Origin: Arenicola marina
Taxonomy: Eukaryota; Annelida; Polychaeta; Arenicolidae
Length of the DNA: 64,000 bases
Direction: 5' to 3'
Assembly: GCA_964019135.1 (NCBI GenBank)
Contig: OZ025252.1
Location: forward strand, 3,922,823 to 3,986,822
In this document: positions 1 to 64,000 of the stretch, piece after piece
Numbering within the stretch: the first letter of the stretch is position 1
Layout of the letters: each line of letters begins with the position of its first letter
Program-made: the position numbers and the translations under genes
Notes under the pieces: model-generated
Seen by the model: only the letters and a program-made list of their open reading frames with translations
What the model was told of the DNA's origin: nothing
Database searches by the model: none

Positions 1-211
1 CATCGTCGCTTTCCTTCTTCCTGCCTCAGCAGGTACTTCGACGGACATTGCGCCGTTGTAAGGATGTCGGCGGAAACGAAACCCTTGCAGACCGCTCAAC
101 GAGGCAGGGCCTCTGAAGATATCGAGTCAACACCAGTCGAATGTACTGTTCTATTGACACGGAAGGAACGTTCAGCGGAACTCGTGACCGCGTTATGACT
201 GGTACAGAACA
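1..211. other. No recognised feature at left edge
   Basis: About 210 bases of balanced composition before the first tandem array. No convincing exon or repeat was seen. Confidence 0.4.
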
Positions 212-2590
212 GCTGTCCTTCCCTTTCCTGCCGTCACTCGGCCAGTAAGGGTCCTGTCGAAGATACCTCTCTCCCCTGTCGTCATTCGGCCACCGAGGAC
301 CATGTCGAAGACACCTCCCTCCCCGTCGTCATTCGCCCACCGAGGACCATGTCTAAGAGACCTCCCTCCCCAGTCGTCATTCGGCCACCGAGGACCATGT
401 CTAAGATACCTCCCTCCCCAGTCGTCATTCGGCCACCGAGGACCATGTCTAAGATACCTCTCTCCCCTGTCGTCATTCGGCCACCGAGGGCCATGTCGAA
501 GATACCTCCCTCCCCAGCCGTCATTCGCCCACCGAGGACCATGTCTAAGATACCTCCCTCCCCAGTCGTCATTCGGCCACCGAGGACCATGTCTAAGATA
601 CCTCTCTCCCCTGTCGTCATTCGGCCACCGAGGGCCATGTCGAAGATACCTCCCTCCCCGTCGTCATTCGCCCACCGAGGGCCATGTCTAAGATACCTCC
701 CTCCCCAGTCGTCATTCGGCCACCGAGGACCATGTCTAAGATACCTCTCTCCCCTGTCGTCATTCGGCCACCGAGGGCCATGTCGAAGATACCTCCCTCC
801 CCAGACGTCATTCGGCCACCGAGGACCATGTCGAAGATACCTCCCTCTCCAGACGTCAATCGGCCACCGAGGGCCATGTCGAAGATACCTCCCTCCCCAG
901 TCGTCATTCGGCCATTTAGGACCATGTCGAAGATACCTCCCTCCCCCACCGAGGGAAATGTGGAAGATACCTCCCTCCCCAGCCGTCACTCGACCACCGA
1001 GGACCATGTCGAAGATACCTCCCTCCCCAGTCGTCATTCCGCCATTTAGGACCATGTCGAAGAGACCTCCCTCCCCAGCCGTCACTCGCCCACCGAGGGC
1101 CATGTCGAAGATACCTCCCTCCCCAGCCGTCACTCGACCACCGAGGGCCATGTCGTAGATACCTCCCTCCCCAGTCGTCATTCGGCCATTTAGGACCATG
1201 TCGAAGATACCTCCCTCCCCCACCGAGGGCCATGTGGAAGATACCTCCCTCCCCAGCCGTCACTCGACCATCGAGGACCATGTCGAAGATACCTCCGTCC
1301 CCAGCCGTCACTCGGCCTCCGAGGGCCATGTCGAAGATACCTCCCTCCCCAGCCGTCACTCGACCATCGAGGACCATGTCGAAGATACCTCCCTCCCCAG
1401 CCGTCACTCGCCCACCGAGGGCCATGTCGAAGATACCTCGCTCCCCAGCCGTCACTCGGCCACCGAGGGCCATGTCGAAGATACCTCCGTCCCCAGTCGT
1501 CACTCGGCCACCGAGGGCCATGTCGCAGATACCTCCCTCCCCAGTCGTCACTCGACCACCGAGGACCATGTGGAAGATACCTCCGTCCCCAGTCGTCACT
1601 CGGCCACCGAGGGCCATGTCGCAGATACCTCCCTCCCCAGCCGTCACTCGCCCACCGAGGACCATGTCGAAGATACCTCCGTCCCCAGTCGTCACTCGGC
1701 CACCGAGGGCCATGTCGCAGATACCTCCCTCCCCAGTCGTCACTCGACCACCGAGGACCATGTCGAAGATACCTCCCTCCCCAGTCGTCATTCGGCCACC
1801 GAGGACCATGTCTAAGATACCTCTCTCCCCTGTCGTCATTCGGCCACCGAGGGCCATGTCGGAGATACCTCCCTCCCCAGACGTCATTCGGCCACCGAGG
1901 ACCATGTCGAAGATACCTCCCTCCCCAGTCGTCATTCGGCCACCGAGGACCATGTCTAAGATACCTCCCTCCCCAGTCGTCATTCGGCCACCGAGGACCA
2001 TGTCGAAGATACCTCCCTTCCCAGCCGTCACTCGGCCACCGAGGGCCATGTCGAAGATACCTCCCTCTTCAACCGTCACTCGGCCACCGAGGGCCATGTC
2101 GAAGATACCTCCCTCCCCAGCCGTCACTCAGCCACCGAGGGCCATGTCGAAGATACCTCCCTCCCGAGCTGTCACTCGACCACCGAGGGCCATGTCGAAG
2201 ATACCTCCCTCCCCAGCCGTCACTCGGCCACCGAGGGCCATGTCGAAGATACCTCCCTCCCCAGCCGTCACTCGACCACCGAGGGCCATGTCGAAGATAC
2301 CTCCCTCCCCAGCCGTCACTCGGCCACCGAGGACCATGTCGAAGATACCTCCCTTCCCAGCCGTCACTCGGCCACCGAGGGCCATGTCGAAGATACCTCC
2401 CTCTTCAACCGTCACTCGGCCACCGAGGGCCATGTCGAAGATACCTCCCTCCCCAGCCGTCACTCAGCCACCGAGGGCCATGTCGAAGATACCTCCCTCC
2501 CCAGCCGTCACTCGGCCACCGAGGGCCATGTCGAAAATACCTCCCTCTTCAACCGTCACTCGGCCACCGAGGGCCATGTCGTAGATACCC
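212..2590. repeat. 48-bp minisatellite, about 49 copies
   Basis: Tandem units of 48 bp (16 codons), each built around 'gaagatacctccctcccc' followed by a 'gtcattcggcc' or 'gtcactcggcc' block and 'accgaggaccatgtc' or 'accgagggccatgtc'. The first degenerate unit starts near 212 and the last ends just before a poly-C run at 2600. Some units are short: a 2-bp loss near 325 and 660 shifts frame, and units near 940 and 1220 lack a block of roughly 15 bp. Because 48 is a multiple of three and the unit lacks stops in several frames, long open frames occur on both strands (up to 450 aa on plus, 403 aa on minus). I treat these as by-products of the repeat. Variants cluster along the array (T-rich units at the left, 'gtcact' units at the right), consistent with local unit duplication. 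No parent gene was recognised. Confidence 0.95.
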
Positions 2591-3650
2591 AGTGAGATCC
2601 CCCCCCCCCCACTATAGTATTGACACGACAGACAGCGGCACACAACACACAGCATATTGAACTCTCTTCCTCGAAGCAGCGCCCGTCCTTAGGCCTACAT
2701 GAGGCCGGACAGGTCCAAATACCAGACCCAGTTTTCTTTACTATAGACGATACACACGCGGCTGAGCTTTGGCCACCCGGGGGCCTCTCACTGACAATGA
2801 CATCTATGGAGGAGCCTCTTCACATTCCGACCCACTCGCGCCGTCCTTAAGTCAGCGCAAGGATTGCTGCTCGAGTTTCCTCTTCACAGTAACACTATTA
2901 ATAATCATACGGCATCCAGTTCGTTATATCCCATATCAAAAGGCATTATCCGCCATTCGCCTGCCCGCCGAATAGCAACTTCTGACCGCCTGAAGGGGGC
3001 GCCACCCCCCAGGTGTTGTCTAATGTGCGTGGGAGTCATAACTCCCGCCTAAACCACAGCCACAACTGACATTGTGTGTACATTGGTTATTGGACAGCGT
3101 AATAAACGCATCATAAAGGTAGCTTAAAACCTGACAAACGGCCGAAGCTTTACAAGTACGCTTTGATGCAGAAAACAGCAAACCGGAGACCCAACAGGGA
3201 ACATGGCAAAAAAAAAAAAAAACCAAGGCACGTGCAAAGCGTTTGATCAATGTTAGCCAACCGCAACAACGACAGAGGTGCTCCCTCCCTTTCCTAACTT
3301 TGTTTCTGTCCGCTACTTTAGTTTCGATCCATCCATCCATTCATCTATCCACCCATCTAGTAGGTCGTCAGGTAAGATTGGTCAGGTTCAGTAGTGAACA
3401 TGGGTTTTGGGATTATCGCCATAGTGTATATCCAGAAGCTTCAAGAGGTACCAATCGAGATCGACTGACGATATTGATTGATATCGGGGCTACAGAGGGG
3501 GGGGGTGGGGGGGGGGGCTGAAGCGTGTACCACCAGGCTACTCAACCGTCTCAGTCGGTCATCAAGATATCACCCCACACCTTCGATCTGGTTTCACTTG
3601 TAAGTGGATCAAGACGCCAACAACCCACCGTGCCGAACGTCTTCATAAAG
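2591..3650. other. Gene-free stretch with simple repeats
   Basis: No exon recognised. It holds a poly-C run at 2600, a poly-A run near 3207, an (ATCC)n-like microsatellite at about 3326-3358 and a poly-G run at about 3497-3519. If striatin continues to the left, this may be intron. Confidence 0.5.
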
Positions 3651-3662
3651 ACAGTGGAGATG

Positions 3663-3778
3663 TAGCCTGAAAGTTCAGACGTTACAGTCCTGACACTTGT
3701 TCTGCCTGAAAGTTCAGACGTTACAGTCCTGACACTTGTTCTTAGTGTCAGGACTGTAACGTCTGAACTTTCAGGCTA
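3663..3778. mobile_element. Fold-back (MITE-like) element with 9-bp flanking duplication
   Basis: A 33-nt arm (3704-3736, beginning gcctgaaagttcag) is perfectly inverted at 3744-3776 around a 7-nt loop, and the same arm also occurs as a direct copy at 3665-3697. The ends read tagcctgaaag and ctttcaggcta. The element is flanked by the 9-bp direct repeat gtggagatg (3654-3662 and 3779-3787), which looks like a target-site duplication. Nine-bp duplications are typical of Mutator-like elements, but the family is not established. The lack of divergence between arms suggests a recent origin. Confidence 0.75.
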
Positions 3779-3788
3779 GTGGAGATGA

Positions 3789-4740
3789 TGCAAGAAGCAC
3801 TACAACTACTGTGTAAAGTACAAATCGTCCGCGCTATGACTAAACCAATGAATAAAAAAGAGAGCCACCATCGAATTAGCTTGAACTGGTATATTATGCA
3901 GCACCAAGACCAGATCTCCTCACGGGGGGGGGGGCGGGGGGTCACCAGGATGGGGGTGGACAAAGGGCTTGAAATTTGACGGCGAGGATGACTCAAAACA
4001 GGCTCTCGTCACCATGTTTTAGTTTCCGATCCCACCGCGAGGGGTCCTCCCACAATTCCCAAGGCATATCGACAAACGGATTGCCGCGCAGTAACCAACC
4101 ACCGCTAGGCGGCGCATTGACGCCAGTAATAACTCCACTCCCCTAATCCAATATGGCCGCCGCCATTTCCAAGGCGTCTTATAACAGGTGGCGTGCGGCA
4201 CATTAACAGCGAACAGGGACCCTTTATCAAATAAACCCTGACAGGGCATCAGTCATGTTCTATCACGCCCAGAATAATGTGTTGACTGCCCACAACCAAG
4301 GACAAAGGGTTGGATGCACGCATTTCTCAGCCAAAGAATGGAGAAAAAAAATTTGCGGGACAATGGGACCGTGACTGGATGTGCATGGTACCCTCTCGGG
4401 GGCGTTCTTTGAGGGTCAATGCGTGTCAGACCGCTCTTTGCTAAATGGAAGAAATGAAAACGAACAAAACTATGTGCAAACCACTTCTTTAGACAAATTA
4501 GACTAACCACAAATGAGTCTTAATACGTAATTTTTACTTTAGTGTCTTAACCATCCTAAAATATCCTTTCATATGACGCACAACTAAGGTTCAAGGCCAA
4601 CGCTCTCATCTTTTGTTTCCGGGGGGGTGGCTCGAATGACCACTGACCGCCGACAATGGCTCAGCAATCAGGCCAGACTGAAGCGCCCCGTTACCATGAG
4701 GACATACACGAAGCCAACGGCGGTCACTTGTCCAGCGCTC
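3789..4740. other. Gene-free stretch
   Basis: No supported exon. Contains a poly-G run near 3926 and, near 4151, a 'gccgccgccattt' motif of the kind bound by YY1-like factors, with no gene that I can attach to it. Confidence 0.4.
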
Positions 4741-4769
4741 ACCAAGGAGATAGGCCTCGCCACCTGGCC

Positions 4770-5100
4770 GGACAAGGGGCTTCCAGGGGGTGGGGGGAAG
4801 GGGCTACCAGGGGTGGGGTGGGGGAGAAGGGGCTTAAATGGAGGTGGGGGGATGGGGCTTCCAGGGGGGTGGGAGAAGGGGCTTCAATGGGGGTGGGGGT
4901 GGGGCTTCTAGAGGGGTGGGCGTGAGGGCTTTCAGGGTGGTGGTGGGAAAGGGCTTCTAGGGGCGTGGGGGGGGGGGTGAGGGGCTTCTGGAGAAGTGGG
5001 GGGAAAGAGCTTCCAGGGGGTGGGGGGAAAGGGCCTCCATGGGGGTGGGGGAAGGGGCTTCCACGGGTGTGGGGGAAAGAGCTTCCAGAGAGGGACGGGG
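4770..5100. repeat. G-rich degenerate tandem repeat
   Basis: Repeated 'ggggcttccagggggtgggg'-like units of roughly 20-25 bp with variable runs of G. The plus strand is strongly G-rich, so many G-tract clusters of four or more could form quadruplexes. The open frames through it are low-complexity glycine or proline/serine translations and are not annotated as genes. Confidence 0.8.
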
Positions 5101-5289
5101 GGAGGCAGGCAGGCGACATGGCAGATTTATGTAACAGAGGGTGGAACGACAGGCGGGTAACTTTGAAATGCAAAGGGTCAGTTTTTCGGTTTTTCTCGTT
5201 ATATTGAGTATAGAGTAATAGTCTGGAATGACATCACGGCATCTAAACCTCGGCTAGCTAATAAGCTAATAAGCCCACTACGCCACTTG

Positions 5290-6350
5290 ACGATGGGATG
5301 AGCGGAGGGGGGGGGGGGGGGGCAACAGAGCAGATGGGGGTAGAAGATGCGCGGAATGACTATTGACCTGAGGGAAGGTCGCATCAATGCTGAACAAGGG
5401 AGCCAGTTAACGCAGCATTCTCCGGGTTCCTGGAAGATCAGAAGCGCGGCCCCTCCCCCACCTTTCCTTATTCCTTCCCCCATGTCTGCCACTACTGGCC
5501 CCATCTCGCACACTCCCTCTCCCCTAATACCCCCGCTCCAAATCCCTTACCCCCCCCCCCCCCCCTCCGTCCACCTTTCTCACTACACTCCCCCTCCCCC
5601 GTCTGTCTCACTTTCCGTCCCCTATATCCGCCCTATCTCACCACCCCCTCCACCTATCTCACCAACCCGCCCTCCACCTATTTCACCAACCCGCCCTCCA
5701 CCTATCTCACCACCCCGTCCTTCCTCTTTCGAGGCAGATGTTCGGCATGTGAGATATCGCTCGGACCGTGCTCCCATTCAACCCCTGCACCCCCCCCCCC
5801 CACCCCCTCCCCTCTCCGGGATGTGCAGTAAAGCATATCCAATCACTAGCCCTCCTCCCTCCGCTCCTGATCGCGGCTTTGGATCCAAGCCGGGACTCCC
5901 CCGCTTCCAGTAACAACCCTATTGGCCCCGACACACACACAGACACCACCCAGGCATGCTGAGAGGCACGTCGGCGGACCACGCGCTGGGGGTGGCGGGG
6001 AGGTGTGGGTGATGTGGGGGGGTGGGGGGGTGCTGTGGTGGGGGGGGGGGGAGAACGAGGGCGATGGAATGCCTGATTTTGTCAGACACCTCCTTCTGGC
6101 TGGCTGGCTGGCCGGCTGGACGCGGCTTTACACTAACTGACTCTCCAGGAATCACGGCCACGCGGACTCCGCCCGTATCCCCCCCCCCCCCCCCACCCCG
6201 ACTACCCTCGCCGTCTAACACCCTCTGCAGCCAGGTGGGTAGTCGGTTCATTCAACTCGAGGGTCCAATGGCGCAGGGCTGAGCGGGTGCACGGCGGGTG
6301 CAACCCTAAGAGAACCCCCCCCCCCCACCCCCCACCCCCGGCGATACATA
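5290..6350. repeat. Poly-G/poly-C and C-rich low-complexity region
   Basis: Runs of 10-18 G or C near 5308, 5552, 5790, 6040, 6180 and 6317, plus a short tandem of a 24-bp unit containing 'ctcaccaacccgccctccac' at about 5632-5720. Proline-rich open frames here arise from the composition. Read depth and run lengths in such tracts are often unreliable in assemblies. Confidence 0.7.
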
Positions 6351-6429
6351 TTCAAACTGGTTCCTGGATGAAATTTCATGTTAGTTTGCCGAGAGAAATA
6401 TGCGCATCGAAGTAACACTACTGCCGCGC

Positions 6430-7795
6430 AACACATCGGAGACTCATTTCAAGAATCAATATGTTGATCTCATAAGACAACCAGCCAATACATGCAGCAT
6501 TCCTCTGTTACAGAACCGACATGCCTACTTTACAGAATGCGGAATCGGTTTTTAACAAGACTGCTAATTGGTTGGTTCAGTACATGACGGCAGTTTCGGA
6601 AAAAGTTATTCCTGTTGTTCACTGAACCATAGACACAAAAAATACAGTCTACTATACAGAGTTGACCATGGAGGATGGATTGGTATTTTAAGCCATGTTT
6701 GTGCACACATGGGCACTGGACTAACAAGGCCCTTGGAACAATGAGAAACTATGTGAACCAAAATTCAGACGCCATATATGATCAAGCATAGAATCTGGTT
6801 CTGCTGGTATGTGCAAGTGTGTTTGTACAAGATACACATGTCAGGTCTATCTTTGCAAACAGTAGGGGGTTAATCCAAGACACATGCTAAATCAACCGAA
6901 CTATGGAGGTCAAGCCATAGGATAATGGTACATATTACTGAACAAATAACCAACAAAGGTTGCTAAATGGAAAGTAAAATGGAATCAACATACCGGTACA
7001 TAACTGATAAGGGAGATGGTCTCTTAGAAATTGTAATTAATTAAACAAAGCAGGCAGGGAATTGCCATAGTCCATACAGTGTCCACACTATATCATTTAC
7101 TTTAGAATTCCATATCATAAACCATTCTTATGACTGTATATGCTGTATATCACAGCAAAAAGTTACAACTTGTGGATCTCTTTGAAGTAAAAATCCCCAA
7201 TCTACTGGTAATTACGCATGCTTCACTGAACCGGAACATCTTGTACAGAGAAATAGGTAGAGGCACACATACACCTCCTCACAATGGTTGACTGACATTT
7301 TCAAGCACCAACAACTCAAACAATATCTTAAACCATTGGTATATATTTGATCATATAAAATGTATCAAAGTACCAATTTCAACCTCAAATATATTTTAAA
7401 CCAAATTGTATTTAAATTGTAATGTCCTAACTAAGCATCCCATTTAGTATTATATGGTACATTACATCCACCTCTAACACTTTGTTATCATATAATCAGT
7501 AAGTCTGACCATTTATTTATTTCGATTATGATCCAATGTATCCTTCAAGTGTACCAAAGTGGCCTAAAACATGAATATTCCATTAGATTCTGGAACATTC
7601 ACAAAATGCCAAAAAACGTAACAATTACACAAAGAAGCTAAATTTATGAAATCAAGTTAAATGGCTTCAACGATTATAGTATGGACACATGGAAATAACT
7701 ATCTCACAACTATAAATGAATTGGGTTTAGCTAAACTAAAAAACTATAGTAAATCAAATTTTATGCCTTACATTAGATTATAAAACCACAACCGT
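6430..7795. other. AT-rich gene-free stretch, probable striatin intron
   Basis: AT-rich, with no exon or clear repeat recognised on either strand. It lies downstream, in minus-strand sense, of the first striatin exon, so the simplest reading is part of a long intron 1. Confidence 0.4.
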
Positions 7796-7799
7796 CACT

Positions 7800-8840
7800 G
7801 CTAGAAACAATGGTCCCTCCATTATAGGACTCTTTCCATTATGCAGTGGTCCCTGCATTATACGACTCCCTCCGTTATCCAGTGTTTTTGCTGTACACAG
7901 AACACTTTTACATGTGACTCCCTCGCTAATGTGACTTACGACCGATATTTCAGGTCATTATACGACCGGCATACACTTTAATCCCTACATGGCGACTCAG
8001 CGTAGCATGGCAGTCGACCCGATTGGCTCTGAACAAACAACACATTGCCCTAATCAGGCTGGTTGTTAAGAAGCCGATGTTTAAGAGAGGATTGTTGTTA
8101 TTCACACATATACAACAGTTGGCAAATGGAAGCAAAATGTTTTAACTTTGGAGCAGCATATCAATGCAATTTAACGGCACAGATCCGAAAAAACATAATC
8201 AGCATAGCAGCTTTGTTAGACTGAATGCTGATGCTATCATGGATAATTGGGCAAGAGGAGCCAGATCTACATCAAAGACTGCAGCTTAGGAAAATATTGT
8301 ACGATGAGCTTTACAGACTCATGTTTGACTGGTTCAGGAGTCCAAGAACATTCCTCTGATGGGGAAGCTCTTATATATTGCTCTTTTCACTGGACATAGA
8401 CTTAAATGATTTTTCCCCTTCCAAAGGGTGGCTGTACACCTTCCAGCCAATATAAAAGCATCAGTATTGAGTGGAGAATCGGCCCAAGTTATCTTGAAGA
8501 CGATTGCTGATTTGTGTTAAGTGGTAATTGAGCAAAAATTGCCCATCTCAGGGCATCTCTCTATTATACAACTCCCTCTGTTGTAGTCTTTTGGGGCTGG
8601 CAGAACAGAAGTTGTATAAGGCAGGGGCCACTATACAGTTTTTTCGGGCAGGCAGAACAGAAGTCATGATGGAGTGACCACTGTAGTGCTTTCATTATGG
8701 GACTCCCTCCATTATACAGGCTTTTTGTCATGCATAGAACACTTTCACTTGTTGAAGCCATTATCTTTTATGCCCCCCTCGCTAACGCAACTTATGACCA
8801 ATGTTTGGGCTTGTTATACTACTGGTACATAGTCCAATAC
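7800..8840 (+). mobile_element. Decayed pogo/Tigger-like DNA transposon remnant
   Basis: Both ends carry repeated motifs of the type 'cattatacgactccctccg' (7800-7975 and 8560-8830), typical in flavour of Tigger/pogo terminal repeats. Between them, at about 8300-8530, fragments in shifting frames resemble the CENP-B/Tc5-type DNA-binding domain of pogo-family transposases: SKNIPLMGKLL, then SKGWLYTF, then KASVLSGESAQV. Stops and frameshifts separate the blocks, so no transposase can be made. The family assignment comes from remembered motif order (SKNIP, then GWL-RF, then SGESA) and should be checked by profile search. The terminal repeats have themselves been rearranged. Confidence 0.5.
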
Positions 8841-10900
8841 CATTTTTAGGCAATGGAGTATTTGAGTGTGTTAAAACACAGATGCCAATGCTGTCAGGAA
8901 TAAGTTGGAGAAGGGAGACAGACATGTTGATGATTGACTCGGTTAATATGTGTATATTGATTATGGTTAAATTTTTCCCCATGTTGATGCTAGAACATTT
9001 CATACCCATCATCACTCTACCTTATTGATGTCTTAAACAACTAAGCGAATGATCCTGGTTATGATGCTTGCAGACCAAGAAAGTGTTTGGTTTGGTCTGC
9101 AGGATTTGGCAGGGGTGGGGTATGGATGGTGGGCATATTTTTAGGGGATAGAAGCATGTTAAGATAAGCAAATTCTTGCAAAAAGCAATCACAATACAAT
9201 AACAGAGACATTAGTAGCAGTAGGGGACACAATATTGTCATTAACAAGATGTATCAAAGCCTCATAAACTTTGAGAGGGGTCAAGAAATCATGGTCATCA
9301 TTTAAAATTAATTCAGATAAGTTGAAAAGGATGTCATATCAATAATTGACATCTGGCATAAGTCATCTTAAGAGTATATAGATAGGAAGAGCAAGCTGAT
9401 CTCATAAAGTAGAGATGGAAAAAATAAAGGATGCAAAATAGCAGCAGCCTTCGGCCATGTGCATTATTCCATGTAATATAACAAATGTTCTGTAAACCTG
9501 CAACAAATGCACCCCTGTGTAATCACTGCGGTTTAGCCATTTATTTTAATACAGCAACAAAATTGTATTGAGATTGAATGCATTTGCCGGCAGCCTCACA
9601 TACCCAAATAATTTTCTTCCACTGAAAATGGAACAATGTCACAATGAAAAATAAACCAAGCTTCCTTTGTCATTAGATTACCATAGTACTTTCACAGGTT
9701 TGTCTTGTGCCTTTTTGTAGGGTGTTACAAAATACAAAATATTTTCAACTGTAATATGTATACCTTTACAGGCTTCGGTGACATCCTTATATTATACATT
9801 TCCAGGGTGTGTAAGGACAAGTGATGAGGGGAGGGAATCTGTTGCTAACTGTGCAGCTGGCAAGAAGAGTGTGTGATACGTGCAGTTCTTTGCCACAAAT
9901 GTTTCCACACCTGCTAGAATGTGTGTATAAGCGATCGCAAGAACATGAAGGCAAAGTGCGATGGGGAGACCTTATGTCTTTGCCTTCTCATTTCTTGACT
10001 GTTATCTAAGATATCTTCTAAAATTTCATAGTACTGGATACAATGTCCCCCATTTAAAAATTACTAGAGCAATCACTAAGAGCATAATAAATATAAAGAA
10101 AAGATTGGGATAAGGGAAGTATAGGATATGATTCCAAAATCATGTAATAGATCAGTCAGTAGGTTTCAGTCAATTTCACCTGCTGATTAATATTATTAAG
10201 GATATACTATTTATCCACCAAGCCTGCTAATACATTTCCTCACTTATTTATACATTTAGCTCATAAAATAACTATCAAGCAAACACAAATATGTCATAAC
10301 AAATGTGATGCAGGTTGCTGGATGAACAAAAAGGAAACATAAAATCAATCTTGAGTTGTAGGTTAATCTACTCATCAGATTGACTACAAGTTGACTACAT
10401 AGTAAGCGACTTTGGCAACATCTCTATGTCTAACACAGTTCTGAGCTGGTGTTTTACTCAAATATTAATGATGTACACATTCCTCTATCAGACAGAGATG
10501 GTGACACTGACAGGGACAGTGGAATCAATGACAATTCGTATCTGTCACTGACATTGAATCATGCATATTTTCAATACACATTTCCTCTACCGCCAATGAC
10601 AGCTGAACAAAATCTTTACAGGGAAATGTTAGTACGCTCTCATAGTTATTTCTTGCAAGAACTGTCACACATAAGAAATGTACGGCACTTTCTCCAGATT
10701 AGGCGTCAGTGATCAATGAAGTCAATGAGCTCCGCCATATTGAAATTCAAGATGGCGGACAATGCCTAAGATACTTAAAACATCTCAAAAATGTCCTTAG
10801 ACACACTTCTCACAACGTTTTTACGTTACACTCAATAGCAAACTTTCAACGTTCGGTCTAAATCGATTTGCTTATTGTCAGAAGCCTGTCGCAATCCGCG
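8841..10900. other. Probable striatin intron with two short coding-like frames
   Basis: Mostly AT-rich non-coding sequence. Two plus-strand open frames, 9821-10009 (62 codons) and 10449-10712 (87 codons, non-ATG start), have non-repetitive translations, but I recognise no family and see no supporting splice structure. They could be exons of an unknown gene, pseudogene pieces or chance. A 'gccatattg...caagatggcgg' inverted YY1-like pair sits near 10733-10760. Confidence 0.3.
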
Positions 10901-10925
10901 TCAACTTGGAGATCACTTTCTTTAC

Positions 10926-11126
10926 CTGGAGCTCGGCTCTTTCCACTTCCCATTGCGATCTTTCCATCTCGAATCGAGCCCATTCTGTTTGCAGGAAGTG
11001 CAATATTCCTGGCATGGAATACTGAGGGCGTGAGCCCTGGTCTTCCGACTGTTTGTTTCCTCCGATACTCATGCCTCCCGTCCCTGATCCGTAATGATTA
11101 TGGTTAATTCCCGGACCCTCTTCCAT
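10926..11126 (-). CDS. STRN: Striatin, first coding exon (partial gene)
   Basis: Sixty-seven codons from an ATG at 11126 to a good 5' splice site (CAG then GTAAAG) after residue 67, phase 0. Residues 35-67 begin PQYSMPGILHFLQ and continue through EWARFEMERSQWEVERAELQ, nearly identical to the N-terminal block of vertebrate striatins (STRN, STRN3, STRN4). FLQTEWARF at 44-52 is the caveolin-binding motif, and the following helix starts the dimerising coiled coil. Striatins are B'''-type regulatory/scaffold subunits of PP2A that organise STRIPAK kinase-phosphatase complexes at membranes. The next expected exon (the FLQGERKGQ region) was not found in 1-10900, so intron 1 is very long or the rest lies beyond the left edge. 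The promoter faces AP4S1. Which vertebrate paralogue it corresponds to is not meaningful for a pre-duplication genome. Confidence 0.92.
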
Positions 11127-12390
11127 GTCAGTTCTTTGAGTTCATGGCGGCCATTTACAATTTTAAGCCGTCAGATGGCGCCTCGGTGGGACATACATAT
11201 TGACGTCATTAAAATCGACATATATTTTTCTCATCAATCTAATTTCTTTCTGCTTGCCAATACTAATTACTATTTTCTAGTAGAAAGCTGCCACTCTTAT
11301 ATATAATTAAGATTCACTAACATAAGAAAAAAAGTAACCTCTATATATTCACGCGAGACCGAGCATTTGAACAAACTAGAATCACTGACGATTCGTACCC
11401 CTATTCGTACTGGGGACAGCCTGCGCTGCATTCCTTTTTCATTGCTGGGTTTGAGGGACGTGGGGGTCACCCTTGGTGTGATTTGGAGTGATATCGTAGA
11501 GTTCGCCCTGATCTGGAAACCCTGACTGAACTAATCTCTTCCTCCCTGAAAATCTCTTATTAATTAACTATTAAGGGTGGGGGGGGGGGGGGTCCGGACG
11601 CCATCCTCCCCTTTCTAGGGAAGAAAGCCGTTTTTCAATGCAAAATTAATTTAGGCCAGCTAAGGCGTGGACCACCCGCACCCCCCCCCCACCTTTTTCT
11701 GAGGCGCCCGCTGAGGCGACGTGGACCTCCCAAAAAAATTGGTGGATCTACCGATCGCAATTTTGTTCAGCCCCCCCCCCCCCCCCCCCCGTTCGGTCGC
11801 AACGGTTTGGACCCCCCACCCCCCTTTACAAATTCCTTGATCCGACATTGCTGCTCGGCATCTCCGTGAATAAACGCGAAAACCGGCACAATTAATTTTA
11901 GATGCCTTTTTTTAACCACAAAATGGGGCTGTCCAAAACCTCTCTACGGCATTACTACTACTACTAGTATTACCTAGTAATGCCTACAGTGGCACGCCCC
12001 CACCACTGTAGTAATGTAGTGCGCCCCCCCCCCCCCCAACCCCGGATCAGCAGTACATGACAAAGCCACACCTTCCGCACGATACAGTATTCTGACCAAC
12101 AGTCTTTCGTTCGTATAAGTATGGCCCGCCGGTTATATTGCACACTAAAGAAAGTAAAACCAGCGGAGGGCGTGCTGTGCCGCTATAGAAGCCGAGTACG
12201 ACTTGTACCCGTGCGACTCAAATTCAAAGGTTACGAAGTGTCTTGGACGGCCTTATTGACCTGGCTCCTCGGCGTCAGTGTGCAGGATACCAGCCTTTAT
12301 TATTGCTGTGGGCTTTTCCTTTAGGCCTTTCCTTTAGCAGTTTAGTCCATCGTCTGCTTTGTCGTGTGACGGTTTGACGACGCTCACGCA
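11127..12390. promoter_or_regulatory. Shared head-to-head intergenic region of striatin and AP4S1
   Basis: This 1.26-kb interval separates two divergently transcribed start codons (striatin minus, AP4S1 plus). A YY1-like motif atggcggccattt at 11144-11156 lies 18 bp upstream of the striatin ATG. The interval also carries a poly-C-containing short repeat element (about 11640-11850). Human STRN3 and AP4S1 have the same divergent arrangement, which makes a shared promoter plausible. No TATA box is claimed. Confidence 0.5.
11640..11850. mobile_element. Short poly-C-rich interspersed element
   Basis: Contains C runs of 10-22 in a sequence that ends 'aattccttgatccgac'. It resembles the poly-C elements near 17890-18124 and 38100-38220 in having '(g)gatccg' close to long C or G runs. 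Likely a non-autonomous repeat family; its boundaries are not resolved. Confidence 0.35.
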
Positions 12391-15300
12391 ATGTTTAAGT
12401 TTCTTCTTCTTATAAATAAGCAAGGACAACAGAGAATTGTTAAGTATTACCAGCATATTGAAGATTCACAAAAAAAGGCACAGGAGGTGGAAATAATACG
12501 AACTGTTCTACTGCGGAATGAACAAGAGGTTTGTTCCCTTGAAGTTTGGTCATAATGATTTATCAGTTTATAGGCCGCCTAAGCCTAGGGAGGCTAAGCC
12601 TAGGCCGAGTAAATACTAAGCTTATAGTAATGGTAATGACTAATGTTGTTGAAATCGTATTCGACTGTCAGTTGGTGCATTTCTTTGCCTTTGGGCCAGG
12701 TTAGGTACCCCGCCCGCGACCAGCAACACGTGACAGGGAACTTCTGTGTGTGCCGATATGGATATAGAAGGTGGACCAGTGATTGCGCAGGTACCAGTGA
12801 TTGCGCACTTGCATTAATTTTATTTTATTTATATGAATTTGTGTCCAAACTTACCGGACAGATGCCTTCATGCGTGACAGCTAACTTGATGTCTATTTTG
12901 TAAGATTCCAAGTGATCTGCATATCATTTTTACCATCTTTTGCTTGGTGCGCAATCACTGGTACCTGCGCAATCACTGGTCCAATTACTATATGACTATT
13001 CCAACCGTTCACACACTCTCATCCACTTTCAATCAACCGCCATCTTCTCCTGAATATCCTGTTTTTTTTTAAATGGGGTGCATTGGCATACACCGAATGG
13101 ATGCGCCCGTACCCATGTAAAACAAATGTCAGGTGGTATACTGGTGCATAATTAAGGGTTAAAGGAATAGACTAGTCTGAGGATTTGTGCGTTGGATTGT
13201 CCTTTTCTTTTTAACATATGCAAGACAAGTAAAATATCTATTGAAATGATCAAAATTGAATATATAAAAAAAAATTAAGTAAAAAGTTACAAAGGTTTTG
13301 TTGTGTAAAAAAAAAATTGGCGCGAAAGTTGGTTTTCCAAGGATCGAGTGAGAAATCGACCTTGACCTTGGATCCAGCATCATTGGTGCTTAGGATGTTT
13401 TGAGCACCCAGGTCAGCCCAGGTCAGCCATTCGTTCAACACTCAAAACAAACAAGCACATCTGGCCTTAAAATGCCGACATGTTGTGCTCCTGGTTGTGT
13501 CCGAGTAAAGGAATCAAGCCCAGAGTCTCCTTTTTTGCCGCTTACCATGGGATAATGCGCCAAGGATTCGTTTGTGGCTGGCAAAATTTAATCTTGTTCA
13601 CCCCACCTGCCTACTAACACGGCCTTTGTCACCTCCATTTTAAAGAACGTTTTCTCATCATGGAGCCGCATCGCCCCAGAGTTATACCTGAGACCTGTTC
13701 ACAAACTCACTGCGGATATATTTCAACACAAGTCAGTGAAGGAAACAAGAAAAAAGCTCCTTGCATTGGAAGAGAACGCGAGATCATGAAGAGGGGAAGG
13801 TTAGTAGGCCCACAGCGGTTTGATACAGTCCGTTCACAGGTTTGTTGACAAACCAGCAAGGCCAGGGTCAAGCACCTAAGCCACGGCTAATGCTAAATTG
13901 GGCCCTTTTGACAGTTTGATAAGCTTAGCAGGCCCCCTGTCTCAACTTATAATAATATAAGTGTGGTAGTGTCAGCCCAAGTCTATGATATATCAGGTAA
14001 GCTAAGTTACTAACTTATCATGCTTATATGTTTATAGTTAGCAGACCAGTGATTGCACAGGCACCAGTGATTGCGCACACAGCAAAAGATGGTTAAAATA
14101 ATATGCAGATGGCTTTTAATCTTACAAAATGGACGTCAAGGTAGTTGTCACACAGAAAGGCATCTGTCTGGTGAGAAAATAACGAAAGTGTATTTCGGCA
14201 AGTGCGCAATCACTGGTACCTGCGCAATCACTGGTCCACCTTCTATATATATTAATAAATTCAATATACCCTATTTAAAGCCGCACCCTGACTTCCGACT
14301 GAAACCCTGGAATTTGAACCTCCAACTTCCCAGACATATTTTTTAAACTGGAAATGAGGGAAATAATTATTTTCAATGGAGAATGGGGCATTAACCGACC
14401 GCTGTCATCAATTATGTTCAGTAATCGTGAACTGGGAATTTTAATATTAAATAACTGAATATCCAGAAATAGCCAATTCTCCTTTTAATTCATCATGACC
14501 TGCCCCCCCCCATAGATCTACTGAGAACTGTTACCCGGCTAAAAAAAGACATCCGTGGGATCTTTCATAGCCATAATTTTTAGAAAAATGTGTTTAGTTT
14601 TTATTTCAGCAATTACAATATGTGTATAAGTATTGAAATATGTCTTTTTTTACATTTCAGCTCCTTCAGGAGCTTGAAGAAATACCAAGCATTAATGAAA
14701 CTTCTGTTCTTGAGTCACACAATGAACTGAATGACCTTCCTGTGAAAATCAGTAGACTTTTTTTTTTTACAGTCATTTTTACATCAGAGCAAATAGATAA
14801 TTTGCTCTGATTAAATGCACCTTTTTGGCTAGTTTAGGGTTGATATGTCATGATAAATAGTGTGACGACATTTTTAGCATCTTAGAAGGTTCATAGATTG
14901 GAGTATGATGATTGTATTAAAAAATGGCTGCATGAGCAGAATTACACAAGAGATACTGTATAGTATTTAATTACATATCCTTGACCTGTTGACACATATT
15001 GTGGGGGGAAATACAAAACCCTGGATGGGTTATTCTCTATAACGTGGGATATACTGACCCTATTGTCTAGCTAAGGTTAATAATGAATAGTTTGATGAAC
15101 CTTATTTGATTGCACATGGATTGCCAGATGCAGTTACCTTGTTTGGCAGAATGAGACCTGACCTGAGGGGGGTAAATATAACAGGTTACATAAGATTCCA
15201 GGTCCAGATTCATTTTATTATGGTTTAACTGTATCGCATATATATCCTTCACATAATCAATTGGACTCAGCAGTGACTTGCTTGATAAATACTCCAAATG

Positions 15301-18300
15301 TATCCTTATGCTCATCAGAATTCAAATAAACTGTGCAAGGTGCTTTTGATATAATGCCCATGAAAATGGAGCCATCAGTTTGATTTGTTGTGATTTTTAT
15401 AAAACAAATAACTGCTTCCTTTGGACACCATCACAGTATGGGTGAATAAAAGATTTACTTCAAGCGTAATATAAGTTTCATGTTTTTTTTTCATATTTCT
15501 TTTGCAAAATTTTACGAAATACTTTCATTTGGGAAAATCAGTGCCTTGACAAAAAAAAAGTCTACTCACTGCAAAAATAAGTTTTGGACGAAGTGAATAC
15601 AAAATTAAAATATTCCATAATATTAAATATTCTATAAAATGTTTTAAATATTTATTTTACATTATTAATTAATTATTATTGCATCCTTAATCAATTTTAC
15701 ACACAAAACTGTTACATCGGACGCAATTTCCAGCTTACGGTCATTTTCAAGCAGTGTCAGATTTACCATTGCACTCACAACAAATATTACAATTCTGTTA
15801 AATGGTAATCACTATTCCTTAAATTCAGTATACTTTGAATACTGTTTTATGTAGCGGGAAACAACTGTTTCCGACAGGCCTGCAGTTTTAGGTATAAGTC
15901 ACACTCAGTCTTCTACATGTACTTATTTGTTTTACATTGGCTCCCAAATAATCCCTTTCCCAGGCTGTCGTGTATCGAAAAGAGGCCGAGTGTCCATACA
16001 TCTCTGTCAAGGCATCTCTCGTCTGAGACATTGTATTTGCTCGCCATTGAGTGGAAAGTCATTTTGTTGCATACGGGAGTGATTTCCTGAACCAGCAGTT
16101 GGTTTTGTCTTTTAATTTATTATTCTTTCACGTTTGACCCGGGTTCACCGCGGCTACGTTGCGTTCATGATAAGGCTGGGACTGAGAGTTCATGATAAGG
16201 CAGGCTGTGTGGCCGCCTGAAACCTATGACGCGTTATTTACGCAGCGCGCTGATTGGCTTGCGCTCTGCTCAGCATGCCGAACTCACAGTTGAGCGGGAG
16301 GCGGTAAATGTGAAGGTTTCAGTGCCAAATACTAATACTTATTGCTGGAGCCGGTAGCAACGTACATTTTAGACTGATAGTTTGCTTGTTGATCTATATG
16401 TAACATGCTACGCCTTGCTGGCCCCAAAACCGGACAAAACTATTCCTTTAATGTGCATTCGGTCCACCTTGGGGATTTACCCAGGCTACCAAAGAAATGC
16501 GTCCGCTGTGTCAGTATCAGGTTGTCTCCTGTCAATGTGTCAGGCTGTCTCCTGTCAATGTGTCAGGCTGTCTCCTGTCAATGTGTCAGGCTGTCTCCTG
16601 TTAATGTGTCATGATAGTTGATTATATGATTCTATCTGTGCCTGTGGACTGTCTCTATATATGAACAGATGCAATGACAATGGCCAATTGCCCACAGGTA
16701 CAGTATATCAGCAGATCAGAGGAGGGGGCAGGGGGGTATATATATACACTGTCAGAGCCCCCTCCACCCCCCCCCCCCCTGCCCCATGCCCCGGCATTGT
16801 GGAGCCCCCTACCCCTACCCCTCATGTACGTTAACCTTGGGGGATCGATCTACTGTTGGGATAGATCTGCATAGAGTTGGGTCTCTTGTTGGAGTAGGTT
16901 TAAAGAGGCTAGGGTCGTAGAACTATAGTAGGGTAAACATGTTGCCATGGCTATGGTTAAAGATTTATATGTCTCAGCCCATACACATCTTAGGCCGGGT
17001 GCTGGGCTCTAGGACAGGTTTGGCCGGGATAATATTTGAAGCATGGATCTCAGGTGGCTTAAGTCACATACAACTGTTTTCTAGGTCAGTCTGTGCCTCA
17101 ACCATTTTTGACAAGGGCATTAATAATTGTGATCTTATGTCCAGTTGCTTACTTGTGATACACATAAATTTATTTGTCATCAAAATAAAATGTGCAACTG
17201 ATATTATATAGGGTTATCATGTAATGGGCTATATTCCTTTTCAGGATAGGGGGTTTAAATTTATTCTAAAGTATTGAGATATATACCAGAAAGTAGGGGT
17301 ATATATTAGTTTCTAGGCATGTAAACCGGATATTATTCTACTATTGAAACCTGTTTTTACTTTTTATAATTTCAGTGTAACTTCTTTGACTTCAAAGGAT
17401 GTAAAGTAATCTACAGGAAATATGCAACATTATATTTCATTATTGGGACAGACAATGATGAGGTAAATGATTTATCTTATCTGAAAAGTTTTTTTTTCTA
17501 TAAATGTGATAACAAATAGTTTGGCTGGGTCATTGTAACCTTTTAGTCATCTTATTATTTTATGAAGGTATACAAATATTACACATAAGAAGTCTCCTTA
17601 AAGATGCTTGTATAATCATTAATATCAGATTGATTATTGGCTCCTAGATGGCTCTCTATCTTAACTTTGCATTATGGTCTATAATAATACATAAATTATG
17701 TTTTTACCTTTAATTGCAGAATGAACTGGCTGTGTTTGAATTCATTCGTAACATAGTTGAAACATTTGACAAGTATTTTGATAAAGTGGTAAGTTGCAAA
17801 TGTAAAATTATCAGTAAAATGTTCCTGAATCTTGTATAACATATATGAGGGTCATGTGCTATAATAGTTTTATATATTGAGTGAGCTATCCACTAGTGAA
17901 TCCAGTGAGGCGGGGGATGTCCCAGAGGTTGTTACCGTTCCCCCCTTTTTGATTGAGAATGCCCATTTTTCAATAATACTACACATATATGTGATCCTAG
18001 TTGTACACACCCCCCCCTTTTTTATATAGAACCCTTTTCAAAACTATATAGAACCCTTTTCACTACCTACCCAAAGTGGACCCCCCCCCCACCCCCCAGA
18101 CTTTCAAATTTTGAATCCGCACCTTTACAAGGTTGATAATCATAAAATGACTGAAAAGGGAGCTTGAAGTACTGCTAATGTTTTCGATTCTATAAATTGA
18201 TACTGAATAACCTTCTGCTTCATTCTGATTCAATTTCAGTGTGAGCTGGATGTATCCTTTTTACATGTGTAACAGTAAGAGCAGGGGGGGCAACTGTTTA

Positions 18301-18601
18301 TCATGTATATTTCAGCTTGAACAGATAAATAGAGGTGCAAAGTATGGCAGTTTTGGTTTTGTCTGTAGGAGCCTTTGGCACTGAGAAAAACAATAATTAT
18401 TGAATTTATTTGAATTAAGCAATTTATTTTGTCAGTTCTATACATTAGTTTGTCCTTAATATAGCTATGCAGATAATGTTTAATTTGGACCGCTGCCACA
18501 TGATCCTAGATGAGATGGTGCTCAATGGAAAAATAGTGGAGAGTAACAAGAGTAAGGTCCTCGCCCCACTACAGCTTATGGATCAAGCCCTGGCCAAATG
18601 A
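12391..18601 (+). CDS. AP4S1: AP-4 adaptor complex sigma subunit, complete gene
   Basis: Five exons join with matching phases: 12391-12528 (46 codons), 17376-17462 (29), 17720-17788 (23), 18240-18251 (4) and 18473-18601 (42 plus TGA). The product is 144 aa, the same length as human AP4S1. It begins [15 protein letters not shown], has the sigma-family KYYQH segment, then [44 protein letters not shown] and [19 protein letters not shown]. These track AP4S1 (LDEMVLNG rather than the AP-1/2/3 versions). Sigma is the small core subunit of the AP-4 coat at the trans-Golgi network, which exports ATG9 and other cargo. All junctions have GT and AG; the first donor (GAG then GTTTGT) is the weakest. Intron 1 (4.8 kb) holds repeat elements and a THAP remnant. 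The last codons overlap the first unit of a tandem array. A candidate AATAAA lies at 19204-19209, beyond that array. Confidence 0.95.
12762..12994. mobile_element. MITE copy 1 in AP4S1 intron 1
   Basis: Terminal inverted repeats carry a doubled motif: ggaccagtgattgcgcag then gtaccagtgattgcgca on the left, mirrored on the right at 12948-12982, with imperfect outer extensions ending in 'atatag'. A second copy at 14033-14247 is homologous along its length in opposite orientation (agcaaaagatgg, atatgcagat and cttacaaaat are shared). No coding capacity. Confidence 0.75.
13020..13140 (+). repeat. Interspersed repeat, copy A (partner at 42000-42105)
   Basis: Shares with 42000-42105, in the same order, the blocks 'tttcaatca-ccgccat', 'ctcc-gaat-tcc' and 'accgaatggatgcgc'. 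The two copies are clearly diverged. Family unknown. Confidence 0.5.
13472..13700 (+). pseudogene. Degenerate THAP-domain remnant
   Basis: An ATG opens MPTCCAPGC, the start of the C2CH zinc-binding THAP fold. After a frame change, [18 protein letters not shown] matches the 'LP-d---r--W' middle of the domain, and CHLHFKERF, again in another frame, matches its C-x2-H end. Stops and at least two frameshifts make it non-functional. THAP domains occur in host regulators and in P-element-type transposases. The inverted MITE copies on both sides hint at a transposon origin, which is inference only. Confidence 0.5.
14033..14247. mobile_element. MITE copy 2, inverted relative to copy 1
   Basis: Same doubled terminal motif (gaccagtgattgcacag, then caccagtgattgcgca; right end tgcgcaatcactggtacc and the same block again). 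Its right outer flank, ccaccttctatat, is the reverse complement of the left outer flank of copy 1, so that flank belongs to the element. Confidence 0.75.
14661..14812 (+). other. Exon-like open segment in AP4S1 intron 1
   Basis: After a pyrimidine-rich 'tttttttacatttcag' comes an open frame starting [15 protein letters not shown] that runs about 50 codons to a stop, without a repeat signature. It does not fit AP4S1, whose exons join correctly without it. It may be a decayed exon of the THAP-related remnant upstream. Function unknown. Confidence 0.2.
14813..17375. other. Remainder of AP4S1 intron 1
   Basis: AT-rich to about 16100, then a more GC-rich block (16130-16320) with a 26-bp partial duplication of 'gttcatgataaggc', then a 23-bp tandem (16517-16612) and a poly-C run near 16769. 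No exon recognised. Confidence 0.5.
16517..16612. repeat. 23-bp tandem repeat, about 4 copies
   Basis: Units of caggctgtctcctgtcaatg followed by tgt, nearly identical, the last with one substitution. Within AP4S1 intron 1. Confidence 0.9.
17890..18124. mobile_element. Short poly-C-rich interspersed element in AP4S1 intron 3
   Basis: Begins 'tagtgaatccagtgaggcgg' and ends 'tttgaatccgcacc', so the edges are roughly inverted (gaatcc and ggattc type). It contains three C runs and a repeated 'atatagaacccttttca'. Likely the same loose family as other G/C-run elements in the window. Confidence 0.4.
18240..18251 (+). CDS. AP4S1: AP4S1 exon 4, 12-nt microexon (CELD)
   Basis: The sequence after a good acceptor (attcaatttcag) is TGTGAGCTGGAT followed at once by GTATCC. 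It encodes C-E-L-D, the residues needed between FDKYFDKV of exon 3 and IMFNLD of exon 5 (AP sigma subunits read V-C/S-ELD-I-I/M-FN here). Without it the protein would lack this block, so the microexon is strongly implied although no RNA was seen. Confidence 0.88.
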
Positions 18602-18957
18602 TGGAGTGTAGACTTTGTCGAACTTATGGATCAAGCCCTGGCCAATTAATGATGGATTGTGGACGTTGCCAAACGCATGAACCACTCTCTGGTCAAGTGT
18701 TGGAGTGGACGTTGTCAAACGCATGAACCACTCTTTGGCCCAATGATGGAGTGTTGACATTGTCAAACGCACGAACAACTTTTTGGCCACGTGATGGAGT
18801 GTGGACTGTCAAACTCATGAACCACTCTCTGGCCAAGTGATGGAGTGTGGACGTTGCCAAACGCATGAACGACTCTTTGGCCCAATGATGGAGTGTGGAC
18901 GTTGTCAAACTCATGAACCACTCTCAGGTCAAGTGACTGACTTGGCATTCCCAAGCT
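18576..18957 (+). repeat. 48-bp tandem array seeded from the end of AP4S1
   Basis: Eight units of about 48 bp. The first is the end of the gene itself: it starts at ttatggatcaagccctggcc (codons for LMDQAL, then AK), runs over the TGA at 18599-18601 and into the 3' UTR (atggagtgtagactttgtcg). Unit 2 still has ttatggatcaagccctggcc; later units drift to gcatgaaccactctttggcc. The array therefore grew into the 3' UTR from the coding end and keeps the gene's own stop in unit 1. Confidence 0.9.
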
Positions 18958-19374
18958 CAAGGGGTTAGCGCCGTGGAGCTGCAATTTTCACAGAGGTAGG
19001 TATATTTACAGCTACAGGTTATTTTGCTTGGAATTTAATCCATGGGATTTGAAGTATTGATGTACATTCATGCGCCGCAATGGAGTAAACTACGTCTTGT
19101 ATTTAGCTGTATGCAGTAATGTATATGGTGTTGGCTTCTAACTGTGACACGATGCAGTGTAACCCGTTGCCTGCTTCTTTCTCAATGAATTCAATATGAC
19201 AAAAATAAAAAAGATGTGCCGGTAAACATGATTTAATGGTTTTCCCTTACTTTTCACTAGGCATATTGCTGCCTAATCCCATGTCCATCCATTCATCCAT
19301 ATATATTTTTTATATCCGATGATAATTAATCTTTATGAAGTATGTATGAAGTCTATTAGCAGACTTAATGTGAA

Positions 19375-19835
19375 TAATATGGATAGGTGCTACCTAAAAA
19401 ATGCGAGCGTATATTTGTTAATTTAGATATTCCGAGGGAATACATCTAGATTAATATTCAAAATTAATCTCGCTTCGGCTTCCCATAAAGAATATCTTTG
19501 GCGGGATGACGTATGCCATGCACGTGCTTGTCATATCATTTGGTTGCTTAGGAACTCCCATTGTGACGTCATGTTTATAACATTTTGGCGTCACAACTAC
19601 TCACTATGGCCGGTCACCAAGAGCGCTCTGCTTGGCAACAGACATTGTCATTTAGCCCGTTGCTTATAAATTATACATCCAGTGTTAACAATGAATAATT
19701 TATTCGTTAATTTTGTGGGGCAGCTGATTTAATTATTAAAGAAATGACATAATAGGCTACGACCTCTCTTTGCTTGAATACATTGATGTACAGCCTATAC
19801 TTGAAATGGACTTTGAATAAGCATGCATGTTACCT
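19375..19835 (+). mobile_element. Interspersed element, copy 1 (partner at 60584)
   Basis: Starts 'taatatggataggtgctacc' and ends near 'gcatgcatgttacct'. It is highly similar to 60584-60975 over most of its length, including the palindromic gattaatattcaaaattaat segment and 'ggttgcttaggaactcccat'. The copies differ by indels of tens of bp. No coding capacity, so a non-autonomous transposon is likely. Confidence 0.8.
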
Positions 19836-21664
19836 CGCTATAAAGACGTTTACAAACCTACTGGCTGTCCAGCTCTGGACATATTTACATCAAAATTAAA
19901 TCTTTAGAGCTTTTAGAATACTCTATATTACATTGACAAATAGATAAACGTTGTCAAACTCCTATCTATTTACTGCACAGGAGCGTTACGAGCAATTTGT
20001 AAGGAGGGAGTCTAATTTTAACTATTTTCGGGTGTGTGTATGTGGGGTGGCGGGGGGGGGATTCGCTCCGAAATCTTGACAACCGGGATGGGGGTTTAGT
20101 CGCTCCCGAAGGAGACTCACATGCGCCCAAAACGTTTGCAATTTCAGCTGTCTTTATTTTCAATTCATCTCAACGTAGTTCATCTTTTGCAACGATCTCG
20201 TTAATAGTGCATCGGAGGTTAATTTACAAGGGTGTTAACGTGTCGTGACAGTATTCATTACTAGTCTGAACAAACTTACACAAATTATAAAAAAATATGC
20301 AGATTCGTCTAGGGGGTTACCGGTGTGCTATGCGGAGGTGTCCTGTCCGCACTGTATCTATCGTAATATGGCACCGTGTGAACACTTGGAGAGGCGACGG
20401 GAGGGCCTAAATATAATGTAGGGGGGACACCGCATGTCATACCAAAACTTTAATAAGGTCCACACGAACTCCACCGGAAAATGAATTGCCTCTATTCAAC
20501 ATGAATCCCTTCTCCGAGGAAGCTTTGTTTGAGTAAAATACATGATTGGCGCGTACAACCCTTAGGAATTCAAGAGACTGAGAAATAAAGGCTAAATACC
20601 GCTGCTGTTTGGAAAGTAAATCGCCCGTGCACTTAAAAAGAACGCAACCAAAGACTTTACTAAGTTATAAGGTCTTTGACGCAATGTCAAAATTTTGGTT
20701 ACGGTTCTGCATAGCGGCTGACATTCTGACGGACAACCGCGGTAAAGCCATTCTGAAGTTTGTGCATGCGGCCATACATAAACATACAAAAGGCTCGGGG
20801 AAGCATATCGACATCCAAAATTAAGCAAGGCTGGTTCGCTATATCTTAAAAATATATATGACGAGGAATTTATGACATTGTTGCGGCTTTTATGAATACA
20901 AAACCCTATAAAAAATATAAATTTTGATAAACAGTTTAAACGTCTAAATTATATTCGTTTTCCTTTTTGTACCCCCGAAATATTCATGACGTCACAAATG
21001 GATCTTATGGCAACCGTGTTTTGTCCAAGTTATTCATGACGCCACAAACGGAACTCGTGACAACGGTTGTATTATCGTCACTTTCACGGCGCTTATACAT
21101 AACCTACATATAGGCCTACATCGAAATGACTGCAAACGATGAGGCTGCGCTTTTCCTTCTCGCTGTCGTAACGTAGCAACAAGGATATTCTATACAAGAG
21201 GTTAGTATAATTGTAATGCGTTTTTTCAACGATGTGTATGTGCGTGGGTCTTAAATGACGTCACTTCGATGATGTGAAACTATACAGAGAAACATTGCAT
21301 ACGGTGAAATAGTGTGTGACACACAAGACAACAACACGTGTACAGACGTTTACGACGTTTCACAACAAGCACAAGTTTTCACTTTTGTGGACGGACAATT
21401 CAAGAAGTGGAATTGTTTTGGTCATTGGTAGTCCCGTGTGACGTTTTCTAGGGAAAATTGAATTGGGCGACTTGGGGCTAGGTCATTGGCAGATAATTTG
21501 TGCTGGGTATGGTAGGTGTTTTTATAGTTTGTTATGAACCGCAAGTCCTTAGGTTTGTTTTTTTTATATGCAAAATCAACATTAAAACATAGCAAAAGAG
21601 CTCGATATGCAACTTTAATACATAGACATAGTGGCCCTTTACCCAACGAGTATTCACAGATCTG
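19836..21664. other. Gene-free stretch
   Basis: No exon recognised. Several 'atgacgtcac' or 'catgacgccac' half-palindromes (CRE-like) occur at 20985-21050 and 21245, in repeat-like context. Confidence 0.4.
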
Positions 21665-21673
21665 GAATTAATA

Positions 21674-22402
21674 TTGGCGCAAGTGCCCCCAGGCAAGCCC
21701 GCTTCTCTAGGGGCACAACGGTAACAATGTTAAAATCCTTCGACATTAGTAGGGAATCGAGTGTAGCTTTTATTATAATGTGTGCTCGAACAATCATAGT
21801 GTTTTCATATTCTATATACCTTGTTCTATCATCTGACATCAATAAAGTGTGTCGACACCAGATTATTTCTGTTATATTTTCGCGAAGAAATGTTGGAGCA
21901 CACAACTGTTCCCGACCAGCCGTCCGCCATATTTGTTTTGGGCGGATGCCGGTACCTGTGAATGCGACTTGGTTCCTCCTCCCCGTTAGCATATGACTCT
22001 CCGCTAGAGGGCCTTGTCAGTCGCTCACTTTGAACTTAAGGACAACAGCAGCGCCCTCTTTCACGGGTCATTTACCGTTACAAAGTTTGGGACCCAGGCT
22101 ACAGATGGTTCAAATGGTGGCGGGATTCGCCAGGTGGCGCTGCATATGCATGGCGGTTGGTAGGGAAAAGTCGCATGCTCTAACATTTGTTCGCGAAAAT
22201 ATGACTGCAACAATCTAGTGTTGACACACTTTCTTGATGTCAGAAGATAGAACAAGGTATATAGAATACGTAAGCACTATTATTGTACGCGCCCACATTA
22301 TAATAAAAGCTGCAGTCGATTCCCTACTAACGTCGAAGGATTTTAACATGGTTACCGTTGTGCCCCTAGAGAAGCGGGCTTGCCTGGGGGCACTTGCGCC
22401 AA
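21674..22402. mobile_element. Fold-back (Mutator-like) DNA element with 9-bp target duplication
   Basis: A 729-bp element whose ends are long imperfect inverted repeats of about 240 bp (21674-21910 against 22165-22402). Each starts ttggcgcaagtgcccccagg and continues through gcttctctaggggcacaacg. It is flanked by a perfect 9-bp direct repeat, gaattaata, at 21665-21673 and 22403-22411. Long TIRs plus a 9-bp duplication fit a Mutator-like fold-back element. The 250-bp centre has no transposase. Arms differ by point changes and small indels, so it is not brand new. Confidence 0.85.
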
Positions 22403-22411
22403 GAATTAATA

Positions 22412-23640
22412 GTGCATTCACTAAACAGAACAATGTATTTAAATATCGGATTCGTGTTCAGAAACACACCGGCTACAATGCAGACCACGCGGTCAGCCAA
22501 TAGATCCAAATCGATATAAACATGAATTAAACGTATGGATATTTTCATTCAGATGAAAGCTGTAACGCCTTACCACTGTAATCACTGTACTATTAGTAAA
22601 TAATCTACTTATGCTTTTGCCAAATACTTATTATAAATACTAATGCCTGACATTTATGCATTGCAAGTAAGCAGCAATGTCTCGTGCGTGAATATAATAT
22701 ACAAATGTACGCTGGTGTTGATGGCAAATAATTTAATATCAGAATAAACTTCGTCTTTTTGCGATGACAGTTCAGCCAACATTTCTTTATAAAAATGTAT
22801 ATACGTAGCAAAATAACGTTTGTACGTTCATACTTTTCCCAGAGTTAAGAGAACAGTCCAATGACGTTATCTGGGAAACTTTTCCTGACGTTATGCGAGC
22901 GTTAGCAGATAACGTTATGGTTAACGTTCTAATAACGTTCAAGGAACCTTTCTATTACGTTTTTTTGTAACCCTAAAAATTTCAACGTTGCCAGCAGATC
23001 TTCAGGTGTTATCTGGGATAGCTATATATGCTTGGTGATGACAACTTTCAGATATTTTATTAAAATTATGTGTTTCTTCCAGATGGCTGAACTAAAGCTA
23101 TGGCACAACTTCAGGTTACACACCAATAGAATCCATCCCCATGCTAAGTAATGCAAAAACCCAAATTTTCAACCCCATGCTAGAAAAAAATCGGTAACCA
23201 TGTTTGACTATATGGGCCATAGGAAATTATAGAGCAAGTATCCAACTTTATTTTAAAATCGAGATTTTAAAGAGAACATAGGTTCACGTGCGATATTTTT
23301 AGCTACAGCCCATAGTATGACCCCCCCACCCCCCACCCTAGCGCGACCTGCCGAAAATTAGACACCCAGCGAATCAGCATGTGATGAGGTCGACCGAACC
23401 ACGCACCCGTAACGTCCGCAATCATGATTAAATACGCCACAGATTAATCCGACAGGCAGTAATCTGGCCAAACATTAGTAAAAGATACAATTTACACAAA
23501 GAAAGAAATAACCAGTAATCATATAACCCTGATATACCATCATATTTTAGGCACTACTTAACACCATATACTTTTCTACGCACGACCTATTGGTGTGTAA
23601 CCTTAAGCGTGGTTTCAATGAGGTAGTGCGGTCGTTGTAT
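22412..23640. other. Gene-free stretch with AACGTT cluster
   Basis: No exon recognised. At 22860-22990 the words 'gacgttat' and 'aacgtt' recur many times, ending 'gtgttatctggga', which echoes 'cgttatctggga' at the start, like a small repeat element with related ends. Confidence 0.4.
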
Positions 23641-23642
23641 TA

Positions 23643-23777
23643 CCATGCCCGGGCCTTCCACCATGCCCGGGTCTTCACCATGACCAGGTCTTCCACCATG
23701 CTCAGGTCTTCCACCATGCCCGGGTCTTCCACCATGCCCGGGTCTTCTACCATGCCCGGGTCTTCCACCATGACGTG
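23643..23777. repeat. 18-bp tandem repeat, about 7 copies
   Basis: Units of ttccaccatgcccgggtc with minor variants (ctcaggtc, tgaccaggtc). Confidence 0.9.
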
Positions 23778-23944
23778 AACATATCGGTTTCCCGTGGTTT
23801 ATGGGACGCCGATCACGGAGATGTCCAGCTTCCTGTGTGACGTGGCACTGATGGACTTGGCTCCCAAGGATGTACTCATGGAATGCGACTTCTGGAAACA
23901 ATAATAATGCTATTATTTCATGCATTATTTTGTTGTCTCTTGCA

Positions 23945-24360
23945 ACACGAGCCGAAAGCGACACGAGCCGAAAGCGACACGAGCCGAAAGCGAGACGAGC
24001 TGAAAGCGACACGAGCCGAAAGCGACACGAGCCGAAAGCGACACGAGCCGAAAGCGACACGAGCCGAAAGCGACACGAGCCGAAAGCGACACGAGCTGAA
24101 AGCGACACGGGCCGAAAGCGACACGAGCCGAAGGCGACACGAGCCGAAAGCGACACGAGCCGAAAGCGACACGAGCCGAAAGCGACACGAGCCGAAAGCG
24201 ACACGAACCGAAAGCGACACGAGCCGAAAGCGACACGAACCGAAAGCGACACGAGCCGAAAGCGATGCGGGTTGAAAGCAAACGAGCCAAAACTTGAGTG
24301 ACGCGGTCCGAAAGCGAACGAGCCGAAAGCGACGCGGGCTGAAATTGACGTAGGTTGAAA
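23945..24360. repeat. 16-bp tandem array, about 24 copies
   Basis: Units of acacgagccgaaagcg, increasingly degenerate after 24240. As 16 leaves remainder 1 on division by 3, every forward frame cycles through the same 48-nt, 16-aa super-repeat (HEPKATRAESDTSRKR), and all reverse frames do likewise. Long open frames on both strands (up to 265 aa) are therefore automatic and are not annotated as genes. Confidence 0.93.
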
Positions 24361-24514
24361 GCGCGGCCGGAGCTGATTGCTCAAAGCTCAGTGTGCGGGA
24401 TGGGGCGGGAAAAAACCGCGCGGGACCGTGTTCATTCGAACACTAATTAATGTCACTTCATGTTCCGATCGACGTGTGGGATGACCAGAAAGATAATCAA
24501 TGTTATAATAACTT

Positions 24515-26727
24515 ATACAGTTAAATCGATTGTATTGTAGATTTATGAGACAAAAAACCAAAGAATCTGAGCATGATTATAAAAAATATAAAAATAAGCT
24601 TTTATCCACTGTTAGAGCGGCAGAAAAAACGTATTATCAGTCCGCCATAAAAGCAAATAAAAACAACTTGTTTAAGATGTGGAAAACAATTAAAGAGGTA
24701 GAAAACAAAAAACAAGGTCAGAAGTTCCAAACGACATTTTCGATAAGAGGAGGACTGATTACAGACAGAAGCCAAATTGCTAATGAGTTTAATAACTACT
24801 TTGTTAATGTTGGTAAATCTATATCAAAAACAACCCCAAGAAATGGAGATTCACCACTCACGTTTATGAAAGATACCAATACTAAGTCGCTTTTCCTTGA
24901 GCCAGTTACTAGTAGTGAAGTCCGCAACCCCCTTGCATCCCTAAAGAACAGCTCACCAGGATGGGACTCGCTAACAGCCAAAGTAATCAAAACGATTATA
25001 GATCCCCTCACCCAACCCCTAACTCATGTAATTAATCTCTCATTTAGTGAAGGGATATTTCTCGAAGAACTTAAACGTGCAAAAGTAACACCTATCCTGA
25101 AAGGGGGGGATAGTAAATTATTTACTAACTACAGACCAATTTCAATTCTTCCTTCAACATTTTCTAAAGTGTTCGAACAGCTGATGCAGAAACGTCTAAT
25201 CAACTTTATTAACAAATAGGACTTACTACACAAAAACCAATTTGATTTTAGATCAAATCACTCTACTACCTTAGCCCTTTTACTTCTGCAAGATAAACTA
25301 ACAACTGCTAGGAAAATGGGACAAACTACTGTTGGTATATTTCTTGATTTCTCAAAAGCCTTCGATACGGTTGACCACGATATAATGTTTAAAAAATTAG
25401 ACAGATACGGCGTATGAGGGCTTGCTTTAACGTGGCTAAAAAGTTACCTCAATGCGAGAGAACAGTTTGTAGTTTACAATAATACATTTTCGAACAGATC
25501 TCGTAGTATGTGGAGTCCCGCAAGGTTCTGTTCTAGGTCCACTTTTATTTCTTTTATACATTAATGACTTAATGAATGTAAGTAAGCAATTGTTTGGAAT
25601 CTTATTTGCAGATGATTCTAATTTCTTTATATCGGGCAAAGATATCAATAACACGATTGAAACGCTGAATGGGGAATTAAAACACATACAGTATTGGTTA
25701 CAAATTAGTAAGCTTGCTCTCAATCTCGATAAAACTAAATTCATGGTTTTCAAACCCAAGCGAAAGAAAATTAGTATTCACAGCAGTGTCATCATTTCTG
25801 GCGAAACTGTTGTACAAACTACTATCACGAAATTTGTGGGAGTACAATTAGACTGTGACCTTCTGTGGAAACAACATATAGATTATATTAAAAGTAAAAT
25901 GGCAAGGGCGCTTGGAATAATCACTTGTGCAAGGAAAATGTTAACCAATGACACCCTACGGATTTTATATAATTGTTTTGTATCTCCATATCTATCATAT
26001 CGTATTGAAGTATGGGGAGCTTCGTGTAGTAGCTTTTTAACCCCTCTTATCGTGATCCCAAAAAAAGCAGTTCGCATATTGTCTGGAGTTAATAAATGGG
26101 CCCACTCAGCGCCGTTATTTGTAACGAATAAGATTCTCCCGCTCACATCATTATACGAGTATAGCGTTTTATCATTTATGTTTAAGCAATACAATGGATT
26201 GCAACCTCTTATAATAAAAGATTTGTTTATAAGAAATGCTGACATACATAAGTATAACACTAGAAGGTCGCAGCTATTACATGTTCCTAAGCACAAGTGT
26301 CAATTGACGAAAATATCTATGAGATATAATGGGATATATATTTTTAATAAATGGTTTGGTAAGGTAAACTTTCAATCATCGCTTCACCTTTTCAAGAGAA
26401 ATACTAAGGATAGTTTGTTAAATATAATTGATACGAGTAATTTAACTAATGTTAATTTGATGTGTAACTAGCCATCACAATATAATCATATATGTTACTG
26501 AGTTAATAGAAAGAAAGAACTATTATAGTGCAACGATTGGGCCAAATCGATATTATCTAGATTGCTGTACTACCGTTCCATGTTCCAGTTTTTTGTTGTT
26601 GTTTTGAGCTTTTTTTTTTTCTTTCTTTTTTTTGAGCAAATAAGCCTCGGCTTCTGCTCCTGGCCAACCAGTTCTGTATTATCTTGATTTGTGTACTCTT
26701 CATGGCAATAAAAGATTATTATTATTA
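24515..26727 (+). mobile_element. Dead, 5'-truncated non-LTR retrotransposon (LINE)
   Basis: Reverse transcriptase domain in pieces: 24530-25219, with the pre-RT region and NYRPISILP block, ended by an in-frame stop; a middle part (25220-25510) with DFSKAFDTVDH, a further stop near 25415 and a frameshift near 25505; then 25572-26471 with the FADDSNFF catalytic box and C-terminal domain to a natural-looking stop. The N-terminal endonuclease is absent, as expected for 5' truncation. The 3' end is an 'aataaaagattattattatt' tail at about 26706-26727, typical of CR1/L2/Jockey-type elements. Two stops and a frameshift make it inactive. It is in antisense to the fuseless-like gene and its tail abuts that gene's exon. 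Confidence 0.9.
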
Positions 26728-26728
26728 C

Positions 26729-28525
26729 CGTGATCTCCAGGTGGGTCCACAAGTTCTGCAAGTAGTCGATGGGTGGGGTGACGCCGCCTCCGTCGCTGAG
26801 CTGTCCATCCTTGATCACCCCATTACCGCTGATGGTCCTCAGGCCCTGCAGCAGGGCCAAGCCGCCCGTGCCTACCGCGTGGCACGCCCACCCGCCCACA
26901 CGCTTATCAGGCAGCACGGCCGTTGCCAGTAGCAACCACCCGCCGTACCACACCAGGATGACCCCGACCAGGACCAGCACCAGGTAGACATCCTCCCAGA
27001 GAGTCCGGAGCAGTGTCCCCCGGGAGCCGCCCTTGTTGTCAAGTCGGCGCGAGAGGCGGGCAGCCTGGGGGTGGAGACCGCAAAGGATCATCAGCCAGAG
27101 GGTGCCCACCCCCAGGGCCAGGCCACAGGGCCACAGGCGACCCCCGGGCTGCACCAATGCCTCGCAGGTGTTCCACATCCCCCGCCAGACTACGATGACG
27201 ACTGTCTTCACGAGGGCTTGAGTCAGCACGTGGTCAGCGCACAGCTTCCAAACCCCCTCGTGGCGCTATAACAATCCACCAAAATCTACTATATATCCAA
27301 CGTTGCATATAATGAGACAGAAACACACATATAACGACAGGCCAACTTAAAGCAATATATTCCGTAATGTTTTGTATTACCAACCTCTTCGCCATGTCAA
27401 ATAAGTATATTCTGTCTTAACTTTAAATCCTGAAAGTCTGCGGGCTATCCGGAGAGAAGCAATTTATTCACCGGACCAGAAGTTGGTGGCGGGCTTTATA
27501 TCCCTGGGCGCCTGTTCGCTGTTCGGTTTTGTGTGTGATGTCGACCGCGGCTCGCTATCACGTCCGCTCGCGATATAAATAAACCTTGCAGTTTTATGTT
27601 GAAATTGTTGTTTTACAGACTCTCAAAGATATGAAACATATATGCACCATCATTTTGAGATACTTTTAGTCTTGATTCTGAAATATAACAAATCTAAGAT
27701 GGCGCATGTAAGTATATTGCTTTAATAATTACCCATAATTAATAATTACCCACTTACTTCACGGTTATTAAAAATGAAGAATAACATTTAAAAAATACTT
27801 TGCGTTGAGCAATTGATTACCAGCCCTCAGTTATCTATTCGACATAGTGAATTTATGGTTGACAAATTAGCCTAGAGAACCTTTATATCAAGCCACGACG
27901 TCGACAAGAACGCGTCCTCGTCAACGTCCATTGCGATGGCCCACGGGACGGCACACGTCATCACCAGACATCTGCAGAGAGCGGCCGTGCACAGAACAGC
28001 AGCCCCGAACATGGTGCTGCCCCCTAGCGAATAATTAGTGTGATACACATCGGCCAAGTGCCAGGCGCTGTTCCAGTGCCCCAGGTTGAGGAAGGCATAT
28101 CCGTACAAATACACCCTAGTCATCACGAAGTACACAGGCGTGCATTTCTTCACTTTATCAACTTCATCTTTCAACAAAACTGACAAGCAATTGAATAATG
28201 ACAAGATCGCAACGCTGATGATGAGTGAAGCCCACAATTTTCTCTGGGTACGGCAAAGTCTGTACTCCGTGTCGACGGGCAGTTCCGGCTCATCTGGAGC
28301 GGAGAATTTCGACAGGTTCGGAAGGAGTTTCGTGGACGTAGTGCAGTTTCGGTCCGTGATGAATCCATCAGAACCGCTAGGTGTATGGACGCAATGGTTC
28401 TTGGTGAGGTAGACATCCCAGACATCCCACGTGCCGCGGAAGTAAAATACCGAGAGAGGGAAGATCAGCGAATAGACGATAAGTACGTTGGCAAACCACA
28501 CCCCTCTATCCCTCTGCAAGCCCAT
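26729..28525 (-). CDS. Fuseless-like multi-pass membrane protein (partial)
   Basis: Two exons: 28525 (ATG) or about 28513 (after ttgcag) to 27881, then 27265-26729, phase 0 at the junction. About 394 codons in all. The translation has about eight hydrophobic segments in two similar halves, each with an aromatic 'RG-W' signature after a membrane helix (YFRGTWDVWDVYL in exon 1, VVWRGMWNTCEAL in exon 2), and acidic DVDEDAFLSTSW ending the first half. This fits the invertebrate Fuseless family (8-TM, presynaptic calcium-channel organisation in Drosophila), recalled from memory. The 27881 donor (AAG then GTTCTC) is weak; the 27265 acceptor (ttgttatag) is better than one at 27244. The right end is odd: coding runs straight into the antisense tail of a LINE. 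Either a 5' splice site GTAATA lies at the boundary, or the frame continues 53 codons into LINE sequence to a stop at 26570. The true N-terminus may lie in an unseen upstream exon. Confidence 0.6.
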
Positions 28526-28599
28526 CGCGTGAATAGCAATTGAGTAACTATACGGAGTAGCAGCATGAAGGCTCAACAAACGTCGTCATTAGTTGGCGT

Positions 28600-31234
28600 A
28601 TTATATACGCATATGGTATCAAACTGCTTTCATGATCCTAAAATGGTAACAGTGTTCACCGTCGGCCTCAAATCTAAATGTGTGTTGACGATTTCAAACG
28701 TCGAGACATGACCTGAAGCGGCGGACAACAATGTACTGCCAGCTGACGTATCGGGGAGCTTGAGTGTACGAATACATGGCCTACTTCCTTGCTCGGGTGC
28801 TCGTGACGCGGTGGAGGTAAGTACATGCAAACTATATGTAACAGTTCACAGTGAAACGAACGAGATACCTGTATACATAACAAGGTAACCTGGCACATGA
28901 GTCGGAGTCGGATGACCGTAAATTTGGTTACGGTCACGGTCATCCCAAGACAGCGGCGGCGAATTCGGGGGAGTTTTGTTTCCGCTGTATACTTACTGTT
29001 TACTAGATAAATCAGTAAAAAGTGAAAAGTAAACTCACCCGAATTCGGCGTTGTCATCTGGGTAACTAAAATCACGCTCGTTAAGTTGCGCCCAGTCATG
29101 GCTGAATATTTCACCCTGTGCCATGCGAATGTTCCATTCGAGGGTGAAGAAATCGGCCCCTGGCCTTTTGGTACAGAACTTTAAATTAAACTCTCATGGA
29201 TGCGACGTAACTGGACACTAATGGCCATAATCCCAGTAACTTTCGAGGAGCTTAGGTCGGGGGCGTGGGGGAGGGGGTGGGGGCATTGCCACTGGACTTC
29301 ACCATTTCTCTACACGCTTGAGGTTCTGGGAAGAGATCAGTATCATTGCTCTATTATTGACGCAGATAACACGCCATGACGACACCAGATTTACGAGTTG
29401 GGGGGGGGGGGGTGCATTTGCAGGAATGATATGTATATCGTCTCTCCCTAACCGAAGGTCCAGGTTCCCCTCCCTCCCCTCCCCCCCCATCCCCCCCCCC
29501 CCCCCTGCGACCAAATATACAATCATAGTTGATAGTCTAGACATCGTTGATTAATTATACAGGTAGATTTTAGAGCTTGCACTGAAAACAAAACGGCCTG
29601 TCACGCGGGGGGTGGTGGGGAGGGGGCGGGGGCCGCTTTATTTCCCTCGCCAGCATCCGACATTGATGCATTCACCCATCGCCAGATAAAACCTTCTACC
29701 AGGTAAAAAAAAAGTGCATTATGTAGGCTATACCACACGCTTCTCAACCGTGTACAAATAAATCACATTTGCCTCCGTCTTTATAGTTTCATCTGGACGA
29801 GCAAGGCCATAGTACAATTACCAAAGTGACATAGGAGTGCACTCGTTCTATTTCCATCAGTAACCAGACCATTACTTTTGTTGGTGGACGATTTATTGAT
29901 AAGGGCAAAAAACTACACATTGCGCAGACACCCATAATTCCTGGTCTCATGGGGGTTGTGCTTCACACTGGTACCCGATGCGTCCGATAGCTACGTATGA
30001 GGGATGCCCCCCGCCCCCCCCCCCCCCCCCCACCTGCAGGGGCTTAGTTAGGGATACCGTACGATGACCAGATCTTGTAAATAAATAAATTGGGTAGGGA
30101 GGGGACAAAATCCGTTTAACAGACGTAATTGACAATCGAGGGGTCGGGTTGTCAAATGATATGACTAAAAAATTATCTCTCACTCTCACTCTCTCACTCT
30201 CTTATTTACATTACATTTATATCCAATTTATTATGGATACGTCCTCGAAATCAAGTATTGTTATAAACTAGGCAATGAGTATTACGTGAGCTATACGGAA
30301 ATACGTGGTTTATGCTTTATAAGAATCTGATCAGTCATTTACGTAGCAATCGTGAGTTAGCCTATATTGTCCTACCTCCAGTCGCTCAGCCTCTTGCGCC
30401 AGACGGCGAGCATCAGTGGCTCGCTGGCCGCGACAGGCGCTGGTATACAGAATGTCGGTCCGAAGGATGTACTTCACGCCGGATATATTAGAAGTTCGAG
30501 CTTCTGTCAATGTCACCCCCGAATGTCACCGTCTCGTGCAATACAGGGAAATGACCGCTGAGAGGATGGACACCCACCCCCCACTACCACCACCACGCAG
30601 TTTAGGCCTGGCAGCAATGATACGAGGAAGTGGAGACACCCTCACGGTCCCAGTCGACGCGTGAATGTTGGCCATGGTGTCACCACATTATTTTCGTGAC
30701 TTTAACAGTAAAACTATTTTCCGCTATTTCTGAGCTTTAATAGTAAAACTTTGTTCGACTAGTTTACCATTGTACCATTTACCAAGTATCTTTACCCGGG
30801 GCTGCGGCTATGTAATTACGAAATACGGTTTAAGTCAGGTAAGAAATATTGCTTGCTGAGACAAATCTAAACGCTCCACTGAACCGTGACTGTTTGTGTA
30901 TATGTGGCACATCCGTTTCTGCAGGCCACACCCTCAAACCTGGGTCTTTATTAGCAAGCCTAAATAGGCCAAGGTCCATGAGCGCCGTGAAGGTCACCTC
31001 AAGGTCAGCCGTAGATCAGTCCCAACGGCTAGGGCGCGGAAAGATATGCCACTCGCTCTGGTCGAATTGTTAAAGTTGCTTTAATTTAAAGTGAATCAGA
31101 CTTGCTTGGTGTATGGTGTGAGGTCCTCGTTAGAAGACCTCGCGTGCTTGGATCAAGAGGGGGATTAGTAAAACCCTCGTCTTGGTCCTCAACGTGTTAA
31201 ATTTGTTATTGGCGTCCACATGTATGTCTATAAC
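28600..31234. other. Intergenic stretch between the fuseless-like and 2OG-oxygenase genes
   Basis: No intact exon recognised besides the decayed exon copy at 30376-30484. Contains poly-G/C runs at 29401, 29500 and 30015, and a (CTCACT)n-like run at 30178-30200. Confidence 0.4.
30376..30484 (-). pseudogene. Decayed duplicate of 2OG-oxygenase exon 5
   Basis: Strong nucleotide similarity to exon 5 (31810-31693), starting atccggcgtgaagtac and ending at the same donor (CTGGAG then GTAGG). It is 9 nt shorter, with compensating small indels that scramble the middle of the translation while SGVKYILRTDILY and RLAQEAERLE remain. The acceptor AG is lost (cttctaatat where exon 5 has cttctag). It lies 0.9 kb beyond the gene's own stop, so it is probably not used. 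Confidence 0.75.
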
Positions 31235-31240
31235 TTTATT
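31235..31240 (-). promoter_or_regulatory. Candidate polyadenylation signal of the 2OG-oxygenase gene
   Basis: AATAAA on the minus strand, about 130 nt after the stop codon at 31368-31370. Confidence 0.5.
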
Positions 31241-31367
31241 TTGTTGCAACCATTATGACAAAAGGTCGTCACATATCACATATCTCACATTATGGCCCTT
31301 TCACATGAGAGAAAGAACTGGATATATTATAGCAGTGTTGAGGACCCGCTGGGTGCGTCTGGCCGGG

Positions 31368-34300
31368 TTAGGTGGGGCATCCATACGACTCGGCTAGCGA
31401 TGGCGACAACCTGAACGCCTTCCGGTACATCTCCATCGCTCTCATGCAGTCTCCCATGGCCTGAAACACACATGTACAGAACACATTGAACACAATGAAC
31501 ACAGCGAATACAATGAATACAGAGAATGCAATAAATACAGTGAATAACACAATGGACACAGTGAAAAGTGAATACAATGAACACAGTAAATACAATGAAT
31601 ACAGTGATTAACAATGGACACAGTGAATACAATGAATACAATAAACACAGTGAATACAATGAACACAGTGAATGCAATGAATAGTGTCCTACCTCCAGTC
31701 GTTCAGCCTCTTGCGCCAGACGGAGGGCCTCTGTTTCCTGGTCGCTGATGGCTGGCCCGGACTGGCGCTGGTACAGAATGTCTGTCCGAAGTATGTACTT
31801 TACGCCGGATCTAGAAGATAAGGAAGCACTAATAGTTTTCCCAATCATCCATCTGAGCGTTCTACTCACTGTACAAGAACGAAAGAAACGTCCTGTTTCA
31901 TCTGCGGCGTTAAAATGTCAATGTTGGAATAGTCTATTTCGTTAAGGATTAGTTTTACGAACTACTGCGTTTGTATATTACTCATTGTAGCGACATTCCA
32001 CCAATGACTAGCATGGCAAATGCTGGATCACGGCAAGGCGAATTAGCCTAGATTCAACATATATTATGTAAATCTTCACAGATACTAAAGCCAAACAATG
32101 ACACTTACCCGAGAGCTTGGCCCTCGTGGAGTCGGTGGTGGTTAAATACTATGCCCAGACCCGGCTCAGGCTGGATACGGCACAGAATGTTCTTCTCTTC
32201 TGCGGTGTAGCGACCTTTATCATCCTAGAGGGCGATAGTGTGAGTGATATAATAAATCGAGTTCTAACCCGGATAATAGTAATTAACATCTTTATATCTT
32301 CAAAAATATGATGGTTATAATGTGTACATGGTAAACATGATCTATCGAGTAGACCGCTTCAGGGGCCCACGTCCGAAAAGGACACACGCTATTGAAAGCG
32401 AAATTTTGCTGTATATTGACCAATGAGGGGGCAGGAATCCAGCCGCGTCGTCTACCATCACGTTACGCTTATTTGTTGCATCACACGATCAAGATTGACT
32501 TTACTTGCAGAAGGGAGCCTTTGTTCAGACCTTGTTAGATCGCCACACAGATACGTATTTCAGAACTAGCTAGAACTTTCTTGGGAATACTTGTGTTTTC
32601 TGGAGGGCGGAGTGTAGGTCTACTCGTGCCCTGTGGGCTCATAGCTCATATGATTTTGGTTAACCGCATGCGTCATCTACCAAGCCGCCTGCTACTATCT
32701 AATTATACTACCTCATTTTACATTTTGATTTACATCCGTCCCTCTGCGTAAGAAGATGGGATTGCTCATTACCATGTAAAGTATCTGCTCCTCGTCGACA
32801 AAATTGGTGGAGCCTCCCTGAAAGCCCCCGTTGAGGTAGATCATCGCGGTCTTCATGGTTCGGACGTCCGCCGAGACTACAAAATGGCCGTCGAAGTGCG
32901 GCCCGAAGTGACCGCCAGGCTCGTAGCGACACAACCGGAACAACTGAACCGACAACAGATTACATGAATACAGCCATTTCCTGGTTGTCCCAACCAGCTA
33001 GGTCTCTAGATTAAACTTCGAGATTGCAACAATAACTATTCGTACACATATACAGGAGCAAAGCCAGCTTAGAAAGAAGTCGATGACAATGTTTTGCGGA
33101 ACTTTTAAACAAGTGCAGCTGGCCTCATATATACACGCTGCTCAAACAGCTTTAGTCCACTGACCGACTTTTACATGATGTGCATGTATCTTCATTTTGA
33201 TCGACTTCGCGCGGTGACCAGAAAGGTTGTAGTCGACGATAATTCCCCAAACAAAATAAACGAAATAGTTCGTCATTCTAGTTTCCGGTGCTATAGTTTG
33301 GTCGGAGTTTGTCGGACGGATGTGCGCTATAGATGTTATAGATAAGGCGAATTTCATTTTGCCCACATTTTGAATCGATAGTTTTATTCCAATCAATAAG
33401 CCTAAATGTAACTGTCAAATGGAAAAACCGGGACATACGTCGTTCACCCTGAGAGGGGTCCAGGTTCCTTGAAGCAGAGTCGGAACACCATGTATGTGGA
33501 CTTCATGGGGGTCTCCAGGGATGTCAAAGTCCTTCAGGAACGGCTCAACTCTCTTCCAGAGAAGGTCGGCAAGCTGCGGGGACCGCAGAACTATCCTGGG
33601 TGGCAACGACAGAACATTGACACTCCACATCCAGCTGCCTGTCGCACCTATTCATATCTTCTCTCTCGTACCACGGCTTTGATGGCCACATTTGCTCAGA
33701 CACCAAGTTATTAATGCCAAATGTGTGGCAATTAATGCTATGGTGGTACCAGTCGGTGTACTTTTTGTGTTTTGCGGGTGGGCCGAAATGTCCGTGGGTC
33801 GAAGCTTAATAGTGTGGTAATTTTCTCTCCACTCCCACCCTCCACCCACCACCCCATAAAAACGCTCAAAGAAAACAACATATTTTGCTTTCATGTAGGG
33901 AACATGGGGTAAAATGACCCATCGGGGTCATATGGCCCACCACAATATCGCGCAATTGCGGTGCTGCCACCTGTATTGAAGCGTTTTATATCTGTTCCTG
34001 TTTGTTACGTGATACCATAACAACTCTACATGGGCGCTGAAGCAGACAGCTGACCTTTGTTACCGAAGTAACAGATTCTGGGATGTTGCCCTCTACGGTA
34101 AACACTGGAAGAAAGTAGAACTCAGTGGATACTAGCTTGGGGGAAAATTTTGAAATAACACGATCAAAGAAAAGTATAAGTCAAGCCCCAAACGTAAATC
34201 AGATGCGGAATATACTGCGCAGTATTTTTCATACAGCGGTCAAATGTTAAAGTTACTAACAGGGGCAAAATGACCCACGCTGCTTGGGGCAAAAAGACTG

Positions 34301-35936
34301 AGTGGGCCGTTTTACCCCCATCCAATTTAATATGTATACACCTAACAGAAACGATTATCTTTAGCAAACTGGATGATATGTCCACTGAATCGGAACATCT
34401 TTGATGATCACGAATATGCTTGAAAAGAAAACGATGTGCGTCACTGAGCTTGAAGAAGAACAGAAAGAGTATGGCAAGGCCCGGCTGATTTCGAGAAGTC
34501 AATAAGAGTCATAAAAGTCAATGTCAGGATAAAACACAACTAGATGGGTGGGGGGGGGGGCACTATTATACAAATCTGGTGGTGGGGTTCTGCGGGTGCC
34601 TTGATGCATGAGAGCGGATATTTGTGATGAAAACGATACCCCTATAGGTTCGGTAGGTTTGGAGTCGGTAGATTCCGGACAGCTCCGGACAGGTATCTGC
34701 GGCGTAGTGATATACTTGGGCAGTGGCCAGCCTGTGTGGTGGTCCGCCGGCTCAAGTAGTCCCGTTACCCACAATCCCTAGCGATCCAGACAAAACCGCG
34801 CGGTTTGAACTGTAGCGTCAGTTTGGTTGCGGTTTCTGGATCAGCGGGATAGTAACGGGACGACTTGCGGTGGATCACCACAGGATCGATATTTACTTAG
34901 ATTGCCGGGCCACCGTTTTCAAACACGTAAATAAACAACGGAAATATATTACACCGGTTGCGGTTATATCAGTCACAAACTGTACTTGGCCGCATATAGA
35001 TCGGACATTTATGATGAAAAAGATACCCCTATAGAGCGAATACTTTTGGCGGTGAAAAAGGGGGGGCTTTACCGCGGAAACCCCCAAACCCAGCAATGTA
35101 CTAAATCCCCCCCCCCCCGCGGAGGGGCGGATCCAGATATGCTGGGTATGGTGGGGGGGCGGTTTTGATTTTTATGTAGTAAATAGTGTGAATTATATCA
35201 TTTCTGTGTGTGATTCTTCTGGGTCAACCTGTTGCAGACAGTTAGGAGTTTGCCTTCTTAGGCTGTTCAGTTCACTCATTAACATGCTGAAATAAGGGGG
35301 CAAAATAACCCACTGTGACATAAAACATGTTTTTTGTGCTGCTTGACCCCCCCCCCCCAAAAAAAAATACAAATAAAGTTAAGGTGGTCATTTTGCCCCA
35401 TGTTCCCCTATATTCTGCGGTCCCGACAATAGGAATAATTGGCTTTCATATAGGCCCTCTACGTCTTCCCCCAACCCACCTTACACATTCTACGGCCCTG
35501 GCAATAAAAAATGAAAATAAAAATTATTGCGATCATATTAATACGCTCCTTTGTAACATAGATCGAGATATCGTTAGCCCTATAATTAGCCTACTCCCTG
35601 TCATACTTTAATATCCATACCAAAATCAGGCGACTTTACCCACCGATCCGAGTTTCTGTAGGACTTCTTGGCTTCCGGGATATCGCCAAATCCCAGTCGT
35701 TCCGCTTCCTGTATGTAATACTGGCATTCCGCTCCTGTCAGGATCTGACCCAGGAGAAACCCTTCGTCGCCAAAATCCAGAATCTCCCTCCGCTGCTGTT
35801 TCGGTGGTTGATATTCCGGATCTTCAAAAGCCGGGATGCTTTGTTCGTCACGACATATAGCCGACTCGGCGTCATCTAACAGTCTAAAGGCATTCAGATC
35901 CTCGGTCTTCGGTTTGTATTCCATCAACGATGCCAT
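31368..35936 (-). CDS. 2-oxoglutarate/Fe(II) dioxygenase (prolyl 4-hydroxylase-like), complete gene
   Basis: Six exons fit with consistent phases: 35936-35621, 33590-33439, 32943-32773, 32224-32109, 31810-31693 and 31460-31368, giving 321 aa. The double-stranded beta-helix core shows the iron ligands H172 and D174 (GPHFDG), preceded by RYEPGGHF, and H246 in HHRLHEG. R260 in KYILRTDILY is the expected 2-oxoglutarate-binding arginine. The pattern YEPG-HF-PH-DG, then HEG, then K-ILRTD is typical of soluble P4Hc-type oxygenases. No signal peptide is seen (N-terminus MASLMEYKPKTEDLNAF), so a cytosolic or nuclear enzyme is likely; the substrate is unknown. Exon 6 adds a short helical tail (MGDCMRAMEMYRKAF). 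The exon 1/2 join (TTTG then GTATGG; acceptor aggatag) is the least certain. Intron 1 carries a 1.5-kb TIR element and intron 5 a tandem repeat. All key residues are present, so it is probably active. Confidence 0.9.
31470..31685. repeat. AT-rich tandem repeat in intron 5 of the 2OG-oxygenase gene
   Basis: Variable 9-18-bp units such as 'gaacacagtgaatacaat' fill nearly the whole intron between exons 5 and 6. Open frames on the minus strand with repeated VFIVFTVFI are translations of the repeat. Confidence 0.9.
33896..35410. mobile_element. 1.5-kb TIR element in intron 1 of the 2OG-oxygenase gene
   Basis: Left end tagggaacatggggtaaaat and right end (reverse complement) taggggaacatggggcaaaa form terminal inverted repeats of about 25 bp; outer TA dinucleotides could be the target duplication. 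Internal 'ggggcaaaatgaccca' motifs recur (34261, 35297). It contains a second imperfect inverted repeat at about 34733-34882 (blocks 'agtagtcccgttac' and 'gtaacgggacgact') and poly-C runs. No transposase frame seen. Confidence 0.7.
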
Positions 35937-38900
35937 ATTCGACTTTCGTTCTTATTCACCGATTGTGAGAATGTATGTATGACGCTATATGTTTATAATA
36001 GGGGCAGATTGATGCAGATCTGAAGTAAATGTGCACTGTTCAGACAGCGCGGCGGTTATGAATGCGACGACACTACGATATGTACGAAACTCTACATAGT
36101 CATAGATAGACTGGATTCTATCGGCATACTGTGACTGTGAGGCTATAGCGGCCCGGTCAAAATAGGGTCTATAGGCTGCTATTCACATCACTGATCCACG
36201 TACAGGCACATATGTTATAAGCATATCTGCAGTGCAGGATGAAGGATGCTTCCTCGATGGTGGATATCAACCTTACTCAGTGACACGACAAGATCGCCTG
36301 ATATATATTTCGTGTGAGAGAGTCTGGCCGGTGAGATATTTCAGTGCGTTGTGCAATACTAAAGAACAGCGTCAGAGGATTGGCAACGCTACATTGTCAT
36401 TGACGCCGGAAAGACCCTCACCGTGCATAAAATTAAATCATGAGGACTTGACCCCATCAATGGAGTAAGAGATGTTCCTGCTAGTGGCATCACTGCCACT
36501 GGTGACAGCAGTGCCTCTGTTACCTTCGTTCTAGCAACCTCACACGATGGGAAACGATGTCAACTGAACAGGCGAATGTTTGTTTACCTGGGGAATACCC
36601 GTGATTTGCTATTTATAACTTTATCATGGGGTAACCGTGTTGAGAAGGAAATCGACCCTGACGTCACGGGGTTTCGCCGTGACATGCACTCTCCCAAAGA
36701 ATTGTTTTCTTTCTCGACGGCAGAGGTCGTTCGTCCCTCACATCATCTCTGCTCCGGACCCAGTCCCACTGGAAAATCGGTCACGAACGACTTTCCACGA
36801 GTGTTGACGTGGACGTTGATATCTTTCTTTGTTCGGACATTGTTTTTTCTTGATATGTTTACGTGTAGGCCTAACATAAGACAATGAAAAACGATCATTT
36901 TAATGTATCCTCCGCACGGGCGTGTCCGGGTGGGGGGGGGGAGCGCACATGGAGCACGCCTGAAGTAAATATGTGCCCCCCCCCCACACCTTTTGGAATT
37001 CTGTGCCCCCTGTTCTGTCCTACATATTGCAAAGCATCAACCTTCCTAGTTTATCTGTTCTTTCTTATCAACGATTACAAAGTGTGCAAATAGTACGTAC
37101 GTTACGTGCACCACGGTCACCTACCTCTCAGGCTTTACACATTTCATGCTTTTGTGGAAAACTTTATTGTGCCCACCCGTCATTCAAAAATTTCTGCACG
37201 CACCCGTGTTCCGGTGCTGCATCGTCAGGGTATTGCACTCCTTGCTGCAGTGCCCGGGGGGGGGGGGGGGCTTTTGTACAAAATACAAATCGGGCGGAGG
37301 CCGACAGCAGCCCAGAGAGCGGACATTCCTTATGAACTGGATGGATACCTCTATACTACTGACACTTTTCTTACCAAATATACCCCGTTAGCACTAAAGT
37401 ATTCATAAACTTACCGTTATTTCACATGTAAGCTAAATGGAACCCTTCACAGCCCAGTAATGTTTGAGCTAACCCCCCCCCCCCCCCCCATCGGGCTACA
37501 GTTCCCAAATATTTCAGACAAACATTCGGGACACATTATCTGACTGTGTAAATGTGAACTCGATGAGACATAAATATAACATCACACGTTAAAACACATA
37601 AAAAACTAAAAAACTGCCAGAATGTGCACATTTTGGTGATGTAGCGCACAAGAAAGCCATACTTTCCGATATGAGATGGATTAATTTGACCAAAAAAGGG
37701 CTTAACATGTCTAGTTATTACTGCATACAATATACGTGTACTTACATGCTAAGAATATAAATACATCATTTCCAAGACAAAACAAGAATAATTGTTGCTG
37801 TATTGGTATGAGTCATTTTAATTGCAGTAGTTTTCTGTCGCTCCGAAATATGCAATAAAGTTTAAAGGCATCTAAACAGCTTTTCCCGTCAAATGTTGTC
37901 AGTATCTACATTTGTAATACCTGTTGGAATGCTCAATACAAGAATATTCTATTCCTGTCATTAACCATGGTCTGCTTATCAGTCCTAAAAAACGCAAGTG
38001 AGTTCAAATTTGAATCTCAAAATATTTCATTCATGTACGCTTTACATATAGCTGTATTTGACAGAAGGTATAAATAACTTGTCAGATACATTTTAGACTA
38101 AATACAAGGGCGGATCCAGGATATTTGCCGATAGGGGCGGGGGAGAACGCTTCGAAGGTTGATTTCATTGAAGCAAAAAGGTGGGGCCCAGTTTGGGAGG
38201 AGATGGGGGCAAGGGCGGGTCGTGTTCCCAAGTCATGAAGAATAAATTTCTTTATTCCACGGTCACGATAAAATTAAACTCCCCGTATACAATTGAAGGG
38301 GCGTATACATATAAATTTCACGATTACTGAAAATCATTGATCACGACGGCCGGCTAATATCCCATTCCCACTTCACGAAGAATTATTTTCCTCATTCCCG
38401 GTTCACGGTGGAATGAAAAGCCCATTCCCGAGGAACGGAAATACCCCTTGCCCCCCCCCCCCCCCCCCCACTCGACCATAGAGGGGGTGGGGGGGTGGGC
38501 ATGCAACAAAAGATTAGAGAGGTCCGCATCAAAATATAAAATGTAAGTTGCACGAAAAACAGCCTCCGCGCTCAAAAGTGGGTAGCCCCCCCCCCCCCAT
38601 AATAATGTTTGGGTGGAACCATATGGATCCGTTGTATTATAAATTATGGGAGGATACAGTGGTCGAAAAATATTTCTATTAGATCTGCATAACTTACATA
38701 CTAGTTTGTAAGATAAGATCGAACGGATCGAAGTAACTTGTTGGCTATTTCTATTTCATTGGTCACCAAAATATACGGGAAGGAATTTACTTGTGACGCA
38801 AGATAAACTGGGAAAAAAATTCTTTATTACACAATCATCCTTGATGTGCCATCCAAATATGGAACCAAAGTTCTACAGTCTCGTCATTTTTTCATATTTT

Positions 38901-39100
38901 ACAGTCACATTTGCTAATGTTGTTCTTGTTACATAATGCCAACCAAGTAATTAACGCACTGACAATCCCGATATTTTTTATTATGGCTGATGTTTTTACG
39001 TGTTTCTGCAGAAACAGCGAAAGAATACCCACCCTATGTAGTATATAATTATGTACCGAATGGGATTTTCAAACGTTGTTGCCACCGCTGCCATGCTTAA
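35937..39100. other. Intergenic stretch
   Basis: No gene recognised. Poly-G/C runs at 36934, 36978, 37257, 37471, 38452 and 38587. A 'gggcggatccaggatatttg' segment at 38108 resembles ends of the poly-C element family. Open frames such as 36576-36887 have no recognisable features. Confidence 0.4.
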
Positions 39101-39694
39101 TCATTCCCCCTCCGAGGTCGGCTGGAGATCCTGGCTCCGTGCAGTAGTTGCCTCAGTCGGCGTGCGCTCTGGTATACTTGCCAAGACGGGTGGCAGCCGG
39201 GGATAGCGAACCCAGCGTCCCATCGCTTCCGGTCCTCCATCACCCAGTGACAATGTCATCACCGGATATGACGTACTCGTAAGTGACCTCGTTTTTGATT
39301 GCGCATGCGCTATGTTATGCGGCGTGGAGCTTCTTGCTGTTTGATCCCTTGACGACAGTCGCGAATCTTGTGAAAGTGAATCAGAGATGACGCCATTGCT
39401 GGAACACGAGCGCTTTCTCTCCTCAAGACTTTTCAGCAATTTCTGAATCCGCGCCGATTGCCTATCCGCGGTTCTCTCCATGATGCGCTGAGCCAAGTCT
39501 ATGCTTCTGGTCACCACGCCGATTCTCTGCTCCTCTATTTTGTTTTTGGCTCTGGCATTTTGCTTTCGCCTTTCGGAAAGCTTCAGTAAGTCCGTGGCGA
39601 TGTTGTTGTCATCAGATTCCCCCGCACGGACATCTTGTCTGCTGTAGACAGGCGGGAACACAACAGGGCGTCTCCTCTTACGGCCATGTTCCAT
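39101..39694 (-). CDS. Hypothetical 197-aa basic, helical protein
   Basis: Open frame of 197 codons from an ATG to a stop in one piece, with non-repetitive codon use. It starts MEHGRKRRRPVVFPP, a likely nuclear-localisation-type basic stretch. Residues about 35-95 are rich in charged residues with a coiled-coil-like pattern (LLKLSERRKQNARAKNKIEE, ARIQKLLKSLEERK), followed by a serine/threonine-rich tail. I do not recognise the family. It could be a real intronless gene, one exon of a larger gene, or a processed copy. No poly-A tract or flanking duplication was noticed. Confidence 0.5.
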   Translation of the reverse strand: MEHGRKRRRPVVFPPVYSRQDVRAGESDDNNIATDLLKLSERRKQNARAKNKIEEQRIGVVTRSIDLAQRIMERTADRQSARIQKLLKSLEERKRSCSSNGVISDSLSQDSRLSSRDQTARSSTPHNIAHAQSKTRSLTSTSYPVMTLSLGDGGPEAMGRWVRYPRLPPVLASIPERTPTEATTARSQDLQPTSEGE

Positions 39695-40495
39695 CTTATT
39701 CCATCAAGTATGTATCAAACAAGGGCCGTTGACGTGGCTCGTACACTTTCCATGTGACTCATCAAACCATCAAAGCAGAATGATTGGCCATTCATTTTTA
39801 CGAAGGATTATCCTCATCTTGACGTAATTTTGTTTCTTAATGACGTAAATGAATGTGAATTAATTCACGTCTGATTCAAAATTGGAAATGTCAGAGGCTC
39901 CGGAGCAATACCATTACTCTGTTTTCTGGTGCTGCGATCCGTAACAAGTCACATCAGAACACCTTTACGTGCAGACCCAATTGAGCTGAAGGTTGCCATT
40001 GGCAACTGAAGCCGAGCCAACTTTCTCCTCAACCACCGGTCATCGGCCCAACACACTGACCTCCTGGCTGCTAAACAAATCGTTGTTTTCCATTGCACCT
40101 GGTGCGGTGAAAGCTTTTAGGGTGATTAAAGTCCGTGAAAGGAGGTTTCCGGATGACGAAGGATTATTCTCTCCGTCCTAGATTCGTCTTGTCGTCGCGG
40201 CCTGGCCTTGTCTTAGGAATGAAACGATGCCAAGGTAGTAAACTCATACGGCCTTTGTTGGCGATACATGAGATGTGCATAATTAACCAGCATTCCGATG
40301 GAGAAAGCGAAAGTAATACACTCCCCACGAAGCTGTCGATCGATGCTGGTCGATGGCAGAAAACCAATCGACCAATCATCGGGAAAAGAAATCTGTCTCT
40401 AAGTTTGTTGTTTGTAATGGCAATTATAGTAACTAGCAAGGATTTGACTTGTATAGAAGATAATATTATATGGAACAGAAGTACCGATCACCCGC

Positions 40496-40785
40496 ACCCG
40501 CACCCCCCCCCCCCCCCCCCACACGACTCACTGGCAGCACACTGGGTCACACCCCCAACCTCCACCCCACCCCCGCCACCCCCGGACTTACTGGCAGCAT
40601 GAGCTGGGTCCCACCCCCTTTACCCACCCCCCGCCACCCCTGGTCTCACTGACAGCACGCGCTGGGTCCCACCCCCTTACCCCACCCACGCCACCCCCAG
40701 ACTCACTGGTAGCACAATCTGGGTCCCACCCCCTCACCCCACCACCGCCACCCCCGGACTCACTGGCAGCACGCGCTGGGTCATT
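40496..40785. repeat. About 63-bp C-rich tandem repeat, 4 copies
   Basis: Units contain 'actcactggcagcacgcgct', then 'gggtcccaccccc', a variable C-rich stretch and 'cgccacccccgg'. It is preceded by a poly-C run at 40504. Confidence 0.85.
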
Positions 40786-41447
40786 GTGTCTAAGGCAGAA
40801 CTCCGTCCTTGATTGTGTATCGGCAACTAATCTGACCTTGTACGAAACCAGGGTTCATCCATAATTTAAAATAATCCAACCACGAAAGTTAATTGCGCTA
40901 CCCGGGTGCAGAAAACCTCCAGTTCTTGCCAGGATTGCATTTTAGAAGGGTACCTCAACTCTTGCCGAGCGAAGAGGCGTATCGATCACAAAGTCAATAT
41001 ATCTTTGTGTAACTTTTCAGAAAATCAGGATTGTTGTTGTGTGAGGTCAAAGATTCACATGTTTTACGCGCGCACAGAAGGCTTATTATGCCTTTCTCAT
41101 ACTCCGTGCTGGTTCCCAAATAATCGAGCACGTTTTTTATTTCCACCTCGGACATGGGGCACGGGACACGAGAAGCATGTCGAAGACCTCAAGACAAGGT
41201 TAAAGTTAAAGGCACCAACTGTGTATCACCGATTTCTACGACAAAACAAGTACAGGTCCAGGGTTATGTAAACGGGTTCGTTATTAGGCCGCGCGTGATG
41301 GCGGTAAAATTTCTTCACTGAAAACAGTTCTTCATTGGAATACTTCGTGAGAAGTCTGCATGGAATGACATAAGAAATGACGTCCTAAGACGTAATATTA
41401 GGACCGTAGCGAAGGGCCACTGGGGAGGGGGGGAGGGGGTGGTAGCC

Positions 41448-41620
41448 ATGTCGCGTGTCGATTTTAGGAAAAGGTCCATGTCGCGTGTCGATTTTAAGAA
41501 AAGGTCCATGTCGCGTGTCGATTTTAAGAAAAGGTCCATGTCGCGTGTCGATTCTAAGACAACCCCAATGTCGCGTTGTCGATTTAAAAAAATGCCGTGT
41601 CGCCGTGTCGAAAAAGCCCA
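41448..41620. repeat. 30-bp tandem repeat, about 5.5 copies
   Basis: Units of atgtcgcgtgtcgattttaa followed by gaaaaggtcc; the last two units are degenerate. Multiple of three, hence open frames on both strands. Confidence 0.93.
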
Positions 41621-41999
41621 TCTGGGGCCCTTAGCGTGTGGCGAGATCATGTGCTTCCATGGGCGCAAAGAATTTACAGAACATGCCATACTTATAAGTT
41701 ATTTGATGGGCGTCAATGAAGATCTAGTGACGCCACGCTAAACAATGACGTGTCTGATTGCGTCACCACAAGACACCAGCGTTGCAATAAACTGGTGATC
41801 GCTATATATGAGAGTATGCAGGCTGAACATATATATTTATATTTCATAGTGGGCGCATTTCTTTGGGCCAAGACCGGTAGGCTGCCCGGTATGCTCAAGC
41901 TCTTCCGTACCTGCCGGTCAGGCTACACCGAATGTCAATGAAATGTTCACACCGGTCATGTTCGGTTCATTTATGGGCAATAAAACCAGCCTAGACAGT

Positions 42000-42105
42000 C
42001 ACTTTTCAATCAGCCGCCATAATCTCCCGAATGTCCCGTGCTGTTTTGAACAAGGAACGGTGGCATACCGAATGGATGCGCGCGCACCCGAAGGCGGCAA
42101 ATGGT
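42000..42105 (+). repeat. Interspersed repeat, copy B
   Basis: Diverged relative of 13020-13140; see shared blocks there. Confidence 0.5.
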
Positions 42106-42332
42106 AACTGCTTCGGTTGACATTTGACCAGGACGCAAACTAGCCACCGCATGCTAATATGACTATATGCTAATGGCTCAAGGTGACCCCTCGAAGCTAG
42201 AATATTTAATGAATGAAGTGTCATTAGTTATGCCGTTCAAACGCTGTGTCCGCTTCCGCGTTTGGGTTGCTGACTGCAAGAATTCACATCAGATATGGTA
42301 TCTCAGACACAAAACGTGTCCACATACGAAAT

Positions 42333-43616
42333 ATGATGGGTTCGCGTTGGCGCTCTATTAGCGCCTGGCGCTCTATTATCGCCTGGCGCCCCATTATCGC
42401 CTTTATGACCTCCATGATCTTGTTGGTCTTGTGGATTCGAGGGTTCATGCCTCAACGTGTACGTCAAGGTCAATCCATGGTTCTGAACACATCATATGTG
42501 TTCAATGTCAGTTCGCATGAGAAGGACAAACCAAGGTCAGGCGTCGAGCCACCAGATACTTTGCCAAACTGTACGAACGATGTTATTTTGCGCTATTATG
42601 CGGAATATGGTTACCTACCGGGAAACGGAAGATGGGTGTTTATGGATAAGGAGTTTCATCCCGATATCTGCAATTTCCAATGGAAAGAAAAATCGGACTT
42701 TGAACAGATCCAGATATGCCTGTTGCCCGTCAGCCACTTAATCTTGATGGGCGATTCTAACGGGGCACGGTATTTTAAGTCAGCCATCAAACTACTGAAA
42801 CAAGTCGGATTTCTTTGCCAGCTTACCAAGAGCGAAAAGGATTCGCTTCTCCCAGAGTATTCATATTTTAATGATTCCATGAAGAATTTATCCCTGGAAG
42901 CGGTTAAATTGAAGAGGCGTCGTTGTCATTCTTGCTTCTCTAGACAGTTTCTCTGTCACAGTGCATCAGTTAACCCCAGAGATGCCAGAAGTCGAAATAT
43001 CACGGTGGAGTTCCTGTCCTTGTCAAGCTTTAAGGATTACTCAATTTCCGTCTCCAAGAAGAATAGCTGCGCAACAGGAACGTCACAAGCGTCCGTAAAC
43101 CCAATAAAACAGGCTGGGAAATGTCGACGAACCACAACACTTACCTATCAGGAAATATTGAGTTTTCATTATCTCCAAAAAGATGGAGTGTTACCGGACG
43201 ACTCCAAGAGAGTCTTTCTCGTGTTTCCGCCGTTCTCTCATATGAGAAAACATGGAACCTTGACCGAGAACTTTGAGAGTACTACATATTTCTATTCCAT
43301 GTTACTACGCGCCGCACTGCCGACCGATGTTCTATACTTTATGCCAGCGTTTAGGGAGTATCCCGAAAGGAAACCTCTGTATATGGTGGACACGTCGTCG
43401 AAAGACGCGAACATTATGCTTCAAGCCATGAATGCATATTTGTTAGACGAAATGCGGAATGACCTTTTGACCCCTGGTGGCCACGTGCGTACGTTCTTTG
43501 ACCTGATGTCGGTTTCTCGCGGTCGGACCACATGGAGCACTGACGGTGTGCACATGCAACCGGTGTGGTACCTAAACATAATGAAGTATTGGTTCCAAGT
43601 TGTGTGCTTGTCGTGA
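42333..43616 (+). CDS. Type II membrane GDS/SGNH-fold (PC-esterase-like) protein, gene 1
   Basis: Intronless, 427 aa from the first ATG in frame (42333). Residues about 21-38 are a hydrophobic signal-anchor after a short basic N-terminus, so the enzyme domain should face the Golgi lumen or outside. Block I of the SGNH fold is GDSNG at 140-144 (S142 the likely nucleophile), and the C-terminal Asp/His pair is in DGVH (D404, H407). A conserved cysteine group CHSC-x7-C lies in between. This layout fits the PC-esterase/GDSL superfamily that includes glycan acyltransferases and esterases (TBL, CASD1 and NXPE relatives); the substrate is unknown. The N-terminus carries a short internal duplication (AWRSIIAWRPII). 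It is followed 531 bp later by a paralogue on the same strand, and a tandem duplication is clear. Confidence 0.85.
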   Translation: MMGSRWRSISAWRSIIAWRPIIAFMTSMILLVLWIRGFMPQRVRQGQSMVLNTSYVFNVSSHEKDKPRSGVEPPDTLPNCTNDVILRYYAEYGYLPGNGRWVFMDKEFHPDICNFQWKEKSDFEQIQICLLPVSHLILMGDSNGARYFKSAIKLLKQVGFLCQLTKSEKDSLLPEYSYFNDSMKNLSLEAVKLKRRRCHSCFSRQFLCHSASVNPRDARSRNITVEFLSLSSFKDYSISVSKKNSCATGTSQASVNPIKQAGKCRRTTTLTYQEILSFHYLQKDGVLPDDSKRVFLVFPPFSHMRKHGTLTENFESTTYFYSMLLRAALPTDVLYFMPAFREYPERKPLYMVDTSSKDANIMLQAMNAYLLDEMRNDLLTPGGHVRTFFDLMSVSRGRTTWSTDGVHMQPVWYLNIMKYWFQVVCLS

Positions 43617-44147
43617 AAATTTTCTATTAATTATAACGATGTCTGTTTTGCATAGGACGCCAAGTTTAATGCATCACCGGTGACACGAATTAATTACATG
43701 CAAACATGGTTAATTGCTTGTCATGTAATTAAGCTACTAATTGGCTACTTGCCGCCTGATGACGAGACCTTGCATCAGAAAACTTGCATAAGGATAATTT
43801 CCATGAAAAACTTGTATATCATCGATGAGAATTGTGAAGCAAGTAGACGTGCTAACTCATCAGCGCTTTGCCGCTGAGTGGTGGTGGCTATGATCGTTAT
43901 TGCTTCTTATACGGCATGATGTGATACAGCCTGCAGCAAGCACTAATTACTGGCCTGGACAATATGCAATTACACGGAATAACTAATATCTTGACGATGC
44001 ATTGCACATACAGTTAAGACAAATGTCTGTCGTAAATGCTAGTAACTAACAAGGGACACCTCCAATTGTGAAGAAAGGTAAAATTTGTTACAAGTTCTCT
44101 TACCGAATCAATAGAAGATCGCCAATAGGTGCTAAAGAAATGCTAGA

Positions 44148-45290
44148 ATGGCACTGATTGTGGAGACATGCCTTCCATCGTGGAAGATGCTGTGGCTATA
44201 CGTGAATATTGTTTTTGTATATTACTGCATTCTGCAAAGGATGAATTACATGACACAGAGACAACTTTTCCGACCACTTTGTCATCGTAATCAGCTGCGA
44301 GAATCTTATCAAAAGCTAGGATACTTTCCCCAAGGACAATGGTTGAATGGGACCGCTACATTTGTTGCGGATTCGTGCCATTTCCCGCATAGCAATCTGC
44401 CGTGTGACTTTATAAGGAAGTGCTCAAGAAAGAATAGCTGGAGTCGCATAGTTCTCATGGGGGACTCCAACGGCGCAAAGTATTTTGTGGCGCTGGCCAA
44501 CCTTTTTAAAAAATGTCTCGGTTCCTGTCGCCTAGTAAAACGGGAAAGAATAATGAATGGTGGATTTCTACCTGATGTCAATTATTTCATGGACAAGCAC
44601 GATGCCATGCGTAAGCGCATATTGACGCGAAACAGACCGTGCCACTCGTGTTCATGCCAGAAGCTCAACTGTTCGAACGAGCACAATGAAATTTCTGGTC
44701 AGTATTCAGTCACATTAGAATTTCTGTCTCTCGCAAGTTTGAACGACTCTTCTATTACCACAAAGAAGCGGGCGAGGCCGCACATTGCAAATCAAACTGT
44801 CTATGACACATCGTACTCCTTTTCAACTTACCAACATTTTGTATTTGGACATTATCTGGTACAGGCTCGAAATCCAGATATCATCTTGATTGTTATGCCA
44901 TTCAACCATATGAAGCTCTTACACTCAATGGACAAAATCAAGAACGCTATCCAAGACTTCATGGACCTTTTAAAACAATCACAAACGTTGCTAAATTCTG
45001 ATATTTACATTCTGCCCATATTCCGAGAGTTTGAGAATCGCAAACCCGCAAGTTGGAAACAACATTCGATAGACGGCATGAGTCCATCAGAAAAACTCGA
45101 TAAGATGAATCACGTATTATATTCAGTCATAGAGAAGGATTTACTGAACGTTTCGAGTCGGATATACTCGTTCTTTGACCTGATTGCTGTGTCGGAAACC
45201 AAGGCCTCGTGGAGCAGAGATGGCATTCACATGGCGCCCATTTGGTACCACAAAATTATGTCATTTTGGATGCAATCCGTATGTTTGTGA
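44148..45290 (+). CDS. Type II membrane GDS/SGNH-fold (PC-esterase-like) protein, gene 2
   Basis: Intronless, 380 aa. Signal-anchor at about 12-29 (LWLYVNIVFVYYCIL). It shares with gene 1 the segments YLPG/YFPQG-x-W, IVLMGDSNGAKYF (S107), CHSC-x6-C, VTLEFLSLASL, a FREF/FREY motif, and DGIHMAPIWYHKIM (D358, H361). The catalytic Ser-Asp-His set is intact, so it is probably active. Overall the pair is clearly diverged, so the duplication is old. Several N-x-S/T sites (for example NGT at 67-69) fit a secretory-pathway protein. A polyadenylation signal AATAAA lies at 45365-45370, 75 bp after the stop. Reaction and substrate are inferred only at superfamily level. Confidence 0.85.
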   Translation: MALIVETCLPSWKMLWLYVNIVFVYYCILQRMNYMTQRQLFRPLCHRNQLRESYQKLGYFPQGQWLNGTATFVADSCHFPHSNLPCDFIRKCSRKNSWSRIVLMGDSNGAKYFVALANLFKKCLGSCRLVKRERIMNGGFLPDVNYFMDKHDAMRKRILTRNRPCHSCSCQKLNCSNEHNEISGQYSVTLEFLSLASLNDSSITTKKRARPHIANQTVYDTSYSFSTYQHFVFGHYLVQARNPDIILIVMPFNHMKLLHSMDKIKNAIQDFMDLLKQSQTLLNSDIYILPIFREFENRKPASWKQHSIDGMSPSEKLDKMNHVLYSVIEKDLLNVSSRIYSFFDLIAVSETKASWSRDGIHMAPIWYHKIMSFWMQSVCL

Positions 45291-45364
45291 AGGGATTTTA
45301 GTTGTTTATATGTTTTATTCCATGAATCGGACGCAGATTAATTATGATGAATTATGTCAATATG

Positions 45365-45370
45365 AATAAA
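45365..45370 (+). promoter_or_regulatory. Candidate polyadenylation signal of SGNH gene 2
   Basis: AATAAA 75 bp downstream of the stop codon. Confidence 0.55.
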
Positions 45371-45439
45371 CACATGGACAATTAAGCTCTATTTCGGTTT
45401 TTGTTTATGGGAACCCATGGGGTCGCGCTATGTTTCTTA

Positions 45440-46215
45440 TAACTTATAAACACGACGGTTCATATAACTTATGCACTCGACGGTTCATATTAGTTACACA
45501 CGCGATTATTCTTATAACTTATACACCCGGTGGTTCATATTAGTTACACACGCGATTATTCTTATAACTTATACACCCGGTGGTTCATATTACTTATACA
45601 CTTGATGGTTCATATAACTTGTGCGCTCGATGGTTCATGTGACTTATACATGCGATGGTTCATGTGACTTATACACGCGATGGTTCATATTACTTATACA
45701 CGCGATGGTTCATATTACTTATACACGCGATGGTTCATATTACTTATACACTGGATAGTTCATATTACTTATACACTGGATAGTTCATATTACTTATACA
45801 CGCGATGGTTCATATTACTTATACACGCGATGGTTCATATTATACACTCGATGGTTCATATTACTTATACACGCGATGGTTCATATTATACACTCGATGG
45901 TTCATATTACTTATACACTTGATAGTTCATATTACTTATACACTCGATGGTTCATATTATACACTCGATGGTTCATATTACTTATACACGCGATGGTTCA
46001 TATTACTTATACACTCGATGGTTCATATTACTTATACACTCGACGGTTCACATTACTTATACACTCGATAGTTCATATTACTTATACACTCGATAGTTCA
46101 TATTACTTATACACTCGACGGTTCATATTACTTATACACTCGATAGTTCATATTACTTATACACTCGATAGTTCATATTACTTATACACGCGATGGTTCA
46201 TATTACTTATACACG
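45440..46215. repeat. 25-bp minisatellite, about 32 copies
   Basis: Units of gatggttcatattacttata followed by cacgc or cactc. Some units lose a few bp ('catattatacactc'). Variation is concentrated at 'gatggtt/gatagtt' and 'cacgc/cactc'. Multiple long plus-strand frames (YYLYTRWFILLIH) are translations of the repeat. It starts about 70 bp after the polyadenylation signal of SGNH gene 2. Confidence 0.95.
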
Positions 46216-48881
46216 TAGTTGATGGTACATATTGCTTATAAACCCTGCTAAGCATAGGTGGGGATTATTGCCGCACTACATTACTACAGTGCCGCCCATG
46301 CCATAGAGAGCATGTAGAGAACAAGAGACAAGTGAGAAATTGTTTGTGGTCATTGTCGTTTTTTGGTTAAAAAAGGCAGTCGATTGACACTGACTGTTAT
46401 GACCAATTCTGGGGTAAGGTATATGGAGGTTAATTACATTGACCCCAACATTCCGACACTGAGGATCTAAAAAAGCGACATTGATACAGATTTTTTTTTA
46501 AATCGCCACTGAACGTCGTAAAAATTCGACATTCGACCCTGAGAATTTTGAAAAATCGACACTGGATAGGCTACTGGACTCCCCCTTTCCAGATCCCTAA
46601 TATGGTTCAAGTTGGCACCTGACTGCACCAATTGCAATATTGTTATCTAGTTTCGCGCTGACTGACTGTATATATGTATATATTCTATAATAGAGTGGTG
46701 GTCAAGCGCCCGTGACGTCACGTACGAGCGCTGATGCTTATTCGTGATGCTTGAGACGGTTGTGCTGCTTAAGGAGGTCGTAGGGCATGAGTTTCTGTTT
46801 TAAAAATAGCAGTAGCTTTAATTGTAACGTATTTGTCTCAATCGGATATTTCTTCCGCCATGGCACAAACACTATAATGATTAAACCAAATCGTCGCCAA
46901 GAAGATCTAGTTGGCCTAATTTAATCAACTCGTCATCTAGAAGACTTAATAAATCAACCAAATCGTCGTCAACTAGTTCAAAGGTCTTATAATTGAATCA
47001 ACTCGTGACATATAACAGACCACTGATTTAACCAAATCTTCAAAAAGAAGGTTCAACGATTGACCAACGTGTGACCTGGAAGGTCCAATTATCAGGATGT
47101 TTATCAGGATGATCAAGATGTACGCCAACGCGCTCTGAGGCGAAGGTTCCCGCCACTCCCGGGGTCCCGAAAGGTGGGATTTACCCACAGGGGCGCACCA
47201 CGTGTCTCAGGGGGTACATTAATTGCAGGTGAGTAAGTGTGTAATATTGTAGAAATCTGCTAGGGGTGGGTGGTCTCTTGGTATCTCTTGATGCCTGAGA
47301 GAGCTGTCATTTGTGATAAAAGAAGATATTGTAAAACTTGCGACCGGGGGGTGAAGGGTGGTGGGGTGGGGGGGGCTGAAAATATACGTTCATAGAGCGG
47401 TTTTGCCGGGAATAAAGAAAAAACTGAGCGGGTTTGTCGAGACAAAAAAAAACCGAGCGGGTCTGTGTGGAACTATGACATATAGTGAGCCAACGGAAAA
47501 AATATCCTGAAATGTGCGTCCATGGAGCGGGTTTGCCGCGAATAAAGAATAAACCGAACGGGTTTGCCGGGGAAAAAATAAACTGAGCGGGTCTGTATGG
47601 AACTGCGACATAAAGCGAGTATGTATGGCTGCGACATAGAGGGAGTCAACGGAATAAAACGGATTTTGAAGAGAAAAATGGAGGTGCCAAACCCAGCAAT
47701 GTATTAATGCCCCCGCCCCCCCTCCCCCCAATCCCGAGAGTTTATTTTCAAGTAGCTTCTGTTCTCGTTTTCCAGTAGGTCTACTGAAGTGTCTCATTCC
47801 TTTGTTAAGCGTGCAAGGGTCTTCCTAACCAAAGCAGACATAATAGAGCAAAAAAAAGTGTTGGCTTTCGTTAATTAAAGTGTTCGTACCACGCCAAGAC
47901 AACTTTAGCTCATATTAATCTTCTGTGTATCCGCGCTTATATTATCAAGCGGTAACGCCCCAAATAGTAGAAGGGCATACTTTTTCCACTTGTTTTCGCA
48001 CTGACCAATTTAACTTCTGAGAGCGAGGAAAGTGACGTCAAAGGGGAATACAAACGCACGTGCTTTTATATTGAGACTCAGATTATGTCTGCTCATTGGC
48101 TTGAACTCAACGAAAAGCACTCAACCATGAGAACCATACACGCCCTCGACCACAGATGTCTACGCACTGCATCAAAGCTCACCTGTCAATCTTGTGACAT
48201 CATTGGGGAATTTTCAAAAAACGCTTAGATGCAATGCTCCCAGAAATAAACCCGCCGGACCTCACTTTTGCTACTTTGACGAACCCGTTTATAGTGATAT
48301 CGTGGAATAAAAACTGTAAACTTCCATTAAAACAAATTGTTATTTGTTTATCTTTTCTAAACCAAGTTAACTCTGAGCAAGAGAAAATCGTGGCACGAAC
48401 ACTTTAAGAAACCATACGCATACATAGCCGTAATAATTTTCTTTGGGTGAACGCCGGTTTCAACCTTTAGAACGGAAAATTATTCTCTTGAATGGTTACG
48501 TTATGATTTAAATGACCTGCAATCTCCAGACGGAAGAGGGCGCTAGCGCTGTCAGCGTCGAGGTTTTGCGATGATGTCATGATCACTGTGAACTGTCCGC
48601 CCTGTTGAATAGCATTATTGTAATGTTCCAAAGCGTACACGTTTACAGTTAATGCTCTATGAAGAATCGTTTATATTTTTATGGTTCACCATTTTAAGGA
48701 CCTTTTGCATTGTGGATGTTCGAGCGTATAAATCTAGATCTATGTACATTATTATTGTCGCGTTTTGCAAAGATCTAATAACTATTTTCTACTCGTATCT
48801 GGGTACCACACAGTGTTATGTTGATTGCGCTGGTCGCGCCACCAGTACGAGACTAAGCGAGATCTGTCAAAATCAGGGGCG
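46216..48881. other. Intergenic stretch upstream of FEZ
   Basis: No gene recognised. Degenerate 'aaccaaatcgtcgtc'-like repeats at 46885-47060 and a two-unit repeat at 47391-47640 are present. The last few hundred bases before 48882 should contain the FEZ promoter and 5' UTR, but no specific element is claimed. Confidence 0.4.
47391..47735. repeat. About 130-bp direct repeat pair plus poly-C tail
   Basis: Blocks such as 'gagcgggtttgccg-gaataaagaa', 'actgagcgggtctgt' and 'tggaact-cgacat' recur at 47391-47500 and 47524-47640. The following 'ccaaacccagcaatgta' plus C run also occurs at 35081-35118, so this is part of an interspersed family. Confidence 0.65.
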
Positions 48882-51800
48882 ATGAGGGACATGAAAATGG
48901 CGGAGCTACAGTTCGAAGCTCCCCTCGCAAAATTTGATGGTGACGAATGGAACGAATTCCATGATTTTCAAACAACTTCGGATATGGAAAACTCTAACAA
49001 AGGCAGCAGTAGCGGAGCTGCGGAGAAACAGGACCAAGCAGATGTGGATAATTTTAGTGAGACATTCTCCGGGTCCCTCGAAGATTTGGTGAATACATTT
49101 GACGAAAAAATCACCAAGTGCTTCTGTAATTATGAAGAATCGGTGGAGAAATTGGCGCCGGTACAAATCCGATCACAGGATGAAATAATGAACGATTGCG
49201 AGTAAGTTCTCTCAGAGAGTGGTTTGTGTAGGTTTCGAATCTTCCATGGATTAAAAACCAGACTTGTTTATGCTGCCATGGCATTGTTGGCATCTCGGCC
49301 GTCTGTCAGTCTGCTATCTGATGCCAGTCTGTCACCAGTCACTGAATCCAGTGTGCAACCTACTGCCCAGTACTGGAGGATGTCAACTGCAACGACCCAC
49401 TGGCAGTTACAACATTGGATGGATTTATCTATTCTATTCCAGCATAAATAAAACAGGCATCTTTATTATATATATTATAAGAATAATTATATAGATCTAA
49501 TGACTGCACAAATATTAATCTAACATAATGATAATATGGAAGTTGATCAGTTTACTTGGTTTACAGCTTTTATAATCCTATCCTACATCACCTTTATTAG
49601 GCTTTAACAGCTAAAATCTGTGTACATCAGCCATTTAATAATTTTATGCATCAGTTTTATTCGAGGTCTATACTAAAGTCGTATATTTATTATTAATGTA
49701 ATAGAGATCTTTTTAGAGTTTCTTGTATTGAAATGAATATATATTTGTCTAAGAGATCTTTAAAAGTTAGCTGGAAAAAATTATTTAGGAAAAGCTTTTG
49801 TCATTCTCCTCTTTTGATAACTTTGCTATTCAATCTAATATATAACCTAGTTGATACAGATTGCATATTGCTCTAACTAGAGTGACAAACAGCATGAAAT
49901 TTAATAAATATCAAAATATTACCTCTACAAATTAAGTTTATGAAAGATATCAATATTTTGCTCATAGTTTATATAGTACCTCCTTGACCTCTCTGCCTCC
50001 CTCTCCAGTTAATGTCAAAGGTATTACCACTTCAAAACCATATGCCAGGTATTTGGCTTGCATAAAGTTAGCTTTTGAGAGGTTTGAGTTGTGTTGACTT
50101 GGCAAAGATATTTTTATTATTTGTATCATGGTATATGACTTTTATGATATCAATATGATCAATTATAACAAGAGGAGAACTTCAGAGGTTAAGAAGGTAA
50201 TAAGCAACGTGAATATCTTGTATGAACATCATGACGCTAACAGAATATTGCCTGTTCACAGAAAATGGGGACTCAACTGAAGCGTTCAACAACAGTTCAA
50301 TTCATTCTCTGAGTCAAAATCAACTGAAAGCTACATTCACCTGTTTTTTTTGTCTACCACTCATTTTGTACACATAGTTATGGATTGCTGGTTATTGGTA
50401 CTCTTTTATTCTGATACAATGGTGATAACTTCATCTTAATTATTATATACATATTAATTGCTGTTACTGTTACAGTCACTGCTGCATACTGATTTTTGTC
50501 ATATATCCTATATCAGTCAGTGCTACATACTGATGATTATCATGATACTTGTACTATGCGCTGACTGGCTACCTACTGGTAGGTAAAAATGCCTCTGTAT
50601 TGCTTGTAAATTACTATCCATTCTATTTTTTTATCATTTTACACTCTTTCTTGAACCAGAGCATTTTTTTGTGGATGATTCTATCTCACATGAAATGTTC
50701 CCTCTTATCCTTATAGGTCGCCAGATCCTCTAAGGAATCTAAATCAGAAAATGTTAATTTTGTGTTCACAAACATCCTAAAAGTTGAGCTTTGGCCTTGT
50801 AGTTTGCGATTTGCCTGTGGCAAATTTGCTATAGAGTACATCTTTGGAATGTGTATATAATATATATGTTACAAGATGCCCCAACCAAAGAAGAGTTTTT
50901 GTGTGATAAGGGCCAGAATTCTTGGTAGGCTTGCCTTGGCTGCGTTGTGCTTTGCTTCATACCGAGTATTGCTACACCTGGGATATTCTGCGTAGGAGCC
51001 AGTGTTTTCACACACTACGCAGCAAATTGAAAACTGCCTCTGTACAGATAACTAATCTGATACATTCATGGTCAGTGATATAATCTCGATATATTAACCT
51101 GGTTACCATGCTTGTACCTGCAGCTTTAGTAATTCATGTGCGATGCCTTCATGTTGCAGTATGTGGTGGACAATCACAGGAAACTTTGGTAACATTTTAC
51201 CAATAGACTGGTCAAAAACCTATGCACGGCAGCTACAGGAAAAAGCACTTCATCTACCAGAGAAACAGGTCTGTATAATTGGCCACAGTAGTTAATTTGT
51301 AATGTAATGGATATATAGCAGTAGCAGATAGTAGACATGGCTAAGGAATTAGACCTTTATCATGTTTATTGACCTGTAAATGTACCTGTAAATGGCTTGA
51401 TAATTGTTGACCTAGTACAAGCTGCTGTGGTAACATTATGAACTCCTGCATTATTTCTAAATGTATCTTTAAGTATCTGTATATTTTGACATTTAAATCG
51501 TTATTCTTACTGAGGTCAACAGGAGCCAATGTGTCACTCTTGTTGAGGTCAGGAGCCAACATGTCTCCCCCTCATTAATGAGGTCACCAGTAGCCAATGT
51601 GTCTCATGAATGAAATCATCAGGAGCCAAGATGTATCCTCATAGTAGTCACCTTCACTCAATTTGTCTCCTTACATAGGTCACAAGGAGCCAATGTGACT
51701 CCTTACAGAGGTCACCCTGAGCCAATATGTGTCTTCATAGAGGTCACCTTCACTCATTGTCTCTCTTTTATGAGGTCATCAGGAGCTAAGATGTCTCCTT

Positions 51801-54800
51801 GCAGAGGTCACATTGAGCCAGTGTGTCTCCTTACAGAGAGTCTCTCGCAGGAACCACTACTCTCTTTACACCAGCAGGGGCCCGCCCGGTAGCTAAGTGA
51901 GTTAGAGCGCTCGCATTGAGTGCTCTGGCCATTGAGTGCCTAACGGCGCGTAGATCGGTGGTTCGAGCCCCGCTGTGGCCATGTCTTTGGTCGCAGGATA
52001 AAGATCCCATGTTCCTCTTCGCAAAGAATAGGGGGTTACATGGGACATGACTCCACTCTCCCGTTGTTCTCCCATCGACGCGATATGACCGAAAGTGGTT
52101 AAAGCGCCTTCAATATACAACCAACCAACTTTACACCAGAGTTCCGCCAGGAATCAGTCTTCCCGTTCAAGGATCACTTGGGCCACTTGGCGGTGGGGGG
52201 GGGGGGGGGGGGCGTCTAGACCCGTGCCCGGTGTCACTGTGGCGTGACTGTGCCGTGCCTCATGCAGTAATTACGTGGAGTGTTGGTCGGTAACGGGATC
52301 CCTGTTGTGACGTCACAAAACATGGCGTGACTGAAGGAGAATCTAATCCCATGGGGCCGCAGTTGGCATTGATTCCGAGGCACGGCCTGAGGTCACGTGG
52401 TGTATCAATGGATTCACCGGTGCTCGGGGCCACTCGGCGGGATAATGGAGATGGTTTGGCGAACACAAATCTGCACTATTGATCAGAGCATATGTATTAA
52501 TCATAAAACCATTGACACCCTGTAGAAACATACGTAAAATATATGTTTACAATGCTAAAGAAACTGCTTAGATGGCTTCGTCAAGGCGGTGATTTAACTG
52601 AAGCATATTCCACAATGAAGTCATTGGCTGCCAACCCAAATTCTCCTATATGATAGATAGGATAAGTATTTACTTTGACAAATGGATGATACATGATGAC
52701 AGTTTTTCAGAAAATAACGGCATCAAAAAAAGCATTAGGTCAATTATGTGTTGTCGAGGACGAACAAACTGAAGTGGAATGTCCTGTCATGTCCAAAACT
52801 TATTCAAATCATGCTGTGAGATTGTCAAAAAGGTTAAAATGCATTAGCTGGGTTAAGTGCATGTTGTTTCTTAGTTAGCTTCAGTTTGGTGATCCTTCCT
52901 GGTTGATCATCCTGGCCGACATTTAGGCTCAATTATTTTGACGCCCGCGCCAGATGATGTGCTCTCAGCCTCACTCCAAGCTTATGGCCAGGCAGAGGTT
53001 AATTCGTCCGACTGAATCCAACATATTATATCGGGCTCCCCGATATAATATGTTGGATTCAGTCGGACGAACCTGAACCCATCTAATGGATGCAGTCTTT
53101 TTGTCTGTCGCGTCTCTCTGTTGATAAAACGTGCGACGACATTTCCGCCCCTTTATGCCGACAAGCGCCCTTGGGTGGACTCCCCAGGGTTACCGCAGTG
53201 AACCCGAGAGGGGAGTCGCTGATTGTTTGTTTCTTTAGACACGTGACTCGAGGGACGTTTTGTGTCTGTCTCCAGTGCCACGTGGAACAACTGATAGAAG
53301 GCAGCTTGCGCGACATGTTGCTAAGACTTATTGAGCGTGCCGTCAAGAAATCATGAAATTCTTGTATGCTATTACTTATATACAAATATTAAAGTCGGCA
53401 CTGTTGGACCAAGCAACCTGTTAGGTGATACCTAGTTTGGCAATTGTGTTTGTTTCGGCGCAGTAGAATTTAGCTATAAATATATATGTGTAATTGCAGA
53501 TATACTCTGGGGGTTTTATCGGGTACAGCGTAAGGTGGTGAGGTGATGGCATTTGCTGCGAGGTTGATAAGCCGCTTATGTTCACGAGATTAGCTTTGAT
53601 TTCTACGGCAGGTGACAATGCCTACCGTGAGTCAGCTTCCGGTTGGACAACGGCGCTATAGTACAGACGGTGTAGTAGTGCCTCTAGTGTAGTATTGATG
53701 TAGCATTTGTAGCATAAGTCACGCTGTGGGTGTGTGGCTCTTAGCGCCACACCTGAAACATTTATAGTAGCAGCAAAACGGCGTAAGGCTTTCAAATGGA
53801 AATGTCAAATATGGATGTCCTTGTCGCCCACGTAAAAGCTTCGGGTAAAGAGGATATCAATATATGCCACTCTGTACATCGTCAACAACACACGGCAGTT
53901 CAGCAAAGAGTTAATGCTCGACTTGGACCCAAATGGCCGCGAAATAGCGGGGACCAGTTTCCACTCCATATTTCACCTGGAAATGAAACGTAGCTGCTTT
54001 TAAGCCGCTTTTTGTGCTCGTCAAGGGTAAATTGGGCCAAATAAGCCTACTGGGACGATGCAATGGGTTTGGGTGAAACTTGCGCCAGATCCTGGGGCCA
54101 GGGTTCGAACCCACGCCCTTTTTATCTGCAGCTCAGCCTGCTCACCAGCGGATCTAGGGCGGCTCCTATTATACCGGCATCCGTGCTGCGAGAGCAGCCT
54201 TATGTGTAGCATGAGGCTACGATCATTTATTCACACGGTCTGTTAGTTCCCTTGTGTCTGGCTGAATGAATTTGTATCTCTTCTGGCGGAGGGGGAAGCG
54301 CATTGGCTGTTCTCGGTCACCTGTTCCTTCTGGCCAGCCGAGCGGGATCGGTTTTGCTGCCATTCAGGCTTCTATTTATCTTATTTACCTTCTTTATGTC
54401 CACGTGCCGTCTATTTTCCGGTGGGAAGGACTCACTGCTTTTTGCTGCCACGTGTCTTGGATGACCCCCAGACCGTGTCTGATGAATACATGTGTGTATA
54501 TGTCCCGGTGTGGTCCCTATCTCAGTTGATATGCTAGCTGCATACGCTATAATATCGGACACGGGTGTCCAATAATGTCTCCCTACAAGAGTTTATATTG
54601 CGGATGACGGGACACGTGGCGTGCCATATTGTACTCTCCTCCAATGGCTGTTGTTGCGGCGTGTGTGTCTCAATTCCCTTGTCGCTCGTTTAGAGATAGA
54701 TGGTTTTTCTGGGGGGTTTTGTTGTTGTCACAACTGGGTGGGCTACAGCTGCTGCCTTGGGGGGCACACTCGCACCGCGGCCAGACGGCTCTGTCATTGT

Positions 54801-57622
54801 GGCGACTTATCAATTACAATGGAGGTCTATTCCACTATGGTGGAAATATATCCATTACGATGGAGATATATCCATGAAAATGGAGACATATTCCCATTAC
54901 GTTGGAATTGTAATCATGGCAATGGAGATGTTTCCATTACGTTGAAGACGTATTCCATATGAAGGAGAGGTATCTATGACGATGGAGATGTATCCATGAC
55001 GATGGAGAGGTATCTATGACGATGGAGATGTATCCATGACGATGGGGATGTATCCATGAAGATGGAGATGTAACCATGACGATGGAGATGTATCCATGTC
55101 GATGGGGATGTATCCATGACGATAAAGATGTATCGATTACGATGGAGACGTATTCTCTATTATGGAGATGTCTCCATGGGAATGGAGATGTATCCATGAC
55201 GACGAAGAGGTATCCATGACGATGATGGAGATGCATCTGTTGTAGTGGTGAACATCCCATTATTCATGATTTTATTATCTTAGTTAAATAAAGGGATTAC
55301 AGCTACATTCGGTTCTCCAGCAAACGCGGTGAGATCAAGCTGTAGCAGGATCTCACCAGTGGATTCAGCGAGTTAATCATGTAGTCTGTGTGTTTGACGC
55401 CACGTTGTCTTCTTGCCCCACAGGAGTGCGAGTCCCCTGACCTTGACCTCTCTGACGACGAGGAGCTGTCGCAAGCCTTCGACATGCATTCGCTGATCAT
55501 CTCCAGCCTGCAGCAAGAACCGCTCTTCACCGCCGACCAGGTCATCAACGAGATAGAGGGCATGATGGAGGTGGGTCCGTCATAGGTTAACAACGAGATA
55601 GAGGGTGTGATGGAGGTGGGTCCGTCATAGGTTAACAACGAGATAGAGGGCATGATGGAGGTGGGTCCGTCATAGGTTAACAGCGAGATAGAGGGCATGA
55701 TGGAGGTGGGTCCGTCATAGGTTAACAACGAGATAGAGGGCATGATGGAGGTGGGTCCGTCATAGGTTAACAGCGAGATAGAGGGCATGATGGAGGTGGG
55801 TCCGTCATAGGTTAACAACGAGATAGAGGGCATGATGGAGGTGGTCCGTCATAGGTTAACAACAAGATAGAGGGCATGATGGAGGTGGGTCCGTCATAGG
55901 TTAACAGCGAGATAGAGGGCATGATGGAGGTGGGTCTGTCATAGGTTAACAACGAGATAGAGGGCATGATGGAGGTGGGTCTGTCATAGGTTAACAACGA
56001 GATAGAGGGCATGATGGAGGTGGGTCTGTCATAGGTTAACAACGAGATAGAGGACATGATGGAGGTGGGTCCGTCATAGGGTGACAACGAGATAGAGGGC
56101 ATGATGGAGGTGGGTCCGTCATAGGTTAACAACGAGATAGAGGGCATGATGGAGGTGGGTCCGTCATAGGTTAACAACGAGATAGAGGACATGATGGAGG
56201 TGGGTCTGTCATAGGTTAACAGCGAGATAGAGGGCATGATGGAGGTGGGTCCGTCATAGGTTAACAACGAGATAGAGGGCATGATTGAGGTGGGTCCGTC
56301 ATAGGTTAACAACGAGATAGAGGGCATGATGGAGGTGGGTCTGTCATAGGTTAACAACGAGATAGAGGGCATGATGGAGGTGGGTCCGTCATAGGTTAAC
56401 AACGAGATAGAGGGCATGATGGAGGTGGGTCCGTCATAGGTTAACAACGAGATAGAGGGCATGATGGAGGTGGGTCCGTCATAGGTTAACAACGAGATAG
56501 AGGACATGATGGAGGTGGGTCTGTCATAGGGGGACAACGAGATAGAGGACATGATGGAGGTGGGTCCGTCATAGGTTAACAACGAGATAGAGGGCATGAT
56601 GGAGGTGGGTCCGTCATAGGTTAACAACGAGATAGAGGGCATGATGGAGGTGGGTCCGTCATAGGTTAACAACGAGATAGAGGGCATGATGGAGGTGGGT
56701 CCGTCATAGGGTGACAGCGAGATAGAGGGCATGATGGAGGTGGGTCCGTCATAGGTTAACAACGAGATAGAGGGCATGATGGAGGTGGGTCTGTCATAGG
56801 GTGACAACGAGATAGAGGGCATGATGGAGGTGGGTCCGTCATAGGGTGACAGCGAGATAGAGGGCATGATGGAGGTGGGTCCGTCATAGGGTGACAGCGA
56901 GATAGAGGGCATGATGGAGGTGGGTCCGTCATAGGTTAACAACGAGATAGAGGGCATGATGGAGGTGGGTCCGTCATAGGTTAACAGCGAGATAGAGGGC
57001 ATGATGGAGGTGGGTCCGTCATAGGTTAACAACGAGATAGAGGGCATGATGGAGGTGGGTCCGTCATAGGGTGACAGCGAGATAGAGGGCATGATGGAGG
57101 TGGGTCCGTCATAGGGTGACAGCGAGATAGAGGGCATGATGGAGGTGGGTCCGTCATAGGTTAACAACGAGATAGAGGGCATGATGGAGGTGGGTCCGTC
57201 ATAGGTTAACAGCGAGATAGAGGGCGTGATGGAGGTGGGTCCGTCATAGGTTAACAACGAGATAGAGGGCATGATGGAGGTGGGTCCGTCATTGGTTAAC
57301 AACGAGATAGAGGGCATGATGGAGGTGGGTCCATCATAGGTTAAACATTTCGCGAATCTCCGTAGTTACTGTGTTCGGTATGCGAATCCCATATACGTGG
57401 TTTGCCTCCTGAGACTGATTCTATATGCGGAACCAAATCAGACCGATTTGTTTTCGTTTCCTGTCACTGATGACGCGGTATTTGCCTGGTTTTCCCTGCA
57501 GGACAGCGACTGCCCGTCGCCAGGGAGCACGCCTTCCACCTCGGACGTGCTGTCGGCCGCCTCCACCGAGCTGCTCCACCTCAAGGAGAAGGCCATGGAG
57601 TCCGGGGTCACCGTCGAGGACA
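48882..57622 (+). CDS. FEZ: FEZ (fasciculation and elongation zeta / UNC-76) N-terminal half
   Basis: Four exons with matching phases: 48882-49201, 51160-51268, 55424-55570, 57502-57622, encoding residues 1-232 and then a phase-1 donor (GACA then GTAAGT). Family landmarks in order: FEAPLAKF near the start; SLEDLVNTFDEKITKCF at about 68-85 (FEZ1 has a very similar DLVNEFDEKL block); WTITGNFGNILPIDW in exon 2; EPLFTADQVINEIEGMME at 175-192 (FEZ1 EPLLTADQVIEEIEEMM). ATGs at 48891 and 48897 are alternative starts. FEZ proteins are largely disordered kinesin-1 adaptors for axonal vesicle transport; the C-terminal coiled coil expected next is not seen before 64000, so the gene probably continues past the right edge. 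Intron 3 is almost wholly a 45-bp tandem array made from the end of exon 3. Introns 1 and 2 hold a 20-bp array, a degenerate repeat and a SINE. Confidence 0.93.
51508..51845. repeat. Degenerate tandem repeat of about 40 bp in FEZ intron 2
   Basis: Variants of 'gaggtcaccaggagccaatg' followed by 'tgtctcctta' repeat about eight times with much divergence. Confidence 0.75.
51875..52128 (+). mobile_element. tRNA-derived SINE with 11-bp target duplication
   Basis: The head is tRNA-like: an A-box-like tagctaagtgagttagagcg at 51890-51909 and a B box ggttcgagccc at 51960-51970, followed by a tRNA-unrelated body and an 'aaccaaccaa' tail. A perfect direct repeat ctttacaccag flanks it (51864-51874 and 52129-52139). 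It sits in FEZ intron 2. An intact tRNA is not possible because the arms do not fold as a normal cloverleaf (extra sequence between the boxes). Confidence 0.85.
53003..53071. repeat. Perfect 33-bp palindrome (hairpin) with 3-nt loop
   Basis: Arm 1 (53003-53035, starting ttcgtccgactgaatcc) is exactly complementary to arm 2 (53039-53071), with loop ctc. No T tract or neighbouring gene end suggests a terminator; it lies in FEZ intron 2. Confidence 0.9.
54020..54200 (-). mobile_element. Possible tRNA-derived SINE, reverse orientation
   Basis: On the minus strand, gtgggttcgaaccctgg is a B-box-like element, preceded by 'tagatccgctggtgagcagg' which could be an A-box relative. No flanking duplication found. 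Confidence 0.4.
54815..55245. repeat. 20-bp tandem repeat upstream of FEZ exon 3
   Basis: Units of gatggagatgtatccatgac, degenerate in the left third (54815-54960), regular in 54970-55240. It ends about 180 bp before exon 3. Confidence 0.9.
55541..57339 (+). repeat. 45-bp minisatellite, 40 units, seeded from FEZ exon 3 and its 5' splice site
   Basis: Unit 1 (55541-55585) is the last 30 nt of FEZ exon 3 (codons VINEIEGMME) plus the first 15 nt of intron 3 (gtgggtccgtcatag). Units 2-40 repeat it as gttaacaacgagatagaggg then catgatggaggtgggtccgt then catag. Total length is 1799 nt, which is 40 x 45 minus one base, matching a single-base loss at about 55844. Thus nearly every unit carries the exon end with the splice donor GAG then GTGGGT, and an in-frame TAG. 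The array covers 55571-57339 of intron 3 (55571-57501). Variants are 'aacaac/aacagc', 'gttaac/ggtgac' and 'ggtccg/ggtctg', shared between neighbouring units. On the minus strand the array is open for 501 codons only because of repetition. Confidence 0.97.
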
Positions 57623-60583
57623 GTAAGTGGCGCCATCTGCCGGCCTATTTCCATAAGATATCTGCATGCCGTACACGCGCGCTTCTTAGCAATTTTTTTC
57701 CATGACAACTGCAGCATTTCAGATGTGTTGCGATTCCCGCTTTCTCTGTGTTCGAAGCAAATAATTGTTAGTTGGCTTCATCGTGATATCGAAGTGAAGT
57801 ATCTCGATGGTAAACTCGGCTGATTTAAGCCCCAGGCTTTTGCTGTATTTCTTGAGGTAGGATCCCTTGCTTCCGATTCCATGTTGCCCGACGATCAGGA
57901 TCATATCAACACGTTGTTAGGTGCTTGCTCATGTTGAGAGGATCGTGCTAACAGTTTGTTCCAGTTTGGTACTCCACTAAGTACCATACTCCCCTATTGT
58001 TTGTCGACTATTTCTTTAGATGCTACAACGCGCCGCTATGGCTAGTGATTGCTTGTATATCCAGGGCGCTTTAATTAACCACTCGTGGTCATATCGCGTC
58101 AATGGGAGATGGAAGGGAAGAGCTATTGCCAGTGACTCGCTCGATGTCCCACCCTTGAATCTTCTGAGAACAAATGTTTTTAGCTCAGTTATCGGCAGTT
58201 CAAAATTGTATAAAAGTGTGAAATATAGAAGATCTTTGTAATTGAATATTATTAACATTATGTCGGTGGAAATCTAGGTAATGTACAAATTAACAGCTAA
58301 TATAACGTCCATCCGCCGCGTGAAAGGTCCGTGGCGATGTCGAACATGTCAAGGTTCCAAAGTCTCTACTTTTACCTCATCCTCCCCCTTTAGTTGATTA
58401 GGGATGTAAAACGTCTTTCCACACTTTATGTGCAATGATGTGGCAACGTCAGGGAGGCAAGGCATGGAAATGGAACAGTTTCTTTATTCTAGATAAACCT
58501 TGTACTGTTTTTATGAATGATTCATTTCCTTTATGAGGTGCGCAACAACGAATTTCTCATGTACTTGGGTATGCATCATATATAGCTTCGTCCAAAGAAT
58601 CACCAAGCAATTTATCGCATTTGTAGTCGACGCTACATCCAGACGAAGCAAATTGGCAACCAGGATTTTGAGTTAAACTTAGGGATTTGTATTCATGGAT
58701 GGTTGCGCCCTGGCTTTCGGCCAGGAACCACTGTGGCACGCACCCAAGCGAAGACGGATTCGCCGGCGGCTAATCAGGAATCTCGTATCTCTCTCGACTC
58801 GTACTCCACGTGTTATGACGCCGCAGTCCTGGCATGTCGGCGGGAGTCACTCGCTCGAGGGCCGGCCTCTCAGCTACAACCGATTCCTGTTTTTAGTTTT
58901 CGAGTCTTGCTTCAGCTGCTGCCGTTGGGTTTTTGTTGTTATTTTTGCCCCTGTGTCTGCGTCATTACACTTACCCCCGCCACCCCCTTACCTTCTCCCA
59001 CCGCCTCACTCCCTGCCTTCCCCTCCCCTGCCCTCCCCTCCCCTCCCCTCCAGTCTTGGCCGGCAAGGGATGACTTTGACGTTGCCTTGGAAACTGGCAG
59101 ATATTGTGATGACGCGTTGAGTGTACCACGTGTTAGTGACCTTAGTGAGTTGGTCGGCTGTGATGGTCGATTGAATAACACCTGAATGTTCGCGCACGCG
59201 CTGGAAATTGTCATTTTGTCCAGTTTATTTCCGTCTGCTGTTCTATGTATGTGTTGTATAGAGAAGAACAAAGGTGATATTGACATTCTTGCCATGTCGA
59301 TGGTGTAATTGGTACCGGGGAAGTGATTTGCCGACCTGTCGCTATCGGAATGTTCCCACTTAATGGCACCGTTTCGGATACGTCCCGTATTTCGGTTTTT
59401 AGCTTTTGCGCCGCGAACGTAACGCTTGGGCTTAGTTCAAACGACCGGCCCAACATATATATATAAAAAAGTCACGTGGCCCACTCTAAGTAGGGTGTGT
59501 GTATGTGGGAGGCGGCTGGGATGGGGGAGGAGGGTACTTAGAAGGATAGTAGGGGTGTCTGAGGCAGCCAGTGTAGGCCTGTTGCCATAGTAATATACGA
59601 TGGTGCTAGTTGCTGTTGCCGCGTTGGCGCACGTGTTCGGAATCTGTCTTTCCCAGGAAGTCCCAGGCAGCCCCAGGAAGTCCCCAGTCGGCACAACGTG
59701 ACCTCGCTTTGAGGAGACACGTCTGCTTGTTTTGGGCCTGGAATCTGCGTTACCATTTAAAGGGTATTGCCCCCACCCCTACCCTCCACCTCCACCCCGC
59801 CCCCCTACCGTTCTCAGTCTCCCTGTATAGGCTATGTAGGTTATGGCGGCGGCCGGCTGGAAGGATGTCCTCTCCTAAATGAGGACTAAGGGTGTTTTGG
59901 AGGGCACGCGAGGGCAGTGATATGTATGGGTCTCGGCCAGGGTCTCGGCTGTCCCTGGCAGAGTGGCGGTATATCACACGGCCCGGTCCCCTGGGGGGTG
60001 GGGAGGGGGGTGGGGAAGTAGGGGGGGGGGCTGAGGCAGACCTGATGCCTCGCCAGCCAGGTCCGCACCACTCACGCCAACCTGACGGCTACAGTCGTCC
60101 ATCTCACACATCCACGGCCCTTTCTCTCTTTGTCTTTCTCACTCTCCTCTCACTCTTCTCTGACTATCCTTTCACTCTCGTCTCTCCCTCTACACATTCT
60201 CGTCCAAGTCTCGTCTCCCACTCTACACATTCTCGTCCAAGTCTCGTCTCTCACTCTCTACACATTCTCGTCTAAGTCTCTCTTACTCTCTCATCTCTCT
60301 CCTCTCACTCACCTCTCTGCTCTTACTCCCTGCTCTCCCTGTTTTGCTCCCCGCCCTCCTCATATGGCCAGCACCAGCGTCCTCTGTAAGGAGAGGCCTG
60401 CTGGCGAGTGTGTGTGGGCCTCATCCATCTTGCTTATTGCCTCCTGCCAGTGATCGCGTCTGTTCTGTGTGTCAGTCTCTCGCCGCCCCCGGTTCTACCC
60501 TCCTCTCTGTTGTGTAGAAATTTGCCGTTGGTTTTTGTGATTATCGTCGGTTACTCTTATCCCTTGAATCTGCAATTCAATCG
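57623..60583. other. Presumed FEZ intron 4 (left part)
   Basis: No further FEZ exon found. CT-rich microsatellite at 59015-59055. Open frames at 58695-59185 overlap in different frames and are not called. A small three-unit 39-bp repeat is at 60178-60275. Confidence 0.4.
60178..60275. repeat. About 35-39-bp CT-rich tandem repeat, 3 copies
   Basis: Units contain 'ctacacattctcgtccaagt' followed by ctcgtctc-type filler. Confidence 0.85.
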
Positions 60584-60975
60584 TAATATGAATAGGTGCT
60601 ACCTAAAAAATGCGAGCGTATATTTATCACATCAGATATCCCGAGGGGATACATCTAGATTAATATTCAAAATTAATCTCACTTCGGCTTGCCATAAGGA
60701 ATATCTTTGGATCATTCGGTTGCTTAGGAACTCCCATTGTGACCTCATGTTTATCACATTTTGACGTCACAACTACTCACTATGACATCAGCCGATGAGC
60801 GGTCACCAAGAGCGCTCTGCTTGGCAACAGACCTCTCTTTGCTTGAATATATTTATGTAACATTACAGCTCATATTTACTCCGAATCCGAAAACGTCTCA
60901 TGGGGGCTGTTACGCGAAATGAAAGTCCTAAGCCTATCCTTGAAATGGACTCTTAATATGCATGCATGTTACCTT
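60584..60975 (+). mobile_element. Interspersed element, copy 2
   Basis: Homologous to 19375-19835, same orientation, with 'aggtgctacctaaaaaatgc' at the left and 'gcatgcatgttacct' at the right. It is shorter by several internal deletions, and carries an 'atgacatcagccgatgagc' segment not in copy 1. Confidence 0.8.
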
Positions 60976-63300
60976 AAGAGCTCGCTTGCGCTTGCTATAA
61001 TTGTCTTTGTCTTTGTGTCAGATTATCCCATCACCACAGTCTCTGTCTGCCCCCCACCCCCCCTCTCTTTCTTTCTCTCTCTCTCCCTCACTTCCGGTTT
61101 ACCTCATAACTCTACCAGTCTCCCTCTGTTTTCACCTTACACACCTCCTCGCCTGGTCTAATTATCGCTTCAGAATGTTCTCTCTTCGCCTCTCTCCCTC
61201 CAAACAAGACCCATAAACCGTCTACCTGTGACCTTGCACCTTCCAATAGCCCGCCTTCCTTCTCCACCACCGTCTGATGGGGCACAAACCTCGCACGTTG
61301 TAACGAACGCGTCAAATTACATCTGTCGTCAACATCTGTCCGTGTGTCTGACCAGGCCTGTAAACATCTGGTCCCGTATGTGTGTAGCTGACTCTCTTGG
61401 CCACGGTCTGTTCGACCTCCGTACGCAGGTCTGTAAACATCTGGTCTTTGTTTCTGGCATACTCTGCAGACCACCCGTCTTTGTTGTCGAGAACTCTGGC
61501 AATTTGGGAACCCATTTCTAGTATGTTTGGAGACTCAAGTGGCGAAGACTGAAGACTTCTTTCATGCTTATTTATTGCCTTTTTCTTCACGACGCGGAGA
61601 CGTCCGCCACTCTGTAACCACGCTACCCGACCCCGCACCTCACGCCAATTTCTTTTCCCCTGTTCCTGGCTTGGCTTTCCCTAGTTCCCATCGCAACCGT
61701 TTTCCCATGGAGATATGGTTGGGGGGGCGTTGGGGGGGGGGGGGGGGTGTTCGGATTGTGCTTGGGTACCGGGATATTGTCAGACAGCATACACAACGTA
61801 TCAAGTTTGAAGGCGGCGAGGGGGATGAGATTGGTGGGAGAACGGGGTGGATTAGCTTAGCAGCTACCCGCTACCAGCTGTTTACCCACACCAGTCCCCA
61901 TCCCAGTGTACCCGCTAAGTATACATAATGGAAAAACACCCGACCTCATACTTCAACTCTTCAACAAGAGGAAAATCCCAGGGTGGATGTGATCGGTTAC
62001 TGTTGTTCACCGCTGTCTGCATCCATAGTTTAATCCTTATGGATGCAGTTTGCCGTTTGAACTGTATTGAGCAAAAATCTCAATGCACTTAACTGTTTCT
62101 ACTGTTAAGTTTGTCGATTTACTTTGTATCCATCCATTTTGCATAAGAAGAGCTAATGTAAAATTAAAAAAATTATGTAGAAAAAAAAATCATTCAATGC
62201 GCTGATAGTACTTAGGGTAAAAAAACGTTCCTCTTTCTGCCTAACACTAGTAATAAGCGAAAGAAATAACAGTATGACAGTATTTTGTTTTATACGTCAA
62301 ATAGTAGCAGGCAGAAAGTAGACATTGGGAAAAAAATGATATCGATAATCATATTGACATAAATTGAGACCGGGAGCTACGGAATAACAGGACATATATG
62401 TTAAGGATATTTAAACCCTGTGCAATTATTGTGCATCCAGTACAGAATACTCAAATTGCGGCTAAAGCACGATATAAACGAATATCAGTCCAGTAAAACT
62501 AAGGCCCAAGCTCATACATTGATTGAGTAAAATAAAAAAGGGTTGATTGAGTTAAAAAAAGGGCTGTTTCCCGTCCGTTGTTCGTCATTTAACGTATTAC
62601 TACTACCTTCAGTGGATAAAATCTGCCTGACGTCCTGGTTGGTCTATAGAATTGACGTGTAGACCGCTGTAAAATTGGATCAAAGATCAAAAAGATCAAA
62701 TCAATTAGAATAGGCAATGTTCCCCGGCAGAGTTCGTTCTCTTGCTACTAATGGGAAGTTGTGGACGCGAGACAGTACGGGATTTGTTTGTTTTGATGAC
62801 GGTTCGGGCGATAAGGCGTTGGGGGAAATATTATTACTGTTGGCACCAAGCCAGGTAGCCCGCCGCAGGCATGGTGCCGCGGGATAAGGTGATAAGCACC
62901 CAGCGGTTGTGTTGACACATGCGATAGCTTTGACACATCTAAGAGCGGGCGTGCATGCCGCGGCATAGTGGGACAGACAGCGCATTGTGGGACAGACAGC
63001 TTCATTTTATTAGTATAGATTTCATGGCCGGATACAGGCTGCAGATGCCGTTATACACCAATCAAATATGGCATATATTGCCTTGACCTGAGGCTGGGAG
63101 CTTGCTCTGAGCTGCAGATCAACAGGTCATGGGTTTGCCCCGTGGGACTTGCATCTTGTGTTAACCAACCTCACTGTATACGTACAGCAACAAGGCAGTC
63201 TACGCGCTGTCGTCTGTGACACTGTGTCTGGAAAAGGAAGGGTAGCTTTGTACATTTCGTCAGAGTCACACCCACCCATCGGCCGCGCGCCCCATTCAGG
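60976..63300. other. Gene-free stretch
   Basis: No gene recognised. A minus-strand open frame at 61638-61312 has a non-repetitive translation (QIARVLDNKDGWSAEYARNK) but no known family. Poly-G run at 61733. Confidence 0.35.
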
Positions 63301-63339
63301 CAGGGCCAGTGGTCGCCTCAGATGTTATCGGGGAGATAC

Positions 63340-64000
63340 GGGTTGGGGCGGGGGTGGGGGGGGAGGGTGACTGGGGTGGGGGAGGGAGAAGTAACTGGTA
63401 GGGGAAGTGGGAGGGAGCATGTGTGGGTAACTAACTGGGAGGGTTACTGGTAGGCCGATCTGCATCGAACGGGCGATCGATGAATCTCCAATCGTCTCCG
63501 GTAACGAGGCCATCAGGCGCCGGTCCATATATATCTCCGTCCGTAGCCACCCCCACCCACCCCCCCCCCCCTCCTCCCCATCTTCACCCACACCTCCCTC
63601 GTCGTTCTCCCTGCCCCCATCCCCAGCTACACCCACCCCCCACCCCTACCCAGACCCCTTAACCCCCAATTCCCACACACGCCTTTACCCCCAGCGCACA
63701 CCCATCCCCCACCCCCACCCCCACCCATCCCCCTTTCCCCTCATTCTTACCCGCACGCCTTTACCCCATCCCCACCCACAACCCTTTCCCCGTCTATCGT
63801 CTTACCGTCTTACATCTTACTCTGTCCCCCCACCCAACTCCCCTGCCCTCTGCCGGTTTCGCCGCCTCGTCTCCGTCGTGTCTCAAGACCCGTCAGATGG
63901 CAGCACCCATCCCGTTTGGCTCGGCTGGAGTCACGTGACCTAGGACCTCGGAGCCATCACACCCCACCCTGTCACCTCCGTGACCCCCCCCCCCCCCCTC
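63340..64000. repeat. G-rich then C-rich low-complexity end of window
   Basis: 63340-63430 is G-rich (gggtggggg-like) and 63545-63840 C-rich (ccacccccaccc-like), ending in a poly-C run at 63984. No gene. Confidence 0.75.

Follow-up and report, generated by a model that had tools for sequence, protein, structure and literature searches.

A 40-unit minisatellite spanning an exon-intron boundary of FEZ in the annelid Arenicola marina, and similar arrays at other exons of the genome

We analysed a 64,000-nt stretch of the Arenicola marina genome (the window), which lies on contig C5 (OZ025252.1) of an 867-Mb assembly of 762 contigs. The plus strand of the window carries a gene that the initial annotation had named FEZ. 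Profile searches bore out this identity, with four exon matches to Pfam PF07763 above the cut-off, three within the window and one downstream of it. The Pfam-matched part of an N-terminal coding exon lies at 49074..49202 (C5:3971896-3972024; E 2.9e-12), and a tblastn search with an approximate human FEZ1 query matched 48918-49202 (E 4.4e-10). The matched part of exon 2 lies at 51143..51268 (C5:3973965-3974090; E 1.7e-8) and is followed by the donor CAG/GTCTGT at 51269. Exon 3 (55424..55570; E 2.9e-16) is 147 nt long, consists of 49 codons in phase 0 and ends ..VINEIEGMME; exon 4 occupies 57502..57622 (DSDCPSPGSTPS.., then GTAAGT). The intron upstream of exon 3 measures 4155 nt, provided that no unrecognised exon lies between. 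Intron 3 measures 1931 nt, of which 1769 nt belong to a tandem array; the remaining 162 nt (57340..57501) form a non-repeated tail with a good acceptor, TTTTCCCTGCAG. Comparison of exon 3 with solved structures and NCBIfam returned antitoxin matches only, at chance level, and an Rfam scan of the window at gathering scores returned zero matches.

Other repeats and reading frames were seen in the same window. FEZ intron 2 holds a separate minisatellite on the plus strand (19 copies of 20 bp, 54841..55224), about 200 nt 5' of exon 3, and an array at 51578-51838 with periods of 32 and 96 bp, whose units hold TTACAGAGGT, with acceptor- and donor-like letters adjoining. Neighbouring long single frames at 42228-43616 and 44136-45290, both on the plus strand, have the motif LMGDSNGA.YF in common and form a tandem pair of an unnamed family; neither had a Pfam match above the cut-off. 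A retrotransposon reverse transcriptase lies at 25473-26468 on the plus strand (PF00078, E 7e-14), and the frame that precedes it (24512-25216) gave no convincing match.

The array at the end of FEZ exon 3 occupies 55541..57339 on the plus strand. It had been described as 40 units of 45 bp, each composed of 30 nt of exon 3 and 15 nt of intron 3, and this anatomy held for all units except unit 7, which is 44 bp long. Tandem Repeats Finder (TRF) placed the array at 55539-57344, with a period of 45, 40.2 copies and 95% matches, so that its occurrence by chance is out of the question; a whole-genome DNA search found it at one place only. Each unit consists of the 30-nt exon end, the donor GAG/GTGGGT and the remainder of the 15 intron nucleotides, which end TCATAG. 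The donor had been reported in every unit and is intact in 39 of the 40, the exception being unit 7, where the loss of one G changes it to GTGGTC. Similarly, the AG that was thought to close every unit, as CATAG, is present at 39 of 40 unit ends and is replaced by CATTG in unit 39. Unit 1 (55541..55585, donor at 55571) comprises the authentic exon end and the first 15 nt of intron 3. It had rightly been singled out as the sole true exon end: GTCATC, coding V-I, occurs in unit 1 alone, and units 2-40 have GTTAAC or a variant in its place. Extension of the exon past the first donor would, as claimed, add VGPS and then a TAG stop, which is codon 54, the exon itself having 49 codons. The predicted in-frame 30-nt pieces were also recovered; 38 30-mers lie between CATAG and GTGG, and 18 of these encode exactly VNNEIEGMME. 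The repeat unit spans the exon-intron boundary, as do those of mirage minisatellites.

The edges of the array suggest how it arose. Immediately 3' of the array the intron has the sequence TAGGTTAAACATTT, and the exon at its head has CAGGTCATCAACGAG; from unit 2 onward the sequence is TAGGTTAACAACGAG or derived from it. A single hybrid junction at an AGGT common to both partners, 45 bp apart, explains every repeat, and from these letters we infer the duplication itself and the order of events. Ancestral intron 3 would have begun GTGGGTCC.TCATAGGTTAAACATTT. Its TAGGT would have paired with the exonic CAGGT 45 bp upstream, and a tandem duplication would have joined intronic AGGTTAA to exonic CAACGAG, so that the hybrid GTTAACAACGAG, or a variant, would be present from unit 2 onward and unit 1 would retain the exonic GTCATCAACGAG. 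The hybrid junction would thus be the reason that unit 1 differs from the rest. Later slippage or unequal exchange would have expanded the array to 40 units and kept the units alike. Neighbouring units were not significantly more alike than shuffled units, so no track of the expansion is visible. Variants confined to a single unit occur at the edge of the array (units 39 and 40) and also inside it (units 2, 8 and 17).

We next compared variation at the extra donors with that in the rest of the unit. A scoring matrix was built from 93 of the genome's donors, selected as the best candidates close to match ends and including those of the array exons. On this matrix the FEZ donor scores 9.13 bits, which places it at the 59th percentile of the 93; among the window's 3760 GTs, 1.4% score at least as high, mostly those of the array itself. 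Among the 38 full-length inner FEZ units, 12 of 45 columns are variable, with 46 substitutions, and none of the variable columns falls within the donor 9-mer (P = 0.044, by column). We then pooled 155 copies from 10 donor arrays. The GT was intact in 152 copies; the count is restricted to copies with no more than 8 mismatches over 36 positions, so that badly decayed donors would escape it. Substitution per site was 0.024 in exon-derived positions (-24 to -4) and 0.024 in donor positions besides GT; these equal rates indicate that the extra donors evolve like the adjoining exon-derived part, apart from a deficit at GT that is weak at most. The rate was lower than at the remaining sites for GT itself (0.0097; 3/310) and higher for intron positions +7 to +12 (0.087; 81/930), the latter inflated, in our reading, by indels in G/C runs. 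The invariant FEZ donor 9-mer and the low GT and high +7 to +12 values in the pool are weak hints of donor constraint, or merely reflect G/C-run indels and one shifted unit. We saw no coding constraint on the exon-derived part of the FEZ units, since seven of nine variant types alter the residue. The AG sites of the array have 41-47% pyrimidine upstream, as compared with a median of 71% for 80 acceptors, only 8.75% of which are as low; those acceptors, also best candidates near match ends, were chosen among candidates by pyrimidine content, so the comparison flatters them. Judged by this context, the array AGs are poor acceptors.

Each unit can also be folded into an 8-bp hairpin, ATGATGGA-GGTGGG-TCCGTCAT (55562-55583 in unit 1), with the GT in the loop, and 39 of 40 units keep all of the pairs. 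Against 500 shuffles each, unit 1 had a z-score of -2.2, with 14 shuffles folding equally well, and unit 3 one of -1.9, with 22 doing so. Eight of the nine other array donors were amenable to the test, and an excess of this kind was absent both from these and from 72 plain donors (mean z of 0.43 and 0.03, respectively). We therefore rejected a donor hairpin as a general feature of such arrays and regard it as a local property of FEZ.

Arrays of the same architecture occur at other genes. We surveyed 201 exon matches to the myosin head and kinesin motor profiles (all 77 myosin rows and 124 of 133 kinesin rows; those left out were five on C390, C504 and C536, three with several in-frame stops and one weak match), of which 94 had sequence with flanks of at least 600 nt. 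Two or more further copies of the last 20 nt of the match were present in the vicinity for 8 of 94 exons, and of its first 20 nt for 4 of the 94; sequence at a distance of 30-240 nt from the match was repeated in 16-21% on the downstream side and in 4-13% on the upstream side. Boundary-spanning arrays were found at 11 of 94 exons and in 8 of 38 gene clusters, in a sample that was drawn by profile score from two families, with many exons in the same genes and match ends that are not always exon ends. A k-mer listing had flagged 12 exons; on inspection we dropped C12:10169582 and C13:39079656, where the array seems to lie beyond the exon, and did not count C4:41885060, where the array's edge alone touches the donor. 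The repeat table supplied one further exon, C7:32814139.

Nine of the arrays are of the donor type, with the repeat crossing the 3' end of the exon, and three are of the acceptor type, one exon having both. The donor-type arrays are at C12:10144302 (62 bp, 21.8 copies in view), C7:32814139 (37 bp, 6.6 copies), C2:59156564 (100 bp, 13.1 copies), C12:10162418 (126 bp, 2.9 copies), C14:6742300 (71 bp, 19 copies), C20:13012801 (94 bp, 14.6 copies), C14:6743157 (60 bp, 3.5 copies), C5:9366046 (37 bp, 35.8 copies) and C10:22888960 (92 bp, 3.1 copies). Acceptor-type arrays are at C12:10161763 (81 bp, 11 copies), C10:22888960 (23 bp, 13.8 copies) and C17:1217539, the last with two copies plus the authentic one and not called by TRF. 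Three more donor arrays were read at exons next to these in the surveyed genes, at C11:10022400 (..GIIAIL/GTGAGT), C8:17006587 (..PTPLAE/GTAAGG) and C14:21550043 (..LGNVIMALANK/GTACGT, first unit out of view). Recurrence at unrelated genes is as expected of a generic minisatellite process.

A strand comparison that needs no exon calls gave a concordant picture for donors. In 94 arrays with a period of at least 20, from 185,261 bp of gene-oriented sequence, donor-like sites (matrix score of at least 7) were present on the sense strand of 23 arrays and on the antisense strand of 5 (discordant 22:4, p = 0.0005, with one or more arrays of the kinesin gene on C14 probably counted twice). The sense-strand excess was also seen at five other cut-offs (p of 0.004-0.03). 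Acceptor-like sites in the arrays had no sense-strand excess (10 vs 14 at the laxest cut-off), and the difference between arrays beside donors and beside acceptors, 17 vs 10, was not significant (p = 0.25). The window itself contains an array of about 48-bp units at the last coding exon of an AP-4 sigma gene (18575..18936, plus strand; E 3.3e-12 against a solved AP-4 sigma-1 chain), called by TRF at 18590-18936 with 7.2 copies. This array has about eight units from 18575, consisting of the coding end and the bases around the stop codon, and six of them keep TGATGG with the stop. The minus strand at 40502-40782 holds approximately five 57-bp units whose donors resemble GTGAGT (TGCCAGTGAGTC); this may be another boundary array, at an unrecognised exon.

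Several observations on the assembly were made alongside the survey. A myosin gene on the minus strand at C4:367768-384767 has four matches to profile positions around 110-154 and four to 590-640, which are likely to be sets of alternative exons. The kinesin matches on C390, C504 and C536 have in-frame TAA or TAG and no TGA, and these are possibly ciliate contigs carried along in the sample. C762 (15,942 bp) contains cox1 by Pfam PF00115, and its long frames, assigned by eye, lie on one strand as cox1, cox2, cox3, nad6, cob, atp6, nad5, nad4L, nad4, a gap, nad1, nad3 and nad2; the gap after nad4 contains tRNA-Val, where the ribosomal RNAs would lie. This is presumably the common annelid gene order. 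PF16915, an erythrocruorin-linker family that we take to be annelid-specific, was matched at four places on C14. Both observations point to an annelid host and speak against amphioxus, the animal from which mirages are known.

The position of the FEZ array suggests how it is spliced. With a 147-nt exon between introns of 4155 and 1931 nt, exon definition is expected. Among identical 5' splice sites this would favour the one closest to the upstream 3' splice site, here the donor of unit 1; units 2-40 would then be removed along with the intron. The array would be tolerated because all of the extra units lie downstream of the intact exon and its first donor. Published work, cited here and below for the excerpts available, includes evidence on both sides. 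In exon-defined minigenes with two identical strong donors, the upstream donor was used exclusively, and weakening the identical donors led to exon skipping in some minigenes (PMC9225289). Amphioxus mirages are described as leaving regular splicing undisturbed (PMC3087553, PMC3902484). By contrast, intron definition favours the downstream site (PMC9225289), and Reed and Maniatis, as reported in the same paper, observed a preference for the intron-proximal site in vitro, which would predict use of the last unit's donor and counts against our reading. On balance we infer use of the exon-proximal donor and neutrality of the array. We therefore consider it highly probable that the feature is a neutral, mirage-like, boundary-spanning minisatellite that was born by an AGGT-anchored slip, in a genome that is generally prone to such arrays, and is tolerated through exon-proximal donor choice.

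The initial annotation had offered functional roles as possible consequences of the array, namely a U1 decoy array, regulated truncation or variable isoforms. As a decoy, the 39 downstream donors would capture U1 snRNP, intron 3 would be removed more slowly or under regulation, and occasional extension to the TAG would give truncated or NMD-sensitive mRNA. We regard this as improbable. It would fit with the intactness of 39 of 40 donors, the rank of the FEZ donor among 93 donors of the genome, the VGPS-stop extension, the lack of variable columns in the FEZ donor 9-mer and the GT being the least variable part of the pool; however, in the pool of 10 arrays the donor positions other than GT are as variable as exon-derived ones, the GT deficit comes down to 3/310, equivalent arrays are found at unrelated genes, and the AP-4 sigma array lies at a stop codon with no donor involved. 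That a chain of 30-nt microexons is included in variable number, lengthening the acidic helix of FEZ in frame, seems very improbable. The 38 in-frame 30-mers between AG and GT, 18 coding for VNNEIEGMME, make such inclusion conceivable, but the pyrimidine context of the AGs is poor, and a donor is separated from the next AG by 15 nt, which makes splicing between adjacent units implausible, such that at least one unit must be skipped. Given that the donors vary like exon-derived bases, that the AG context is poor and that the arrays recur elsewhere, the functional readings are unsupported.

We likewise give very little credence to an assembly artefact, in which the real array would be shorter, longer or absent. 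There is a precedent in one amphioxus mirage that looked misassembled in a genome draft (PMC3087553), yet the inner FEZ units differ from one another, with 46 substitutions across 12 columns, and boundary arrays recur at exons of several contigs. Intron gain by the Rogers model, in which an AGGT-bearing exon piece is tandemly duplicated and the array itself becomes a new intron, has an almost negligible probability. The exonic CAGGT at 55538 and the AGGT at the unit edges are what such a model calls for, but 15 nt of intron including the donor are already in each unit, and beyond the array the intron continues as a non-repeated tail that ends in a good acceptor. The donor inside the units and the unique tail together indicate that the array lengthened an existing intron, rather than an intron having formed from duplicated exon sequence. 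The fallback offered by the initial annotation, a neutral intronic minisatellite, is the better reading, to which we add the resemblance to amphioxus mirages.

The closest counterparts are the amphioxus mirages of Adh3, the globins Gb6 and Gb9, TnC and PGBD5 (PMC3087553, PMC3902484), whose repeats also span an exon-intron boundary, at 5' or 3' exon ends, with AG or GT signals duplicated as here. Those mirages have units of 10-160 bp, and Gb6 alleles have 3 and 6 units, as compared with 40 units in FEZ; their host is a cephalochordate, whereas here it is an annelid, with arrays at 11 of 94 sampled exons. In the open literature reachable by search we found no boundary arrays in annelids. The nearest case is the earthworm metallothionein gene (PMC12783039), an annelid gene with intron minisatellite clusters and exon-4 duplications that are absent from the final transcript; its repeats, as described in the available text, lie within intron 1 and in exon copies, and do not consist of units that cross the end of an exon and take in the donor. 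Human variable internal tandem repeats (PMC2812944) are also boundary minisatellites that alter gene structure (average unit 30 bp, 4 repeats), but these are located within segmental duplications and may give rise to new introns, whereas in FEZ an existing intron was lengthened. Arrays of dual-specific splice sites in UBC and VCX3A (PMC10809524) similarly have AGGT sites in the unit; in these, a single motif acts both as donor and as acceptor, and the intron is a whole number of units long. FEZ differs, with its acceptor at 57501, 162 nt beyond the array, and an intron length of 1931 that is not a multiple of 45. The system in PMC4974935 resembles FEZ in that an AGGT-anchored duplication brings splice signals along, and differs in that here an existing intron grows and none is newly created. 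The FEZ array is a known kind of repeat, and the host phylum and the abundance are what is new with respect to the open literature reachable by search.

A bolder proposal is that exon-boundary minisatellites are a genome-wide force in this species, affecting about one exon in nine and supplying genuine donors and acceptors in great numbers of tandem copies, and a standing source of intron growth, latent extensions and in-frame microexons, some of them used in some tissues or individuals, with the spliceosome bound to a strict exon-proximal rule; we put this forward as speculation that is more likely wrong than right. Boundary arrays show a route of intron lengthening, and they may mislead gene predictors. 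Exons followed by about 2 to 40 near-identical donor copies reproduce in nature the classic experiments with duplicated splice sites; with donors this similar, site strength cannot decide between them and position must. If about one in nine exons is typical, the species would constitute a natural large-scale test of choice among identical splice sites, and its RNA alone could show, for many genes together, whether proximity across the exon or across the intron governs the choice.
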